From the NCBI GenBank assembly GCA_013289765.1, contig JABCZI010000002.1, positions 248,001-312,000 on the forward strand: DNA of 64,000 nucleotides, given 5' to 3'. The DNA comes from Acidobacteriota bacterium (GTDB lineage: Bacteria > Acidobacteriota > Terriglobia > Terriglobales > Acidobacteriaceae). Under the pieces are notes generated by a model that was given only the letters and a program-made list of their open reading frames with translations, did no database searches and was not told the DNA's origin. A program made the position numbers and the translations under genes. Shown here piece by piece: positions 1 through 64,000 of this stretch (positions are counted from its first letter, which is position 1; each line of letters begins with the position of its first letter).

Positions 1-1190
1 GGATAGAGATCTACTTTCAGGGCTGACAAGAATTCATTCGGATCGCTGACATCGCGCTGCCACTCGACCACCTGTCGCAGCCATGCCAGGCGCTGCTCGT
101 CCTGCGCCGATACCGGGCCGTCTTTGTATTTCCAGTGGGCGGCGATTCCCTCTTCGGCCATCTTGTGCATCTCTTCGGTGCGAATCTGGATTTCAAACGG
201 CGTCCCGTCTTCCGTGATCACCGAAGTATGCAGCGACTGGTAGAAGTTGGGCCGCGGCATGGCGATGAAATCCTTGATGCGCCCCGGGACTGGCCGCCAG
301 ATGTTGTGAATGATGCCGAGCACGGCGTAACAATCCTGCAGCGACCGCGTGACGATGCGCATGGCGAAAAGGTCGTAGACCTGATCGACCGAAATGTGCT
401 GCCGCTGCAACTTCTTATGAATGCTGTAGAGGCGTTTGATCCGGCTATCGACCTTGGCTTGGATGCCCGCTTCTTTCAGCTTGTCGCTGATGATGACCTG
501 CATTTTCGCGAGAAAGACTTCACCCTGCTTGCGGCGCGCGTTGACCGCTTTTTCTACTTGCTCGTAGCCCGAGGGATCGAGAAACAGGAATCCAAGATCT
601 TCGAGTTCCCCGCGAATCTTGCCCATGCCGAGGCGGTGGGCGATAGGAGCATAGATCTCGAGAGTCTCCTCGGCAATCTTCCGCTGGCGGTCGGGATCAA
701 GGTGCTCCAGCGTGCGCATATTGTGCAATCGGTCGGCGAGCTTGATGAGCACCACGCGAATGTCGTCGACCATGGCAAGCATCATCTTGCGCAGGTTTTC
801 GGCCTGCGCCTCTTCACGGGTGGCAAAGTCGATTTTGCTGATCTTGGTGACGCCCTCGACAATATGCGCCACCTGCTCGCCAAACTCCTTGCGGATATCG
901 ACGATGGTGACGGATGTATCTTCGACCGAATCGTGCAGCAGTCCGGCCGCAATCGCGACAGGGTCCATCTTCATCTCGGCGAGAACCAGCGCAACTTCCA
1001 GTGGATGGACAAGATATGGCTCGCCCGAGGCGCGGCTTTGGCCTTCATGATGCTTTAAGGAGTAGTCGTAAGCTTTCTTGACAATGGACAGATCGTCCTG
1101 GGGACGGTTTTCCTGAATCCGCTTCATCAGCTCACGGAACTTGGTTAGCGTGAGAGCGGTGGTCGCGATCTGTTGGCGCAAGCTCGCCAT
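1..1190 (-). CDS. relA/spoT: RelA/SpoT-family (p)ppGpp synthetase/hydrolase, 3' part cut by window edge
   Basis: Makes and/or degrades the stringent-response alarmone (p)ppGpp in the cytoplasm. About 396 N-terminal residues are visible; the gene runs off the left edge. The start at 1190 reads MASLRQQIATTALTL. An HD-type hydrolase domain follows, with HPLEVALVLAEM and then HDSVEDT (metal-binding HD) near residues 80-95. The synthetase domain follows, with the typical RIKRLYSIHKKL and EIQIRTEEMHKMAEEGIAAHW stretches near the window edge. Both domains look intact, so a bifunctional Rel/SpoT enzyme is most likely. The TGS and ACT regulatory domains would lie outside the window. The 269 bases up to the divergent GAF gene hold no other gene. 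Confidence 0.95.
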   Translation of the reverse strand, partial: MASLRQQIATTALTLTKFRELMKRIQENRPQDDLSIVKKAYDYSLKHHEGQSRASGEPYLVHPLEVALVLAEMKMDPVAIAAGLLHDSVEDTSVTIVDIRKEFGEQVAHIVEGVTKISKIDFATREEAQAENLRKMMLAMVDDIRVVLIKLADRLHNMRTLEHLDPDRQRKIAEETLEIYAPIAHRLGMGKIRGELEDLGFLFLDPSGYEQVEKAVNARRKQGEVFLAKMQVIISDKLKEAGIQAKVDSRIKRLYSIHKKLQRQHISVDQVYDLFAMRIVTRSLQDCYAVLGIIHNIWRPVPGRIKDFIAMPRPNFYQSLHTSVITEDGTPFEIQIRTEEMHKMAEEGIAAHWKYKDGPVSAQDEQRLAWLRQVVEWQRDVSDPNEFLSALKVDLY

Positions 1191-1459
1191 GTAGGATTAT
1201 AGCCCGCATGGGAGCACCCTGGGCATTTGGCGGGCAAAGGCGCGGGGCCCTTCCTGCCCAAAAATTGAATGGGCTTAGAAGGGGAACATTGTGGAAATCA
1301 TAAAAAACTATAGATAACCTCCTTCCGACTTTCTGAATCCAAGAACCGCCCCATTGTGTGCGGCCGCGACGAAGCATTTCGGAGCAGTAGTAGCCACCGC
1401 GGGTTGAATTGAGAAAACGTTTGGCCGCTAATAGGCCCTTGCGTCCCTGGAAGTCCAGT

Positions 1460-2665
1460 ATGAGTACGAATTCCAACCTCGATCGCGAATCTTTCCAGCA
1501 GCTCCTGGCCAGCGCATTCGCCGTCCAGGAAAGTCAGATGGATAGCCAATTCCTTGCAGGCATCATGGAGGTCCAACGCTTGGTTACGCGTGGAGAACTC
1601 GGGATGGATGGCGCAATGAATCTGGTGGTTGATTCTGCAAGAGACGTCGCCAACGCCGATGGGGTCGCCGTCTGCTTGTTAGAAGCAGATCAATTGATTT
1701 ACCGGGCCGGAAGTGGAAGTTCCGCCATCTCCGTCGGTAGCCGCGTCACGGCCTCGCTCACCGTCCCCGAGAATACGAAAGCAGGTGGGGAGATTCTCCG
1801 AGTCGAAAATGCCCACACTGACACCCGCATTCAGGCAGCGATTTGCCGGCAGTTCGGAGCAAAGTCCCTTTTAATTCTACCGATCTTTCACGAACGGGTC
1901 TTGGCGGGCGTGCTCGAGATATTGTTTAGCGAGGCGCACGACTTTCAGGATCGCGAGGTCCACAGTTATCGATTGATGGCCGGCCTGATCGAGGCAGCCA
2001 TGGTTCACGCGGCTGAGATTGAACAGAAAAACCGGACTGCGGAACTGCCTTCTACCCAGCAGAGCCCGTACTTATGGCAAGGCCTTCTGAGCAATGACGA
2101 ATCCATTCTCGGCAGGGGCAAGCATGCCATCCATCAGCACTGCGGAGCTGCCCTATCAGCGGTGAGAAAGTCGCAATTACTAAAGCGGCCAGCCATGCTG
2201 GGAGCACGGATGGTGCATCGAGCGAAGGAATCCTTCTCTCACATTCCACCGTGGAATGTGCTGCTGGCGGCTTTCGCGACCGTGTTGGGAGTAGCTCTTT
2301 GGATCGCCTACGGTCGAGAGCCCGCTTCGCCGTTGCAATCCCCAGCCCCGCCGGAATCGACAGCCATCGAACCACCGGACCGCCTTGCGCCCGCGAAGGC
2401 CATGTCAACGAAAGAAGCGCCCGAAGATTCACGCGCGTCACTTCCACTGCAAAATTCAGGGCGCTCCAGCCCGATGGTTCGCCGGGTGCGGACGAGAGCA
2501 AGTGAAGTCGATTACATTGGGGACGATGTCACAATACGCCACTTCTCGCCCAAGCCTATCCCCCGTCGGAGAGTGGTTGGCGCGAGCCGGGTCACAAATG
2601 TCGGCGAAGATGTTACGGTGCGCTATTTCACCACAAAACCGGCGGTAGAGTCCGAGAGCCGGTAA
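1460..2665 (+). CDS. GAF-domain protein with one membrane segment and a duplicated C-terminal motif
   Basis: A 401-residue protein with an N-terminal GAF-like sensor region. Residues about 40-190 include DVANADGVAVCLLEADQLIY and a later SLLILPIFHERVLAGVLEI strand pair typical of the fold. A membrane span (NVLLAAFATVLGVALWIAYG) lies near residues 265-284, followed by a proline-rich linker. The tail carries two copies of one short motif, YIGDDVTIRHF and NVGEDVTVRYF, each followed by a KP pair. I start at the ATG at 1460 (MSTNSNLDRESFQ) because the 17 residues upstream look non-native. The ligand and output are unknown, and there is no catalytic output domain. It could be a sensor or scaffold that presents the tail outside the membrane. 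Confidence 0.75.
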   Translation: MSTNSNLDRESFQQLLASAFAVQESQMDSQFLAGIMEVQRLVTRGELGMDGAMNLVVDSARDVANADGVAVCLLEADQLIYRAGSGSSAISVGSRVTASLTVPENTKAGGEILRVENAHTDTRIQAAICRQFGAKSLLILPIFHERVLAGVLEILFSEAHDFQDREVHSYRLMAGLIEAAMVHAAEIEQKNRTAELPSTQQSPYLWQGLLSNDESILGRGKHAIHQHCGAALSAVRKSQLLKRPAMLGARMVHRAKESFSHIPPWNVLLAAFATVLGVALWIAYGREPASPLQSPAPPESTAIEPPDRLAPAKAMSTKEAPEDSRASLPLQNSGRSSPMVRRVRTRASEVDYIGDDVTIRHFSPKPIPRRRVVGASRVTNVGEDVTVRYFTTKPAVESESR

Positions 2666-2804
2666 GGTTCCCGCTTCGGTCAAGTGGGCTGACGGAATTC
2701 CTCTCTATTTTTTCGCTCGCTTCGTTCGTTCGCTTCAAAGGTTTCAAACCAGTCACCAGTTTGGAGAGGCACTCAGCGAACTGATAGAGTTCACCCTGCG
2801 AGTT

Positions 2805-3698
2805 ATGAATTCCAGAATCCTTGTCAGCGGAGTCTCGGGTCCGATCGGCGCCGCGCTTGTACCTTCCCTTCGCACCAGTGGGTGCTCCGTCATACGGCTC
2901 GTGCGCGGTCCGGCCAGCGCAGGGCAGATCGCTTGGGATCCGGCGAAACCGCTCGCGCCTGAAACGGTGTCCGGATTTGACGCTGTGATTCATCTGGCGG
3001 GCGAAGGCGTTTTCGGACGATGGACCGCCCCCAAAATGGCGAAGATCCGTGACAGCCGGGTTAAAGGCACTTTCAATTTGGCGGCGGCCCTGGCGCGCGC
3101 GGAAAACAAACCGAACGTTTTCGTCTGCGGTTCGGCAATTGGCTACTATGGCAATCGCGGCGACGAAACGCTATCGGAAGAAAGCGCTCCGGGCACCGGG
3201 TTTCTCTCCCAGGTTTGCCAGGAGTGGGAAGAAGCGACCATGCCTGCGGTGCAAGCTGATATTCGCACCGCGCATCTGCGAACCGGGATCGTGCTCAGTT
3301 CCAGCGGCGGCGCGCTGAAGGCCATGCTGCTGCCGTTTAAACTGGGCTTGGGCGGCCGAACCGCGGACGGCCGCCAATGGATGAGTTGGATTGACGTCCA
3401 AGATATGGTGGGAGCGATCCACCACATTTTGAAAAATGATTTGCTGCAGGGTCCGGTAAATATAGTCGCTCCCAAGCCGGTGAGAAATGCGGAGTTCGCA
3501 AAAACGCTGGCTAGCGTGCTGTCGCGTCCGGCGGTTTTTCCGATCCCCGCTGCCGCGGTAAAAATTGTTTTCGGACAAATGGGCGAAGAGATGCTGCTCG
3601 CCAGCCAAAAGGTGGAACCGACCAAACTGATCTCGAGCGGATATCCCTTTCGCTACCGCAACCTGCGGGCTTCGCTGGAAGGAATCCTAGGCCGGTGA
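2805..3698 (+). CDS. TIGR01777-family NAD(P)-binding epimerase-like protein
   Basis: A 297-residue short-chain dehydrogenase/epimerase fold. The N-terminus ILVSGVSGPIGAALVPSL is the Rossmann dinucleotide loop. FDAVIHLAGEGVFGRW and the GSAIGYYGNRGDE block with its YxxxR-like active-site region are hallmarks of the TIGR01777 (SulA/YfcH) group. The MSWIDVQDMVGAI block and the C-terminal DUF1731-like end are also present. Length matches the family (about 300 residues). The substrate is unknown; plant and cyanobacterial members have been linked to cell or plastid division. The upstream 139 bases contain a low-complexity TTCGTTCG run. No operon partner is evident because the next gene is convergent. 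Confidence 0.88.
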   Translation: MNSRILVSGVSGPIGAALVPSLRTSGCSVIRLVRGPASAGQIAWDPAKPLAPETVSGFDAVIHLAGEGVFGRWTAPKMAKIRDSRVKGTFNLAAALARAENKPNVFVCGSAIGYYGNRGDETLSEESAPGTGFLSQVCQEWEEATMPAVQADIRTAHLRTGIVLSSSGGALKAMLLPFKLGLGGRTADGRQWMSWIDVQDMVGAIHHILKNDLLQGPVNIVAPKPVRNAEFAKTLASVLSRPAVFPIPAAAVKIVFGQMGEEMLLASQKVEPTKLISSGYPFRYRNLRASLEGILGR

Positions 3699-3767
3699 CG
3701 CCAGTCAGCGATGATTGAGAGAACGAGGTGAGACTGGCGCAATCGGACCGCTCCGGCGCGATTGCCT

Positions 3768-6002
3768 TCAGTTGGGATCCGAGCGATGCATCTCTTCCTG
3801 CAGTTTCTGCAGAAGCTCGGCGCGCTGTTCGGTGCTCAGCTCCCGTTGTAACTCCTCGAGCGCGAGGGCGACGATGTGATAATGGTGGGCTCCAGCAAAC
3901 TTGGGATCGGTGGTGATGTTGAGCCACAGCTTATGCATCAGCTCGACATCCTGCGGGCGAAGGCGCGGATTGTGCGGACCAATGGCATATTCGCGAACGG
4001 TTCCGTCAGGCGCGCAGACCTCGAGGGTGATGCGCGGACGCGGTTCGGGCAGACGCTCCCAGGCGTCGCCCGTAAGCTTGGCTTGTTCGTCAGACGTGAG
4101 CTTGTTCGAGAGTCCGCAAATCACACGGGAAGACCCGAGCCGTTGCGCCGTTACCATGATGGCTTCGAACACGTCGGTGGCGGGAACCACCAGGAGGGAA
4201 ATCGGCTTCCCCTCTTTTTCGGCGACGGCCACGGCGGCGGTAAAGAGCTCCTGCTCGTAGTGGTCGAAAACCTGGCTGGCTTCCATGACCGCGCTGCCGC
4301 TGAAGCTGTGTTCGCGATGGTAAAGGCGCGCGCTCATCACGACCACGTCCTGCTTGTTGGTGTCGGTATGACCGAGAATGTGGCGCAGGTAATAGAGATT
4401 GCGAGGGTCGCGTACCGCAACCAGAATATTACCCGTGCGCACGCCCATGGCGCCGCTGCCCAATTCCTGATTGCCGTAGACGCGAAACTGATCAAGCTGT
4501 TCCGGCTTGCCATGCCGCTCTTTCGTGACGTGTCGCTCTGAGATCGTGAAGATGGTGAAGAACACGCCGCTAAAAATTACTCCTGCAATCGTCGCTTGAT
4601 ACTTGGTAAATAGATTCACCACGGCGGTGATCAGCAGCACCGCGGAAATAAGAATCAAGCCCACCGGGATCTCGGTTTTCCCGATGTGCAGGTTACCCGG
4701 AACCTTCCAGGCCCGATTGCCGGGCTCGGTAAAGCGCAGCACCAGCACGGCGATGGACTTCATGGCGAAGCTCCAGATCACTCCGAACGCGTAGAGCGCC
4801 GCCAAAACATATACGTTGCCGAGGCTTAGGAAGATGGTGAGCAACTGCATGCCGACGATTAAATTGATGATGCGATAGCTTGTACCGAAGCGGTTATGCG
4901 GCTTCTGAAACCAACTGGTGAGAACTCCGTCTTCCGCAACGCGGTTCAGAACGCCGTTGGCGCCGACTATGGAAGTATTCTGCGCGCCCGCGAGAATAAG
5001 GACACCCACCAACACCACGAACCCATGAAAAAGCAGTTTCAGGCTGGTAGGCCCGACCAGGTACATGGCGATGCCGCCGATGAGGTTGGCGAAATAATCC
5101 GGCCGAACCTTATCGGGAATAATCATCACGGCAAAGAACGACACCAGGGAAGTGAACAGCAAGCTGTAAACGAAAATGACGAGCCCAGTCTTCTCCAGAT
5201 TCTTCAGCTTGGGATGTTCGATCTCGCGGTTGACCTGGGCCAGAGTTTCTTCGCCGCTCATGGCGAGGACGGAGTGTCCGAAGCCGACAAAAAGAATGAT
5301 CCAGGTAATGTGGCTGAACCAGGTTCCGTTGAGCCAGCCCAATGATTCCTTGTTCAGCGGAATCACTCCGGCATGCAGCGGGTTGGGCGGCAACTGGATG
5401 GGGGCGCGCAAGACCGTGATGGTGCACCAGATCAGCAGAATCACTACCATCACCGTGGTGATAGCCATGATTTGCAGCGCCTTCTGGCTGGACTCGTGCA
5501 TGCCCTGGGTATTCTTCCACCAGAAGTAAGCCACCACGATGACGGCAAGCCCGGCGGCAAAGTGATCGTCGGAAAAATTCAGCGGGCGGTGCAGGTACAC
5601 GCCCATATCTTTGATGAAGCCTGCTAAATATTGTCCGGCGGAGACCGCGCTGATGGGTCCGGTCAACACATAATCGAAGAGCAGCGCCGAAACGGAAAAC
5701 TTGGCCAAAGTACCACCCATGGCCTCCTTGACCACGCGGTAAACCCCACCGCGGACGAACATGCTGCTCGATTCAATGTAGAGCGCCCGGACCGCGTAGC
5801 TGAAAAGCATGACTGCCAGGATGAACCAGGGAGCGCTCTTACCGATCACCTTCTCCGCATCGCCGCCAGCGTAGTAAGCGGACGACGCGAGGTCAGACAG
5901 AACGATGGCGGAGGCCCGCCAGAACGAGATAAACGTCAACATCACCGTGGTGGCGACGAAGACTTTTATTACCGGCTTTGACCCTTCAACCGATGTGGCC
6001 AT
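3768..6002 (-). CDS. APC-superfamily permease with C-terminal UspA-like cytosolic region
   Basis: A 744-residue transporter. About 12 hydrophobic segments fill residues 10-490. The first helix carries LSDLASSAYYAGGDAE, and FVRGGVYRVVKEAMGGTLAK follows TM2, the pattern of APC amino-acid/polyamine and KimA-type potassium permeases. After the membrane part, NILVAVRDPRNLYYLRHIL at about residue 525 begins a region resembling a universal stress protein domain. A charged helical tail of about 70 residues (LEELQRELSTEQRAELLQKL) ends the protein. This layout recalls KimA (YdaO), but identity to it cannot be judged by eye, so substrate is open between amino acids and potassium. It stands alone between a convergent epimerase gene and the RDD gene. 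Confidence 0.82.
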   Translation of the reverse strand: MATSVEGSKPVIKVFVATTVMLTFISFWRASAIVLSDLASSAYYAGGDAEKVIGKSAPWFILAVMLFSYAVRALYIESSSMFVRGGVYRVVKEAMGGTLAKFSVSALLFDYVLTGPISAVSAGQYLAGFIKDMGVYLHRPLNFSDDHFAAGLAVIVVAYFWWKNTQGMHESSQKALQIMAITTVMVVILLIWCTITVLRAPIQLPPNPLHAGVIPLNKESLGWLNGTWFSHITWIILFVGFGHSVLAMSGEETLAQVNREIEHPKLKNLEKTGLVIFVYSLLFTSLVSFFAVMIIPDKVRPDYFANLIGGIAMYLVGPTSLKLLFHGFVVLVGVLILAGAQNTSIVGANGVLNRVAEDGVLTSWFQKPHNRFGTSYRIINLIVGMQLLTIFLSLGNVYVLAALYAFGVIWSFAMKSIAVLVLRFTEPGNRAWKVPGNLHIGKTEIPVGLILISAVLLITAVVNLFTKYQATIAGVIFSGVFFTIFTISERHVTKERHGKPEQLDQFRVYGNQELGSGAMGVRTGNILVAVRDPRNLYYLRHILGHTDTNKQDVVVMSARLYHREHSFSGSAVMEASQVFDHYEQELFTAAVAVAEKEGKPISLLVVPATDVFEAIMVTAQRLGSSRVICGLSNKLTSDEQAKLTGDAWERLPEPRPRITLEVCAPDGTVREYAIGPHNPRLRPQDVELMHKLWLNITTDPKFAGAHHYHIVALALEELQRELSTEQRAELLQKLQEEMHRSDPN

Positions 6003-6118
6003 TATTCAGAGGAGTGCAGAATGTGTTTCTAAACCCTTTTGAAGATAGCATAGGGCAAGGCGGGGCCGGGAGCGAGAGTGGCTCAGGGGAATGGATTCCT
6101 GAAAATGACTGCGGGCAT

Positions 6119-7270
6119 TTACTGTTCCTGCCGCTTCTTTGGCGCCAAGTATGTGTGAGTGATGCGGTCATGCCAGCACAGGGCGTCCTCATCAAGAAAG
6201 ACCCAGGCGTATCCCATGCCGAGTGAAACTGCTGACAGGAAGGAAGCAAGCACCCGCCAGCGGCGAAGCCGGCGGCTCGCAGGAGTGCCATTGAAGCGGG
6301 TCAATTCCAGCTTCGCCAGCCGCAGCCCCGGCGTCGAGCCCGAGTAAACGACAAGCAAGTATTGATAGGACGCCCAGAACAATGCGGCCAAGCCGACGCT
6401 GAGCCCCGCAAGTTGAAGTCGGGGAGGCTGGATTGCGGTCAGCTTCCAAAAGATGGCGGCGAACAAAGCGCAGGCCGACCCAATGATCACAGCGTCAATG
6501 GCCGCGGAAAAAATGCGCCGCGCCAGAGGCGCACTCTGCAGCGGGATATCGATGCCCGGACGTTTTTCTAACTCGGGTTGGCTGGCAGGTTCAATTGTGA
6601 TGCCGCCCAGAGCAGGCGCCGGGGGGACAACTTCCGGAGCCTCCAGGATGCGCGGACGGTCCATTACGGGCTCCGCCAATTCGTCGAGCGGCGCTGCCGG
6701 TGGCGTCCACCAACGCGGGAACTCAATAATCTTTGCCGATGTGGGAGTTATTGGCGTCGAGGGTTGTTCCGAATCGCCGGAGCGAGCGCTTGCTGGGCTT
6801 TGCCGCAGGTCCGGCATTTCTGCAGGCGCAGGAGCGCTGTCCGCGAAGTTATCCAACGCCAGAGCGTGATGCGAAGCGGCCCCGATACTTTGCGAGAATG
6901 GAGGAGCTTCTAGCGAAGAGCTGGCGGTGTTGCGAGCGGGACCTTCCTCCTCGAAACGCAAGCGCAGCGATGGATATCGGGGCGGACGCGGCTTGCGCTT
7001 GGATTGATAACGATTCAACCGGACAGCAACTTCATCGCGCCACGCAGGAGTAGTCGCAGCAGCAGCCTCACCGTCAGCCTCCTTGCCGGTGCTCAACGAC
7101 ACTTCCGCGACCGGAGGAACGCTGGAGCCTTCACTTCGCGGTGTCTCGCCATCTGGTTCTGGCGCTGCGGCGGCCAAACCGGCGTCGTTGTCAGCTAACC
7201 AGCGGGGTGCATGGGTTGGCTCCGCGGCGGTCGAGCAGCGGCAAATGTCACCACAAATCGGACAAGGCAT
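6119..7270 (-). CDS. RDD-family membrane protein with N-terminal cysteine cluster
   Basis: About 383 residues from the start chosen at 7270 (MPCPICGDICRC), which puts a CPxCGxxCxC zinc-ribbon-like cluster at the very N-terminus. A long proline- and alanine-rich low-complexity linker (about 220 residues) follows. The C-terminal third is an RDD domain: APLARRIFSAAIDAVIIGSA holds the R and D signature in TM1, then LFWASYQYLLVVYSGSTPGLRLAKLEL, then the last helix ending in HDRITHTYLAPK. RDD proteins are poorly characterised membrane proteins; some are proposed ion exchangers. The unusual feature is the cytosolic Cys cluster joined by a long disordered linker. It is divergent from lptD. Confidence 0.8.
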   Translation of the reverse strand: MPCPICGDICRCSTAAEPTHAPRWLADNDAGLAAAAPEPDGETPRSEGSSVPPVAEVSLSTGKEADGEAAAATTPAWRDEVAVRLNRYQSKRKPRPPRYPSLRLRFEEEGPARNTASSSLEAPPFSQSIGAASHHALALDNFADSAPAPAEMPDLRQSPASARSGDSEQPSTPITPTSAKIIEFPRWWTPPAAPLDELAEPVMDRPRILEAPEVVPPAPALGGITIEPASQPELEKRPGIDIPLQSAPLARRIFSAAIDAVIIGSACALFAAIFWKLTAIQPPRLQLAGLSVGLAALFWASYQYLLVVYSGSTPGLRLAKLELTRFNGTPASRRLRRWRVLASFLSAVSLGMGYAWVFLDEDALCWHDRITHTYLAPKKRQEQ

Positions 7271-7466
7271 GAATCCCAGTTTTCCCCAAAACGCCAAAAC
7301 TTACGCCACCGGGTAACCAACAAGAGCGCGCCGGAATCCAAGACTTCGAGCCGCTTTGCCTCCCGAGCCACAGCCGTGCTAAGTTCACGACGGCTGCTGC
7401 CCGGTAAAAGCATCCGAGCACTTTTTGCATGCGCTTCGACGATCTTGTTTCGATGATCGCGTTCCG

Positions 7467-9995
7467 ATGACTCGCAACAGATTCCTTATCACGGCCGCAG
7501 TCCTTTGTCACCTGCTTCTCGTGCCGCCATTAGTTACCAGCCAGTTGCCGCCTGTAAATCATGATCCGGCGCCCGCCGGAACCAGCGCTGCCGCGCAAAA
7601 GCCAGCTGCGCCGGCAACGCCGTGCGAACTGGCGGCCGCCGCTCAAAAAGAAAATGGCGAGGTCAACACCATTTGCGCCATCCAGCAGGAACAACAAGGT
7701 GCGATTTATGAATTGCACGGTGCGGTTGAAATTCACTATGGAAGCTATGTCTTGCGCGCGGACGAAGCTACCTACAACTCTGAGACGAGAGAAGCGACTG
7801 CTGTTGGACATTTTGCTCTCGATGGCGGCCCCAATGACGACCACATCCGTGCCGCACGCGGCACTTACAATCTGGAACTTGAAACCGGGCGCTTTTACGA
7901 TGTGACGGGAACCACCGGGCTGCGTTTTCGCGCCAACAAAGTGATCTTAACTTCCACCGCCCCTTTCGCATTTACCGGCAAAGTTGTGGAGAAGACCAGC
8001 TCCGATCACTATCTGGTCTATGACGGCACCATCACCACTTGCGAATTGCCCCATCCCAAATGGCAATTCGACGCGCGCAAGGTGATTGTGGACGTGGGCG
8101 GCAATGCCAAGATATACCACAGCACATTTATGCTGCATGGGCTTCCCATTCTGTATTTTCCGTTCGCGACCCATCCGGTCGAGAAAGAGTCGCGCCAGTC
8201 GGGTTTTTTGATGCCCGCAGTGGCTCGTTCTTCCACCAAAGGCAACGTCGTGGGCGAAGCCTATTATTGGGCGATCAATCGCATGATGGATCTCACCCTG
8301 GGCGCCGAATATTTTTCTCTGCGCGGCTGGTCGCAGCGGGGAACGTTCCGGGCCATGCCGAGCGAAACTTCCTACGTGGACCTGAGCTATTTCGGAGTGA
8401 TTGACCGCGGTATTGGATCGCCTCCACTCAAAGAAGGTGGGGAAAATGTGCGATTGAACGCGGCCGGCAACGTCGACGGTTTTCGCGCCGTTGCTAACGT
8501 CGACTACCTGAGTTCGTTTCTGTTCCGGTTGGCCTTCAACGAAGTCTTCAGCCAGGCCGTGTATTCGGAAGTGAAATCGCAAGGGTTTCTTTCGAAGTCC
8601 ACCAACGGTTTTAACCTGAACGGATTCGTCGAGCTGTATCAAAACTACTTGAGTACCACTCCCGGCCAGGTGATCAAGATTGAGCACGCTCCAAGTTTGG
8701 ATTTTTCCAGCGTGGACCATCAACTGGGGCACACACCGTTTTACTGGTCCTTCGACGCTTCCGCAGCCGGCCTATCACGCAGTGAACCGGAAGAGTGTTC
8801 GACTTCCTCCCCCCCAGTTTGCACTCCTCCGTTTCGCACAGGATTGTTAGGGCGATTCGCTTTGAGCCCCGAGCTCTCCCTCCCGTTGTTATTCCGGGGA
8901 TGGTCGTTCCGTCCGGAACTGATATTGCATGACACGTATTACACCGAGCGGGAATCAGCCACCGGCTCAGGGCTGGCGGTACGCGATCCCATCAATCACA
9001 GATCCTTGGAAACGGTTGCGGAATTAAGACCGCCCGCGCTGGAGCGCGTTTTCGATAAGGAATTCCTTGGAAGGAAGTGGAAGCACGTTATTGAACCGCG
9101 CATCGTATACCGCCTGGTCACCGGCGTGAACGAATTTGGCAACACGATAAAGTTCGACGAGCGCGACATACTGACCAATACCCACGAAGTGGAATACGGA
9201 TTTGTCACGCGTCTCTATGCCAAGCGCACGGCGCAGAAGCCGCAGGATTGCGGCCCCAACAGCTCCGACGCAGTGATGTTGGGCCTAACCATTGGCGGGG
9301 CCGCGCCAGAATTGACGGTTCCCTGGGTGCATCCCAACCCTCTTCATTCTCTGTGCCAGCCGGAACCTCAAGTGCGCGAAGTCGTGACCTGGGAACTGAA
9401 GCAGAAATACTTCCTCGATCCAACCTTCGGTGGCGCATTAATTCCCGGGCAACGCAACATGTTCACGACGACAGCTGATCTCACTGGAATCGCGTTCGTA
9501 ACCCAACCGCGCCATCTTTCCCCTCTGATTTCGAGGCTGCGCGTGGAAACCACCGCTCACACCGATGCCGAGTGGGACCTGGATTATGACTTCCAAGGGA
9601 ATGGGGTTAACTCCAGTGTGCTGCTGGCGAACTACCACATCGGCCCGGTGACGGTCGGTGGGGGCGACGCGATTCTCAATATACCGGCGCAAACCGTAAG
9701 TGCGGGTTCCGCAACGCTCCCTCGCTTTAACCAGTATCGCGCTGCGCTGGGCTACGGCCGCGCCAACAAGCGAGGCTTCAGCGGCGCCGGCAGTTTTGGT
9801 TTTGACGCGGAAAGCGGGCAACTTCAATTCATCACCACGCAAACCACATACAACTGGGACTGCTGCGGCGTGACCGCGGAATATCGCAGCTACTCGGTCG
9901 CGAATGTGCGGCACGAAAATCTATTCCGGTTTACCTTCACGCTGGCAAACATCGCCGCCTTCGGTAGTCTACGAAGGCAAGAGCGGCTGTATTAG
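7467..9995 (+). CDS. lptD: LPS-assembly protein LptD (OstA/Imp)
   Basis: Outer-membrane beta-barrel that inserts lipopolysaccharide at the cell surface with LptE and the Lpt bridge. About 842 residues from the ATG at 7467, giving a signal peptide (MTRNRFLITAAVLCHLLLVP). The N-terminal OstA/LptA-like beta-jellyroll region follows (LHGAVEIHYGSYVLRADEAT; residues about 75-190). Then comes a long barrel rich in alternating aromatic strands, beginning around LPILYFPFATHPVEKESRQSGFLMP, the block that marks the LptD family. The upstream in-frame ATG at 7425 is less likely because it would bury the signal peptide. Its presence argues for an LPS-type outer membrane. Confidence 0.93.
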   Translation: MTRNRFLITAAVLCHLLLVPPLVTSQLPPVNHDPAPAGTSAAAQKPAAPATPCELAAAAQKENGEVNTICAIQQEQQGAIYELHGAVEIHYGSYVLRADEATYNSETREATAVGHFALDGGPNDDHIRAARGTYNLELETGRFYDVTGTTGLRFRANKVILTSTAPFAFTGKVVEKTSSDHYLVYDGTITTCELPHPKWQFDARKVIVDVGGNAKIYHSTFMLHGLPILYFPFATHPVEKESRQSGFLMPAVARSSTKGNVVGEAYYWAINRMMDLTLGAEYFSLRGWSQRGTFRAMPSETSYVDLSYFGVIDRGIGSPPLKEGGENVRLNAAGNVDGFRAVANVDYLSSFLFRLAFNEVFSQAVYSEVKSQGFLSKSTNGFNLNGFVELYQNYLSTTPGQVIKIEHAPSLDFSSVDHQLGHTPFYWSFDASAAGLSRSEPEECSTSSPPVCTPPFRTGLLGRFALSPELSLPLLFRGWSFRPELILHDTYYTERESATGSGLAVRDPINHRSLETVAELRPPALERVFDKEFLGRKWKHVIEPRIVYRLVTGVNEFGNTIKFDERDILTNTHEVEYGFVTRLYAKRTAQKPQDCGPNSSDAVMLGLTIGGAAPELTVPWVHPNPLHSLCQPEPQVREVVTWELKQKYFLDPTFGGALIPGQRNMFTTTADLTGIAFVTQPRHLSPLISRLRVETTAHTDAEWDLDYDFQGNGVNSSVLLANYHIGPVTVGGGDAILNIPAQTVSAGSATLPRFNQYRAALGYGRANKRGFSGAGSFGFDAESGQLQFITTQTTYNWDCCGVTAEYRSYSVANVRHENLFRFTFTLANIAAFGSLRRQERLY

Positions 9996-9996
9996 A

Positions 9997-10010
9997 GGCA
10001 GTGGCCAGTA
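9997..10010 (+). repeat. AGTGGCCAGT-type dispersed repeat fragment, copy 1
   Basis: Reads CAGTGGCCAGT directly after the lptD stop. The same word recurs near 13684, 21078 and 40203, the last inside mnmE. It is short, so relatedness rests on the shared core only. Confidence 0.45.
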
Positions 10011-10087
10011 AAAGCGAGCGGTTTTTCCTGCTGTCGCCTGCTTCCGGAAGTTCATTCCTCAGTTCTTGTTCCTGTTAACATATTTGA

Positions 10088-10936
10088 ATGCCTCTTGAGC
10101 AACAGCAGACAGACGCAAAGCAGGAATGGCTTCAGGCCCGCCTGCGAGGCATGGGACGCCTGCTCGTTGCATATTCGGGTGGCGTAGATTCCGCATACCT
10201 GGCCTGGGCTGCCTATCAGGCATTGGGAGAGAAAATGCTGGCGATCATTGCCGACTCTCCAAGCCTGGCACGCACTCAGCTTGCCGATGCGGTTGCATTC
10301 GCGCGCGAGCAATCGATTCCGTTGGAAGTGATTCCTACCTCGGAGCTTGATCGCCCGGAATATGTGCGCAACGATGCGCAGCGCTGTTTTTTCTGCAAAG
10401 ATGAGTTGTTCTCGCTGATGGAAGAACTTCGATCGGCGCGCGGCTTCGATGTCATCGCATACGGGGTGAACGTCGACGACCAGGGCGACTTCCGTCCCGG
10501 CCAAAAAGCGGCGAGCGCACATCAAGTCGTCGCTCCCTTGCTCGATGCCGGGCTCGGCAAAGAAGAAATCCGAATGCTGGCGCGCCAGGCAGGGCTTCGC
10601 ATCTGGGACAAGCCCGCGTCCGCTTGCTTGTCATCCCGCATTGAATATGGCCGGCCGGTTACGCGCGAGGCTCTCGATACGGTGGAAAAAGGGGAAGATG
10701 CGTTGCGCGCTTTGGGCTTCCGCCAATTCCGAGTGCGGCATCACGGTGATATCGTCCGCATCGAAGTAGCACGCGAGGAGCTGGAGCGGGCGCTCAATCC
10801 CGTTATGGCGGCGCAGTTCACCACCATCTTCAAAGCGCTGGGTTTTAAATTTGTAACTCTGGACATGGAAGGCTTCCGTTCCGGATCGATGAACTCACTG
10901 TTGCCGGCGACGGAATTGTTGCGGCAGACGGGTTAA
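10088..10936 (+). CDS. larE: LarE-type ATP-dependent sulfur transferase (PP-loop)
   Basis: In the known LarE family the enzyme adenylates the pyridinium dicarboxylate precursor and donates sulfur from its own cysteine. The product is the nickel-pincer cofactor of LarA-type racemases. The 282-residue protein has the PP-loop LLVAYSGGVDSAYL (residues 25-38). The family block WDKPASACLSSRIEYGRPV contains Cys180, aligned by motif with the sacrificial cysteine (Cys176 of the lactobacillar enzyme). A second pair, C100-x2-C103 (RCFFCKDELF), is visible. No larA, larB or larC lies in this window, so the client enzyme is unknown. The gene follows lptD at 92 bases and may be independent. Confidence 0.9.
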   Translation: MPLEQQQTDAKQEWLQARLRGMGRLLVAYSGGVDSAYLAWAAYQALGEKMLAIIADSPSLARTQLADAVAFAREQSIPLEVIPTSELDRPEYVRNDAQRCFFCKDELFSLMEELRSARGFDVIAYGVNVDDQGDFRPGQKAASAHQVVAPLLDAGLGKEEIRMLARQAGLRIWDKPASACLSSRIEYGRPVTREALDTVEKGEDALRALGFRQFRVRHHGDIVRIEVAREELERALNPVMAAQFTTIFKALGFKFVTLDMEGFRSGSMNSLLPATELLRQTG

Positions 10937-11058
10937 AGGGAACCGTTCACACCTCGCTGGACCCCTGTTTAAGCGTGTTCCGCTTAATTCGCTCCGCCGC
11001 GCCGCTCTGGCGCTGTGAGATAATCAACTTTCAACCTGTGAGATTAAGGCGGTTCTTG

Positions 11059-11985
11059 GTGACACTTATTCGGCGTTGTTTTCTACTCCTGCTGGGCGTT
11101 TGCCTGGGCTGTGTCGCTCAATCTACTTCTCCTGATTTAAGCAGGAAGATCGAGCGTCAGGTACGCTCCTACTACAAGATTCCACCCGAGGTTCACCTGC
11201 TTGTGGGCACGCCTTCCGCGAGTTCAGAGCTGCCGAACTATGAGTCCGTGACAGTCACGATTGACAATGCTGGAAAGAAGCAGGATCTCACTTTTCTGGT
11301 TTCGAAAGACCACGCATCCATGATGCGGGTAATCAAGTTTGACCTGGGCAAAGATCCTTTCGCGGAAACGATGAGCAAAATCGATACCAGCGGGCGACCG
11401 GCTCGGGGCGCGAAAGCATCGAAGGTTGTAGTTGTGAATTTCGACGATTTTGAGTGCCCGTTTTGCTCGCGCATGCACCAGACGTTGTTTCCGCAAATCC
11501 TGAAAGAATACGGGGACCGCGTAACCTTCATTTACAAAGATTACCCGCTGGTTGAGATTCATCCCTGGGCCACGCATGCCGCGGTGGACGCCAATTGTCT
11601 GGCTTCGCAGAACAGTGATGCGTATTGGGATTTTGCGGATTACATTCACTCCAACCAGCGTGAAGTGAACAACGAAAAGACGCCCTCGGCCAGAACCGAC
11701 GCGCTCGACCGGCTGACCATATCGCAGGGTCAGAAACACAATCTTGATGTGGGGAAGCTTCAATCCTGCATCAAGGCGCAGGATGAAACTGCGGTTAAGG
11801 CGTCGATGAAAGAGGCGGAAGGGGTCGGAGTAGACGCCACCCCAACATTGTTTATCAATGGGCAAAAACTCGACGGAGCCGTACCGGTCAGCGAGGTGCG
11901 CGCTGCGTTGGATCAGGCCCTGAAGGATGCTAATCTGCCAGTGCCTGAGCACGCCTCCGTAGCCGCAACACCAACTTCCAAGTAA
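11059..11985 (+). CDS. DsbA-like thioredoxin-fold protein, predicted exported (GTG start)
   Basis: About 308 residues. I start at the GTG at 11059: a purine-rich AAGGCGG site sits six bases before it, and it gives a clean signal peptide (TLIRRCFLLLLGVCLGCVAQ) with a possible lipobox (VCLGC). The C-terminal half is a DsbA/thioredoxin fold: VVNFDDFECPFCSRMHQTLF has the CPFC redox pair, and GVDATPTLFINGQ is the cis-Pro loop. Residues about 30-120 form a family-specific N-terminal region. It likely acts in the periplasm as a thiol oxidase or isomerase. It is followed 82 bases later by an exported peptidyl-prolyl isomerase, consistent with a periplasmic folding pair. Confidence 0.88.
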   Translation: MTLIRRCFLLLLGVCLGCVAQSTSPDLSRKIERQVRSYYKIPPEVHLLVGTPSASSELPNYESVTVTIDNAGKKQDLTFLVSKDHASMMRVIKFDLGKDPFAETMSKIDTSGRPARGAKASKVVVVNFDDFECPFCSRMHQTLFPQILKEYGDRVTFIYKDYPLVEIHPWATHAAVDANCLASQNSDAYWDFADYIHSNQREVNNEKTPSARTDALDRLTISQGQKHNLDVGKLQSCIKAQDETAVKASMKEAEGVGVDATPTLFINGQKLDGAVPVSEVRAALDQALKDANLPVPEHASVAATPTSK

Positions 11986-12067
11986 TAATAGCGAAGCACA
12001 GCAGTAGGGAGCTTGCGGGATCTTTTTCATGTCGAGGTGCGCGGTAGACCAGCTAGGGAGAACTCAT

Positions 12068-13132
12068 TTGAAAAGAAAAGCACGTTTTATCCGGCTGCCG
12101 GCTCTGCTGGCTACCGCCGTTACATTGGCTGCATTGCTCGGATGCAAGTCACAGGTAAGCGGCGATGTGGTGGCTGCCGTCGATGGTCGCAAGATATTCC
12201 GGTCTGACATCGATAAGTACTATGACAATCAGGTGGCGAGCGCCCAACAGGCGCCTGCCGGCGAACAAGCCACGATTCTCCGCCTGAATATTCTTCGCCA
12301 GCTGATCGACGACGAAATGGTCATGCGGCGGGCCGAGAAGCTGGGACTGCTGGCCACGGAAGAAGAAGTAGACCGCAAGCTCAACGAGATCAAATCCCCT
12401 TACACGCAGCAGGAATTCGATAAGAGGCTGCAGGAAAAAAAGATCACGCTCGAGGATTTTAAGCGCGATATCCGCCGCTCCATCACCGTCGACAAGGTGA
12501 TGAACAAAGAAGTGTCGTCAAAAATTAACGTCACCGATCAGGACATCATCGATTACTTTACCGCGCACAAATCTGAGTTCAATCTGATCGAGCCGCAGTA
12601 CCATCTGGCGCAGATCTTCGTCACTCCCGCACCGAACCCGCAAGTGCACAATCAGAACAACAAGGCGCAGAACGAAGGGGATGCCCGCAAGAAAATCCAG
12701 ATGATCAACAACCGCCTGGACAGCGGCGACGATTTCGCAACGCTGGCGATGAATTATTCGGAGGATCCGGAGACTTCCGGCAATGGGGGCGACCTGGGAA
12801 CGATTCCCGAATCGTCTTTGCGGAATACTGATCCCGGAACACGAGATTTAGTGCTCAAGCTGAAACCGGGCCAGTACAGCCCGATCATTACAGTGATCAA
12901 TCCCGCGACCAAGCAGGCTGCCGGCTTTCGCATCGTCAAGCTGGTGTCCAAAGAGCCGGCGGGACAACGCGATTTATCGGATCCTCGGGTGCAGCAGGCA
13001 ATCCGTTCGCAGCTTCACGACCGCCGCGAGCAGCTGCTTAAAGCCGCTTACTACGAAGTGTTACGCGACTCCGCCAAAGTGGAAAATTACTACGCGAAAA
13101 AAGTTCTGGACAGTAATGGACTGACGAAATAG
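12068..13132 (+). CDS. SurA/PpiC-type peptidyl-prolyl isomerase lipoprotein (TTG start)
   Basis: Periplasmic chaperone/isomerase of the parvulin class, about 354 residues. The TTG at 12068 is preferred: AGGGAG lies seven bases upstream and the product begins KRKARFIRLPALLAT, a lipoprotein signal ending LAALLGC. A SurA_N-like helical region follows (VVAAVDGRKIFRSDIDKYY to KITLEDFKRDIRRSITVDKV). The rotamase domain spans about residues 175-295, with YHLAQIFVTPAP, DFATLAMNYSEDPETSGNGG and the GDLGTIPESSL loop. The role is probably folding of outer-membrane proteins, fitting the nearby lptD and DsbA-like genes. Confidence 0.9.
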   Translation: MKRKARFIRLPALLATAVTLAALLGCKSQVSGDVVAAVDGRKIFRSDIDKYYDNQVASAQQAPAGEQATILRLNILRQLIDDEMVMRRAEKLGLLATEEEVDRKLNEIKSPYTQQEFDKRLQEKKITLEDFKRDIRRSITVDKVMNKEVSSKINVTDQDIIDYFTAHKSEFNLIEPQYHLAQIFVTPAPNPQVHNQNNKAQNEGDARKKIQMINNRLDSGDDFATLAMNYSEDPETSGNGGDLGTIPESSLRNTDPGTRDLVLKLKPGQYSPIITVINPATKQAAGFRIVKLVSKEPAGQRDLSDPRVQQAIRSQLHDRREQLLKAAYYEVLRDSAKVENYYAKKVLDSNGLTK

Positions 13133-13184
13133 GACCGACGAAATATGCTAAGCGATTCTTGTTTCCGGGCTGGATAAAACGGAT

Positions 13185-13679
13185 TTACTCGACAATTGCC
13201 AGAACGTCGCCTGCGTTCACTGCGGCACCTTCGCCCACTAGAATTTTCTGGACCGTTCCCTGCTTCGGCGATTTGATTTCGTTCTGCATCTTCATCGCTT
13301 CGACTATCGCAACGCCGCCGCCCGCTTCCACTTTGTCGCCTTCATCCACCAGGAGCCGCACCACCTTGCCCGGCATTGGGGCGGTGATCTTCCTGGGACC
13401 ATGATCGTCTGCCGCGCGGGAGCGGCCGCGCAGAGACCGCGGATCGCGGAGTTCAACCGCAAAGCGCGCACTTCCTACCCATATTTGCAGATCATTCGCT
13501 ATCCGTTCCGACTTAACTTCATACGCCACGTTTCCGATGCGAAGAGAGAGTACATCCGGACGCAGTAGGACAGCTTCCACTTCGACGTCATGGCCATCGA
13601 GACGGCAGGACCAGCGCCCGTCTACGCGGTTGAGTTCCAGCCGGTAATTCTTCCCGTCTATGGTTACGTCGTAGAGCAT
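13185..13679 (-). CDS. Biotin carboxyl carrier protein of an acyl-CoA carboxylase
   Basis: A 164-residue carrier. The start at 13679 (MLYDVTIDGKNYRLEL) is preferred over the upstream ATG because the extra residues are encoded by repeat DNA. The N-terminal half is a small beta domain typical of acyl-CoA carboxylase carriers. Residues 95-164 are a biotinyl/lipoyl fold with the biotinylated lysine in VEAMKMQNEI. The domain begins ITAPMPGKVVRLLV and ends DVLAIVE, a complete fold. It lies 72 bases after the biotin carboxylase gene and is probably its partner. Together they correspond to a split alpha subunit of propionyl- or methylcrotonyl-type carboxylase; no matching carboxyltransferase is next to them. 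Confidence 0.9.
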   Translation of the reverse strand: MLYDVTIDGKNYRLELNRVDGRWSCRLDGHDVEVEAVLLRPDVLSLRIGNVAYEVKSERIANDLQIWVGSARFAVELRDPRSLRGRSRAADDHGPRKITAPMPGKVVRLLVDEGDKVEAGGGVAIVEAMKMQNEIKSPKQGTVQKILVGEGAAVNAGDVLAIVE

Positions 13680-13680
13680 G

Positions 13681-13725
13681 GGAATCAGTGGCCGGTGGTC
13701 GGTGGCCAGCGGCCGGCAAATCACT
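13681..13725. repeat. AGTGGCCGGTGGTC-type dispersed repeat, copy 2
   Basis: Contains tandem variants of GGTGGCCAGCGGCC and GTGGCCGGTGGTCGGT between the biotin carboxylase stop and the carrier start. It belongs with the AGTGGCCAGTGGTC words at 9997, 21078 and 40203. Confidence 0.5.
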
Positions 13726-13751
13726 TCACCTTTATGGCAGATGTTGTTGCG

Positions 13752-15275
13752 TCAACGCAGAGCTTCGCGGTGACTCGCATCTTTCCATTTGGAATCTGTT
13801 CTGTTCGCAGCACTCGACCCGTCGACCACATCTCCGCCGCCTGCACCGGCTGATTTTGTTGCAAGCGCGGCAAACAGGCCGGCGGCGATGGCGGCCACTT
13901 CCGCGGTTCGCGAATCTACTGGCCGCTTCTCGCTTCGCGTTAACATGCGATCGAGAAATCCGGTATCGAGTTTTGCGGCACGGAAATCCGCATCGCGCAG
14001 GATGCGGCGAAACAAAGAAATATTCGTCTTGATGCCGCCGACGAAATATTCGTCGAGCGCCCGGGCCAACCGCGCGATGGCCTGATCCCGGTCGCCGCCA
14101 TAACCGATCAGCTTCGCCAGCAGCGGATCATAATCGATGGGCACGTTCCAGCCTTCACTCATGCCGGTGTCGACGCGAATCCCCGGGCCCGAAGGTTCCT
14201 GCAGCAGGCTGATCTTGCCAGGGCTGGGGAAATAATTATTGTCCGGATCTTCAGCATAAATGCGGCATTCAATGGCATGGCCGCGAATGCTTACGTCGTC
14301 TTGCGTGAACGGCAACTTTTCTCCTGCTGCAATGCGAATCTGCAGATGAACCAGATCGAGTCCGGTAATCAGTTCCGTGACCGGATGCTCCACTTGTAAG
14401 CGGGTGTTCATCTCCAGGAAATAAAAATTCTTGCGCTCATCGACCAGAAACTCCACAGTACCGGCATTGGTGTAATTCGCCGCCTGAGCGACGCGAACCG
14501 CCACCTCACCCATCCGCCGCCGCATGTCTGGATCGACGATCGGCGACGGCGCTTCTTCCAGCACCTTCTGATGGCGACGTTGCAGCGAGCATTCGCGTTC
14601 ACCGAGGTAAACGGTGTGGCCGTGCTCGTCGGCGAGTACCTGCATTTCGATGTGCCGCGGATTGACAATGGCCTTCTCGATATAAACTTCGCTGTCCCCA
14701 AAGGATCGCTGGGCCTCGCTGCGGGCCGCGTCCAGGGAAGACTTTAGTTGCTCCGGCGCGTGCACCAGCCGCATGCCTTTACCGCCGCCCCCAGCGGCAG
14801 CTTTCAACATCACCGGGTATCCGATCTTCGCTGCGACCTTTTCTGCCTCCGCGAACGATTCGACTCCGCGCGATGTTCCGGGGACGAATGGGATGCCTGC
14901 TTTCTCCATGGCTTGGCGGGCGCGCGTCTTCGAGCCCATGGCCTTCATGGCGGCTGCGGTGGGACCGATGAATTTTACGCCAGCATCGGCGCAGGCTTGG
15001 GCGAACCTAGCGTTCTCGGAGAGGAACCCGTAACCGGGATGGATGGCATCGGCGCAAGATCGCGCGGCGACCTCAATAATTTTATGGATGTTGAGATACG
15101 ATTCGCTCGCGGCCGCAGCGCCGATGGGATAAGCTTCGTCAGCTTTGCGCACGTGCAGCGCGCCACGGTCTACGTCGGAGTAGACAACCACGGCTGCAAT
15201 CCCCATTTCGTGGCAGGCACGTAGGACGCGCACCGCGATCTCGCCGCGATTGGCTATAAGAATTTTCTTGAACAT
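13752..15275 (-). CDS. accC: Biotin carboxylase subunit (AccC/PccA type)
   Basis: ATP-dependent carboxylation of biotin on the carrier protein. 507 residues from the ATG at 15275 (MFKKILIANRGEIAVRVLRA), the standard N-terminus. ATP-grasp features are complete: HPGYGFLSENARFAQAC, the glycine loop KAAAGGGGKGMRLV, ECSLQRRHQKVLEEAPSP and EMNTRLQVEHPVTELI. The C-terminal biotin-carboxylase domain (GHAIECRIYAEDP) is present. A tail of about 50 residues, rich in Ala and Gly, lies beyond the usual end and resembles the linker of acyl-CoA carboxylase alpha subunits. The carrier gene follows directly. The substrate class (acetyl-, propionyl- or methylcrotonyl-CoA) cannot be fixed without the carboxyltransferase. 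Confidence 0.93.
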   Translation of the reverse strand: MFKKILIANRGEIAVRVLRACHEMGIAAVVVYSDVDRGALHVRKADEAYPIGAAAASESYLNIHKIIEVAARSCADAIHPGYGFLSENARFAQACADAGVKFIGPTAAAMKAMGSKTRARQAMEKAGIPFVPGTSRGVESFAEAEKVAAKIGYPVMLKAAAGGGGKGMRLVHAPEQLKSSLDAARSEAQRSFGDSEVYIEKAIVNPRHIEMQVLADEHGHTVYLGERECSLQRRHQKVLEEAPSPIVDPDMRRRMGEVAVRVAQAANYTNAGTVEFLVDERKNFYFLEMNTRLQVEHPVTELITGLDLVHLQIRIAAGEKLPFTQDDVSIRGHAIECRIYAEDPDNNYFPSPGKISLLQEPSGPGIRVDTGMSEGWNVPIDYDPLLAKLIGYGGDRDQAIARLARALDEYFVGGIKTNISLFRRILRDADFRAAKLDTGFLDRMLTRSEKRPVDSRTAEVAAIAAGLFAALATKSAGAGGGDVVDGSSAANRTDSKWKDASHREALR

Positions 15276-15372
15276 CGCCCTATCTTTTAACCGCTCTTGT
15301 AACCGCGCTTGGCAATAGCGCACCGGCGCAGCGAACTCAAGATTTTACAGCAGAGACTGGCCGGGATGCCCT

Positions 15373-16326
15373 CTAGGGCTGACTCTCGTCCTGCGAGTAG
15401 AGTGCCCACGCGGTTGCCAAATCCTGGACGATATGGCCGAGCGACTTGTAGACAGTGATCTCTTGAGCCGAGCGGCGGCCCTCGATTTCGCCCGCCAACA
15501 CTTGGCCAATCTCACCGACGATGTGATCGTCACCAACCAGGCCGGCCGCCTTGGCCCGGAGGAACTCGGCGCCTTGCTGCAGAACTCCCTCGCGGCTGTC
15601 GGCGATGAAGCGCGAGCGGACGACAAGGTCGTTGTCCACCTCTGTTGGACCGGCATGGCCTGAGCCAACAAGATTCACGTGAGTGCCCGGACGCACCCAC
15701 GCGCCCTTCAAAATTGGCTCAGACGCCGAGGTGACGGTGCAAATTATGTCGGCCTCGGCGACTGCTGCTTCCACATCTTTTGCGCTAGTGACGGGCCGGG
15801 CGAGTTCTTTCTGCATTCGCTCAGCGAAGGCTTGCGCTCGTTCGGGCGAACGTCCCCATATCGAGATCGATTCAAGCTTGCGGATTTTTCCAATCGCTCG
15901 CGCATGAGTCGCGGCCTGTTCGCCGTAGCCTAGAATCGCCAGACGGCGGGCATCTTTGCGCGCTAACGCGTCGGTGGCAACCGCACTGGCTGCCGCCGTT
16001 CGAATGGCGGTAAGCTCGCCTGCGTGGACAACGCAAACAGGCGCGCCGGTTCCGTGGTCGAACAGAATGACCAAACCCTGGTGCGACTGTCTTCCCAAAG
16101 AAAAGTTCTCCGGAAATACGCTGATCAACTTGGCGCCAAACGGAGCCGACAAGCCCATGGCACCAGGCATGACTCCGAATAAGCGGCCTTCGGCGAGTGG
16201 AATGAGCGCGCGCAGAAGCTGCCTGGTCTCGCCCCGCGAGCACGCGATCATCGCGTCGCGCACAATCGGAATGCAAACTTCATAGGTAAGCCTGCGGGCG
16301 ACCTCTTCGCGGTCGATAAATCTCAT
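15373..16326 (-). CDS. Ornithine cyclodeaminase / mu-crystallin family protein
   Basis: About 317 residues from the ATG at 16326 (MRFIDREEVARRL). Family blocks are present: GELTAIRTAAASAVATDALA (substrate/NAD region), the dinucleotide loop RLAILGYGEQAATHARAI, then ISIWGRSPERAQAF and EADIICTVTSASEPIL, and a C-terminal GHIVQDLATAWALY. Family members include ornithine cyclodeaminase, alanine dehydrogenase (archaeal type), ketimine reductases and siderophore-precursor enzymes. Sequence by eye does not choose between them. It starts 31 bases after the glycosyltransferase stop and precedes the biotin carboxylase by 97 bases, so a shared transcript is plausible. Confidence 0.87.
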   Translation of the reverse strand: MRFIDREEVARRLTYEVCIPIVRDAMIACSRGETRQLLRALIPLAEGRLFGVMPGAMGLSAPFGAKLISVFPENFSLGRQSHQGLVILFDHGTGAPVCVVHAGELTAIRTAAASAVATDALARKDARRLAILGYGEQAATHARAIGKIRKLESISIWGRSPERAQAFAERMQKELARPVTSAKDVEAAVAEADIICTVTSASEPILKGAWVRPGTHVNLVGSGHAGPTEVDNDLVVRSRFIADSREGVLQQGAEFLRAKAAGLVGDDHIVGEIGQVLAGEIEGRRSAQEITVYKSLGHIVQDLATAWALYSQDESQP

Positions 16327-16357
16327 AAGCAGCCGTTGGCTTTCAACAGATGTTACT

Positions 16358-17197
16358 TCACTCAGGGGAAACACGAGCAAAGCTCACTGCGAACGGAGCC
16401 GCCGCGGCTGTGCTTCCTGATCTCATCCAGCGCGAACGGCGAGTGAAACGGTGGCGGAGAAGAGTCCAGATCGCAAGCCAGCCATCGGTATGGCGAATCT
16501 TCTTCCCTTCGCCAGCGGAGCGAGGTTTGTAGGAGATGGGTACTTCCGCGATTTTCTCTCCCAAGCGGCTGAGCTTCGCGGTTACCTCGGGACAGAATTC
16601 GAAACGCTGGCATTCGAGATCGATTTGCGCGAGATGCGAACGGCGGAAAACTTTGTAGCAAGTCGCTTCGTCGTGGATGCCCGCGCCGTAGAGCAGATTG
16701 GTGAGATGAGTCAAAAGTTTTGCGCCCAGAAAAAACCTTAGTCCACGCTCCGGGCGGTCTGGACGAACACCGTAGACTACATTTGCTTCGCGCTGTTCGA
16801 GCGGAAGCAGTAAAGCGGGATAATCCTGCGGATCATATTCCAGGTCGGAATCCTGAATCAGAATATATTCGCCGCGGGTATATTCGAGAGCGGTGCGGAT
16901 GGCCGCGCCCTTGCCGCAGTTCTTTTCGTGGAAGACGACAGTGACATCGTTCGCGGGCGGCATGGCTCGAAGTTTCTCGCGAGTACCGTCGGTGGAACCG
17001 TCGTCCACGATGATGATTTCCTTCCTCACAGGCGAGTTGTGGATGGCCCGCAGAAGTTCATCCACGTGCGCAATCTCGTTGTACACGGGGACGATTACCG
17101 ACACGCATCCCTTCCAGCGCCCGCCTACTACGGCCTTACTGGGCTGGGGATCCGCCACTGCGAACTGCGCATGCGTCGCCATGTAGAAAACATCCAC
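16358..17197 (-). CDS. Family 2 glycosyltransferase, dolichyl-phosphate-mannose-synthase-like
   Basis: A 279-residue GT-A enzyme with CVSVIVPVYNEIAHVDELL, IIIVDDGSTDGTREKL (nucleotide-sugar binding) and YILIQDSDLEYDPQDYPAL (DxD-type metal site). ATCYKVFRRSHL and EITAKLSRLGEKIAEVPISY-like features follow. No membrane segments are seen, so it resembles soluble DPM1/polyprenyl-phosphate sugar transferases. Known relatives load mannose or another hexose onto a polyprenyl phosphate. That product would feed GT-C enzymes such as the one divergent from it at 17315, a pairing I infer from position. An ATG five codons downstream (17182) is an alternative start. Confidence 0.9.
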   Translation of the reverse strand: MDVFYMATHAQFAVADPQPSKAVVGGRWKGCVSVIVPVYNEIAHVDELLRAIHNSPVRKEIIIVDDGSTDGTREKLRAMPPANDVTVVFHEKNCGKGAAIRTALEYTRGEYILIQDSDLEYDPQDYPALLLPLEQREANVVYGVRPDRPERGLRFFLGAKLLTHLTNLLYGAGIHDEATCYKVFRRSHLAQIDLECQRFEFCPEVTAKLSRLGEKIAEVPISYKPRSAGEGKKIRHTDGWLAIWTLLRHRFTRRSRWMRSGSTAAAAPFAVSFARVSPE

Positions 17198-17314
17198 AAT
17201 TAAATGGATGACGTCAGGATAGCATTTGATGCGATTTCCGACACTTAGTATCTCCGGGGCTGTCTAACTCAGGCATAGTATTATTTGCATGTCTCGGATG
17301 CTTTCACTCTCTGA

Positions 17315-18985
17315 ATGACCTTCTCAGATCAGCCAACAGCTAGTCCACAATCAACGTCACATCCAGAAAACTTTTTGGGCAGCAGGCGAGGGCTGCGACG
17401 CAGTATGTTTGATCTGGACCGGGCGGATTTGCTGCCTGCGCTGGTATTGCTCGCCGGGCTGTCAGCAAGGCTATTTGAGGCTTGGACGCACTTCCTCAAT
17501 CCTGACGAAGCCCTGCACTTTCTTTTGGCAAGCCAACCTTCCGTGGGACTAGCGTACAAGGCTGCCTTGACTAATGCGCACCCGCCGTTGTTGATTCTCG
17601 TCCTCCATTATTGGCGTGCACTGGGAAGCTCTGAACTGATTTTGCGAATGCCTTCGGTTCTGGCGGGAACGGCTTGCTGCTGGATCGCTTACCTGTGGCT
17701 GAAACTGGTTAGCGACCGTTCCACCGCGTTCACGGGCCTGCTGCTGTTCGCATTCGCACCGTCCCTTATCGGACTGTCGTCTGAGATCCGGCAATATGCG
17801 CTGCTCTTATTTTTCATCTCCGGATGCCTCTACTTCGCGGAACGCGCGGTTCGCGACAACTCCAACTGGACAATGATTTTGTTCTCGTTGTCACTCTACG
17901 GGGCGCTTCTTACTCACTACTCATCTTTCATTTTCGCCTTCGCCTTTGGCCTTTACATGCTGATGCGGCTCTACCCCTACGGAAAGCATCCCACGCTGGT
18001 GGCGGTTTGGAGCGCAGGACAAATCGGCGCGCTTGCGCTCGCTGGCTACTATCTCATTACTCATGTCAGGCGGCTGAGGCAAAGCGGCATGGCGCAGGGA
18101 ATTGCCGAAACCTGGTTGAGGAAATCCATCTTTCATCCCGGCGAGAATCACGTCGCGGTTTTTGTGCCGGCGCAAACTTTGCGCGTGTTTACTTATCTCC
18201 TGAGCCACGGCGTCGCAGGGACTCTTACGCTTCTGGCGTTTCTTGTTGGTGTGGTTTCATTGCTGCGGCAAAACCCGGCGCCTGCCGAAAGGCGCCCAAC
18301 ACCACGTGAACTTGGCCTTCTGCTCGCGCTTCCCTTCGTCCTTAATTGCGGCATGGCGCTAGCGGGGCTGTATCCTTACGGCGCGACGCGCCATAACGCG
18401 TTTCTTGCGCTCTTCGGGCTCAGCGGCGCTGCTGTGGGGCTGGCCTTTTGGAAACCGGGAAGAAACTGGATTCGGCCTCTGGTCATTTTTGTTTGCCTGG
18501 CGCTCTGCAACTTTTTTCCCGCGCCACCACCGCTGATTCGGGCGAAAAATCAGCGCCGTATTCTAATGGAGGACGCGGTGACCTCTTTGCGAGGATCTGC
18601 TCCTCCTGGATCAATCGTGTTCGCCGACTATCAGAGCGGATTGCTGCTTGGCTATTACGCGTGCGGCCACGGCATCGTTCAGATATTTCCTCCTCTGAAG
18701 TCGTTTGCGAGAAGTCACTGCGGGCCTTACACGGTGATTACGGCTCGCCCTCAAGAGTGGAAATTTCGTGCGGAGGACCTGCCAGAGCAATTGGCGAATG
18801 TGGCGGAGGCATACCAACTTGTTCCGGGAACGAAACTTTGGCTGTTTGACGCCGGCATGATTACCGACACTGTGCCAGCCCTACGGAAGCAACTGGAACA
18901 ACTTGGATGTTCTGCGCCGCAAAGGTTCGGGGAGAATATTTTTCTTTGCGAGATCGCCCTCAGCGGGAATCCTGCACAGAAATAA
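17315..18985 (+). CDS. GT-C membrane glycosyltransferase (ArnT/PMT-like), paralogue A
   Basis: A 556-residue polytopic membrane protein. The first periplasmic loop carries the GT-C acidic motif FLNPDEALHFLLA at about residues 60-72. A second conserved region, AHPPLLILVLHYWRALGSS, follows, then LSSEIRQYALLLFF. About ten hydrophobic segments and a C-terminal periplasmic domain (residues about 410-556) complete it. Such enzymes move a sugar from a polyprenyl-phosphate donor to a lipid, protein or glycan on the periplasmic side. It is divergent from a polyprenyl-phosphate-type glycosyltransferase gene that could supply its donor. A clear paralogue is at 27744-29441. The acceptor is unknown. Confidence 0.85.
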   Translation: MTFSDQPTASPQSTSHPENFLGSRRGLRRSMFDLDRADLLPALVLLAGLSARLFEAWTHFLNPDEALHFLLASQPSVGLAYKAALTNAHPPLLILVLHYWRALGSSELILRMPSVLAGTACCWIAYLWLKLVSDRSTAFTGLLLFAFAPSLIGLSSEIRQYALLLFFISGCLYFAERAVRDNSNWTMILFSLSLYGALLTHYSSFIFAFAFGLYMLMRLYPYGKHPTLVAVWSAGQIGALALAGYYLITHVRRLRQSGMAQGIAETWLRKSIFHPGENHVAVFVPAQTLRVFTYLLSHGVAGTLTLLAFLVGVVSLLRQNPAPAERRPTPRELGLLLALPFVLNCGMALAGLYPYGATRHNAFLALFGLSGAAVGLAFWKPGRNWIRPLVIFVCLALCNFFPAPPPLIRAKNQRRILMEDAVTSLRGSAPPGSIVFADYQSGLLLGYYACGHGIVQIFPPLKSFARSHCGPYTVITARPQEWKFRAEDLPEQLANVAEAYQLVPGTKLWLFDAGMITDTVPALRKQLEQLGCSAPQRFGENIFLCEIALSGNPAQK

Positions 18986-19100
18986 TCTGGAAACTAAGAG
19001 GCTCTGCCGCGCACTCAACGCGCGTAGGCACGGATAAGGCCGAGTCTTGCTGTCTCTATTCTATTTGATCTGTACTCGTTGATCTCAGCTGGTTGCTATC

Positions 19101-19937
19101 CTATTTGGGCTGGTCCATCGTGATGCCCTGTTGCCCAGGCTGCTTCTCGGCCTTGGCTTTCTTGGTGCTCAAAGTTTGGTCCACCCAATGGTCGGCGGTT
19201 TTCAAATCTTCCTGGCGCGCATTCGGGTCGTCGCACTCGACGTCGGCCTTCTCGCGATACATCAAATTCAGGTAAGCCATGGCGTCGTCGTAATCGGGAC
19301 GAAGCTGGATTGCCTTATTCAGGCTGTCGATGCCCTCCTGGATGGAAGGCATATTCTTGACCTTCAATTCCTGGCAAGCTTTTTTCTGATCTTTGTTCTT
19401 AGCGCTGAGATTCTCATCCGGTCTCAGGCCAAGCTTGGCACGCTCTTCCATGCGCGGCTGGTAGCAAGCCGTCCAATCGATTACGCCCACCGAATAGTAA
19501 GGTTCAGGGTCGTTGGGATCGACGTCGGCGGCCATGCGGTAATATTTTTTCGCCTCGTCGAACTTCTTCATATTCAGGTAGAGATAGGCAATACCCTTGG
19601 CGGAGTTGACCTTCTGATCGCGCGCCGGATTCATGTCGAGGACGTGCTGATATTGATCGATCGCTTGTTCCGCCATTTTGTTGTTATCCGGCGTGTCGGC
19701 GCCGGGAATGTATTGCTGGGCGAACGCTGTGGCCAAATACATTTTGGCATTAATCAGGGTAGGGTCCAACGCCACTGCCTGTTGGAAGTGGTCGATGGCC
19801 TCTTCGTACTTGGCATTCTTGTAAGCCGTCACGCCCTTGTTGAGTTGGTCGCGGGCGCGCAACTTGCCGCAGCCTATGGTCGATAAGAGCGCCAGCGTAG
19901 CAGCCGCCAGCGTCAGCAGACGAAAGTATCTATTCAT
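19101..19937 (-). CDS. TPR-repeat lipoprotein
   Basis: 278 residues from the ATG at 19937 (MNRYFRLLTLAAATLALL), giving a lipoprotein signal with lipobox STIGC. The mature part has at least four tetratricopeptide units: AYKNAKYEEAIDHFQQAVAL, the QYQHVLDMNPARD region, LNMKKFDEAKKYYRMAADV and SLNKAIQLRPDYDDAMAYL. A Lys/Asn-rich insert lies between repeats 3 and 4. It is the last gene of the TonB-ExbB-ExbD-ExbD run, 197 bases after the second exbD. TPR lipoproteins often accompany such clusters and may scaffold envelope partners. The direct function is not known. Confidence 0.85.
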   Translation of the reverse strand: MNRYFRLLTLAAATLALLSTIGCGKLRARDQLNKGVTAYKNAKYEEAIDHFQQAVALDPTLINAKMYLATAFAQQYIPGADTPDNNKMAEQAIDQYQHVLDMNPARDQKVNSAKGIAYLYLNMKKFDEAKKYYRMAADVDPNDPEPYYSVGVIDWTACYQPRMEERAKLGLRPDENLSAKNKDQKKACQELKVKNMPSIQEGIDSLNKAIQLRPDYDDAMAYLNLMYREKADVECDDPNARQEDLKTADHWVDQTLSTKKAKAEKQPGQQGITMDQPK

Positions 19938-20134
19938 TGCGGTATAAATCTCCCTTGCCACAGCATCCTAGGCCCAGAGACAGCGGGTTGACAAGCGCTG
20001 GCCGAGCATTCCTTCGCAGACGTGGCGCCAGAAATTTATTCCGGCGCCCGATGAACGGGGCGCGACCCTTTCGGGGCGCCTCTTCACGGTTAAATCTCGA
20101 CTGTTAAATCTCGAGTGCTAAATCTTAGCGCGCG

Positions 20135-20575
20135 TTAGCCGCCCGCTTCGATCTTCGCGGTAATCAGGCCGACCTTATCCACTCCGGCGGCATGCGCGAT
20201 GTCAATCACGTTAGCCACGTCGGCGAAGGGGATTGCATCATCACCCTTCACGAACATGACTTTCTCAGCGCGCGTTTTGTAGATATCGGCGAGACGGCCC
20301 TGCAAGTTATCCCAAGTGGCGTCTTCCTGATTGATCTTGAGGCCGGGATCCTGACCGGCGCCGCGATCGATCAACTGCACCACGATGGTGCGGTCCGGAG
20401 TGTTGTTCTTGGGCGCGTTCGGTGGAGGCGGCTGAGGAACCAGCGCATCCAAACCTTTCGGCGTCAAAGGCGTGATCACCATGAAAATGATGAGCAGCAC
20501 CAGCAGAACGTCAATCAGCGGAGTGACGTTGATGTTGGCGCTTTGCCCTCCGCCCCCTCCCATTGCCATACTCAT
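20135..20575 (-). CDS. exbD: ExbD/TolR-family biopolymer transport protein, copy 2
   Basis: 146 residues from the ATG at 20575, which has AGGAG seven bases upstream. One N-terminal membrane helix (LIDVLLVLLIIFMVITPL) carries the conserved aspartate that takes part in proton flow, preceded by NINVTPLID. A proline-rich periplasmic linker (VPQPPPPNAPKN) and the C-terminal periplasmic ExbD domain (VMFVKGDDAIPFADVANVID) follow. It starts 13 bases after the first exbD stop, so the two are co-transcribed. It partners with ExbB and the TonB-like protein to energise outer-membrane transport or another envelope process. Confidence 0.93.
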   Translation of the reverse strand: MSMAMGGGGGQSANINVTPLIDVLLVLLIIFMVITPLTPKGLDALVPQPPPPNAPKNNTPDRTIVVQLIDRGAGQDPGLKINQEDATWDNLQGRLADIYKTRAEKVMFVKGDDAIPFADVANVIDIAHAAGVDKVGLITAKIEAGG

Positions 20576-20588
20576 TGTCGATCTCCTC

Positions 20589-21059
20589 TTATTGTCCACC
20601 CGCCGGAGCGGTGGTCGGAGTACTTGGACCGTTTGGAGTGCTCTTCCTCTGTTCGGTAAGCAGGCCGAGATCATCCACACCCGCGGCGCGCACGCCGTCC
20701 ACAACCTGGACGACGTTGCCGAAGTGGGCGCGGGCATCCGCCTTCACGTAGACGATTTTATTCGTGCGATTCGTCAGGCGATCTTTTACTTTGCCCGTTA
20801 AGCTGTCCGGCGTAATCTTGTCGGCTCCGAAGTAAACCGTCCCGTCGCGCATGACGGAGACCAGCAGCGCATCTTCCTTGTCCGCATCCTGCATCGGAGT
20901 CGGATTATTCACTTTTGCCATATCCACGCTGATGCCCTTCTGCAACATGGGCGTGATCACCATGAAAATGATCAGCAAGACCAACATCACGTCCACCATC
21001 GGTGTGACGTTGATGTCGGAATTTACCTTCGCGCCTTCGTTCCGCTTCGCTAATGACAT
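20589..21059 (-). CDS. exbD: ExbD/TolR-family biopolymer transport protein, copy 1
   Basis: 156 residues from the ATG at 21059 (MSLAKRNEGAKVNSDINVTP). The membrane helix VDVMLVLLIIFMVITPML has the conserved Asp. The periplasmic domain includes VYVKADARAHFGNVVQVVDG, followed by a Thr/Pro-rich tail. The open frame continues 49 codons upstream, but that DNA contains an AGTGGCC-type repeat and a GGGGGAAA-like ribosome site precedes 21059. Two different ExbD copies behind one ExbB is a common arrangement in TonB-type clusters of several phyla. Confidence 0.93.
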   Translation of the reverse strand: MSLAKRNEGAKVNSDINVTPMVDVMLVLLIIFMVITPMLQKGISVDMAKVNNPTPMQDADKEDALLVSVMRDGTVYFGADKITPDSLTGKVKDRLTNRTNKIVYVKADARAHFGNVVQVVDGVRAAGVDDLGLLTEQRKSTPNGPSTPTTAPAGGQ

Positions 21060-21077
21060 AACGTAATTTCCCCCTGC

Positions 21078-21112
21078 GGCAGCGGCCAGTGGCCGTCGCC
21101 AGTAAAACCCGC
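21078..21112. repeat. AGCGGCCAGTGGCC-type dispersed repeat, copy 3
   Basis: Reads GGCAGCGGCCAGTGGCCGTC followed by GCCAGTAAAA, just upstream of the first exbD on its strand. The CCAGTAAAA end is also shared with the copy near 9997. Confidence 0.5.
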
Positions 21113-21224
21113 CGTCCAAATCAATCACAGAATCGACCGGGTCGGCCCCGCCTGGGTTGGGAATGCTGGCGCTGGGATTGATGCCCAGCGCCAGACAGCA
21201 ACTCATGCGGACAACGACTTGCTA

Positions 21225-21986
21225 CTAGGACCGGCGAACGTCCCGCCGCTTCAGGAAGTAATCGATCAGTTCGCTCGACGAGTTGTCCATCTCCACATCG
21301 AACGCTTCAACGCGCCCGGTGAGGTAGTTGAACATCATGACGGCGGGAATGGCCACCAGCAGCCCGAAAGCCGTGGTCACCAAAGCTTCCGAAATGCCGC
21401 CTGCGACCGCGCCCAGACCGGTAGCCTTCTGCTCGGAAATACCCTTGAAGGCGTTCAGAATGCCCATCACGGTTCCGAACAGGCCGACGAACGGGGCTGT
21501 CGAGCCAATGGTAGCCAAACCGCCCAGACCACGCTTCAGTTCGGCGTGAACAATGGCTTCGGTGCGCTCCAGGGCTCGCTTGGAAGCTTCAATGGTCTCG
21601 CCGGGGATTGCGCCGGGGCTATCCTGGTGAGCCTTGAATTCCATAAGGCCGGCAGTGACAACCTTGGCCAGATGGCTCTTCTTGTTACGCTCGGCGACCT
21701 TGATAGCTTCGTCGATACGGCCATCGCGCAAGGCGCCAGCAACGGCGGGAGCAAAGGCGCGAGACTGCTTGCGGGCTGCGCTATAAGCCATGGCGCGATC
21801 GATCATCACTCCGATCGACCAGCCAGACATAATGAACAGGATGATGACCACGATTTTCGCGATGATACCCATCTGCTTCCAAAGCGAAATCGGATCCCAT
21901 CCCACTGCGCCACCCTCTTGCACAATCCAGGCGGCCACCCGGGGAACATGGTTGAGAATTTCTCCTGCGAAATTAGCTGCGTACAT
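21225..21986 (-). CDS. exbB: ExbB/TolQ/MotA-family proton channel protein
   Basis: 253 residues from the ATG at 21986 (MYAANFAGEILNHVPRVA), preceded by a GAGGAGGG ribosome site. Three membrane helices are seen: IIAKIVVIILFIMSGWSIGVM near residue 45, then the GLGGLATIGSTAPFVGLFGTVMG signature near 150, then LVTTAFGLLVAIPAVMMFNY. This is the standard ExbB layout with a large cytosolic loop between TM1 and TM2. It forms the pentameric stator with the ExbD proteins encoded next and uses the proton gradient to drive TonB. Confidence 0.94.
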   Translation of the reverse strand: MYAANFAGEILNHVPRVAAWIVQEGGAVGWDPISLWKQMGIIAKIVVIILFIMSGWSIGVMIDRAMAYSAARKQSRAFAPAVAGALRDGRIDEAIKVAERNKKSHLAKVVTAGLMEFKAHQDSPGAIPGETIEASKRALERTEAIVHAELKRGLGGLATIGSTAPFVGLFGTVMGILNAFKGISEQKATGLGAVAGGISEALVTTAFGLLVAIPAVMMFNYLTGRVEAFDVEMDNSSSELIDYFLKRRDVRRS

Positions 21987-22220
21987 GAGTTGCTTTCCCT
22001 CCTCGGAACTTCTTATTAGACTTGGATGCGTAATTTGTGCAAACTGCAAAACCCGACGTCAAGAAAGCCGCTCGTGACTTTCGGCAACCTTGGCGTACCC
22101 ACATACTAGAAACTAGATAAAAGGTGCGGCGGCCGCGCCCGACAAAAGGCTCTCCCGGCCACCGACATGGATGGGTAGGGGAGATTCGTTCACGAGTGTT
22201 GCCGCTACACCGGCGGGAGC

Positions 22221-22958
22221 TTAGCCCCCAGCCAGGGTGAAATTAACTTGTACTTCCGTATCCACTTCCACGGGCTCGCCGTTCAGAAGATACGGCTTGT
22301 ACTTCCACTGCTTGACCGCTTCGATCGCCGCTGGAGCAAGCATTGGATGTCCGCTGACCAGCGTAAGGTTTTCGATGGAGCCATCTTTGCTGATAACTGC
22401 GTGCAACACAACCGTTCCCTGAATGCGAGCCTGTCGCGCCAAGGGAGGATAATTCGGCTGAACCCGCCGGACCAGCAACCCGGACGTCACACCAGCCGAT
22501 ACTCGCACACGCTGCGGGGTAGCGACTTTAGGCACGGCCACCGGCGTTGAACTGATAATCCCGCCAATTACGCCGCCCATCTGTCCGCCCGGAATGCCTC
22601 CCGGAACGCCGCCCACGACGCCCGTCGCAGCCATTTGCGGTGGGGCTTCATCTTCCTTAATCATCTGAACTTTTTGCGGGATCTTGGTTGGGGTACGCAG
22701 TGCCCCATTCACAATGTCGGTCTGAATCTGTTTTACGATTTTTACCGGAGCAGCGGCAGGCGGTGGAGGCGGAGGTGGAGGCGGAGGGGCCACCAAAAAG
22801 GTCATCAATTGTTGCTTAGGCAGGGCTTCCGTAAAGATAAGGGGTAGCAGAACCATAACGCCGATCAACGCTATCTCCAGAATGATAGCGAAGGTCGTGG
22901 TGCGTCCCCGCCTTGTCTTCAGCCTGCCTCCGGATTCCAGAAGGCTATCTTCGAACAT
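22221..22958 (-). CDS. tonB: TonB-family energy transducer
   Basis: 245 residues. A cytosolic start of about 20 residues precedes one membrane helix (FAIILEIALIGVMVLLPLIF). A proline-rich segment with ten consecutive prolines (residues about 58-67) and a glycine-rich stretch (VVGGVPGGIPGGQMGGVIGG) lead to the C-terminal TonB fold. That fold includes LVRRVQPNYPPLARQARIQG, VVLHAVISKDGSIENLTLVS and AIEAVKQWKYKPYLLNGEPV. It is the first gene of the five-gene envelope energy cluster. No TonB-dependent receptor lies in this window, so the cargo is unknown. Confidence 0.93.
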   Translation of the reverse strand: MFEDSLLESGGRLKTRRGRTTTFAIILEIALIGVMVLLPLIFTEALPKQQLMTFLVAPPPPPPPPPPAAAPVKIVKQIQTDIVNGALRTPTKIPQKVQMIKEDEAPPQMAATGVVGGVPGGIPGGQMGGVIGGIISSTPVAVPKVATPQRVRVSAGVTSGLLVRRVQPNYPPLARQARIQGTVVLHAVISKDGSIENLTLVSGHPMLAPAAIEAVKQWKYKPYLLNGEPVEVDTEVQVNFTLAGG

Positions 22959-23127
22959 GAGGTTTTCTCCTACTTCAGACCTTACGTGAACTTAGACACC
23001 GACCGCGTCCCCTTTGCTCCCAAAATCCACCAGCTCGCCGGACCATCCACGAAAGGCTCCGTCCGGCGACAAACCGTTTGCTTTAACTATCTACAAATAA
23101 GCGCCTGACCAAAATCTGCCGGCGATG

Positions 23128-24315
23128 CTATCGTGCCACTACCTGCCCTGGACGGGCATTGCGGCCGCTCGCCTTGCCCTTTTCAATTCTCCAATCCTGG
23201 TAAGCCACCAGGATCGGCGCCGCTATCGCGATCGACGAATACGTCCCGATTAAGATGCCGATTACGAGCGCGAGGCTGAATCCATGAAGCACTTCGCCGC
23301 CGAATAAAAACAGTGCGAGTACGGTAAGGAAGGTTAGGCCCGCTGTCAAGATGGTTCGACTCAAAGTCTGATTAATGCTGCGGTTGACGATCTCCGACAG
23401 ATTCTCGCGCCGCATGAGTTTAATGTTTTCCCGGATGCGGTCAAATACCACGATCGTGTCGTTATTAGAGTAACCAATCAGGGTGAGGATGGCCGCAATC
23501 ACCGTCAGGGAAATATCTGTGTTGGTTAGCGAAAAGAATCCCACCGTGATCAACGTGTCGTGAAACACCGTCACCACCGCCGCCACGCCGTAAATCCATT
23601 CGAAACGGAAGCCAAGGTAAATCAGCATTCCCGCCAGGGAATAAACGGTTGCCAGCAACGCCTGCTTACGCAACTGCGCGCCCACCTGCGGACCGACGAT
23701 CTCCACATTGCGTACGGCAAAGTCGGAGAGATAAAAGCCATCCTGCAGCGAGGCCACTACTGCGGGATCGACCGGGCCCTTCAACTGGTCGAACGAACCC
23801 AGCACACCGCCCTGAGCTTTATCGCGCGTATCGACAATGGCCTGCGCCTGCTGACTATATTTCTGGTCGGCATCGGAACCCAGGTGCAGAGGGTCTTTAT
23901 CCAGCAGGTGATTCTTGATGGCCAACGAACTGGCGTTGTTCAGGTCCAGCTTCCCTGCCGGAGCATTGGTTTCGAGAGTGTTGATAATCTGGGTCTTGCC
24001 TTTATCGAGTGCCTGTTCGCTGGTCTCCTGCACATCGAGATCGATCAGCACTTCGTTATCCGGGGCGGCGCCATAGCGCTGAATCTTCGCGTTGCGAAGG
24101 CCGGCATGATCCATTGCCGCGCGCAGGGCGTTATCGTCGGGTGTATGGGAAAACTTAACGTAAACCAGTGTGCCGCCCCGGAAGTCCACGCCGTAGGGGA
24201 TGTGGTGCCAGAACAACATGGAAAATATGCCGGCGACGCTGAACACCAGCGAAAAGGCAAGGAAATACCACTTCTTGCCCAGAAAATCTATGTTGGGATT
24301 GCGAAAGAACTCCAC
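23128..24315 (-). CDS. secF: Protein translocase subunit SecF
   Basis: Part of the SecDF complex, which uses the proton gradient to help pull proteins through SecYEG. 395 residues; six membrane helices. The start MEFFRNPNIDFLGKKWYFLA, the GVDFRGGTLVYV motif, VVTVFHDTLITVGFFSL and the conserved LTLIGYSNNDTIVVFDRIREN block are diagnostic. The periplasmic loop between TM1 and TM2 is long: about 180 residues lie between GVDFRGG and the NVEIVGPQVG element, more than in compact SecF proteins. It starts 35 bases after the secD stop. Confidence 0.95.
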   Translation of the reverse strand: MEFFRNPNIDFLGKKWYFLAFSLVFSVAGIFSMLFWHHIPYGVDFRGGTLVYVKFSHTPDDNALRAAMDHAGLRNAKIQRYGAAPDNEVLIDLDVQETSEQALDKGKTQIINTLETNAPAGKLDLNNASSLAIKNHLLDKDPLHLGSDADQKYSQQAQAIVDTRDKAQGGVLGSFDQLKGPVDPAVVASLQDGFYLSDFAVRNVEIVGPQVGAQLRKQALLATVYSLAGMLIYLGFRFEWIYGVAAVVTVFHDTLITVGFFSLTNTDISLTVIAAILTLIGYSNNDTIVVFDRIRENIKLMRRENLSEIVNRSINQTLSRTILTAGLTFLTVLALFLFGGEVLHGFSLALVIGILIGTYSSIAIAAPILVAYQDWRIEKGKASGRNARPGQVVAR

Positions 24316-24350
24316 CTGTTATCTAGCCCCTTATGTAAATCTAAAGTTCT

Positions 24351-25967
24351 CTAAATGCTCAACGCTTCGCCGCGCTGTTTGCGAGTCAGAATCCAATCGA
24401 AAATCAGCCGCGACACGAACACAGCGGTAAACAGATTCGCCAGCAGACCGAAGGTCAACGTTGTAGCGAAGCCGCGCACCGGGCCGGTGCCGAAGATGAA
24501 CAAAATGGCTGCCGATACGATTGTCGTGACGTGCGTATCCACGATCGTTATCCATGCGTGGCTAAATCCCTGGTCCACTGCCGAGGGTGGCGTCTTTCCG
24601 TTGCGCAACTCTTCACGTATGCGCTCAAAAATCAGCACATTCGAATCCACGCCCATACCAACGGTAAGGATCACGCCGGCGATTCCCGGCAAGGTCAGCA
24701 CCGCCTCAAAAAAGCCCATAAAGCCAAGCAGAATGATCAGGTTCAGAATGAGTGCGATGTCGGCATTGATGCCCGCGCCGCGGTAGTAAACCAGCATGAA
24801 AATCAATACTGCCAGCATACCGATGATCGCCGCATTCACGCCATGGCGGATCGAATCCGTGCCCAGCGACGGGCCAACGGTACGCTCTTCCAGATACTTG
24901 ATGCCTGCCGGCAGAGCGCCTGACCGCAGGATCATTGACAAGTCCTTCGCCTGCTGCTGGTTCATGCTGCCGCCGCTGATCTCGCCAGTATCGCGAATCG
25001 CTTCCTTGATGTTGGCGACTTCCTGCACCTTGCCATCGAGCACCACGCCCAGACTCTCGCCGACATGGGCAGAGGTAAAGCTGTAAAATCGCTGGCCGCC
25101 CTCGCCAGTCAACTGGAAGCGCACATTTGGCTGGCCGTTCTGGTCGGTGCTGGGCTGCGCATCGCGCAAGTCTTTGCCGCGGACAGCAGAGATTCGCGAC
25201 ACCAGATACCACGACTGCTCCCCTGCAGCCGCTCCCGGAGCGCCATGTCCCGGCATAAGAATCGCATCCGCCGGCAAGACTCCGCCCTTCTCCTGCAGCG
25301 CAGCTTGCTCGCTAGGATATGGCCCGCCTAACACCTGCTTGATCTCAAGCATGGCGGTCGACTGCATGATGTCTTTCACGCGGCCGGGATCGTCCACACC
25401 GGGCAACTGCACCAGAATCTGGTATTGGCCGAGGCCATGCTCCTGGATCGTCGGCTCGCTCACTCCCAGCGAATCGATACGGTTGCGGATGGTCTCGATC
25501 GCCTGGGTCACAGCCTTGTTCTTCATGTCCGCGAGCATCTGCGGCTTCATGGTCAGAACCCAGGTGTTATCCGCTCCCGAACTCAGGTTGTACTCCGGCA
25601 GCCGCTCGGAAACGATATCCAACAAATCTTTTCGGCCATCCGGCGAGACGCCCTTCAGCACAACTTTGTCTGGAGCGTTCTGCGGATCGGGCTTGGTGAT
25701 GTCCGCAAAGGCAATCTTTCGACTATTGAGCTGCTCTTTGAGGGTCTCCATCGCGTTGTCTGAATCGATGTTCACCGCGTCATTGACCTGCACTTGCAGG
25801 ATCAGGTGAGTTCCACCCTTCAAATCCAAGCCGAGGTGAATGCGACTGGTCATGGCCGAGAGCAGGCCCTGGCCGGAAAAGCTTTGCGGAATGCCGAAGA
25901 TCCCGAATAAAAAGACGAGCAGGATTCCGGCGATAAGAGCCAATTTCCAGAGAAGATTCTTATTCAT
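24351..25967 (-). CDS. secD: Protein translocase subunit SecD
   Basis: 538 residues with six membrane helices. The first periplasmic domain begins with HLGLDLKGGTHLILQVQVND. The C-terminal membrane half has GIAGVILTVGMGVDSNVLIFERIREELRNG, given here as the GMGVDSNVLIFERI core, plus TFGLLANLFTAVFVSRLIFDW. It works with SecF (downstream) and YajC (upstream) in the order yajC-secD-secF, the standard translocase operon. A Gly/Ala-rich insert (MPGHGAPGAAAGEQSWYLV) lies in the periplasmic part. Confidence 0.95.
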   Translation of the reverse strand: MNKNLLWKLALIAGILLVFLFGIFGIPQSFSGQGLLSAMTSRIHLGLDLKGGTHLILQVQVNDAVNIDSDNAMETLKEQLNSRKIAFADITKPDPQNAPDKVVLKGVSPDGRKDLLDIVSERLPEYNLSSGADNTWVLTMKPQMLADMKNKAVTQAIETIRNRIDSLGVSEPTIQEHGLGQYQILVQLPGVDDPGRVKDIMQSTAMLEIKQVLGGPYPSEQAALQEKGGVLPADAILMPGHGAPGAAAGEQSWYLVSRISAVRGKDLRDAQPSTDQNGQPNVRFQLTGEGGQRFYSFTSAHVGESLGVVLDGKVQEVANIKEAIRDTGEISGGSMNQQQAKDLSMILRSGALPAGIKYLEERTVGPSLGTDSIRHGVNAAIIGMLAVLIFMLVYYRGAGINADIALILNLIILLGFMGFFEAVLTLPGIAGVILTVGMGVDSNVLIFERIREELRNGKTPPSAVDQGFSHAWITIVDTHVTTIVSAAILFIFGTGPVRGFATTLTFGLLANLFTAVFVSRLIFDWILTRKQRGEALSI

Positions 25968-25998
25968 GACGAAAACAGAGTCCAGACATCAAGGTATG

Positions 25999-26325
25999 TT
26001 ACGGCTTCGTTTTTGCTTCTTCTTCCGCGGTCGTGACTTGGGTCACGGACGCCTTGGTCACTTCCACCACCAGATTATTCGGAGGAACGCGCAGATGAAC
26101 GCTGTCATCCTTCAGTGCCATGATGGTTCCGCGCAAGCCTCCGCTGGTTGTCACTTTGTCGCCGGTCTTCAGCGAGTCCAGCATGGCGGTCCATTTCTTC
26201 TGCCGGCGCTGCTGGGGAAGGATCAGCAGAAAATAAAAGATTGCGAAGATAAAAATCAGTGGGGCGACGCTCAGCCACCCCATTCCGCCACCAGCCTGAA
26301 ACGCCAATAAAAATTGCATGCTCAT
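25999..26325 (-). CDS. yajC: Preprotein translocase accessory subunit YajC
   Basis: 108 residues with one N-terminal membrane helix (APLIFIFAIFYFLLILPQQR). The YajC core RQKKWTAMLDSLKTGDKVTT, then SGGLRGTIMALKDDSVHLRV, completes it. It is 31 bases before secD on the same strand. The tgt gene precedes it by 167 bases, matching the common tgt-yajC-secD-secF arrangement. Confidence 0.94.
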   Translation of the reverse strand: MSMQFLLAFQAGGGMGWLSVAPLIFIFAIFYFLLILPQQRRQKKWTAMLDSLKTGDKVTTSGGLRGTIMALKDDSVHLRVPPNNLVVEVTKASVTQVTTAEEEAKTKP

Positions 26326-26492
26326 CGGAAGATATTGAAAAGATACATTTAACCGGCTAATTTGCCTTCATCCGCGAACAACCGCCCACACCTGCTAGCG
26401 CTACGGTCCTGTCATTTCACGACGGGAGTGTTGCTCGATTCCGGCCGGACCATCTACCGCCGGTTGAATCCAGGGAGGTCTTCCCAGGAAGA

Positions 26493-27713
26493 TCACGGCT
26501 TCGGTTGAGACCAGAGGCCAGAAAGAAAACGGGACTCTTCCCCAAGTCGAATAGAATGACGTACCCGCCGCATAGTGTCAAGGTAGAAACTCAAGTTATG
26601 CAGCGTGTTCAAGACCTGAGCCAGCACTTCATTCGAAGCATAAAGATGTCGCAGGTAAGCCCGCGAATAACGTTGACAAACCCGGCAGCCGCAATTGGGA
26701 TCGAGCGGGCCAGCGTCACTAGTATAACGCGCCTGCTTGATCGAAACCTTTCCTTCGGATGTAAATAGCAGCCCGTGACGCGCCGCGCGGGTGGGCAGAA
26801 CGCAATCCATCATATCAACGCCCAGGCTGGCGTACTCAACAATCTCGTCCGGCGTGCCCACGCCCATTACATATCGCGGCTGGTCAGAAGGAAGGTGTTC
26901 GAGCGTGGCTTCGAGGACTTCGCGAGTGAGTTCCCGCGGCTCGCCGACGCTCAGCCCGCCGATCGCATAGCCGGGAAAACCAATTTCGACAGTGCGCTGG
27001 GCAGATTCTTTTCTGAGCGCTAGATCCATACCGCCCTGCACGATGCCGAAGAGAGACTGAGTCGCATCCTCATCAAGTTTGTCGTTATTAAGTTTGTCAC
27101 TCCGAGCGAAGCGAGGAACCTTGGTTTGCTGAGGGCTGAGAGCTGAGAGCTGAGAGCCGTTCCACGGAACTTCATGCTTATGCTCTTCGAAATATTTCTT
27201 GCTGCGCTCCGCCCAGCGCAGTGTCATCTCCATCGAAGCTCTGGCGCGGGCGCCATCGGCGGGATACTCCGTGCATTCGTCGAAGGCCATAATAATGTCC
27301 GCGCCCAAGCCGATCTGCGCCTGCATTGCGCTTTCCGGACTAAAGAAGTGCGACGAACCATCGAGATGCGAACGAAACGTGACTCCGTCTTCCGTTACTT
27401 TGCGAAGTTCGTTCAAGCTGAAAACCTGGAAGCCTCCGGAATCGGTCAAGATCGCCCGCGGCCACGCCATGAACTTATGCAGTCCGCCGAGATTGCGCAC
27501 AGTCTCGACTCCGGGACGCAAATACAGGTGATAGGTGTTGCCGAGAAGAATCTGGACGCCGAGCTCTTCGAGAATATCCTGCGGCACGCCTTTGACCGTG
27601 GCTCCCGTTCCCACGGGCATAAATACAGGAGTTTCGATCTCGCCGTGTGGCGTCGTTAGGCGGCCGGTGCGGGCTGCACCACCACGAGCTTCAATTTGAA
27701 ATCGAAGTGACAC
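26493..27713 (-). CDS. tgt: tRNA-guanine transglycosylase (queuine/preQ1), with repeat-derived insertion
   Basis: Exchanges guanine 34 of certain tRNAs for preQ1 in the queuosine pathway. 406 residues. TIM-barrel landmarks are intact: ETPVFMPVGTGATVKGV, LTDSGGFQVFSL (nucleophile/base recognition region), FGIVQGGMDLALR, and VDMMDCVLPTRAARHGLLFT. The zinc site CGCRVCQRYSRAYLRHL with a later His is complete. Residues about 184-214 are an insertion (NGSQLSALSPQQTKVPRFARSD and on) encoded by two low-complexity repeats. Family members normally pass straight from the helix before it to ATQSLFGIVQGG. The enzyme is probably functional because all catalytic blocks remain. Confidence 0.93.
   Translation of the reverse strand: MSLRFQIEARGGAARTGRLTTPHGEIETPVFMPVGTGATVKGVPQDILEELGVQILLGNTYHLYLRPGVETVRNLGGLHKFMAWPRAILTDSGGFQVFSLNELRKVTEDGVTFRSHLDGSSHFFSPESAMQAQIGLGADIIMAFDECTEYPADGARARASMEMTLRWAERSKKYFEEHKHEVPWNGSQLSALSPQQTKVPRFARSDKLNNDKLDEDATQSLFGIVQGGMDLALRKESAQRTVEIGFPGYAIGGLSVGEPRELTREVLEATLEHLPSDQPRYVMGVGTPDEIVEYASLGVDMMDCVLPTRAARHGLLFTSEGKVSIKQARYTSDAGPLDPNCGCRVCQRYSRAYLRHLYASNEVLAQVLNTLHNLSFYLDTMRRVRHSIRLGEESRFLSGLWSQPKP
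27070..27162. repeat. Repeat cluster inserted in tgt
   Basis: Contains CACTCCGAGCGAAGCGAGGA, a widespread bacterial dispersed-repeat word. It also has tandem GCTGAGA units (GGGCTGAGAGCTGAGAGC) and two GTTTGTC words. The reading frame is kept. The CTGAGAG unit is the complement of the CTCTCAG units found upstream of folC at 63549. Confidence 0.7.
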
Positions 27714-27743
27714 GAAAGATTCTGGCTCCTGAGATGAATCAGT

Positions 27744-29441
27744 CTAAGTTTGAGGTGCGCTAGCGGCAGCCGTTCCAACAGTCACGTGGAAAATTTCCAG
27801 ATATTGCCCGAAGGAGTGAGCTTCGAGGTCAGGCAGCTCGGGGAAACGAGCGCGCAAGCTTTCAGCCAACGCCCTGGTCCATCCCCCCTGCACGACCCAC
27901 ACCTTGCTGCCGGGATTCAAACCGTAAGCGTGCGCCATCTCAGGCCACTTGCTCGGGAAAGTCTCAAGCAGAATAGCGTCGTCGTTGGGGAATGTCGAGA
28001 TGACGCGGAAACCGCGACATTGGAACGACTCAAAGCCAGCCACGGAGCGGTCGAACACTATGGGCTTTTGATCGCAAAGGTAGTGGGCAAGCTGGAACTC
28101 AGTTGATTTGTTCACGTAGATCACATCTTGCGGCGACACTTCGCGCCCGATGAATGCCAGGGCTTGGTCCATATGCTCGTACCGCTGGTCGGCGAGAGGC
28201 AACATATCGCGCCCAGCCGGGGTGCCGAAGATCTGACACGCCACCACAATTCCGGCAGCGAGCGCCAAGGCCATGCCAATTCTTTGTTTCGCAATTCTCG
28301 CGAGAGCAAAGCTCACGCCTGCGACCGCAAAGATCGCGAGGAAAATACCCTGGCGGGTGCGACCGTAGGGATAGAAACCCGCCGCGACCGCGACCCAGTT
28401 CAACGCGAACGGCAGCAATAACAGGAGGGCCAGCAGTTGCGCGGGTGGCTTTTCCGCGGGGGGCTTTTCCGCTGGCGGCGATTTGTAACGCAACAGGAGC
28501 ACGATGGCTGCGACGAAGAGCAGCGTCGCAACATGCCCGACAATCACCCAGCCAAACACGAAACGGAAAATCCCAAACGTACCGCGGAACAGAAAGGGCA
28601 ACAGGTGATCCTGCCCGGCGTGATAGTAAAACTGAGATAAATACCAGTCCGCGTAACGGTGGGCGGCCTGCCCTCCCGCCGAGCCAACTCCGAGCCTTGC
28701 AATCTGTGTCACGTAGAGAAATCCGGCGAGCCCCAATCCCACCGCTTGTCCCGCGACCCAGGCGGCGATTACGGATGGTGAAACGCGTTGCGTGAACATG
28801 CGCAGGACGGCGTAAACCCCAATACTCGCTGCAAACAAAAAGGCCGAGTAGTGGGAGAGCATGGCGAAAAGCAAGCAGCCCGAAGAAAGTGCCGTTGCAC
28901 CGGCTGAATTCGTGGCCAAGCCACGCTCAAGAAAAAGCGCCGCGCCTGCCGCGAACATGAGCAGGAAAGCATATTGCCTTAAATCGGCAGAGATGGCGAT
29001 CATGGTCGGAAGAAACGTAACGAGCAGCAGTCCTACCCACGCGACCGTGCGGCCCAATATGCTGCTCAGCCACTTGTAATAAACCCAACAGAAAGCAGTT
29101 CCGGCAATCACGCAGGGCAAACGCAACACCAGGTTTGAAGTTCCCAGCGTCCTCCAGAAATACAGAACGAGCACCAGAAGCGGCGGATGATAAAGCGTGA
29201 GGCTTGCCCGGTAGGCGTTGAGAAAGGAATCCTGATTCGCAACCGAATAATGCCAGGCTTCGTCGACGTTGAAGTACGTTGCGTGGGCCAGCCAGGCGCG
29301 CCAGCCGAATCCTACGGCGACCACCAACGCTGCAAAAAAGTCGGAGTACTGGTTCAGTGCCGATTCGAAGTCCCGCCGCCGCGAGGCGCTTCTTTTCTCG
29401 AGAGCGGAAGCCTCTCGAACAACTTGATTACCGGAAAACAT
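27744..29441 (-). CDS. GT-C membrane glycosyltransferase (ArnT/PMT-like), paralogue B
   Basis: About 565 residues from the ATG at 29441 (MFSGNQVVREASALEKRSAS). It has the GT-C acidic loop YFNVDEAWHYSVANQ and then LYHPPLLVLVLYFWRTLGTS, ISADLRQYAFLLMF and LSHYSAFLFAASIGVYAVL. Each aligns block by block with the protein at 17315 (for example HPPLLILVLHYWRALGSS). A PPAEKPPAEKPPA tandem repeat lies in a cytosolic loop near residue 335. It presumably transfers a sugar from a polyprenyl-phosphate carrier on the outer face of the inner membrane. The acceptor is unknown. It stands alone between tgt and a phosphodiesterase gene. Confidence 0.85.
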   Translation of the reverse strand: MFSGNQVVREASALEKRSASRRRDFESALNQYSDFFAALVVAVGFGWRAWLAHATYFNVDEAWHYSVANQDSFLNAYRASLTLYHPPLLVLVLYFWRTLGTSNLVLRLPCVIAGTAFCWVYYKWLSSILGRTVAWVGLLLVTFLPTMIAISADLRQYAFLLMFAAGAALFLERGLATNSAGATALSSGCLLFAMLSHYSAFLFAASIGVYAVLRMFTQRVSPSVIAAWVAGQAVGLGLAGFLYVTQIARLGVGSAGGQAAHRYADWYLSQFYYHAGQDHLLPFLFRGTFGIFRFVFGWVIVGHVATLLFVAAIVLLLRYKSPPAEKPPAEKPPAQLLALLLLLPFALNWVAVAAGFYPYGRTRQGIFLAIFAVAGVSFALARIAKQRIGMALALAAGIVVACQIFGTPAGRDMLPLADQRYEHMDQALAFIGREVSPQDVIYVNKSTEFQLAHYLCDQKPIVFDRSVAGFESFQCRGFRVISTFPNDDAILLETFPSKWPEMAHAYGLNPGSKVWVVQGGWTRALAESLRARFPELPDLEAHSFGQYLEIFHVTVGTAAASAPQT

Positions 29442-29501
29442 CCACCCGATTGTAGCAACGCATTTTAATTCCCAGATGCTTCGCAAATCTGCCTTCGCGA
29501 A

Positions 29502-30002
29502 TCACTGCGAAGCGTCAGTTGCGGGCGTCAACTCCACCAGTTCGCCGCGCACTTTGCCGTTCTCAATCACCAGCCGTCCCACGCTGATGGGAAGCTTGAA
29601 TCGTCGCGGACCGGCGCTGCCGGGATTGAAAAACAGCACGCCGTCACGCGTCTCTTGTTGGGGACGATGAGTGTGGCCGGAAATCACCGCCGAGAATCCA
29701 GCCGCTTGGGGCTTCAGGTCCAGCCGCGCCAGATCGTGCAGCGCGTAGATGGAAATGCCACCCAGCTCAATCACTTCAGTTTCCGGCAGAATGCGAGCCC
29801 ATGCTTCTTTATCGATGTTGCCACGCACCGCAGTGACGGGAGCAATCTGGAAAAGCTTTTCGAGAATATCGGGCGAACCCACGTCTCCGGCATGGATGAT
29901 GTGCCGCGATCCGCGCAGAGCTTCGACTGCTTCAGGCCGCAGCAAACCGTGGGTGTCGGAGATAACTCCGATGAGGAGTGGAACTTCCACTTTCGGCTTC
30001 AA
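29502..30002 (-). CDS. YfcE/MJ0936-family metallophosphoesterase
   Basis: 166 residues, the normal length. All calcineurin-like metal motifs are visible: VISDTHG (DxH), HAGDVGSPDIL (GDxG), AVRGNIDKE (GNxD-like), and ISGHTHRP (GHxH), followed by FNPGSAGPRRF. Relatives cleave phosphodiesters with Mn2+ or Ni2+ in vitro, and the natural substrate is usually unknown. The 25 bases between it and the thioesterase gene upstream contain an ACTAGGTACTAGG repeat. Confidence 0.92.
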   Translation of the reverse strand: MKPKVEVPLLIGVISDTHGLLRPEAVEALRGSRHIIHAGDVGSPDILEKLFQIAPVTAVRGNIDKEAWARILPETEVIELGGISIYALHDLARLDLKPQAAGFSAVISGHTHRPQQETRDGVLFFNPGSAGPRRFKLPISVGRLVIENGKVRGELVELTPATDASQ

Positions 30003-30015
30003 GTTTCAAGTTTCC

Positions 30016-30042
30016 AAGTACTAGGTACTAGGTACTACCTAC
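30016..30042. repeat. ACTAGGTACTAGGTACTA tandem repeat, copy 1
   Basis: Three GTACTAG units between two minus-strand genes. The same word recurs at 41281-41301 after ruvA. Confidence 0.65.
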
Positions 30043-30426
30043 TTTTTTCATCCTCTCAACAAACTTCCCAATGCTCACAACCGCGCGGCCAACTGTACCC
30101 TGACCGATTTCCTGGACATCGTCGCGCGCGGTCACGCGTAGCGTGTAGAAGCGTCCGTCAAATGATTCGAGCGTGGCCTCAGCTTGAATGTGCGCGCCTA
30201 TTCCGCTCGCGGCGCGGTGTTGGATGTTGATCGAAGTACCGACGGTAATCTCGTCGCCCTCGCAGTACGCTTGCAGCGCTTGAAAGGCTGCAGTCTCCAT
30301 CAGGCGGATCATGTCTGGAGTGGCGTAAACCGGCGGCAGTTCGGGATGGTGCGCGGCCATGGTATGTTTGAACTCGGCCGTCTCGCGCGCTTCGCCGCGC
30401 GTACCAATCGGAATCTGCTTCGCCAT
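30028..30426 (-). CDS. FlK-like hotdog thioesterase
   Basis: 132 residues of the hotdog thioesterase fold. By spacing, Thr36 (YATPDM), Glu44 (LMETAAF) and His70 (INIQHRAA) match the Thr42/Glu50/His76 catalytic set of fluoroacetyl-CoA thioesterase, all shifted by six. Members found outside fluoroacetate producers are usually general acyl-CoA or aromatic-CoA thioesterases, so the substrate is open. The C-terminal end of the gene overlaps the ACTAGG repeat, which encodes the last few residues. It sits between the phosphodiesterase and the CADD-like gene on the same strand. Confidence 0.82.
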   Translation of the reverse strand: MAKQIPIGTRGEARETAEFKHTMAAHHPELPPVYATPDMIRLMETAAFQALQAYCEGDEITVGTSINIQHRAASGIGAHIQAEATLESFDGRFYTLRVTARDDVQEIGQGTVGRAVVSIGKFVERMKKVGST

Positions 30427-30510
30427 TCTTAATTACCTTCAGATCTCAAAAACGAAGAGCTAATGATTCCGGCGATCTCAGGAATCACTAGCTCGTCGTA
30501 TCGAATGAAC

Positions 30511-31203
30511 TCAAGCAGCGGCTGCTTTTCGCCCGGCCTCGATTCCGTCCAAAGCCTGCCATAACAGTTTGGCAGTCTGCTCGGCAGCGTCCAGCGCGGC
30601 CAGCGCCTCTTCGGGGTGGGTCGCGATACGCTTCTCCAGTTGGCTGCGCCACACATTCGAGTGGTATATGTCTGCGGTGGCGTGCAGCGTGAAGTAGCCG
30701 CGGGTCTTGTCGTCCGCGCCGTACATGTCGCGAAGGCCACGCTCTTTTTCTTTAGCCACGCGCGGCACCTGGGATTCATAAGAGTAGAACGCGGCCAGCG
30801 CCTCTTCCGGAGTGCCTTCGCTCGACGTGCGATGGAAATGCGCAATCAGTGCGTTGATTTCGGGCAAGGGCTGGTGGCCGCTCATATCGCGACTCGCTCC
30901 CATGCCCTCGGCAAAATCGAGCCACAGGTCTGAGTGTGGAACGGAATCGCTGCCGGATCCGCCCTGTTCGTCAGACATATTGGCCAGGACGGCGCGGCGC
31001 AGTTCGCCTTCATTTTCGCGAAGCGCCAGTTCAGCCAAATAGCCAGGGAACGCTTCGACATGGTGGTAGTACTGGCGCGCGTACTCGCCCAGATCGTCGC
31101 GCGTGAGCTCGCCCGCAGCCCACGCTTTGTAAAAAGGATGGCACAGCAGATCGTACTTCGCTATCGATGCCTCGAGTTGCTCGAAGAAATGAGTGCTATT
31201 CAT
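30511..31203 (-). CDS. CADD-like diiron protein, candidate para-aminobenzoate synthase
   Basis: 230 residues, all-helical heme-oxygenase/PqqC-like fold. The second of two adjacent ATGs (31203) is preferred, with AGGAGG five bases upstream. In chlamydial CADD the metal ligands I recall are Glu81, His88, Glu142, His174, Asp178 and His181. Here Glu79, His90 and Glu143 are plausible equivalents, and H174-x3-D178-x2-H181 (FTLHATADIYHS) keeps exactly the same numbering. Tyr25 and Tyr41 fit the tyrosines implicated in self-sacrificing pABA synthesis, and Lys151/Lys153 flank the expected lysine. It would feed folate synthesis by a single-turnover route. Function is inferred, not shown; a general iron-dependent oxidase is the alternative. 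Confidence 0.8.
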   Translation of the reverse strand: MNSTHFFEQLEASIAKYDLLCHPFYKAWAAGELTRDDLGEYARQYYHHVEAFPGYLAELALRENEGELRRAVLANMSDEQGGSGSDSVPHSDLWLDFAEGMGASRDMSGHQPLPEINALIAHFHRTSSEGTPEEALAAFYSYESQVPRVAKEKERGLRDMYGADDKTRGYFTLHATADIYHSNVWRSQLEKRIATHPEEALAALDAAEQTAKLLWQALDGIEAGRKAAAA

Positions 31204-31395
31204 CATGGCCTCCTGGTTCGGGTAGGGACTCACCACTATAAAGGGGCGTCCGCAGGTCGGCAAGTGATAGAGATCACCGGTAACGCGTGCAGATAAATAG
31301 GCCCTCAACCTCTGTTCGGTACAATACAGTCTTCCCTGTATTTACCTGCTACTCCGTCTAGCAGCAGAATGGGCCGTTTGGGGGGAGGCACTTCC

Positions 31396-31587
31396 GTGTA
31401 CGAAACTGACTTTGTCCGCACACTCTGTCAGAACATCGCCAATCAAAAAGATCCGGTCAAGGTAGAAGAACTCATTTCCCTTCTGCGAGCCGTGATCAAG
31501 GACGATCAGGAAGAAATCCGCATCCGAATGTTATTCCTCGCGAAAAAATATCCCATTACTGAAGGAACGCCAGAGCCTTCGGTCTGA
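31396..31587 (+). CDS. Small conserved-looking protein of unknown function
   Basis: A 63-residue acidic helical protein (YETDFVRTLCQNIANQKDPV, then VEELISLLRAVIKDDQEEIR). I start at the GTG at 31396 because GGGGGAGG lies eight bases upstream; an ATG nine codons earlier overlaps that site. No domain is recognised. The pattern of alternating hydrophobic and charged residues suggests two amphipathic helices, possibly a small regulator or adaptor. It is on its own strand between the divergent CADD-like gene and mnmG. Confidence 0.6.
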   Translation: MYETDFVRTLCQNIANQKDPVKVEELISLLRAVIKDDQEEIRIRMLFLAKKYPITEGTPEPSV

Positions 31588-31679
31588 GCAGCCATAAATT
31601 TCAAACTAATCCGAAGCCTTGAATCGCGAGGCTCCTGAGAACAGCCGCCAAATTTACAGAGTTGCTAGAATGAAAGTGG

Positions 31680-33731
31680 ATGCAGTTTACCGAACAATTC
31701 GACGTAGTCGTGGTCGGCGCTGGCCACGCCGGATGCGAGGCCGCGATGGCCGCGGCACGCATGGGATTAAAGACCGCGCTATACACGCTGAACGTCGATC
31801 TCATCGCGCAGATGTCCTGCAACCCGGCAATCGGCGGAATCGCTAAAGGACACCTGGTTCGCGAAGTCGATGCGCTCGGTGGAATCATGGGCGAGATTAC
31901 CGACGCTGTCGGCATCCAGTTCAGGCTGCTGAATACTTCCCGAGGGCCAGCTGTGTGGTCGCCCAGAGCGCAGTGCGACAAGCAGGCGTATCGCCTGAAG
32001 ATGCGCGAAGTTCTGGAATCGCAGTCGAACCTGAAGATCAAGCAAGCGGAAGTGGCGGAGCTGATTATTGAGGCGGCGTCCGGCGCCCGGCTTTCGGCTC
32101 CCGGGAATGCGGCCGACGACGACGGAACCCGGACGCCGGATGCCGGACGCCGGATTCTCGGAGTTCGCCTCCGCGACGGCCGCACCGTCGGCGCGCAAGC
32201 CGTGACCATCACCACTGGAACTTTCCTTAACGGCCTGATTCACTGCGGCGAGCAACAGTATCCCGCTGGACGCTCGGGGGAGCCGAACGCAATTCTGCTG
32301 GGTGAAGCTCTCAAGAATCTCGGACTGCGCGGGTGCCGGCTTAAGACGGGCACACCGCCGCGCCTTGACGGACGCACCATCGACTGGTCGCGTTTCGCCG
32401 AGCAGCCGGGCGACGCCGATCCTACGCCATTCAGTTTTCGAACCAGGCGCGTCGCCCATCACGACTCGCAAGTTCCCTGCTACATCGCGTGGACTACGCC
32501 CGAGACCCATCGCATCATTCGCGAGAACGTCCATCGCTCGCCGATGTACAGCGGGCAAATTCAGTCGATCGGACCACGCTATTGCCCGTCGATCGAAGAC
32601 AAGATCGTGAAGTTCCCCGACAAGGAAATGCACCAGCTCTACCTCGAGCCGGAAGGTCTGAACACGCATGAAATCTATGTGAACGGACTGAGCACCTCGC
32701 TACCGGTGGAAGTGCAGATCGAAATCCTGAAGTCGATCCCGGGCCTCGAAAATGCCGAGATGCTGCGGCCCGGCTATGCCATCGAGTACGACTCGATCGA
32801 TCCCACCGAATTGCAGCGCACGCTCGAGACTAAAAAAATCGCGGGACTGTTTCTCGGTGGGCAGATCAACGGCACGTCCGGTTACGAAGAAGCCGCTTGC
32901 CAGGGACTGATGGCGGGCATCAACGCGGCATTGCAGGTGAAGGCGCAGCCTCCGCTGATTCTTGACCGCACCGAGGCCTACACCGCGATCTTGATCGACG
33001 ATCTCATCTCCAAGGGCACGAACGAGCCTTACAGAATGTTTACTTCGCGGGCGGAGTTTCGCCTGCACTTGCGCATCGACAATGCCGATGGACGGCTCAC
33101 ACCGCACGGACGGCGCGTGGGATTGATTTCGGATGAGGCGTGGAATGATTTCCACGGCAAGCAACAACGGCTAATCGCAATAAAGAGTTGGCTGGAGCGA
33201 ACGAAAATAACCGCTCCCATGCTCGAGCAGAACTGGCCCGTCCCCGTGCCGCTCGAAGCGGACGAGCGAAGTCCGGCAAGTGTCATCGGTTTGTCTCTGG
33301 CTCAATTGCTCAAGCGGCCTGAGGTCAAAATCGAGCAGATGGCGCCAATCCTCCGCGAACTCGACCCTGGCTTTTTCGCCAGAGAATCCATCCATGAGAA
33401 TCCGTGCGGATCCGTGACGACTCTCTCTTCTGAAATTCGCAACGAACTTAGGTCGGTGGAAACGGAAATCAAGTACGAGGGCTATTTGCTGCAGCAGCAG
33501 CGCGCCATCGAACGAATGAAGAAGTCGGAACAGCGGTCGATTCCCGGCTGGTTCGATTACACCTCGGTCAGTGGCCTCTCGCGCGAGATGCAGGAGAAAC
33601 TCACGCATGTACAACCCCAAACGCTGGCGCAGGCCTCACGCATTCCCGGAGTCACTCCCGCCGCGGTGTCGCTGGTGAATGTCTATATTGAAATCCAGGC
33701 CCGCCGCCGCGAACAGGCGGCAGTTCTCTAA
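31680..33731 (+). CDS. mnmG: tRNA U34 carboxymethylaminomethyl modification enzyme MnmG (GidA), with insertions
   Basis: FAD protein that with MnmE installs the cmnm5 group on wobble uridine. 683 residues, longer than the usual 620-640. The FAD loop [39 protein letters not shown] and the [12 protein letters not shown] block are intact. The C-terminal helical domain ends in [19 protein letters not shown]. Residues about 133-158 ([20 protein letters not shown] and on) are an insertion encoded by a GC-rich element with inverted ends. A second small insertion ([13 protein letters not shown]) near residue 575 matches a dispersed GATCCGTG repeat. The partner mnmE is 5.3 kb away, not adjacent. Confidence 0.94.
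32076..32151. repeat. Inverted-repeat-bounded element inside mnmG
   Basis: Ends are GGCGTCCGGC (32076-32085) and its exact complement GCCGGACGCC (32142-32151). A further CCGGACGCCGGATGCCGG run lies on the right side. The frame stays open across it. Confidence 0.7.
33386..33420. repeat. GAATCCGTGCGGATCCGTG repeat within mnmG
   Basis: Reads GAATCCGTGCGGATCCGTGA in the 3' third of mnmG. It resembles the CACGGATC / GATTCGCACGGATC words between the DnaC-like and UvrC-like genes at 42826-42920. Confidence 0.5.
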
Positions 33732-33789
33732 GCGCTGAAATTAATCATGCGTTAACAATCAAATATTACGTGCACGTTACTATCGCGGG

Positions 33790-34137
33790 ATGTCACACGA
33801 CTCTTTGCAAATCGACGATCAGCCTGGAATGCTGCCAGGGCAGCGCGTTCTGCGCCTGGATGGCGCACTCGTAATGACCACGATATTTGAATTTCAGGCG
33901 ATAGTGCGTGCCGACAGTTCTCGCGCGTTAATCATCGATTTTGCCAAAGTTCCTTACGTTGATTCCGCCGGCATCGGCGCGCTCGTGGGAGCGTACGTTA
34001 CCCGGCAGAAGGGCGGTCGGACCCTTGCGCTGGTGTCGGTGAGCGACCGCATCCATAACGCTCTGAAGGTCACGCGGGTTGATCAGTTTTTTCGATTTTT
34101 CGATTCCGTCAGCGCGGCCGAAGAAGCGGTCGCGTAA
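33790..34137 (+). CDS. STAS-domain anti-sigma-factor antagonist-like protein
   Basis: 115 residues, a single STAS domain. It contains RALIIDFAKVPYVDSAGIGAL (given as the VPYVDSAGIGALVGAY core), where the serine of VDSAG is the residue phosphorylated by anti-sigma kinases in SpoIIAA/RsbV-type proteins. It could take part in a partner-switching circuit, and no RsbW-type kinase is nearby. The next gene, 74 bases downstream on the same strand, is a Hanks-type Ser/Thr kinase, so cross-talk is conceivable. Confidence 0.9.
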   Translation: MSHDSLQIDDQPGMLPGQRVLRLDGALVMTTIFEFQAIVRADSSRALIIDFAKVPYVDSAGIGALVGAYVTRQKGGRTLALVSVSDRIHNALKVTRVDQFFRFFDSVSAAEEAVA

Positions 34138-34211
34138 GAGCCGGCTTCGGTAAAATCCTTTGACTGGCCTTTGCATCCCTCCTAATATGTGTCACTTGGA
34201 ATTCTTTCCTA

Positions 34212-36968
34212 ATGATCGGCCAGACCATCTCGCACTACCGCATCACCGGCCAACTCGGCAGTGGCGGGATGGGGATCGTGTATGAGGCGCAAGACCTCGA
34301 CCTTGGGCGCAAGGTCGCTCTGAAGTTTTTACCCCCGCAGCTTGCTCGCGATCAGAATGCGCTGGACCGTTTTCTGTTCGAAGCCCGCACCGCTTCCGCG
34401 CTGAATCATCCCAATATCTGCACGATCTACGCGGTCGAGAAGGTGCAGCTTGGGAACGGAGAGCAGCAATCCTTTATCGCCATGGAATTGCTGGACGGCG
34501 AGACTTTGGATCGTCGCATGGGCGCCAGACCACTGCCGCTAGAGCGACTGCTCGACTGGGGCATTCAGTTGGCGGATGCGCTCGGTGCTGCGCACGCGAA
34601 AGGAATTATCCATCGCGATATCAAGCCGGCAAATATTTTCGTTACTCAGCGCAGCCAGGTGAAGGTGCTCGACTTCGGCCTCGCCAAGCTGACCCGTCCG
34701 GAGATGGCGATGGAAACCATCGGCCCCACGCAGGAAAGTCCGAATCCCGCGCATCTTACGAGTCCGGGCGCGACTGTGGGAACGATTTCCTATATGTCGC
34801 CCGAGCAAGCTCGCGGCGAGAAGCTTGACGCGCGTACGGATTTATTTTCTCTCGGAGTTGTGCTCTATCAGATGGCGACCGGGCGCCTGCCTTTTTCCGG
34901 GGCCACCTCCGCGGTAATCTTCCATGCCATTCTTGAACTAGATCCCATTCCACCGTTGCAGCTGAATTCCGAGTTGCCACCTAAGCTGGAAGAAATCATT
35001 GAGAAGGCTCTGGAAAAAGACGCGGACTTGCGCTATCAGTCGGCCGCCGATTTGCGAGGCGATTTACGCCGTTTGAAGCGCGACGCAGAATCGGGAGGAA
35101 AGTATTCGCAAGCGCCATCGGCGAGCGGGAGCCTGGACTCTGCCTCCGTCGGTTCGGAAAGAAATATCGCTCGCCATCGTTCTGGCACATCTTCTCCAGC
35201 CGCGATTCCGGCGGCACGCCAAACGAAACTGGGCGGCGCGGTGATCGCAGCGATTGTAGTCGCGCTGGTGGCGGCAGGCGGTTATGGTATCTATACTTTT
35301 CTCAATCCTAGCCGCCCAACTCCGTTCCAGGATATTTCCGTTACAAAGGTCACCGATACCGGCGATGCCGTGCAAGTCGCCATCTCTCCTGACGGTAAAT
35401 ACATCCTCAGCGTGATCAGAAACAAGGGACTGGTAAGCCTTTGGTTGAGAAATGTGCCGACGAACAGTAATGCCCAGGTGGAACCTCCGGCTGAGCTTGA
35501 TTACGGCGGGCTCCGATTCTCCCCGGACGGAAACTATTTTTATTTTGTGCGGAGCGATCAGGGAAATTCCGAGTTGAAATTTCTCTATCGCGCTCCCCTG
35601 CTTGGCGGAACACCGCAAAAACTGGCCACGGACGTTGATTCGAATATTACTCTTTCGCCTGATGGAAAAAACTTCGCCTTCATGCGTTATGACAATCCGG
35701 AGCCGGGAAAATATCGGCTGATCGTTCGTCCGGTTGAGGGAGGCGAGGAAGGTGAGAAAGTCCTGGCTAGCGGTTCGAACAGCCAGGGTCTCTATCAACC
35801 CGCATGGTCTCCCGATGGCAAGACCATCGTGTGCGACGTGGTTAACGTGGGCGGATCTATCGAGAGTCTTACGGCGGTGGACGTTGCTAGTGGCCGGCAG
35901 AAGATTTTCTTTAGCGGCAACACTCTATTCGAATCGCCTACCTGGATGCCGGACGGCAGTGCGTTGCTGGGAAGATGGAGCGGACAGAGCTTGAATTACA
36001 ATCAGTTCCAAATTGCCTTGGTTTCCTACCCGGAAGGCAGGATGTCTCCGATCACCCGCGATACCAATAGTTACTCGAATCTGGGCGTTGCTGCGAACGG
36101 GAAATCGCTGGTGACGGTGATGGGCGCGGAAAGATGGAACCTGTTTGTGATGCCGGCCTCCGGAACAAGTTCCCAGGGCCGCGCCATCACGTCGTCAAAA
36201 GCATTCACGAATTTCTCCTGGACGCGAGACGGCCAATTGATTGGGGATCAGGCAAACAACCTGAATCGAATCGATCCGGCAACCGGCGGCAAGACCATAA
36301 TTACGACTGAGGATGGAAAGCCGAGTGGCAATCCTTCTGGCTGTCCTGATGGCCGCCATGTCGTGTTCGACCTCAGCTTCCACGGAAACACTGGTGACCA
36401 GAACATCTGGCGCATCGATTCGGCAGGCAGTAATTTGAAGCAACTTACGGCCGGCAAGCGCGACCATCATGCCGTGTGTTCTCCGGACAGCCAGTGGGTG
36501 TATTACATCGAACAGAAAGACGAAGGAAAACTGGCTCGCTCTTCGATTGACGGCGGCGCTTCGCAACCCGTGTCGGCTTTGCCCATTTCCATGGATGGCA
36601 CTTTCGACCTCTCCCCTGATGGGAAGCTCGCGGTGTTTGCAACTTTGGAGCATTCGGGCGAGCACAAGGAAAAGCTGGCGTTGATAGCCACCGCCTCGGG
36701 GCAAGCCAAGCTCGTGGAGTTCGAACGTCCGCGATTTGGCCTGGTGCGATTCGCGCACGACGGAAAGGCTGTGGTCTATCCGACGCGGGAAAATGGAGTG
36801 GATAACCTCTGGTCGCAACCGCTCGATGGTTCAAAGGGCAGGAAGATTACTGATTTCACCTCGGAACAGATTTACGACTTCCACTGGTCGTTTGACGGAA
36901 AACAGTTGGCGATGGGTCGCGGACATACGGACTCGGATGTTGTTCTGATTCGCGACATGAGACCGTAG
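34212..36968 (+). CDS. Membrane Ser/Thr protein kinase with TolB/PD40-type beta-propeller
   Basis: 918 residues. Kinase domain (about 8-280): glycine loop YRITGQLGSGGMGIVYEAQD, VALKFL lysine, IIHRDIKPANIF catalytic loop, VLDFGLAKL (DFG), and GTISYMSPEQARGEKLDART. A membrane helix at about residues 335-360 (AVIAAIVVALVAAGGYGIYT) is followed by an external region of about 550 residues. That region has repeated propeller blades marked by SPDGKYIL, SPDGNYFYF, SPDGKNFAFM, SPDGKTIVCD and LSPDGKLAVFA. This fusion is widespread in Acidobacteria. The propeller probably senses an extracytoplasmic ligand. All catalytic residues are present, so it should be an active kinase. Confidence 0.94.
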   Translation: MIGQTISHYRITGQLGSGGMGIVYEAQDLDLGRKVALKFLPPQLARDQNALDRFLFEARTASALNHPNICTIYAVEKVQLGNGEQQSFIAMELLDGETLDRRMGARPLPLERLLDWGIQLADALGAAHAKGIIHRDIKPANIFVTQRSQVKVLDFGLAKLTRPEMAMETIGPTQESPNPAHLTSPGATVGTISYMSPEQARGEKLDARTDLFSLGVVLYQMATGRLPFSGATSAVIFHAILELDPIPPLQLNSELPPKLEEIIEKALEKDADLRYQSAADLRGDLRRLKRDAESGGKYSQAPSASGSLDSASVGSERNIARHRSGTSSPAAIPAARQTKLGGAVIAAIVVALVAAGGYGIYTFLNPSRPTPFQDISVTKVTDTGDAVQVAISPDGKYILSVIRNKGLVSLWLRNVPTNSNAQVEPPAELDYGGLRFSPDGNYFYFVRSDQGNSELKFLYRAPLLGGTPQKLATDVDSNITLSPDGKNFAFMRYDNPEPGKYRLIVRPVEGGEEGEKVLASGSNSQGLYQPAWSPDGKTIVCDVVNVGGSIESLTAVDVASGRQKIFFSGNTLFESPTWMPDGSALLGRWSGQSLNYNQFQIALVSYPEGRMSPITRDTNSYSNLGVAANGKSLVTVMGAERWNLFVMPASGTSSQGRAITSSKAFTNFSWTRDGQLIGDQANNLNRIDPATGGKTIITTEDGKPSGNPSGCPDGRHVVFDLSFHGNTGDQNIWRIDSAGSNLKQLTAGKRDHHAVCSPDSQWVYYIEQKDEGKLARSSIDGGASQPVSALPISMDGTFDLSPDGKLAVFATLEHSGEHKEKLALIATASGQAKLVEFERPRFGLVRFAHDGKAVVYPTRENGVDNLWSQPLDGSKGRKITDFTSEQIYDFHWSFDGKQLAMGRGHTDSDVVLIRDMRP

Positions 36969-36998
36969 CGGAAAGATTGACTTCGCTATCTCCAAGCA

Positions 36999-37030
36999 AA
37001 AAGGCGGCCCGTTTCTGGCCGCCTTCTTCT
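36999..37030. terminator. Bidirectional rho-independent terminator between the kinase gene and csp
   Basis: Perfect nine-base stem AAGGCGGCC / GGCCGCCTT with a seven-base loop. It is followed by CTTCTCTT on the plus strand and a TTTTGC run on the minus strand. It is placed between convergent genes. Confidence 0.85.
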
Positions 37031-37057
37031 CTTACGAATTCTTACCTGCGAAGCGGT

Positions 37058-37258
37058 TTACGCACCCTTCACATTCTCGGCCTGCCAGCCCTTGGGGCCT
37101 TTGACCACGTCAAATTGCACCTGCTGCCCTTCTTGCAGGCTGCGGAAGCCGCTCGCCTGAATGGCCGAGAAGTGCACAAATACGTCCTCGCCGTTCTGTC
37201 GGCTGATGAAACCGTATCCTTTGGCGTCGTTAAACCACTTCACTGTTCCTGTTTCCAT
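37058..37258 (-). CDS. cspA: Cold-shock protein, CspA family
   Basis: 66-residue single-strand nucleic-acid-binding protein of the cold-shock fold. [20 protein letters not shown] contains RNP1 (KGYGFI), and VFVHFSAIQ is RNP2. It likely acts as an RNA chaperone. The 266 bases upstream, up to the divergent thioredoxin-like gene, leave room for a long 5' leader typical of csp genes, but I could not define a structure there. It ends at a shared strong terminator. Confidence 0.95.
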
Positions 37259-37524
37259 GGTGTCGCAAATTCCTTTTTCGTTGATGTAGCGTTGAATCTT
37301 TGAAGGCTTCTTCTGCAGGTCAGCGCGCGCATTGGCGGAGATTACTTCATACTGCGAAGAATCCTAAAGTCAAACGCAGGAAAATTGTAAAATAAGTGCC
37401 TCAGAAATGCGACGGATTTTTGTCGAGGCTTTAAGTACTTTTTCGTTAATTACTTCCGCAATCGTGCGGCATTTTCTGTAACGATCGATTTGCTATCTGG
37501 ACAGGAAAAGATACATCATCGGAC

Positions 37525-38442
37525 ATGGCTTTTTGTAAGTACATCGTTGTACTGTTGCTGGCGATTCCAGCCTGGGCAGGGATCGTGGAAGACGTCCGCA
37601 TGGCCCTGGCTCAAGGCGATTTCAGCATCGCCGACTCCGATCTGAATTCTTACCGTGGTAAGAATGGCATCACGCCGGAATACACTGAGGCGTATTCATG
37701 GATGGGCCGCGCTGCCCTCGACGCTCATCAGTACGATCAGGCCACTGCCTATGCCAAACGGACGGAGAGCCTGGCTCGTGAGCAACTGAAGCAGCGGCCA
37801 CTCGATGCCGAACCGCGCCTGCCCATCGCGTTGGGTGCGGCCCTCGAAGTCGAATCGCAGGCCCTCGCGGCTCGTGGCCAGCGGACTCAAGCAATTGCAG
37901 TTCTGCAGGCGGCGCTGCGTACCTACGGCAATACTTCCATTCAGGCCCGCCTGCAGAAAAATCTGAACTTGCTTTCCTTCGAAGGCCATCCTGCACCCCC
38001 GCTTCGGGCGGAACAATTTCTGGGGTCGAAGCCGCCCGTGCTCGCGCAACTGAAGGGATCGCCGGTGCTGCTTTTTTTCTGGGCACACTGGTGTGCCGAT
38101 TGCAAAGCGGAAGCGCCCATCATCACTCAATTGCGTTTCGAGTTTGCCCCGAAAGGATTAACCGTAATCGGTCCTACCAGGCTTTACGGCTACACTGCGC
38201 AAGTCGAGCACGCCGCGCCCCTCGATGAGCTTGCCTACATCGACGCCGTGCGGAAGCGGTTCTACGGGGGACTGCTCGACATGCCCGTCCCCATCAGCGC
38301 GTACAACTTTGACAAGTACGGTGCTTCGACCACGCCTACGCTGGTCCTGCTCGATCGCACGGGGAAGGTGGCGATGTACCATCCGGGGGCGCTGCCCTAC
38401 GACCAGTTGAAGGCGGAGATTGAGAAAGTGGTGGCGCGGTGA
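37525..38442 (+). CDS. Exported TPR plus thioredoxin-fold (TlpA/ResA-like) protein
   Basis: 305 residues with a signal peptide (MAFCKYIVVLLLAIPAWAG). Residues about 25-140 are helical, TPR-like (AYSWMGRAALDAHQYDQATA). The thioredoxin domain holds LLFFWAHWCADCKAEAPIIT, redox pair C-A-D-C near residue 190. The TPTLVLLDRTGKVAMYHPG block is the cis-Pro segment. It probably acts as a periplasmic thiol-disulfide reductase with a protein-interaction arm. It is not clearly part of a cytochrome-maturation cluster here. Confidence 0.87.
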   Translation: MAFCKYIVVLLLAIPAWAGIVEDVRMALAQGDFSIADSDLNSYRGKNGITPEYTEAYSWMGRAALDAHQYDQATAYAKRTESLAREQLKQRPLDAEPRLPIALGAALEVESQALAARGQRTQAIAVLQAALRTYGNTSIQARLQKNLNLLSFEGHPAPPLRAEQFLGSKPPVLAQLKGSPVLLFFWAHWCADCKAEAPIITQLRFEFAPKGLTVIGPTRLYGYTAQVEHAAPLDELAYIDAVRKRFYGGLLDMPVPISAYNFDKYGASTTPTLVLLDRTGKVAMYHPGALPYDQLKAEIEKVVAR

Positions 38443-38448
38443 GAATAT

Positions 38449-38952
38449 TTAACTCGCATCGACTTCGCGGAGCGCGCCGGTCTTCACGTCGTAAATAAAT
38501 CCCCGCACCGGAATGTGCTTCGGAATCCACGGATGCGTCTTCACCCGCTGCACTTGCTCGCGCACGTTTTTCTCAAGATCATCAAAAGCATGAAAATGGG
38601 CGGGGGCACCTGCTGATGTTCCCATCTTTTCCGTCAGCTTGTTTTTGAGCTCGTCCTCCTTCACTTTCAGCAAGCCGCAATCGGTGTGGTTGATAATGAT
38701 GAACTCCTGCGTATCCAGCAGATGATGCGAAACAATCAATGAGCGCAGAGCATCCTCGGTGGCGATCCCTCCCGCATTGCGGATCATGTGCGCGTCGCCG
38801 GGATGCAATCCCAGGCAGCGTTCAAAGAGGATTCTGGAATCCATGCAGGCCAGCACGGCGAGGTGGCGGCGCGGCCTGACGGCAAGGTCGCCCAGGTTGA
38901 AGTTCCTCACAAATTCTTCGTTGGCTTTTAGCAGTTCGTCGGCAACAGGCAA
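38449..38952 (-). CDS. Beta-class carbonic anhydrase
   Basis: 167 residues. Zinc ligands Cys36 (ACMDSR, with the Asp38-Arg40 dyad), His89 and Cys92 (NHTDCG) are all present with normal spacing, plus the IRNAGG block at 57-62. It interconverts CO2 and bicarbonate. It is convergent with the thioredoxin-like gene (stops six bases apart). The bicarbonate it makes could supply the carboxylases in this window, which is inference only. Confidence 0.93.
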   Translation of the reverse strand: MPVADELLKANEEFVRNFNLGDLAVRPRRHLAVLACMDSRILFERCLGLHPGDAHMIRNAGGIATEDALRSLIVSHHLLDTQEFIIINHTDCGLLKVKEDELKNKLTEKMGTSAGAPAHFHAFDDLEKNVREQVQRVKTHPWIPKHIPVRGFIYDVKTGALREVDAS

Positions 38953-39052
38953 TTCTTATCCCTCTATTTAAGTTTGTACGGACCAAGCCGTAATTTCGCG
39001 GATAGCGCTCGGCCGCTGGTTGTTCCTTCAGTTTACCCGCTACAATCGCCCC

Positions 39053-40552
39053 GTGAACCTCGACGACACAATCGTCGCCATCGCCACCCCTCCGGGCCGC
39101 GGTGGCATTGGTGTAATCCGCATTGCGGGTCCTAAAGCACGAGAGATTGCTTCGCCGATGCTGCGGCTAAAACATGAAATGGAGCCGGGCCGTGCGATTT
39201 TTGGTGAGCTAGTCGATCCGTGTGGGTCGGACACTCTTTTCCGACTGCCCGAAGCCAAACACAATGTCGAAATCCCTGATGGTCCCATTGCGGCAGAGGC
39301 GGTTTCATCCGTGGTTAGTCGGACAAAGCCTGCTCTGAGCTTGCCGAAGGGAATGTCCGACCTACACGAGCAGCGCATTGACGAAGTCGTCGTCACCTAC
39401 TTCGCCAAACCCCATTCCTACACCACCGACGACATCATTGAAATTTCTGCCCACGGCTCGCCAGTCGTTCTCCGCCACATTGTCGAGCTGTGCATTGCTG
39501 CCGGAGCCCGCCTCGCCGAGCCCGGCGAGTTCACCATGCGCGCCTTCCTCAATGGACGCATCGATCTCACCCAAGCTGAAGCGGTGCGCGATCTCATCGA
39601 TTCGCAGACACTCTACCAGGCGAAGATCGCCGCGCAACAACTCGAAGGCGCTTTGTCCAAACGCTTGCAGCCTATTAAAAAGAAGCTAGTCGAGCTGATC
39701 GCAGTGCTCGAAGCCGGCATCGATTTCGCAGAGGACGATGTCTCCGTTCTGCCCGACACAACGATTCTTGAACGCATCGCCGCCGTCCGCCAACCACTCG
39801 AACTGCTCGCTGCTACTTTTGCTTACGGCAAGATCGTGCATCAGGGACTGACGCTTGCCATTGTCGGCCGTCCGAACGTAGGTAAATCGAGCTTGTTCAA
39901 TCGCCTCGTCGAACGCGAGCGCGCCATCGTCACTGCGACGCCCGGAACCACACGCGACCTGGTCAGCGAGACCGTCTCGATCGGCGGCATTCCAGTTCAG
40001 CTCGTCGACACCGCGGGAATTCGCCACTCGCTCGACGAAGCGGAATCCATCGGCATCCGCAAATCCATGGAAGCGTTGGCCGATGCTGATCTGGTCTTGG
40101 TTGTGATAGACGCGTCGCAGCCTGCGGCGGAAGAAGACAATGAATTGCTGCACGAAGTGCTGCATCGTCCAGCAATCGTTGTCGGAAATAAATGCGATTT
40201 AGGCAGTGGCCAGTGGTCAGCGACTAGTGGCCAGTCTCCGATGGTTCGGGCTTCCGCGTTGACCGGAGAAGGAATCCCCGCGCTGCGCGCCGAAATTCTG
40301 CGTCACATCGGCGGCGAAACCGGAGCGCAAGCCGAAGCTGGATTCCTTACCAATGTCCGCCATCAAGGGCTGGTGCGGGATTCGCTCACGGCGCTCCAGG
40401 CCGCTGCAGGAGCGGTCAGCACAAAAGTTCCTCATGAAATGCTGCTGCTCGATCTCTACAGCGCGCTGCGCCCTCTCGATGCCATCACCGGCGCCACGAC
40501 CACCGATGACATTCTGAACCTGATCTTCAGCACCTTCTGCATTGGAAAGTGA
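39053..40552 (+). CDS. mnmE: tRNA modification GTPase MnmE (TrmE), with two repeat-derived insertions
   Basis: Partner of MnmG in wobble-uridine modification. 499 residues from the GTG at 39053 ([20 protein letters not shown]), the conserved N-terminus. Dimerisation and folate-binding domain, then the G domain near residue 270 ([17 protein letters not shown]2 region [17 protein letters not shown]), and the C-terminal FCIGK that supplies the catalytic Cys. Between GELVDPCG and [10 protein letters not shown] about 45 extra residues occur, including [11 protein letters not shown], a peptide signature of dispersed repeats. A second insert ([13 protein letters not shown]) follows NKCDL in the G domain. 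All GTPase motifs survive. Confidence 0.93.
39226..39361. repeat. Palindromic repeat element(s) inside mnmE
   Basis: GTCGGACA occurs at 39226-39233 and 39318-39325. The exact complement TGTCCGAC lies at 39354-39361. Between the last two is GCTCTGAGCTTGCCGAAGG, the familiar core of CTTCGGCAAGCTCAG-type bacterial repeats. The reading frame is preserved. Confidence 0.75.
40203..40236. repeat. AGTGGCCAGTGGTC-type repeat inside mnmE, copy 4
   Basis: Reads CAGTGGCCAGTGGTCAGCG then ACTAGTGGCCAGT. It encodes an extra 12-13 residues just after the NKCD guanine-specificity motif. Confidence 0.6.
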
Positions 40553-40575
40553 AACGACGTCGCAACGGGCTACGG

Positions 40576-41184
40576 TTATTTCGAGAGTCCAGCCAGCGCT
40601 TCCCGGAACATGGCGTCGAAGGAACCGCTCTTTTCATTCTTGCCCGCTCCGTTCTTGATTACGTTCTGCAGTGCTTTCTCAGCCGCAGCTCGCTGGTACC
40701 CCAGATTAACCAGAGCCGATAGAACATCTTCTTCCATCGCACTCATCGTAGAGGGAGTCGGCATAGGCGCGCCGTCCGATGTCGGAGGCAATTTATCGCG
40801 CAGCTCCAGCACCATGCGCTCCGCGGTTTTCTTGCCGATGCCAGGGATCTTGGTGAGTCGTGCGAGGTCGTTGCTTCGAATCGCCGCAGCCATTTCGTCC
40901 GCCGCCATCCCGCTCAGAATGGTGATCGCCAGTTTCGCCCCGATGCCGCTCACCGTCATCAACTTCTCGAACAACACTTTCTCAGCAGGAAGGAGGAATC
41001 CGTATAGCGCAATCACATCCTCGCGCACGTGAGTATGAATATGGAGCGCGACCTCGGCGCCGACAACCGGCAATCCGGAAAAGGTCGGGACACTGATATT
41101 CACTTCATAACCAATGCCCGCCGTCTCGACGATCGCTTGATTCGGATGTTTTGCCAGCAGGGTTCCGCGCAGATGGGCAATCAT
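40576..41184 (-). CDS. ruvA: Holliday junction branch-migration protein RuvA
   Basis: 202 residues. MIAHLRGTLLAKHPNQAIVE begins the OB-fold. The helix-hairpin-helix pair is seen in VSGIGAKLAITILSGM and IPGIGKKTAERMVLEL. The C-terminal UBA-like domain III ends EDVLSALVNLGYQRAAAEKA. It tetramerises on four-way junctions and loads RuvB. ruvB and ruvC are not in the window. It is convergent with mnmE, 23 bases apart, with no obvious terminator between them. Confidence 0.94.
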   Translation of the reverse strand: MIAHLRGTLLAKHPNQAIVETAGIGYEVNISVPTFSGLPVVGAEVALHIHTHVREDVIALYGFLLPAEKVLFEKLMTVSGIGAKLAITILSGMAADEMAAAIRSNDLARLTKIPGIGKKTAERMVLELRDKLPPTSDGAPMPTPSTMSAMEEDVLSALVNLGYQRAAAEKALQNVIKNGAGKNEKSGSFDAMFREALAGLSK

Positions 41185-41204
41185 GCTAGTTGAGAATATC
41201 AGCA

Positions 41205-41304
41205 GCTAGTATCAAGTACCGAGTAGCGAGTCACTTCCGCCCGCGCCTCTGGACTGGATTTAAGACGCGCGGTACTCGTTACTAGCTACTAGGTACTAGG
41301 TGCT
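41205..41304. repeat. Inverted ACTAGGTACTAGG-type repeat, copy 2
   Basis: Left arm CAAGTACCGAGTAGCGAGT and right arm ACTCGTTACTAGCTACTAGG are near-complementary. They flank about 40 bases upstream of ruvA on its strand. The right arm shares GTACTAGG with the repeat at 30016. Confidence 0.6.
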
Positions 41305-41312
41305 TGAGAAAG

Positions 41313-41345
41313 CAAAAACGGCAGGGCCGACCCCCTGCCGTTTCA
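41313..41345 (-). terminator. Rho-independent terminator of the HU gene
   Basis: Eleven-base stem AAACGGCAGGG / CCCTGCCGTTT with a short loop. On the minus strand it is followed by TTTTTGC, 20-50 bases after the HU stop. Confidence 0.88.
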
Positions 41346-41366
41346 TAGAATCCAAGACTATCTTTC

Positions 41367-41645
41367 CTATTTCTTGTTTACGGTCTTCTTCAATTCGGCC
41401 CCAGGGGTAAACTTCGCGACCTTGCGGGCGGCGATTTTAATAGTGGCGCCGGTTTGAGGATTGCGCCCGTTTCTCGCCTTCCTCTGCGATACCGAGAAAG
41501 TGCCGAAACCTATTAAAGCTACCCGATCTCCTTTTCGTAACGCACCTGTGATGCTGCTCACGGCGGTATCAATCGCAGTCGTAGCCTGCGCCTTGCTGAT
41601 TTCACAGGCGCCAGAGATCTTATCAACCAGATCGGCCTTATTCAT
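41367..41645 (-). CDS. hup: HU-family histone-like DNA-binding protein
   Basis: 92 residues from the ATG at 41645, with GGAGAAA just upstream. MNKADLVDKISGACEISKAQ, then DRVALIGFGTFSVSQRKARN, then the DNA-binding arm GRNPQTGATIKIAA and KVAKFTPGAELKKTV are the complete HU fold. It bends and compacts DNA as a dimer. The frame is open for 65 codons upstream, but the internal start matches the family exactly. A perfect TTGACA (minus strand, 41753-41758) lies about 110 bases upstream; I see no good -10 element. Confidence 0.95.
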   Translation of the reverse strand: MNKADLVDKISGACEISKAQATTAIDTAVSSITGALRKGDRVALIGFGTFSVSQRKARNGRNPQTGATIKIAARKVAKFTPGAELKKTVNKK

Positions 41646-42035
41646 AGTTTCTCCTTGCAGGTCTCTTTCGTCCCCAGCACAAACCGGGAAAATAACAACT
41701 TGTGACTGAGTGGGAAACCCGACGGCTCGTATTTTCCTCTCTCTGAGCAGAATGTCAACTGTGAAAATCCGCGCCGGAAGCCTGTTCTGCACCCCCCATG
41801 CCCGGATTGGGGCTGGCAGGGCGGCTTTTCCCCCACCCACCTCTCCAGGAAAGCGGCGGCCTAACTATTTAAATTCCAAAACCCAAGCTGCGCGCTGATT
41901 TCCACGGCTCTCCACAGGCGCGCACAGCCCTGCACAGGTTGTACACAGGCTGGTTGCGTTTCGCACTTGCGGGAAGATACGCCCCGGGTGCAAAGTCAGA
42001 GAATACAATTCAGGAAGGACTAAAGAAGACGATTG
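41646..42035. promoter_or_regulatory. 390-base divergent intergenic region with DnaA-box-like words
   Basis: No gene is seen here. Between 41900 and 41950 four CACAG words are clustered: TCCACAGG, GCACAGCC, GCACAGG and TACACAGG. TTGTACACA at 41939-41947 differs from the DnaA box TTATNCACA at one base, and CTCTCCACA differs at two. The region separates the HU gene from a DnaC/IstB-like ATPase gene. A control site or DnaA-titration site is possible but unproven. Confidence 0.35.
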
Positions 42036-42824
42036 ATGTTGACGACGACGCAAGCCCAGGTTTGCCCCTTATGCGAAGGCACCGGATGGAAGACCCTTCC
42101 TGCGCGCTCCAGTTCGCCCAAAGACCGGCGAGTCACGCGCTGCGATTGCCAATTGCGCGCGCGGAATCAAACTTTGCTGGCCGCCGCGAACATACCTCGC
42201 CGCTACGAACACTGTGAACTCGCCAGTTACACGACAGATTTCCCGGGAGCGAATCCCTCGCTGGCATTCGCCCATCTCTCCGCGTCGAAATTTGCGCAAG
42301 AGTACGATCCCCGCGACGGCATGGGCCTGCTGATCATCGGCAAGATCGGCACCGGCAAAACTCACTTGGCAGTGGGCATCACGAAGGACCTCATCCTCAA
42401 CAAAGGCATTCCTTGCCTGTTCTACGACTATCGCGAACTGCTGAAGGAAATTCAGAACTCCTATAACACCACGGTTCAAACCACCGAACTGGATGTGCTT
42501 CGCCCGGTTTTTGAAAGCGATGTCCTGGTCCTCGACGAACTGGGCGCGGTAAAGCCGACTGAATGGGTTTGGGACACGGTCAGCCTTATCCTGAACACGC
42601 GCTATAACAACAACCGCACGACCATCATTACAACCAATTTTGACGATCAGCCCGCCGCCGGCGCGAATGGTTCCATTTCTCCAGCCCGCGCCGCCACGCG
42701 CTCCGAAACCCTTGGCGACCGCATCGGAGAGCGCATGCGCTCACGCCTTCACGAAATGTGCCGCGTCATCAAGATGGAAGGCGAAGATTTCCGGCAGAAG
42801 TTCCGCAGCGCCAGCTTTCGATAG
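42036..42824 (+). CDS. DnaC/IstB-like AAA+ ATPase (putative helicase loader)
   Basis: 262 residues. The N-terminal zinc-binding region has CPLCEGTGW and later CDCQ. The AAA+ part has Walker A LLIIGKIGTGKTHLAV at about residue 103, Walker B DVLVLDELGAVKPTEW at about 170, and sensor-1 TTIITTNFDD. C-terminal GDRIGERMRSRLHEMCRVIK has the arginine-finger-type region. This layout matches DnaC/DnaI helicase loaders more than transposon IstB proteins. No transposase is next to it, so a host replication role is favoured. Confidence 0.87.
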   Translation: MLTTTQAQVCPLCEGTGWKTLPARSSSPKDRRVTRCDCQLRARNQTLLAAANIPRRYEHCELASYTTDFPGANPSLAFAHLSASKFAQEYDPRDGMGLLIIGKIGTGKTHLAVGITKDLILNKGIPCLFYDYRELLKEIQNSYNTTVQTTELDVLRPVFESDVLVLDELGAVKPTEWVWDTVSLILNTRYNNNRTTIITTNFDDQPAAGANGSISPARAATRSETLGDRIGERMRSRLHEMCRVIKMEGEDFRQKFRSASFR

Positions 42825-42825
42825 A

Positions 42826-42920
42826 TCCTCCACGGATCTTCAGGGATTCGCACGGATCAAGACCTGGAACTTCTTTCTTGTCTTGATGCTTCCGCTGTGG
42901 ATTTCCGGCGGATCCGCACT
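42826..42920. repeat. CACGGATC-type dispersed repeats
   Basis: Contains CCTCCACGGATCTTCAGGGA, then TTCGCACGGATCAAG and a later GGCGGATCCGCAC. Similar words occur within mnmG at 33386. They fill most of the gap before the UvrC-like gene. Confidence 0.5.
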
Positions 42921-42931
42921 AGAATGAATTT

Positions 42932-44128
42932 GTGCTGACCGAGCGATTTGAATTCGCGCCTCAGAGTGACGCGAGAATTTTCGCAACGGTCCCGGCCGCT
43001 CCCGCTGTATTCCTTCTTCGTGGCGACGACGCGCAAAGCCAGCCTTACGTCAGCAAGACTGCAAACCTGCGCCGCCGCTTGCAACGCCTGCTTGGCCCGG
43101 TCGATGAACGCACGAAAAAGCTGAACCTGCGCGATCGCGTTCGCTGGATTGAATACACGTCCACGTCCTCCGACTTCGAGTCTGGCTTTTTGCTCTACCA
43201 GGTCCTCCGCCAAACGTTCCCGAAAACGTATGCCGAACGTTTGCGCTTCCGCTTCGCGCCGCTGGTGAAGCTCCATCTCGAAAACCAATATCCCCGCGCT
43301 TCCGTCACCACGCGAATGGGTCGCCTGAATGGCCGCGCACTTTATTACGGCCCGTTCCAAGCCCGCACCGCAGCCGAGAAGTTTATGAACGACTCGCTAG
43401 ACTTCTTCAAGATGCGGCGCTGCGTCGATGACCTTCATCCCGATCCCAAGTTTCCCGGCTGCATCTATTCCGAAATGAAGATGTGCCTGGCACCCTGCTT
43501 CAAAGGATGCACGGACGAAGAATATTCCGGCGAAGTAACCCGCGTGCAAGCGTATTTCGATTCCGGAGGAGAATCTCTGGCTCGCGAGTTTTCAGCGCAA
43601 CGTGAAGCTGCGTCGGCGAACCTGGCCTTCGAAGACGCGGCCGCCATTCACATCCGGCTGGAAAAACTCAAGCCTGTCTTGAGCCAATTTCCAGAGATCG
43701 TCCGCCGCCTCGACCGCTTTTCGGCGCTGATCGTTCAACCATGCCTTAAGCCGGACTCAGTCACCTTCTTCCTGGTGAGAAACGCGGCCATCGCCGGCCA
43801 AGCCGCATTCTGCATTCAACCCGCGGAACACACCAAATCGCAATCCATGGAATCGCGAGTGCTCGCGATCCTCGATTCATTTCCGCCCGCGAAAGCGCTC
43901 CCGTCATTGGAAACCATGGAGCATCTCGCGCTGCTCAAGCGCTGGTACTACCGCGGCAGCCGCGTCGGCGAAATCTTTCTTGCCGACAGCAAAAATATTT
44001 TCCCCATGCGCCGAATCGTGCGCGGCATTGGCCGCGTCTTAAGAGGCGAGAAACGGGAGGACGAGTCTCCCCCGCAGATTCAGAGCAGCAACGATTCGTA
44101 TCGGGGTATGCCTTCAGGCATACCGTAA
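42932..44128 (+). CDS. UvrC-like protein without a clear GIY-YIG signature or RNase H-like half
   Basis: 398 residues, about two thirds of a normal UvrC (about 600). GTG start at 42932. The N-terminal nuclease region is degenerate: VFLLRGDD replaces the GIY/GVY strand and YVSKTANLRRRL replaces YVGKAKNLRRR, losing the glycine. The four UvrC iron-sulfur cysteines appear kept (RRCVDDLHPDP, then GCIYSEMKMCLAPC; spacing 12-7-3). The UVR-motif region (ANLAFEDAAAIHIRLEKLK) is also present. The C-terminal endonuclease and HhH domains are absent, and the last 15 residues are encoded by palindromic repeat DNA. It may bind UvrB or DNA without the usual incision. Confidence 0.82.
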   Translation: MLTERFEFAPQSDARIFATVPAAPAVFLLRGDDAQSQPYVSKTANLRRRLQRLLGPVDERTKKLNLRDRVRWIEYTSTSSDFESGFLLYQVLRQTFPKTYAERLRFRFAPLVKLHLENQYPRASVTTRMGRLNGRALYYGPFQARTAAEKFMNDSLDFFKMRRCVDDLHPDPKFPGCIYSEMKMCLAPCFKGCTDEEYSGEVTRVQAYFDSGGESLAREFSAQREAASANLAFEDAAAIHIRLEKLKPVLSQFPEIVRRLDRFSALIVQPCLKPDSVTFFLVRNAAIAGQAAFCIQPAEHTKSQSMESRVLAILDSFPPAKALPSLETMEHLALLKRWYYRGSRVGEIFLADSKNIFPMRRIVRGIGRVLRGEKREDESPPQIQSSNDSYRGMPSGIP

Positions 44129-44160
44129 ATGCCTCGCCCCGTCGCGCCTTCAGGCGCTGA
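44103..44160. repeat. Two tandem hairpins with TTCA loops
   Basis: GGTATGCC-TTCA-GGCATACC is an eight-base perfect stem at the end of the UvrC-like gene. GCGCC-TTCA-GGCGC follows about 30 bases later. The shared loop and GCCTTCAGGC core suggest one palindromic repeat family; they may also act as a weak terminator. Confidence 0.65.
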
Positions 44161-44198
44161 ATATCAAGGTTTCAATTGTCGATTTGAGAAAGGACCCA

Positions 44199-44690
44199 AT
44201 GGCGACCAAAGATCCTCACGCCAAACAACTTCGCGAGCACGTACTTTATCTTCTCGATGGTGGCGGGGCGCACGCCCGCTTCAACGACGCAGTGAAAGAC
44301 ATGCCAGAGAGATTGCGCAGCGTGAAGCCCGACGGGCTCCCTCACTCCGCCTGGATGTTGCTCGAGCATCTTCGTATAGCGCAGCGGGACATTCTTGAAT
44401 TCAGCCGTAACCCTAAACATGCGTCGCCGAAATGGCCCGAAGGCTATTGGCCTAAGACGCAGGCCCCGCCGAGTCCAGCCGCATGGAACCAAAGCGTTCA
44501 GCAATTCCGCAAAGACCTGAAAGCCATGCAGGATCTGGTTGCAAATGCAAAAACCGATCTGTACGCGCGCATCCCCTGGGGCGACGGCCAAACCATCCTA
44601 CGCCAGGCCTTGCTGCTGGCCGATCACAACGCTTATCACATTGCTCAATTAATCGATGTGCGCCGCCTGGTGGGAGCGTGGAAAGAATAG
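44199..44690 (+). CDS. DinB-family protein
   Basis: 163 residues from the ATG at 44199, with GAGAAAGGA upstream. Four-helix-bundle DinB/YfiT type: HAKQLREHVLYLLDGGGAHA, LPHSAWMLLEHLRIAQRDIL, and TILRQALLLADHNAYHIAQL. Histidines near residues 47, 55, 143 and 147 could form the usual metal site. These proteins are often thiol-dependent transferases (bacillithiol, mycothiol) or of unknown role. It follows the UvrC-like gene by 70 bases of hairpin repeat and is convergent with the nuclease-like gene. Confidence 0.82.
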   Translation: MATKDPHAKQLREHVLYLLDGGGAHARFNDAVKDMPERLRSVKPDGLPHSAWMLLEHLRIAQRDILEFSRNPKHASPKWPEGYWPKTQAPPSPAAWNQSVQQFRKDLKAMQDLVANAKTDLYARIPWGDGQTILRQALLLADHNAYHIAQLIDVRRLVGAWKE

Positions 44691-44731
44691 TGAACAGTGA
44701 ATTGAGAATGGCAGCCGGGACAATGAAAACT

Positions 44732-46300
44732 TCAACTGGCTCTGCTTGTAAGCGCTTCATTATTCTTCACGCTCCGTTCCGGCCGCTTCCGGAACACGAC
44801 TTTTACTCCCTCGCGCCAGCGCTCGTCAATCCCCACAAACTCCCATTCAATTTCCGGCGAGAGATAGCGCAGCAGCGTATCGGTCGAGGGATGCACGCGC
44901 AACGCCGGGGCTACCAGAAACAGCAGTGGCTTTTCTGGCGATAATTCGCGCCCTTCGAAATATCCAAAGCGGGGGAATTCTGCGCGCGCATGATGCCATT
45001 CGACACGCGCCCAGTAATCCAACCCTTGCAGCGGCAAGTGGATATCTTCATCTGCCTTCAATTCCACCACCGCGAGCCGCCCCTGATGCGTCGTGGTGAG
45101 CACGTCGATCATGGCCCGGTCGGAAGCAGAGAATGCGGGAACCTGCGAATACCGGCAGGAAGTATCCAGCCGGTCATCGATCACATTTACATCGCCCACT
45201 ACCAGCGCCTCCAGCCAACGCTCCGGACGCAGACGCCACAACGGATGCCGCCGTGGCCCATAGGGATGACGCGTATCGCGCAAGCAGTGCGCCAGTTCCG
45301 CAAATTCGTCCTGGTTGCGGATCTCCAGAACCCGCTCTTCCGCGCCCACCCCGAAAACAATTTCTTCAATACTGCGAAACGACCCGGGCACGCACCCCAC
45401 ACGCGCCCGCGCAAACTCCAACCCGCGCCAGCGGAAAGCAATCTCCGCCGCCGATAACACGGCCACCTCGCAATTTGGCAAAACCTGCTGCATCTGCTCA
45501 ATCGAATCCTTGAACCGCTCGCGCGCCGCGTCTTCGTTAGTTGCATGCAGCAGCCTCGTTGCCACGTTTCCGCGATCCGCGCAGTCAATCTCCACGAGCG
45601 AGTCTTCCCGCTCGTCGAGTTCAAACAGCGACCACTTGGCCGCATCCCGGTTCAAATTCGCCATGCGCTCCCGGACCAAAGCCGAGCTTCCTTTCGGAAC
45701 AAATAACTTCAATCCCTCAATCAGTACATTCGCGGCCTGCGCCCTCCGGCAAACATCGAGCCACAGAATGCCGAAAGTGAGAGCAGCGTCGACAGAAGAT
45801 TGAGTTTCCTGACTGTTCACTCCGAGCACAGCGAATGCTGAGCGGCCCTGCTGCATCACGCCTCTGGTATAGACGGGACCAAATGATTTTTCCAGATCTA
45901 CACCACTCGTCAGCTTGGTAATCTTGAAGTCGGCAAAGTGGCGTTCCAAAGTCCGTCGGAGTTTTTGCTCGTAAGCGGCCCGCGCGGCTCGTCGTACAGT
46001 GGGCGAACGGCGATCCCGCTCCCGGCAAATTTCCAGCCTCGACGGACGCGCCTGCCCCAGCCGCTGCACGGCCAGCCGGAGCGTGCCATTCTTGACCTCC
46101 GCTTCCAACACTCGCCGCACCGCGTTCCGCTCCGCCGACCACAAGTGCAACAGGCAGCGGTTGTACTCACCCGAAATCGAATACTTGGATTGCGCCAGAT
46201 CAAACGCGACCGCGCCGTTTTCCAGCACCAACGCTCCCGCAGCCTCGCTGAGAAAGTCTTGCACCGTACGAGTCAGGGTTTGCGGCGTCACCGTCGGCAT
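44732..46300 (-). CDS. Uncharacterised protein with C-terminal PD-(D/E)XK nuclease-like core
   Basis: 522 residues, no signal or membrane segment. Near the C-terminus, RAMIDVLTTTHQGRLAVVEL continues into KADED and LPLQGLDYWARV. This gives Asp399-x13-Glu413-x-Lys415 with Gln425 in the next helix, the pattern of PD-(D/E)XK nucleases such as NucS and restriction-type enzymes. An upstream helix RPERWLEALVV (about 359-368) may supply the first acidic residue. The first 350 residues are Arg- and Glu-rich, with FAVLGVNSQETQSSVDAAL, and match nothing I recognise. A DNA repair or defence role is inferred from the fold and from the UvrC-like and DinB neighbours. Start MPTVTPQTLTRTVQDF is plausible. Confidence 0.75.
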   Translation of the reverse strand: MPTVTPQTLTRTVQDFLSEAAGALVLENGAVAFDLAQSKYSISGEYNRCLLHLWSAERNAVRRVLEAEVKNGTLRLAVQRLGQARPSRLEICRERDRRSPTVRRAARAAYEQKLRRTLERHFADFKITKLTSGVDLEKSFGPVYTRGVMQQGRSAFAVLGVNSQETQSSVDAALTFGILWLDVCRRAQAANVLIEGLKLFVPKGSSALVRERMANLNRDAAKWSLFELDEREDSLVEIDCADRGNVATRLLHATNEDAARERFKDSIEQMQQVLPNCEVAVLSAAEIAFRWRGLEFARARVGCVPGSFRSIEEIVFGVGAEERVLEIRNQDEFAELAHCLRDTRHPYGPRRHPLWRLRPERWLEALVVGDVNVIDDRLDTSCRYSQVPAFSASDRAMIDVLTTTHQGRLAVVELKADEDIHLPLQGLDYWARVEWHHARAEFPRFGYFEGRELSPEKPLLFLVAPALRVHPSTDTLLRYLSPEIEWEFVGIDERWREGVKVVFRKRPERSVKNNEALTSRAS

Positions 46301-46406
46301 GGGGCATCTCCGCTACCGATTGTTCCACCACCGCCAGCACGCCGTCTGTGACATGTGACCATCCTCATAAATAAGCTGTGGATGTTTCGTCCTTCTGCCG
46401 CCGCCC

Positions 46407-46426
46407 CATGTGGGATCATGTGGGAT
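46407..46426. repeat. Tandem 10-base repeat CATGTGGGAT
   Basis: Two perfect head-to-tail copies about 70 bases before tldD, in the gap between divergent genes. Confidence 0.6.
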
Positions 46427-46494
46427 AATGAACCATCCGCTCAACTGAGTCTGCCTCCAGCCCGGCGGCATCTAAACGTTGTAGGTGATCAGCT

Positions 46495-47964
46495 TTGGAT
46501 AAACAAGTTCACGTAGATCAACAGCGCTTCTTCTTCGACCAATACGGCGTCACAGAAAATGATTTGGAACGCTACCTCGCGGCCGCTCTGTCCGCAGGTG
46601 GCGACTACGCCGACCTTTATTTTGAATATCTCTCCTCCACGTCCCTGATGGTGGATGAGTCGATGGTGAAGTCGGCTTCGCAGGGAATTTCTGCCGGTTG
46701 CGGCGTGCGCGTCGTCTCCGGTGAGCGCACCGGATATGCCTACACCGACGATCTTTCTGCCAGCCGCATTCTGCACGCAGCGCGTACCGCCGCGCTGATC
46801 GCCAGCGCTCCGGCTAAGACGCCCGTGGCCGGCTTTCGGCAAACCGCGGCTCGCAGCCTGTATCCCGTGACGCTGCCCTCGGTCGATGCCGAGATCACCG
46901 CGAAGGTTGAACTGGTCATGCGCGCCGACAAAGCTGCGCGCGCTTATGATCCGCGCATTCAGGAAGTTCGAGCCAGTTACTCCGACGAATTGAGAAATAT
47001 TCTGGTCGTAGGTTCCGACGGAACTTTCGCCGAAGATTCCCAACCTCTCGCCCGCATGAATGTCTCCTGCATAGCCAAGACCGAAGGCAACTCGGCTCGT
47101 GGCGGCTCCGGCGGCGGCGGACGCGTTGCACTCGATTTCTTCTTCGGGGACAAGGGTCCGGAGTTCTTTGCCAAAGAAGCGGCCCGTCAAGCCATCCTTC
47201 AACTGGACGCTCGCGAAGCTCCCGCTGGCGATATGGAAGTTGTGCTTGGTCCGGGATGGCCCGGAGTTCTGCTCCACGAAGCGGTTGGCCACGGACTGGA
47301 AGCGGATTTCAATCGCAAGAAAACTTCTGCTTTCGCCGGGCTGATCGGCAAGCGCGTTGCCAGCGAAGGCTGCACCGTCATCGACAACGGCACGATGCCG
47401 TGGCGGCGCGGATCTTTGAACGTGGACGATGAAGGCGCGCCCACGCAGGAAACTGTGCTGATCGAAAAAGGAATCCTGAAGGGATATCTCAGCGACAAGC
47501 TCTCTTCCCGTTTGATGGGCATCGCCGATACCGGCAATGGACGCCGCGAGAGCTACGAGCACATCCCCATGCCGCGCATGACGAATACTTATATGCTCGC
47601 CGGCCAGGACAATCCGGAAGATATTATTCGTTCGGTGAAACGCGGCATCTACGCCGTCAACTTCGGCGGGGGCCAGGTCGATATCACGAACGGAAAGTTC
47701 GTCTTCGGCGCATCCGAAGCCTACATGATTGAAGACGGCCAGATTACCGCGCCCATCAAAGGCGCCACGCTGATCGGCAACGGGCCGGATGTTTTGACTC
47801 GCGTGTCGATGGTTGGCAACGACCTGAAGCTCGACGAAGGCGTCGGCACCTGCGGTAAAGATGGACAGGCCGTGCCGGTAGGCGTGGGCATTCCGACTAT
47901 CAAGATCGATCGGCTCACTGTGGGTGGCACGGCAAAGAAAGATCCCGGCGGATTTATGCAGTAA
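46495..47964 (+). CDS. tldD: TldD-family metalloprotease
   Basis: 489 residues from a TTG at 46495, with AGGTGATC just upstream. The metal motif HEAVGHGLEADF (HExxxH) is in LLHEAVGHGLEADFNRKKTS, near residue 260. The block NVDDEGAPTQETVLIEKGIL and the C-terminal GGTAKKDPGGFMQ match TldD. In E. coli TldD forms a heterodimer with TldE that degrades unfolded peptides such as microcin B17 precursor and CcdA. The partner gene follows 102 bases downstream, so this is a paired operon. Confidence 0.94.
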   Translation: MDKQVHVDQQRFFFDQYGVTENDLERYLAAALSAGGDYADLYFEYLSSTSLMVDESMVKSASQGISAGCGVRVVSGERTGYAYTDDLSASRILHAARTAALIASAPAKTPVAGFRQTAARSLYPVTLPSVDAEITAKVELVMRADKAARAYDPRIQEVRASYSDELRNILVVGSDGTFAEDSQPLARMNVSCIAKTEGNSARGGSGGGGRVALDFFFGDKGPEFFAKEAARQAILQLDAREAPAGDMEVVLGPGWPGVLLHEAVGHGLEADFNRKKTSAFAGLIGKRVASEGCTVIDNGTMPWRRGSLNVDDEGAPTQETVLIEKGILKGYLSDKLSSRLMGIADTGNGRRESYEHIPMPRMTNTYMLAGQDNPEDIIRSVKRGIYAVNFGGGQVDITNGKFVFGASEAYMIEDGQITAPIKGATLIGNGPDVLTRVSMVGNDLKLDEGVGTCGKDGQAVPVGVGIPTIKIDRLTVGGTAKKDPGGFMQ

Positions 47965-47971
47965 GATCGAA

Positions 47972-48058
47972 TTCACCACGGAGACACGGAATCACAGAGA
48001 AATTCGTAGTTTAAGGTTTTGGTTTACCCCGTGTTCCCCTGTGCCCTCTGTGTTGAAG
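47972..48058. repeat. CACGGAGACACGGAATCACAGAG-type intergenic repeat
   Basis: Left half CCACGGAGACACGGAATCAC and right half CCCTGTGCCCTCTGTGTTGA are roughly complementary. It fills the gap between tldD and tldE, so tldE lacks a clear ribosome site. Confidence 0.6.
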
Positions 48059-48066
48059 ATTTTCTT

Positions 48067-49455
48067 ATGCCCTCGACCGAACTGGAAACTGGAAACCCGA
48101 AGCTCGAAACTGACCTCCGCGAACTCGCCCAGGACATCGTCCGCCGCGCCATGAACGGTGGCGCAACCGCTGCTGAATGCGTCGTGCGCGAAGGCGACGA
48201 ATTCTCCACACTCGTCCGCCTAGGCCAGGTTGAAACGCTAAAAGAATCGGGATCGAGATCCATCGGCGTGCGCGTTTTCAATGGCCAGCGTGCGGCCAGT
48301 ACGTATTCGAGCGACTTCTCTCGCGTCAGCCTCGACCGCATGGTGAAGTCCGCGCTCGAGCTTTCGAAGATTACATCCGAAGATCCGTTCGGCGGAATTC
48401 CGGAAGCTTCGCAGCTTGGCTCGCTTAAGGGCGATCTTGGCCTCTATCATGAGGACGTATATTCTCTGCCCGGTCCTGATCGCATCGACTACGCCCGCCG
48501 CGCCGAAAAAGCCGCACTCGACTCCGACCCGCGCATCAAAAATTCGGAAGGCGGATCGTTCGACGCCGCCAGCGGACACAAAGTTCTGGCCAACTCTCAC
48601 GGATTTGTCGGGCAGTTTCGCCGGTCTTATTGCTCCGTGGCCGCGGTTCCGATTGCACAGACGGAAGACGGCGCGATGCAGCGCGACTACTGGTACTCAG
48701 TTGCCCGCACTCTTTCAAAGCTCGACTCTCCTGAGCAGGTCGGCAAAGTTGCCGCCGAGCGTGCTCTCCGCCGATTAGGCGCACGCAAAGCGAAGACCGC
48801 GCAGGTGCCAATCATCTTCGATCCGATGGTTGCGACCTCGATCCTCGAGCATATTTTTGAAGGGGTGAATGGCGACTCGGTCTATCGCGGCGCTTCGTTC
48901 CTCGCCGGAAAGCTGGGACAGAAAATCGCCGGCGACAACGTCACCATCATCGATGACGGCACCATCCCTGGCGGCTTCGGCACCAGCCCGTTCGATGGCG
49001 AAGGCGTGCCCACGCGGCGGACGGTCGTCATAGAAAAGGGCGTGCTTAGTTCTTATTTGTTGAACACCTACACCGCGAAGAAACTAAAACTTGCGACCAC
49101 CGGCAACGCTTCCCGCGGGCTTGCAGGAACCCCAGGCATCGGTCCCGGCAATTATTTTCTGCAGCCAGGCACGAGAACGCCGAAGCAATTAATTTCTGAA
49201 ATCAAAGAGGGCCTCTACGTGACTGAGTTTCTCGGCCACGGCGCAAATCTGGTGACCGGCGATTATTCCCGAGGCGCTTCTGGACTCTGGATTTCCGGCG
49301 GAGAGTTTGCCTATCCGGTGGAAGAAATAACCGTCGCCGGAAACCTGAAAGAAATCTTCTTCAACATCTCCGAGATCGCAAGCGATCTGGAATTCCGCGG
49401 CTCCGTAGCATCGCCAACCCTGCGCATCGACGGACTCACCGTCGGCGGAGAGTAA
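48067..49455 (+). CDS. tldE: TldE/PmbA-family protein, partner of TldD
   Basis: 462 residues from the ATG at 48067 (MPSTELETGNPKLETDLREL). Family blocks: GGATAAECVVREGDEFSTLV near the start, VDFDPMVATS-like VPIIFDPMVATSILEHIF, SFLAGKLGQKIAGDNVTIID, GTSPFDGEGVPTRRTVVIEK and the C-terminal GGEFAYPVEEITVAGNLKEI. No HExxxH is present, as expected for TldE, which is the non-catalytic subunit. The 16 codons upstream in the open frame are repeat-derived and were left out. Confidence 0.93.
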   Translation: MPSTELETGNPKLETDLRELAQDIVRRAMNGGATAAECVVREGDEFSTLVRLGQVETLKESGSRSIGVRVFNGQRAASTYSSDFSRVSLDRMVKSALELSKITSEDPFGGIPEASQLGSLKGDLGLYHEDVYSLPGPDRIDYARRAEKAALDSDPRIKNSEGGSFDAASGHKVLANSHGFVGQFRRSYCSVAAVPIAQTEDGAMQRDYWYSVARTLSKLDSPEQVGKVAAERALRRLGARKAKTAQVPIIFDPMVATSILEHIFEGVNGDSVYRGASFLAGKLGQKIAGDNVTIIDDGTIPGGFGTSPFDGEGVPTRRTVVIEKGVLSSYLLNTYTAKKLKLATTGNASRGLAGTPGIGPGNYFLQPGTRTPKQLISEIKEGLYVTEFLGHGANLVTGDYSRGASGLWISGGEFAYPVEEITVAGNLKEIFFNISEIASDLEFRGSVASPTLRIDGLTVGGE

Positions 49456-49510
49456 GCACCTCGGCGAACTCCGCGGCCTTTCTTCGCGAACTCCGCGCTA
49501 AAGGTTTTGA
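49456..49510. repeat. CTCCGCGGCC / CTCCGCGCTAAAGG repeat after tldE
   Basis: Two related words, GCGAACTCCGCGGCC and GCGAACTCCGCGCTAAAGG, 20 bases apart. They are typical of short intergenic repeats in this type of genome. Confidence 0.5.
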
Positions 49511-49551
49511 CCCCGCGCACCCGCGTCAAAGCCCAGAGTACAATCGCTAAC

Positions 49552-50055
49552 ATGGGCGGATTCATGCAGCCGACTACGGCTACGGAAGAACGCGATTCCA
49601 GCAAACGCATTATTTTTATCGCGGTGGCCGCGGTCATTGTCATCGCCGTGGTCGGGGCATTTCTGCTGCGCGGTCAACCCAAAGGCGCATCTGGACCTCC
49701 TCCTTACGCCGCGAACCTCAAGCTTTCCGACTTCAAAATGAGCGCCGCCGAAAATTTTGTGGGAGCAACCGTCAGCTATGTCGATGGAACTGTCACCAAT
49801 GTAGGCGACAAGACCGTCACGCATGTTGTGGTCGAGGTCCAATTCAAGGACGATATGGGCCAAGTTGCGCAGCGGGAAGTTGTGCCTCTGCAAGTCTTAA
49901 AGACCAGCGGCCCCTATCCCGAGGCAGTGGACTTCAGCGTGTCTCCGCTTCCTCCCGCACAAAGCAAAGCTTTCCGGCTGACGTTTGAAGGCATCTCCGC
50001 GCAATGGAACCATCAGTATCCCGACATTCATGTCACTGATGTCGCGGTGAAGTAA
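49552..50055 (+). CDS. Small single-pass membrane protein, DUF2393-like, function unknown
   Basis: About 167 residues. MGGFMQPTTATEERDSSKRI precedes one membrane helix (FIAVAAVIVIAVVGAFLL). An outer domain of about 110 residues follows, with alternating strands (SYVDGTVTNVGDKTVTHVVV, EVQFKDDMGQVAQREVV), an FxLYD/DUF2393-like beta-sandwich. It may be a structural or adhesive envelope protein. A second ATG four codons on (49564) is an alternative start. The opening GGFMQ repeats the last five residues of TldD at nearly the same DNA sequence. Confidence 0.72.
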   Translation: MGGFMQPTTATEERDSSKRIIFIAVAAVIVIAVVGAFLLRGQPKGASGPPPYAANLKLSDFKMSAAENFVGATVSYVDGTVTNVGDKTVTHVVVEVQFKDDMGQVAQREVVPLQVLKTSGPYPEAVDFSVSPLPPAQSKAFRLTFEGISAQWNHQYPDIHVTDVAVK

Positions 50056-50098
50056 TGCGCCCGCCAGTTCGATAACCGATAATCAGTACAATGAATTC

Positions 50099-51148
50099 AT
50101 GGCAGAAACCAAACCATTCCGCCTGACGGAGTCGGTAAAAGCCGCGGGTTGAGCTTCCAAGCTGAGTCCGGCGGCGCTGGACACGGTGCTTGGGAAATTA
50201 GCCCGGCAACATGACCCGAATGTTCTAGTCGGCTTTGACTATGCCGACGACGCCGGAGTGTATCAAATCGCGCCCGATCAGGCGCTCGTGCAAACCGTAG
50301 ATTTTTTCACCCCCATCGTCGACGACCCTTACACGTTCGGCCAGATTGCCGCCACCAACTCTCTCAGCGATGTCTACGCCATGGGCGGGCGTCCGCTCAC
50401 CGCTCTCGCCCTGGTTTGTTTCCCCGACAAAGCCGACCTCGCAATTCTTGAGCGCATTCTCGCCGGCGGCCTCTCGAAGATGGTCGAGGCCGGATGCACC
50501 GTAATCGGTGGCCACAGCATTCGCGACGACGAAACCAAGTTTGGTTATTCCGTTGCCGGGCTCATTCATCCCAAGAAAATTCTTGCCAATCGCGGCGCCA
50601 AGCCCGGCGACGCTCTTGTTCTCACCAAGCCGCTCGGCACCGGCGTAATCGCAACCGCCATCAAAAATGGCAAAGCTCAATCGAGCTGGATCGATGCCGC
50701 CGTTCAATCGATGACCACCTTGAACAAGCAAGCCGCGGAGCTAATCGGCCAGAACCAATATCGCGTTCATGCGATGACAGACGTCACCGGCTTCGGCCTG
50801 ATCGGGCATGCCCGTGAAATGGCCCTCGCCAGCGATGTCTCACTCACATTGTTTTCGAGAGATGTTCCTGTCTTGCCGGGAGCGCTTGACTGCATTCGCT
50901 CCGGCCACGTCCCCGGCGGCTTGAAAGCGAATCGCGAATTCGCGGAATGCGTCGTCGGCTACGAGGCGCCCATCGCCGAGGATTTGAAAACCCTGCTCTT
51001 TGACCCTCAGACCTCCGGCGGACTTCTCATCTCAATCGCCGGGGACGATCGCGAACAACTTGTTTTGGACATGCAAAGCGCCGGAATTTCCGCATGCCAC
51101 ATCGGCAACGTCAGTGAATCCCACAAGCCCCTCATTCGCATCTATTAG
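50099..51148 (+). CDS. selD: Selenide, water dikinase SelD, selenoprotein with in-frame UGA
   Basis: Makes selenophosphate from selenide and ATP for selenocysteine and selenouridine. The true start is the ATG at 50099: [17 protein letters not shown], then UGA at 50150-50152, then [16 protein letters not shown]. SelD enzymes have Cys or Sec exactly here in a Gly-Cys/Sec-x-x-Lys-x-x-Pro context, so Sec18 with Lys21 fits well. Downstream, [24 protein letters not shown]-like [39 protein letters not shown] and [16 protein letters not shown] are all SelD hallmarks. 349 residues including Sec. A matching hairpin follows the UGA. Automatic calling would start 87 bases late at GTG 50186 and lose the active site. 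Confidence 0.93.
50157..50193 (+). promoter_or_regulatory. Candidate bacterial SECIS hairpin of selD
   Basis: Outer stem CCAAGC (50157-50162) pairs with GCTTGG (50188-50193); inner stem GTCC (50166-50169) pairs with GGAC (50179-50182). The nine-base loop starts with GG, 17 bases after the UGA. This distance and the G at the loop start agree with the known bacterial SECIS pattern read by SelB. It lies inside the coding region, as bacterial SECIS elements do. Confidence 0.75.
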
Positions 51149-51191
51149 GCAGCCGCCTTCATCAATTTGGCAGTTTATGAAAGGAATCATC

Positions 51192-52181
51192 ATGCAATTT
51201 CGCGAATTAGGACGCAGTGGTCTCAAAGTCTCTGCCCTCGGCCTCGGCTGCATGGGCATGTCGGAGTTTTACAGCGGACGCAATGACGACGAATCCATCG
51301 CCACCATTCACCGCGCACTCGAACTGGGCGTGGATTTTCTCGACACCGCCGATATGTACGGGCCCTACAAGAACGAAGAACTCGTCGGCCGCGCCATCAA
51401 AGGCAAGCGCGACAAAGTTGTGTTGGCTACGAAATTTGGCATTGTCCGCGATCCCGCGAACCCGGCTGTGCGCGGCGTCAATGGCAAGCCTGACTATATC
51501 CGGCGCTCTTGCGAAGGAAGTTTGAAACGCCTGGGCGTGGAAGTCATCGACCTTTACTACCAGCATCGCGTCGATCCCAACACACCGATTGAAGAAACGG
51601 TGGGAGCGATGGCCCAGTTGGTTAAGGAGGGAAAAATCCGCCACATCGGGCTTTCCGAAGCTTCGCCGCAAACTCTACGGCGCGCATTTAAAGTTCATCC
51701 CATCACCGCGCTGCAGACCGAATACTCGCTCTGGAGCCGCGATCCCGAGGATGAAATTCTCCCTGCCTGCCGCGAACTTGGAGTGGGCTTTGTCGCTTAC
51801 AGCCCGCTTGGACGCGGCTTTCTCACCGGGCAGTTTAGTCGCTTAGAGGATCTTCCCTCAGACGACTACCGCCGATTCTCGCCGCGCTTTCAGGGAGAGA
51901 ATTTTCAGAAGAATCTTGACCTGGTGCATCGAGTCGAGCAGATCGCAAAGGAGAAAGGCTGCAAGCCGTCTCAGCTCGCGCTGGCCTGGGTGCTCGCGCA
52001 GGATAAGAACATCGTGCCTATCCCCGGCACCAAGCATCGCAAGTATCTGGAAGAAAATGTTGCCGCGCTTGACTTGAAACTTACTGCGGAAGATCTGCGG
52101 CGCATCGAGGAAATCTTCCCCACTGGCGCAGCCGCCGGCCTGCGCTACCCCGAACACATGATGAGCACCGTGAACGGATAA
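51192..52181 (+). CDS. Aldo/keto reductase
   Basis: 329 residues from the ATG at 51192 ([20 protein letters not shown]), with AAAGGA upstream. TIM-barrel NADPH oxidoreductase. The tetrad is present: Asp in [18 protein letters not shown], Tyr of MYGPY, Lys in VVLATKFG, and His in LYYQHRVDP. The cofactor block [16 protein letters not shown] appears as [16 protein letters not shown]. Closest by pattern to the YajO/Tas-type AKR13-like group that reduces aldehydes and ketones. It starts 43 bases after selD and may share its transcript, without an obvious functional link. A strong terminator follows. Confidence 0.92.
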
Positions 52182-52195
52182 TGCTTGCGGTAAAA

Positions 52196-52227
52196 AGTAA
52201 GGGCGGCCATTAGGCCGCCCTTTTTCT
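52196..52227. terminator. Bidirectional rho-independent terminator between the reductase gene and ftsH
   Basis: Ten-base perfect stem AAGGGCGGCC / GGCCGCCCTT with loop ATTA, followed by TTTCTG on the plus strand and ACTTTTTACC on the minus strand. It serves two convergent genes. Confidence 0.92.
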
Positions 52228-52241
52228 GTGTCGCAAACCTT

Positions 52242-54152
52242 CTACGCTCGCGCTGGGCTTTCTCCGCCCTTCGCGATTCCCGGACGTCCCGGCTCCGGCT
52301 TCAGCACCTGCTGCACGCCATCGTCGGGCTTCGAAGGAGCTTTTACCGGAGGCAATTCCTTGCCCTCGACCAAAAGCATTACTTCAGAAGCATCCAGCAC
52401 TTCCCGTTCCAGCAAAGCCGCGGCGATCTTCTGCAGCGTATCGCGATTGCCTTCCAGGATGCCCTTTGCCGTTTCGTATCCGCTGTTTACCAGCTTGCGG
52501 ACCTCGCCATCAATCTTGATGGCGGTGTCCTCGCTGTAATCACGATGCTGGCTGATCTCGCGGCCCAGGAAGATCTGCTCTTCCTTCTTGCCGAAAGTGA
52601 GCGGGCCCAAGTCGCTCATGCCCCACTCGCAAACCATCTTGCGCGCCATTTCAGTGGCCCGCTCAATGTCGTTGCCCGCGCCGGTGCTCATCTGGCTGAG
52701 GAAAAGTTCCTCCGCCAAACGGCCGCCCATCAGAATTGCCAGGTCGGTCTTCAAATATTCCTTGGTGTAGTTGTGGCGATCGTCGATGGGCAACTGCATG
52801 GTCACGCCCAACGCCATGCCCCGCGGAATGATCGTGACTTTGTGCACTGGGTCCGAGCCAGGAAGCTTCGCTGCAACCAGCGCATGCCCGGCCTCGTGGT
52901 AGGCCGTCACCTTCTTTTCCTCGTCAGAAAGGATCAGTGACTTACGCTCCACGCCCATCAGCACTTTGTCTTTGGCCACTTCGAAATCAAACATCAATAC
53001 AGCCTTGCGATTTTGCCGGGCCGCAGCCAATGCCGCCTCGTTCACCATGTTGGCCAGGTCGGCGCCGGAGAATCCCGGTGTGCCGCGAGCCAGCACGGAG
53101 AGTTCGACATCTTCGGCAAGAGGAATCTTGCGAGTGTGAACCCTCAGGATTTCTTCGCGCCCACGCACATCGGGACGGCTCACGACCACTCGACGATCAA
53201 AGCGTCCCGGCCGCAGCAGCGCTGGATCAAGCACATCAGGCCGGTTCGTGGCCGCCATCAAGATGACGCCTTCATTCGACTCGAACCCGTCCATCTCCAC
53301 CAGCAACTGGTTCAAGGTCTGTTCGCGCTCGTCGTGACCACCGCCGAGACCGGCTCCGCGGTGACGTCCTACAGCGTCAATTTCGTCGATGAAAATGATG
53401 CAGGGAGCATTCTTCTTGCCCTGCTCAAACAGATCGCGCACCCGGCTCGCTCCAACGCCTACAAACATCTCAACGAAGTCAGAACCGGAAATCGAAAAGA
53501 ACGGAACGTTTGCCTCGCCGGCAACCGCACGCGCTAAAAGAGTCTTGCCGGTTCCCGGAGGTCCAACCAGCAGAACTCCCTTGGGAATCCTGCCCCCAAG
53601 TTTTTGAAACTTCTGCGCCTCTCGCAGGAATTCGATAATCTCGCGCAGCTCTTCTTTAGCCTCTTCCACGCCCGCCACGTCTTTGAACGTGACTTTCTTC
53701 TGCTGCATCGAGAGCAGCCGCGCCCGGCTCTTGCCGAAAGACAGCGCCTTATTGCCGCCGGTTTGCATCTGGCGGATCATGAAGAACCACAGCGCGCCCA
53801 ACAAAATCAGCGGTGCCCAAGTCCCCAGCAACTGCAGGGGCCAGCTTCCACTGTTGGCATCCCGGAAGGTCATCGAAACGCCCTTGTCGTGCAGCGACTT
53901 GATCATCTCGGGATAATTCGCCGGAACCGTGGTATGGAAGGCTGAGCCGTCGCGATGCTTCCCGCGTAGTTGCATGCCATCCACTGTGACTTCGTGCACG
54001 TTCCCCTGATCCACGTCCGACATGAATTGGGAGAAATTGACTTCGGTGTCCTTCTGGCCGCCGCGACCCTGCTGGATCACGGTCCACAATAAAAGGGCAG
54101 AGAGCCCAATCACCACCCAAAAGACTACGGTTTTGACTGTTGAATTCACCAA
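52242..54152 (-). CDS. ftsH: ATP-dependent zinc metalloprotease FtsH
   Basis: Membrane AAA+ protease for quality control. 636 residues. Two N-terminal helices ([17 protein letters not shown] and [15 protein letters not shown]) bracket a periplasmic domain. AAA domain: Walker [16 protein letters not shown] at about residue 200, Walker [16 protein letters not shown], and the [23 protein letters not shown]. The protease site is [12 protein letters not shown] (HEAGH) near residue 430, with the later Asp ligand near [14 protein letters not shown]. It closes the tilS-hpt-ftsH run seen in many bacteria. Confidence 0.96.
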
Positions 54153-54311
54153 AAAGCTCCTGAAGAAACCGGGATTTAAATTCTCAACACACGAAACCCC
54201 GAGGCTCCTACCTTTGGATTAGATGCCGTTGCGCCAATTTCGATAGAGAAATTCCCTAGGCCACTATTCTACATTTTCCTTCGGGAAAAGGCTTGCCGCC
54301 CTGCCCATAAC

Positions 54312-54938
54312 TTAAGTCATATGGGGACTTGCGCTTGCGGCCAAATAGGGGATATTGCGGTTTACCTGCTCCACTGCTCCCAGTCCATACCCCACCAGGA
54401 AGGCTTCATCCACCAGAAAGCCGAAATAGTCAGGTTGCAAGGCGACGCGGCGGGCCGACTGCCGGTCGAGCAGCGTCACCAGTTTCACCGAAGCCGCGCC
54501 GCGCGCACGCAAGTCGTTCATCAGGAATTCGCTGGTCACTCCCGAATGCACCAGTCCCTCAACCAGAAGAATATGCTGGCCGCGAATATCGGGCTCATGG
54601 CTAAAGAAAATCTCCATGATCTCTCCCCCGTTGTTCCCCTGCCTGGTGTACCTTGGCTTAATGAACTGGCATATCACCGGGACGTCTAACACCCGCACCA
54701 GATCGGCCATAAACATGAAAGCATTCTCCAGAACGGCCAGTGCCTGAATGGTCTGGCCCTGGTAGTCATCGGAAATATGGCGCCCAAGTTCCTTCACGCG
54801 CTTCTGGATCTGCTCCGCTGCAATGACTTGTCGAAGTGGTTCGGCTCGCTCTGCCCTCATGAAATGGAGTGCCTCCCAGTTCTGTCGCTTTGCCCGCTCG
54901 ACAAAACCTTCCTCAGGACTGTTTTTGACTGGCCCCAT
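54312..54938 (-). CDS. hpt: Hypoxanthine-type phosphoribosyltransferase with altered PRPP loop
   Basis: Purine salvage enzyme family that moves phosphoribose to hypoxanthine or guanine. 208 residues from 54938, or 182 from the ATG at 54860, which is nearer the family length and has GGGAGG 11 bases upstream. Features: IQALAVLENAFMFMADLVRVL, VICQFIKPRYT, and the PRPP loop ILLVEGLVHSGVTSEFL. Typical enzymes have VEDIIDTG there, so the second acidic residue and the Asp before TG are replaced by Gly and His. The C-terminal PDYFGFLVDEAFLVGYGLG is normal for HPRT. Position between tilS and ftsH supports the identity. Confidence 0.85.
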   Translation of the reverse strand: MGPVKNSPEEGFVERAKRQNWEALHFMRAERAEPLRQVIAAEQIQKRVKELGRHISDDYQGQTIQALAVLENAFMFMADLVRVLDVPVICQFIKPRYTRQGNNGGEIMEIFFSHEPDIRGQHILLVEGLVHSGVTSEFLMNDLRARGAASVKLVTLLDRQSARRVALQPDYFGFLVDEAFLVGYGLGAVEQVNRNIPYLAASASPHMT

Positions 54939-54961
54939 TCAACTGACTCTTTCAACTCACC

Positions 54962-56611
54962 CTAAATCGCATCTTCCTCAGCCAGCGGCGTCTCCCTAAT
55001 TAGCAGCGCGTCGTGGTCCGCTCCGGCACGTAATCGCGCCGGAGCCGGAAACCCGCGCATCCATACAATTTCATCTCCGCTCACCACCACCGGCCAAAGC
55101 CTGCGGACCGGCTGCGCGATATGCCGCTGCTGCAAAAGTTCTTTTACCTTCTTCGGCGCTTTCGTGTGAGCCGGCCAGAAGCGGTCTCCCGCACGCCAGT
55201 TCCGTACCGCCAAAGGACCTTGGAACATATCCGCACGCAGAAGTTGTTGCGGATTATACTCCGCAATCTGCGCCTGCGGAGCCACCAGCAACGCTTCGAT
55301 TACTCCCCCCAACTCAGGCACAAGCGCGCGGCCCGGCACAGATAGCGAGTACTCATAATCCGGAATTCGCTCTTGCCGCCGCAGGTCAGGAGTTTGAAAT
55401 ACTAACGCCTCCGGCTCGCGCAGAATTTTCCACCCCAGCGGCAGCGACAATTCTTTGCCCGCAGGACCGTCCTCGGCGGCGAAGCGCAGGATCTCCTCGA
55501 TATGCTTGAACTCCAGCGGAATTCCCGCCTGCTCTCCAATGGCCTTCAGCACCCTTCTCTGGACGGCCTTCGGTTCCGTCAGCAGCCACGGCCTGCTTAC
55601 CGAAGCGTCCATCAGCGCCGGACCGGGCTGCTCGATTCGTGCCGCTAATTCGGGATCAACCTGGGGACGAGGCGGCTGAATCTGCACCAAAGATTTAGCC
55701 AGATCAGACTGCGACTGTTCGAAGCCCGGAAGCCCGCGCGTCCATTCCGGCTGCGACGATTGCACTACCGTTCCCAGCCAGCCTGAAATTTCGTTCTCCC
55801 AATAATCTTCTTCATCGCGGGCAATCTCCGCCAGTTCGGTCAAACTATCGACGACAGCAGGATTGAATTCCCGCTCCAGCAGCGGAAGCACCAGGCTGCG
55901 CACCCGGTTGCGCGTGAATTTGGAATCGGCGTTCGTCGAGTCTTCCCGCCACGGCTGCTTGCGCTCCGCCAGATATTTCTCCAGCTCGTGCCGCCGGATT
56001 CCAAGCAGCGGACGGATAATCTCGCCATGGCGTTCCGCGTCTTCGTGCTCGGCTCCTTCCAGTTCGGCATCTTCGTGCTCAGCTTCTTCCCGCTCAACCA
56101 TAAGCCGCGGATAGATCCCGCCGAGCCCGCGCGGCCCCGTACCGCGGATGATCCGCATCAGCACCGTCTCTGCCTGATCGTCCCGCGTATGCCCGGTAAC
56201 GATTTTGTCCAGAAGCGGGGAAGGAGAAGCGCTCTCCCCAAAGTCGTCTCCCGATCCCAACAGGCTGCCGAAAAATCGATACCTTAACTCGCGCGCCGCC
56301 GCTTCGGTACCGCCATGGGCCTCAGCCGCAAGCTGTGCCACGTCGCCGCTCGCGCAATAAAACTCGAGCCCATGTTCGCGCGCCAGATTCGCAACAAATT
56401 CCTGATCCCCATCTGACTCGGCTCCGCGCAATTTGTGATTGAAATGAACCACCGACACAACCATGCCCAGCTCACTCCGCAATTCAAGCAGCAGACGCAG
56501 CAGCGCGACTGAATCGATCCCACCGGAAACGGCGACTCCAATGCGGTCCCCGGCCCGCAGCAATTCCTGCTCGCGGATGTAGCCCAACACGCGCTTCGCC
56601 AATTCAGCCAC
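54962..56611 (-). CDS. tilS: tRNA(Ile)-lysidine synthetase TilS, with tandem acidic insertion
   Basis: Converts C34 of the AUA-reading tRNA-Ile to lysidine. 549 residues. PP-loop GVAVSGGIDSVALLRLL at about residue 27, then VVHFNHKLRGAESDGDQEFV and KIVTGHTRDDQAETVLMRII. Before the block GEIIRPLLGIRRHELEKYLA there is an unusual acidic tandem (EEAEHEDAELEGAEHEDAER), encoded by repeated CTTCGTGCTC units. Further downstream a Gln/Pro-rich stretch (VQSSQPEWTRGLPGFEQSQS) also looks inserted. The TilS C-terminal domain is present (DRFWPAHTKAPKKVKELLQQ). First of the tilS-hpt-ftsH cluster. Confidence 0.94.
   Translation of the reverse strand: MAELAKRVLGYIREQELLRAGDRIGVAVSGGIDSVALLRLLLELRSELGMVVSVVHFNHKLRGAESDGDQEFVANLAREHGLEFYCASGDVAQLAAEAHGGTEAAARELRYRFFGSLLGSGDDFGESASPSPLLDKIVTGHTRDDQAETVLMRIIRGTGPRGLGGIYPRLMVEREEAEHEDAELEGAEHEDAERHGEIIRPLLGIRRHELEKYLAERKQPWREDSTNADSKFTRNRVRSLVLPLLEREFNPAVVDSLTELAEIARDEEDYWENEISGWLGTVVQSSQPEWTRGLPGFEQSQSDLAKSLVQIQPPRPQVDPELAARIEQPGPALMDASVSRPWLLTEPKAVQRRVLKAIGEQAGIPLEFKHIEEILRFAAEDGPAGKELSLPLGWKILREPEALVFQTPDLRRQERIPDYEYSLSVPGRALVPELGGVIEALLVAPQAQIAEYNPQQLLRADMFQGPLAVRNWRAGDRFWPAHTKAPKKVKELLQQRHIAQPVRRLWPVVVSGDEIVWMRGFPAPARLRAGADHDALLIRETPLAEEDAI
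56036..56096. repeat. Direct repeat CTTCGTGCTC inside tilS
   Basis: Two units of about 30 bases, each with CTTCGTGCTCxGCTxCTTC, encode the acidic EAEHEDAE tandem. Confidence 0.65.
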
Positions 56612-56758
56612 AGGACATGTTACAACCGGAACAACTGGAGCTGCTGATTCTCCAGCCCCGATTGTCCAGCTGAAGACCAGCCCTGAAGAAAGGGACGAGC
56701 AGAATTAACCCTCTCTTTCCGTCGCCTTCTGCAAAAGGGTAAGCTGGTTTCTCCACCT

Positions 56759-57070
56759 ATGCACTACGACGAGAGCGCGAACGGCCGGCAAATCGACGCA
56801 GCATTGAATGAAGAATTGGAGATTGTGCTTCCTGAAACCCGTACGGCAGGTTACAGCTGGGTAATAAAAAGTACGGGCGAGCCCGTCTGCCAGTTGCTGA
56901 AGGAAACCGCGGAGCCCAGCGCCAGCGTTGGCGGTACCGGCCGTCACCATTGGCAGTTCCGTGTGGTTGCCTCAGGCATTGCAGAGATTAAACTTCATTA
57001 CCTTCGTCCCTGGGAAAATTCAAAAGAGCCGGCGCGGACCTTTTCTCTGAAGGTCCGCGTCCGGTCATAG
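56759..57070 (+). CDS. Chagasin-like inhibitor of papain-family proteases
   Basis: 103 residues, no clear signal peptide. The three inhibitor loops of the I42 family are visible: TRTAGYSW (usual NPTTGYxW), GGTGRHHWQF (usual GGxGxxxW), and LRPWENSKEPARTF (usual RPW). These wedge into the active site of C1 cysteine proteases. The convergent neighbour, 26 bases away, is a papain-family protease, the expected target. The starting ATG at 56759 is directly after a likely divergent promoter region shared with tilS. Confidence 0.87.
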   Translation: MHYDESANGRQIDAALNEELEIVLPETRTAGYSWVIKSTGEPVCQLLKETAEPSASVGGTGRHHWQFRVVASGIAEIKLHYLRPWENSKEPARTFSLKVRVRS

Positions 57071-57096
57071 TTCATGCAATTGGACGTGCAATTTTC

Positions 57097-57906
57097 TTAG
57101 GGCTTTTTCCTTTTCGTGCGAGCGGCCGCTGCCTTGGCTTTACCTGCGGGCGCTTCCACCAGCCGAATCGTCCAGAAATCGTCGGAGAGATTAGTCTCCA
57201 GCAAATACTGGTAGGGCAGCGCGAAGTAGCCTTTCATTCCCCAAGTGTCGGCCCAGGAGTTTCGCACGATGAACCATTGCTTCTGGTCGTCGTACCCGAC
57301 GGCAGCAACCGCATGACCACCCACAACTTTCTCGCCTGCCTGGGGCATTGGAACAATCCCGGTCTGCGCCACCGTTGTGCTTTCGAAGCTGTCATACACC
57401 GTGAAGCCGAAGACAAACGGATAGCCTGCAGCCAGGCAGCCTTTGAACTGACTTAGCGCGCGCGGCACTCGCTGGTAGGAAGTCACCTTGTTCTTGGCTG
57501 CGTCCGAGAAGGCGACAGCTGGAGGCTTCTCCGCGAACTTGGCGATGTCATACGGCCAGTCGGTTTCCGGCGGCGCACCCAATTTCGCGACTACCTTGAT
57601 GCCGTCGCGAATCTGGGCGCCACTATCTGAAGCCACCGTGTTTTCGATCACGCGTTCGTTGTAATAAATAAAGAGCCGCGAGGGAACAAAGCTCTTCACG
57701 CCCTGCTTCATCTGTTCGAACTGGATCGCGCCCGCGATGGAATTGCCGGTACAGCTCCCCAGTTGCCCCTGGTCATACACCGGCGGGCATTGCGGACGCA
57801 GATCGATGGAGGTTGGCAGCGCCATCAACAGCGGCGTTGGCGCTGAATAAGCAAAGTCGCGTTGGTCCGGAAGGTCCGGAACCCACCCATAATGTCCAAT
57901 ACTCAT
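57097..57906 (-). CDS. Papain-like (C1 family) cysteine protease
   Basis: 269 residues from the ATG at 57906, with GGGG seven bases upstream. The catalytic Gln-Cys block is VYDQGQLGSCTGNSIAGAIQ, with the nucleophile Cys in GSCTGNS. His lies in GGHAVAAVGYD and the Asn-Trp block is VRNSWADTWGMKGYF. All four catalytic parts are present. It has almost no propeptide (the mature fold begins within 35 residues) and no signal peptide. A Lys/Ala-rich tail (GKAKAAAARTKRKKP) ends the protein. The adjacent chagasin-like gene probably controls its activity in the same compartment. Confidence 0.9.
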   Translation of the reverse strand: MSIGHYGWVPDLPDQRDFAYSAPTPLLMALPTSIDLRPQCPPVYDQGQLGSCTGNSIAGAIQFEQMKQGVKSFVPSRLFIYYNERVIENTVASDSGAQIRDGIKVVAKLGAPPETDWPYDIAKFAEKPPAVAFSDAAKNKVTSYQRVPRALSQFKGCLAAGYPFVFGFTVYDSFESTTVAQTGIVPMPQAGEKVVGGHAVAAVGYDDQKQWFIVRNSWADTWGMKGYFALPYQYLLETNLSDDFWTIRLVEAPAGKAKAAAARTKRKKP

Positions 57907-58117
57907 ATGCACCCCTTCGTGCGCGGGCCGACTGACGACCCAGGTTATGGTTCGTTGGATTTGAATCGCCTGACTTCAGAAGGGGGAAGCGCGAGACTAC
58001 TTCAGAACGAAGAAACTGTAGAACGAGGTTCAGGTTATGGCAAGACTTTCCTGGGGCTGAATTCCCGCTGTTACGAATTCCGAACAAACCCGCGCAGCAG
58101 GTTATTCAGCAGCCGGA

Positions 58118-60145
58118 TTATAGGGTAGGGCTCTTCTCCGCAATCAGCTTCTTGATCTTCTCCACAAACTCCGCCGCGTCCATGTCGTCCGTCTTTTCTT
58201 TGCCGCGAGTTCGCACGTTCACCTTACCGGCCTCAGCCTCTTTATCGCCGACCACCAACAGAAACGGAATTTTCTGCATGGCATGTTCGCGGATCTTGGC
58301 ATTCATCTTCTCGTTCCGCGCATCCACGTGCACCCGCACGCCGGCGGCCTTGAGCTGATCCGCAACTTGGTTCGCGTAGTCCGCATGGCGCTCGCTGATC
58401 GGAATCATCGCCACCTGCACCGGCGATAGCCACACCGGGAACGCGCCCGCGTAGTGCTCGATCAGCACACCGAAGAAGCGCTCGACCGAACCGAACAATG
58501 CCCGATGCACCATCACCGGCTGTTTACGCGAACCATCCTCCGCCACATACTCCAGGCCGAAGCGTTGCGGCAGGTTGAAGTCGACCTGCACCGTCGAGAG
58601 CTGCCACAACCGTCCAATCGCATCCACCAGTTTGATGTCGATCTTCGGCCCGTAAAACGCCGCCTCGCCGGGCATGGTTTTGTACTCGATATTCTTGCCC
58701 TTCAATACTTTCTCTAGCGATTCGGTGGCATGGAGCCATTGCTCTTCGCTGCCCACGAAATTCTTCCGGTCGTCAGGATTCCAGGTTGAAAGCTCGGTTT
58801 GGAACTGATCGAAGCCGAAATCCTTCAGCACATCCAGGGCAAAATCGAGACAACCCGTAATTTCACCTTCGACCTGCTCCGGCGTGCAGAAGATGTGCGA
58901 GTCATCCTGCGTGAACCCGCGCACGCGCAACAATCCGTGCATCACTCCCGAACGCTCGTAGCGATAAACCGTTCCCAACTCACCCAGCCGCACTGGCAGA
59001 TCGCGATAGGACTTCAGCGAATCTTTGTAAATCAGGATGTGCCCCGGACAATTCATCGGCTTCAGCCGGTATTCGGCGTCGTCGAGTTCCATGGCGTCGA
59101 ACATGTTTTGCGAGTAGTAGCCTTCGTGCCCCGAAGTGAAGAACAACTGCCGCCGCGCCACATGCGGCGTGTAAACCAGCGAGTAGCCGCGCTTCAGGTA
59201 CTCCTCACGCATCCAATCTTCCATCTCTTTGCGGATGATGCCGCCCTTGGGATGCCAGAAGATCAGCCCGGGCCCAGCCAGTTCCTGAATCGAAAATAAA
59301 TCCAGCTGCTGCCCCAGCACGCGGTGATCGCGCTTCTTCGCCTCTTCCATTTGTTGCAGATGAGCGTCGAGATCCTTCTTCGAAAAGAACGACGTCCCGT
59401 AGATTCGCTGCAATTGCTGGTTCTTCTCGTCGCCCAGCCAGTACGCGCCCGCGACATTGAACAGCTTGAACGCCTTAATCTTTCCCGTGGAAGGGATGTG
59501 CGGCCCGCGGCAAAAATCCGTGAACTTGCCGGTGCGATAGATGGAAATCTTTTCATCGGGCTTGGTAAATTGCTCGATGAAATGGCACTTCATGAAGTCG
59601 CCTTCTTTTTTGAACTCCGCCAGGCCTTGGTCACGAGGCAGAAACTCCCGCGCATAAGGAATATTCTGCTGCACCAGTTCCTGCATCTTCTTCTCGATCT
59701 TTTCCAGATCCTCGGCGGTAAACGGAGTCGGCCGGTAGAAATCGTAAAAGAATCCACTCTCGGTCGGCGGACCATGGCCCAGCTTCGTCTCAGGAAAAAG
59801 TTCCAACACCGCCGCCGCCAGCAAATGCGCGGAAGAGTGCCGATAAACTTCCAGCGCCTCGGGATCCTTGTCCGTAAGCAGGCGCAGTTTCGCGTCCTTC
59901 TTCAATGAATAGGTAAGGTCAATCAGCTTTGATTTATCAGTGAGCACCGGAGGGACAGTGCCTGCCTTGGCGATGGCTGCGTGATCCGGGTTCTCCGAAT
60001 CAAATCCGTAATCCTCGATCTTGGCGACCAGCGCCGCATCCGCCAGCCGCGGGCTGATGGACTTCGCAATATCGAGCGCCGTCGTCCCCTTGGGAACTTC
60101 CTTCACGCTTCCGTCCGGAAGCTTCACATGAATGCTATCTGCCAT
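58118..60145 (-). CDS. thrS: Threonyl-tRNA synthetase
   Basis: 675 residues. TGS domain (MADSIHVKLPDGSVKEVPKG), then the editing domain with HSSAHLLAAAVLELFPETKL. The class II core has motif 1 near GGIIRKEMEDWMREEYLKRG, motif 2 in VYRYERSGVMHGLLRVRGFT, and motif 3 in HRALFGSVERFFGVLIEHYA. Zinc ligands are Cys (MNCPGHI) and two His. The anticodon-binding domain is at the C-terminus (VQVAMIPISERHADYANQVA). No T-box or leader was seen upstream, as expected outside Firmicutes. Confidence 0.96.
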   Translation of the reverse strand: MADSIHVKLPDGSVKEVPKGTTALDIAKSISPRLADAALVAKIEDYGFDSENPDHAAIAKAGTVPPVLTDKSKLIDLTYSLKKDAKLRLLTDKDPEALEVYRHSSAHLLAAAVLELFPETKLGHGPPTESGFFYDFYRPTPFTAEDLEKIEKKMQELVQQNIPYAREFLPRDQGLAEFKKEGDFMKCHFIEQFTKPDEKISIYRTGKFTDFCRGPHIPSTGKIKAFKLFNVAGAYWLGDEKNQQLQRIYGTSFFSKKDLDAHLQQMEEAKKRDHRVLGQQLDLFSIQELAGPGLIFWHPKGGIIRKEMEDWMREEYLKRGYSLVYTPHVARRQLFFTSGHEGYYSQNMFDAMELDDAEYRLKPMNCPGHILIYKDSLKSYRDLPVRLGELGTVYRYERSGVMHGLLRVRGFTQDDSHIFCTPEQVEGEITGCLDFALDVLKDFGFDQFQTELSTWNPDDRKNFVGSEEQWLHATESLEKVLKGKNIEYKTMPGEAAFYGPKIDIKLVDAIGRLWQLSTVQVDFNLPQRFGLEYVAEDGSRKQPVMVHRALFGSVERFFGVLIEHYAGAFPVWLSPVQVAMIPISERHADYANQVADQLKAAGVRVHVDARNEKMNAKIREHAMQKIPFLLVVGDKEAEAGKVNVRTRGKEKTDDMDAAEFVEKIKKLIAEKSPTL

Positions 60146-60296
60146 AAAGTTGAGACCTGCAGGAGTGTTGAATCTTTTAGTTTATTGGAGGGATTCAGGA
60201 GGGTCAAACGGGTTGGATTCTCGGGTAGTGTCCTAATTTGAACGATGCCTTGCGAAGGGTGAAAGGTGGGAGTGAGTTAGTTGCCCTTGCAATCGA

Positions 60297-60686
60297 TCAA
60301 AGGCTATACGCCAACGGATGCTTGGGCTCGTAAAGCATGATGTCGTCCGCGCCCGGTACGGCCATCATGACCACGAGTCCGTACCCGTGATCCTGAACTT
60401 CGCCGCGGAACTCCGCTCCTTTGCCCTTCAGTTCAGCGACCGTGTGTGAGATGTCGTCGCACATCAGGGAGATCAGATGGTGCCGCGGCGATTCGTACGT
60501 CTTGCCATCGTAAACGCTGTGGGTCGGATGCACGCCCATCTCACTCCGCCCGGTCTTGAAGATCAGCCAACCCGCGCCTCCGCCCGCCGCATCCTCGACG
60601 TAGGGCCAGCCGAGGACGTCGCGAAGGAATGCGCGCGTTGCGGGGGCATCGTCGGAATAAATCAGGGTATGGATGCTGGTGATCAT
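60297..60686 (-). CDS. VOC-family (glyoxalase/bleomycin-resistance-like) protein 1
   Basis: 129 residues. Starts MITSIHTLIYSDDAPATRAF, with a single VOC module pair: LRDVLGWPYVEDAAGGGAGW and VAELKGKGAEFRGEVQDHGY. One His near position 6 and the C-terminal Glu (LYEPKHP) could be metal ligands. Substrate unknown. A second VOC gene lies 116 bases upstream on the same strand, but the two proteins belong to different subtypes. Confidence 0.85.
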   Translation of the reverse strand: MITSIHTLIYSDDAPATRAFLRDVLGWPYVEDAAGGGAGWLIFKTGRSEMGVHPTHSVYDGKTYESPRHHLISLMCDDISHTVAELKGKGAEFRGEVQDHGYGLVVMMAVPGADDIMLYEPKHPLAYSL

Positions 60687-60802
60687 CAGACTGCACTACT
60701 GAAATCGCCGGGGATTGTACTATTTCGGTCTATTGCCAATCAAGGAGCCGTTCATCGCACTGGAGATCGAAATTAGGGCAGTACCGGTTCTCGAACACTC
60801 TT

Positions 60803-61273
60803 CTAAGATTTTTTGGGCGACCCCATCATTGCCTTGAAGCGCCGGTGCATCTCTTCGAGTGACATCTCTTCTTTCACCGTGTAAATGTTCCAGGTGTAGC
60901 CAAAAGGATCCCCTAGAGTTGCGTCCCGATGCCCGTAAAACTGGTCGGTGATTGCACCCACCATCTTGGCGCCGGCGGCGACAGCGTGCGCCGCGAAAGC
61001 GTCCACGTCGGGCACTTGGATCGTCATGCTGACGGGCGAATGTCCCAGGGTCTCCGCGCTTGAGCGCCCGCCTTCTGGCCACTCTTCGCACAGCATGACG
61101 ACCGAATCGCCGATCATCACCTCGGCATGGCCAATGCCGCCTTCATTCTCAAAGCGCCATGATTCCTTCGCTCCGAAGGCCTTCTCGTAAAATTCGATAG
61201 CCTTGGCCGCGCTCTTGAAGCAGAGTCTGGGAGAAGCAAAGATGCGTGCCGCTGTGGATTTCTTGGCTGCCAT
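60803..61273 (-). CDS. VOC-family protein 2, PhnB-like
   Basis: 156 residues from the ATG at 61273 (MAAKKSTAARIFASPRLCFK). PhnB/YdeM-type VOC protein: AAKAIEFYEKAFGAKESWRF, then GHAEVMIGDSVVMLCEEW, VDAFAAHAVAAGAKMVGAIT, and FYGHRDATLGDPFGYTWNIY. The last block is the family signature. Such proteins are often of unknown substrate. It is 24 bases from the plsC stop on the same strand. Confidence 0.88.
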   Translation of the reverse strand: MAAKKSTAARIFASPRLCFKSAAKAIEFYEKAFGAKESWRFENEGGIGHAEVMIGDSVVMLCEEWPEGGRSSAETLGHSPVSMTIQVPDVDAFAAHAVAAGAKMVGAITDQFYGHRDATLGDPFGYTWNIYTVKEEMSLEEMHRRFKAMMGSPKKS

Positions 61274-61297
61274 GGATGCGGTACGCCTCACAAATTA

Positions 61298-62146
61298 TTA
61301 CTGCGATGAAGCCGGCTCTGCCGTGTAGTACATCTCAGACATTGCGTTGCGAACCTTGTCCGATACCATTTCTAAATCGCGCATGGTGAGCCCGGCGGTC
61401 GAGATCGGCTCGCCCACCCGCATCTCCAGCGGACGGCACTTGATGTGGTAAGTGTTCATGGGCAGCAGTTCGTAGGTGCCGATCAACGCCACTGGAACGA
61501 TATCCACCTGCGCCTTGATCGCGAGAAAAAGCGCGCCTGGGAAAAAAGGTTTGATCTCGCCATCCGGCGTGCGCCCGCCTTCGGGGAAAATCACCAGCGG
61601 GATCCCGGCCTTCAGACTTTTCACGGCGGAACGAATTGCCGCAATCGAATTGGTCGGCTTCTGCTGATCGATGCATACCTGCCCCGACCGCTTCAACTGC
61701 CAGCCCACCACGGGATACGAGAGCAACTCTTTTTTGAACACGATGCGGAATTGAAACGGAAGATAAACGTAGAGGACGGGAATATCCATCGCGGAAGCAT
61801 GATTGACCGCGTAAACATGCGGTTTTGACGTGTCGATCTTATCCAGGCCGACAACCTTCATTGGAGACATGATCGTTTTCATGATCAGCCACGACCATAC
61901 CTGCGAGAACCAGTGAAGCCTTCGTCCGCTTCGGTCGAATAGCCCGCCGGGAAGAGCCACCAGCCCCAGAACCAGCGTGTAAAGCCAGATCAAGGGATCG
62001 AGAATCAAATACGACCGCAGCCGGCTCAGCCAGCCATACTTTTTTCCTGGAATTGTATGCGGACTTCGCCGCGGCGCGGCCACGAGTTCTGCTTGGGTGG
62101 TGGCGCTACCTATCGTGTCTTCTACTGGTGAGTTCGTTTCCTGCAC
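61298..62146 (-). CDS. plsC: 1-acyl-sn-glycerol-3-phosphate acyltransferase
   Basis: Adds the second acyl chain in phosphatidic acid synthesis at the inner membrane. 282 residues. One or two hydrophobic segments near the N-terminus (DPLIWLYTLVLGLVALPGGL). Acyltransferase motifs: HX4D in VNHASAMDIPVLY, a second block with FRIVFKKELLSYPVVGWQLK, FPEGGRTPDG for glycerol-phosphate binding, and IVPVALIGTYELLP. It follows folC by 38 bases on the same strand. Confidence 0.92.
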   Translation of the reverse strand: MQETNSPVEDTIGSATTQAELVAAPRRSPHTIPGKKYGWLSRLRSYLILDPLIWLYTLVLGLVALPGGLFDRSGRRLHWFSQVWSWLIMKTIMSPMKVVGLDKIDTSKPHVYAVNHASAMDIPVLYVYLPFQFRIVFKKELLSYPVVGWQLKRSGQVCIDQQKPTNSIAAIRSAVKSLKAGIPLVIFPEGGRTPDGEIKPFFPGALFLAIKAQVDIVPVALIGTYELLPMNTYHIKCRPLEMRVGEPISTAGLTMRDLEMVSDKVRNAMSEMYYTAEPASSQ

Positions 62147-62184
62147 AATTCTATTCTAGAAGAAAACCGCCAACAGGCGCGCCC

Positions 62185-63543
62185 TCAAACTTGCACGCCG
62201 ATCTCGCGCATCACTTCCCCAACCATGTAGATCGATCCCGTAACCACAATCACTGTCCCGGCACCGGCAAGCTGGCGCGCCCGCTCGATTGCGCGCGGCA
62301 CATCTTCGATCGCCTCAATCTCAGCGCCGCTGCGGGCGGCGGCTTGTTGAATTTCCTGCGGAGACGCAGCGCGCGGATTCTCCGGCTGAGTCGCGATCAC
62401 TTTCTCGGCCAGCGGAAACAGAATCTCGGCTATCTCGGAGATTGCCTTATCCCGCATCGCGCCGAAAACAAAAATCAGAGGACGCCCTTCATAGCGCTCC
62501 GAGAGCGCGGAGCGCAGCGCCCACGCGCCCGCCGGATTGTGCGCCACATCGATCACCATCTCGGGCCAGCCCGGCCGCGCCGCAATCATCTGGAATCGTC
62601 CCGGCCAGCGCGTGTTGCGAATTCCGCTCTCGATGCCCTTCGCCGTGACGCCGCCGAATCCTTGCTCACTCAACTCGACCGCCGCCGCAATTGCCAGCGC
62701 GATATTCCTCAACTGATGCCGCCCCACCAGCGGCGTCTCCACCAAAATCTGTTCGCCCATAACCTGAAGCGGGTAGCGATAGACGTATCCGCTGCCGCTC
62801 GCGCCACTAGCTGCCAGATACTCTCCACTCCCTGGCGAAACCGGCGGTACATACGGAACGGCGTTGACCGCGCGCGCGTCCATTTCCAGAATCGAGTTTC
62901 CAATCACGTCGTTGGCCTCGGGTTGCTGCGGTAACACGACCGCCACGCCGCCAGGACGGACAATCCCCATCTTCTCTCTTGCGATTTCTCCCAACGTATC
63001 GCCTAAATATTTCTGATGATCGAGCGATATATCGGCGATCACACTTACGCGCGGGTCGACCACATTGGTGGCATCGAGCCGCCCGCCCATGCCGACTTCG
63101 AGCACCGCCAGCTCCACTTTCTGCCGGGCGAAGTATTCGAAGGCGATCGCGGTCATCATCTCGAAGAAGCTGGGGTGCCACGGCAGTTCGCCATTTTCAG
63201 TCAGCTTCGCGGCAAGGCGATCCACATGCGCATGCAATTCCGCAAAATCGCTGTCGCTGATTTCTGTTCCGTTCATCCGGATGCGTTCATTGATCCGCAT
63301 CAGATGCGGGGAAGTGTACAACCCGGTTTTAAATTCTGAAGCTTGAAGGATCGAGGCCAGCGTGGCCGCCGTCGAACCCTTGCCATTCGTGCCCGCAATC
63401 AACACGCTCGGAAACCGCCGCTCCGGATGATCCATCGCCTGCAACAGCACCCGCATATGCGAAATGTCGAATTTGTGCGAAGGCGTCTGCGCCAGTTCGT
63501 GGCCAAGAGCAAACATGCTTGCGACTGCGGTCTGGTAGGACAT
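62185..63543 (-). CDS. folC: Folylpolyglutamate / dihydrofolate synthase
   Basis: 452 residues. Adds glutamate to folates and may also make dihydrofolate. ATP loop VLIAGTNGKGSTAATLASIL at about residue 47, the omega loop YTSPHLMRINERIRMNG, LEVGMGGRLDATNVVDP, and DISLDHQKYLGDTLGEIAREK. The C-terminal Mur-ligase-like domain has VIDVAHNPAGAWAL. A Gly/Ser-rich insert (SGEYLAASGASGSGYVYRY) lies near residue 245. It follows the accD end after 133 bases filled with CTCTCAG-type repeats, the common accD-folC order. Confidence 0.94.
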   Translation of the reverse strand: MSYQTAVASMFALGHELAQTPSHKFDISHMRVLLQAMDHPERRFPSVLIAGTNGKGSTAATLASILQASEFKTGLYTSPHLMRINERIRMNGTEISDSDFAELHAHVDRLAAKLTENGELPWHPSFFEMMTAIAFEYFARQKVELAVLEVGMGGRLDATNVVDPRVSVIADISLDHQKYLGDTLGEIAREKMGIVRPGGVAVVLPQQPEANDVIGNSILEMDARAVNAVPYVPPVSPGSGEYLAASGASGSGYVYRYPLQVMGEQILVETPLVGRHQLRNIALAIAAAVELSEQGFGGVTAKGIESGIRNTRWPGRFQMIAARPGWPEMVIDVAHNPAGAWALRSALSERYEGRPLIFVFGAMRDKAISEIAEILFPLAEKVIATQPENPRAASPQEIQQAAARSGAEIEAIEDVPRAIERARQLAGAGTVIVVTGSIYMVGEVMREIGVQV

Positions 63544-63548
63544 AAGGA

Positions 63549-63675
63549 AGCTCTCAGCTCTCAGCTTTCAGCCAATATTTTAGATTATCAACCTGAGGGA
63601 TAAGATTTCGAGATCCATGCGAGATTGTGACGGCGGTGTTACCAAAAGCTGACGGCTGATAGCTGACAGCTCTCC
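63549..63675. repeat. AGCTCTCAGCTCTCAGC-type repeats before folC
   Basis: Left part AGCTCTCAGCTCTCAGCTTT (63549-63568) and right part AGCTGACGGCTGATAGCTGA (63647-63666) flank about 75 bases. The left unit is the complement of the repeat within tgt. Confidence 0.6.
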
Positions 63676-63676
63676 T

Positions 63677-64000
63677 TCACGCCACCATGAAATCCAACGC
63701 CCGCGAGATATACGGTTTGAGTTCTTTGCGAGATACAACCGCATCGAGCATGCCATGCTCGAGCAGAAATTCGCTGCGCTGGAATCCCGCCGGCAATTTC
63801 TGGCGGATGGTCTGTTCAATCACTCGAGGGCCCGCAAAACCAATCAGGGCGCCAGGTTCGGCGATATTCAAATCTCCCAGCATGGCAAATGACGCGGTCA
63901 CGCCGCCCGTGGTCGGGTCGGTCAGCACCGAAATATAAGGAACCTTCGCCTTATCCAGGCGGGCCAGTGCCGCGGAAATTTTAGCCAACTGCATCAGGCT
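63677..64000 (-). CDS. accD: Acetyl-CoA carboxylase carboxyltransferase beta subunit, 3' part
   Basis: About 107 C-terminal residues; the gene starts beyond the right edge. The visible part includes [60 protein letters not shown] and [20 protein letters not shown], the standard AccD C-terminus. It catalyses malonyl-CoA formation with AccA. It lies upstream of folC on the same strand. The biotin carboxylase and carrier at 13-15 kb are far away and may belong to a different carboxylase. Confidence 0.94.

Follow-up and report, generated by a model that had tools for sequence, protein, structure and literature searches.

A NucS/RecB-branch nuclease family of Acidobacteriota that appears to join a live PD-(D/E)XK fold and a dead one in a single chain

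The window analysed here, a stretch of 64,000 nucleotides from an Acidobacteriota genome, carries a chromosomal, single-copy gene that probably encodes a stand-alone, vertically inherited, metal-dependent endonuclease of the NucS/RecB branch, in which a C-terminal domain would cut and an N-terminal half would recognise the DNA, with damaged DNA as substrate, and which would be added to standard repair. Members of the phylum Acidobacteriota rank with the most common bacteria of soil, and the gene specifies a near-core nuclease of one class of this phylum for which neither Pfam nor NCBIfam has an entry. The 522-residue ORF of the preliminary description is real; it lies on the minus strand, a point on which that description was silent, and homologues sampled from genus, family, class and phylum align with its product over the full length. 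The features of the gene and of its product are the following:

44732..46300 (stop codon included), minus strand: complete ORF of 522 aa with an ATG start, predicted stand-alone nuclease of about 59 kDa
46010..46300, minus strand: residues 1-97, N-terminal helix and seven-stranded, barrel-like beta domain (AlphaFold models; VIA rows to EndoMS/NucS over 2..232 and to YojF over 4..101)
45581..46003, minus strand: residues 100-240, second fold of PD-(D/E)XK type, without D, E and K at the active-site positions, a putative pseudo-nuclease domain (fold matches and residue check)
45266..45568, minus strand: residues 245-345, alpha-beta connector with a conserved G293-L-E-F-A-R motif
44786..45244, minus strand: residues 353-505, predicted catalytic NucS/RecB-type PD-(D/E)XK nuclease domain (conservation, profile and fold matches, AlphaFold model)
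45221..45223, minus strand: E360 codon, equivalent to E127 of Pyrococcus abyssi NucS (invariant in 63/63; alignment to NucS)
45104..45106, minus strand: D399 codon, NucS D160 (conservation and alignment to NucS)
45056..45064, minus strand: E413-L414-K415 codons, NucS E174 and K176 (conservation and alignment to NucS)
45014..45028, minus strand: Q425 to Y429 codons, QxxxY motif, NucS Q187 and Y191 (conservation; matching spacing)

A PD-(D/E)XK nuclease core had been proposed from D399, E413, K415 and Q425, and these residues are indeed found at those positions, with E360 in the preceding helix and Y429 completing the QxxxY motif. Taken alone, a D-x8-20-[DE]xK motif is weak evidence, as it arises by chance in 66% of shuffled versions of the protein and occurs in 18 of the 29 long ORFs of the window; the complete D..ExK..QxxxY motif appears in 0.1% of the shuffled versions and in a single one of these ORFs. 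The decisive evidence comes from homologues gathered from genus, family, class and phylum, aligned as 63 sequences with identity down to 22%, in which E360, D399, E413, K415, Q425, Y429, W430, F448, P465 and W495 are invariant. Since the first six of these, the catalytic positions, are retained in 63/63 rows, the nuclease core cannot be put down to chance, and the conservation of D399, E413 and K415 in homologues, set beforehand as a refutation test, proved complete. Compared with solved structures, the 63-row profile matched P. abyssi NucS (2VLD) with an E of 0.006 and Card1 with an E of 0.07, the links to NucS by profile being weak and mutually consistent. In the alignment to 2VLD, E360, D399, E413 and K415 fall on NucS E127, D160, E174 and K176, and the spacing of Q425 and Y429 matches the QxxxY motif of NucS Q187 and Y191, which gives a one-for-one correspondence with the archaeal active site of D160, E174, K176, E127, Q187 and Y191 known from the literature (PMC7343888). 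The site thus has the NucS/RecB-type layout of the PD-(D/E)XK superfamily, namely a helix E, D, ExK and QxxxY in an alpha-beta-beta-beta-alpha-beta core, and the convergence of these residues on one site was judged from the topology of the model and from the NucS alignment. On alignment and model together, the C-terminal domain is confirmed as a predicted PD-(D/E)XK nuclease core.

AlphaFold2, supplied with 20 sequences of 58-86% identity, gave a full-length model with a mean pLDDT of 79 and a pTM of 0.63, and the N-terminal 248 residues modelled alone (pLDDT 82.7) displayed the same elements as in the full-length model. Residues 1-97 are modelled as a helix followed by seven strands, residues 100-240 as a helix, three strands, a helix and a strand, and residues 353-505 in this same alpha-beta-beta-beta-alpha-beta order, here with the catalytic residues. 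The preliminary description knew of no family to which the first 350 residues could be assigned, which stands by sequence, with no match for residues 1-350 in Pfam, NCBIfam, PHROGs or PDB, and falls by fold, given the PD-(D/E)XK fold at 100-240. In the fold comparison that it had proposed as a check, both the nuclease domain and residues 104-240 match PD-(D/E)XK structures, those of residues 104-240 including EndoMS and PaqCI. With a second aligner, residues 104-240 scored Z 9.1-9.2 against EndoMS, 9.1 against PaqCI, 8.5-8.6 against the XisH family and 8.2-8.4 against BspD6I, and further structural matches comprised Cap4, Shedu, MspJI and McrC. Although a Z of 7 to 9 is modest on the scale of this aligner, we read the segment as PD-(D/E)XK because the best rows are almost all of one fold. 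Foldseek returned no match below E 0.001 for the N-terminal fragment, and the acetyl-CoA carboxylase rows of the fold search were taken as unrelated, their Foldseek TM-scores being very low and their rmsd high. Across the family, D, E and K are replaced at the expected catalytic positions of the 100-240 domain by R, by G/A and by N or another residue, and because of this replacement the second domain is apparently catalytically dead. An internal tandem duplication found no support at the sequence level, where the scores of profile comparisons did not exceed those obtained after shuffling or reversing the columns. The fold kinship of residues 1-97, either with the N-terminal domain of NucS or with YojF-like proteins, is uncertain: in VIA, residues 2..232 align in order with EndoMS with an rmsd of 11-16 A, and YojF (4..101) is also similar to the model.

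In the class, 159 of the 179 high-quality genomes sampled contain the gene, usually as a single copy. The distribution outside the class is patchy in Acidobacteriota, a profile search across the phylum being positive in 90 of 241 sampled genomes, about 20 of these being weak matches confined to the nuclease core; a single-sequence query against genome contigs matched only in Acidobacteriota, and searches of plasmid, phage and viral-contig collections gave no family match. Pairwise distances of the nuclease track those of the neighbouring TldD (Mantel rho 0.95, with 0/2000 permutations as high) and comparison with close relatives gave a dN/dS of 0.05-0.09 at nearly saturated synonymous sites; inheritance of the family is vertical, and purifying selection acts on it. 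Broken or partially deleted versions of the gene occur in some relatives, and the gene is therefore dispensable and not essential. At one locus (L074, 5985-6380) a remnant was observed in which residues of about 1-80 are joined directly to about 472-510 with synteny intact; the deletion is internal and clean, removes some 390 codons (residues about 80-470) and shows that the gene is open to loss. In another genome (G477, locus L150) the family appears split in two overlapping frames on the plus strand, at 5311-6108 and about 6083-6637. The first frame (265 aa) covers the N-terminal part and the second (about 184 aa) is a nuclease ORF of its own, in which the catalytic residues are intact; the split is either a frameshift or a two-subunit version.

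The UvrC-like and DinB-like neighbours had been taken as a clue to function, a reading that did not survive. TldD, which lies upstream of the nuclease in the window genome, DinB_2 and the UvrC-like gene remain close to the nuclease only within the family to which the window belongs, and elsewhere each lineage has other neighbours, most of them metabolic or unrelated genes. Of the spread and neighbour conservation to which the preliminary description had looked, the former is wide within the class, and no partner gene is conserved across the phylum, where only lineage-specific ones (TldD, CutA1, a sigma-factor-like gene, a GDSL lipase) were found. The UvrC-like gene (42932-44128, plus strand) is a truncated paralogue of 398 aa covering the N-terminal part of UvrC, the full UvrC sitting on another contig of the same genome, and the DinB-like neighbour matches PF12867 DinB_2, a metalloenzyme family distinct from DNA polymerase IV. 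A functional tie to UvrC or DinB was rejected on these grounds, and with conservation limited to close relatives and one of the neighbours misread, the neighbour argument carries no weight. The truncated UvrC-like gene is itself kept in several relatives of the family, and six genomes belonging to one order have, after the nuclease and in the same orientation, a gene for a protein of about 290 aa. In 11 of 12 checked genomes of one subgroup, the nuclease is immediately preceded by a GDSL lipase/acylhydrolase gene, a type commonly annotated as lysophospholipase L1, which mostly overlaps the nuclease start, and the two genes form a possible operon. The genes concerned are located as follows:

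L117, 7491-8372, plus strand: protein of about 290 aa with no Pfam match, also near the nuclease in L058, L115, L118, L120 and L121
L142, 7462-8205, minus strand; L148, 4922-5719, plus strand; L176-L185: GDSL lipase/acylhydrolase gene, examples

In soil metagenomes of the Antarctic Dry Valleys, a NucS-like cluster (Cluster 2) has been described as metagenome-only, with some N-terminally extended proteins of >500 aa that resemble NucS mainly over the last 200 residues and, in 4/4 contigs examined, a lysophospholipase gene directly upstream (PMC10140301). One of its proteins, DV-NucS (Ga0136640_100017415), of 58.8 kDa, cut duplexes containing uracil or abasic sites and degraded ssDNA, activities seen after 18 h and reported without active-site mutants (PMC10140301). 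The family of the window has a median mass of 57.8 kDa, exceeds 500 aa and resembles NucS only in the C-terminal 200 residues, and among subgroup members NucS_C is a frequent weak top Pfam match; the upstream GDSL/lysophospholipase gene is present in 11/12 loci of the one subgroup and absent in the window genome. Matched in this way by description, that is by size, C-terminal NucS similarity and upstream GDSL lipase, DV-NucS probably belongs to this family. The claim that the enzyme is undescribed consequently holds with respect to Pfam and NCBIfam and fails in another respect, as one probable member has already been expressed and assayed (PMC10140301).

We hypothesize that the C-terminal domain (353-505) hydrolyses DNA in a Mg- or Mn-dependent manner via E360, D399, E413, K415, Q425 and Y429, whereas the N-terminal half, composed of the beta domain and the dead PD-(D/E)XK fold, would most likely bind and recognise DNA. 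The dead domain may take the place of a second subunit, such that one strand is cut, and likely substrates would be damaged or abnormal DNA, e.g. deaminated or abasic sites and single-stranded regions. The active-site residues, the spread of the family, its vertical inheritance and the predicted layout are shown by the data above, and the kinship with DV-NucS has indirect support; the substrate, the role of the dead domain and the cellular role are what we infer, and in its most specific form the proposal is a tentative one: a single-chain repair endonuclease in which the dead domain replaces one subunit of a NucS-like dimer, so that a single strand is nicked at abasic sites or at deaminated or distorted bases, in an accessory excision route beside MutSL, UDG and AP endonuclease. 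The window genome encodes MutL, two UDG-family proteins, Xth, UvrC and an AddAB/RecB-type nuclease, and because all of these coexist with the nuclease we regard it as an addition to standard repair; MutL is also found in nearly all relatives checked, and a replacement of MutSL by the nuclease is ruled out by its presence in the same genomes. The same inventory counts against the repair reading, in that no repair gap demands the nuclease, as do the dispensability of the gene and its PDC-S11 matches described next.

The preliminary description had left the choice between repair and defence. A single-gene anti-phage nuclease akin to PDC-S11, Shedu or Card1-type effectors would agree with the best single-sequence profile matches, which are to PADLOC PDC-S11 models (52-59 of the 63 members, the upper figure being the one that speaks for defence; best 6e-12), and with the similarity of the nuclease-domain fold to SduA, Card1 and Can2. 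Nevertheless, in the window protein the PDC-S11 matches span 44-80 of 347-379 positions and are confined to the nuclease core, and defence genes are typically patchy and mobile, whereas this gene is vertically inherited, near-universal across the class, in synteny with TldD and absent from the plasmids, phages and viral contigs searched. We consider defence improbable, and repair or housekeeping is favored because the gene is near-universal in the class, vertically inherited, absent from the searched mobile DNA and stand-alone.

Two further functions would keep the enzyme within DNA metabolism. The QxxxY motif is typical of RecB-type nucleases and DV-NucS was reported to degrade ssDNA (PMC10140301), as expected for a general nuclease processing DNA ends or single strands in recombination or DNA uptake with RecB-like action; this is rather unlikely in a genome that already has AddAB/RecB-type nucleases, and no helicase or recombination gene is linked to the nuclease across the phylum. 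A NucS-like mismatch-repair enzyme working with the replication clamp would account for the complete NucS-type active site and for a certain resemblance in fold between residues 1-240 and EndoMS. The presence of MutL argues against it, as do the lack of a QxxLxF-like clamp-binding motif within the last 40 residues of the 63 members and the profile scores, which at best reach 16.2 bits for PF01939 (curated cut-off 24) and 21.1 bits for PRK04247 (cut-off 216), the window protein itself having no match to the canonical NucS profile; we regard this role as quite unlikely. By score, architecture and clamp motif, the family is not NucS proper, even if it may work in a NucS-like manner, and no true NucS was found elsewhere in the window genome. 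In one genome (G327), ORFs of 528-574 aa at several places on contigs C1 and C2 gave five weak matches of NucS_C type that are almost identical to one another, possibly a multi-copy mobile element. If the repair proposal is true, an excision-type endonuclease has been retained in this class beside the standard ones; the orphan enzyme DV-NucS gains a probable host group, and function becomes testable in culturable Acidobacteriota.

Compared with NucS/EndoMS (PF01939; PDB 2VLD, 5GKE, 5GKJ), the family has in common the six active-site residues, their order and a C-terminal RecB-like nuclease domain. NucS/EndoMS comprises about 240 aa in two domains, a DNA-binding N-terminal domain and the nuclease, whereas the window protein of 522 aa contains in addition the putative pseudo-nuclease fold and the connector and coexists with MutL. 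With DV-NucS it shares a mass of about 59 kDa, an unmatched N-terminal extension and, in one subgroup, the upstream GDSL/lysophospholipase gene; the study of DV-NucS neither tied it to an Acidobacteriota gene family nor reported a dead second nuclease fold (PMC10140301). The C-terminal half of the CRISPR ancillary nucleases Card1/Can2 (DUF1887) superposes on residues 245-506 with Z 5.8-7; the window protein has no family match to a CARF domain, its N-terminal model being a beta domain and a PD-(D/E)XK fold, and no CRISPR genes were seen adjoining it. Likewise, the likeness to Shedu (SduA)/DUF4263 is one of fold, with no Pfam or PADLOC match among the 63 members. The phage-defence candidates of PADLOC PDC-S11 have a similar nuclease core, from which the present family differs in being vertical and near-universal in its class instead of patchy. 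Live and dead PD-(D/E)XK-type domains are also paired in XPF-ERCC1 and in RecC, but in the window protein both domains are predicted in one chain, with no helicase and no shared sequence. As modelled, this union of a live nuclease fold with a dead one is a new domain arrangement in a known superfamily.
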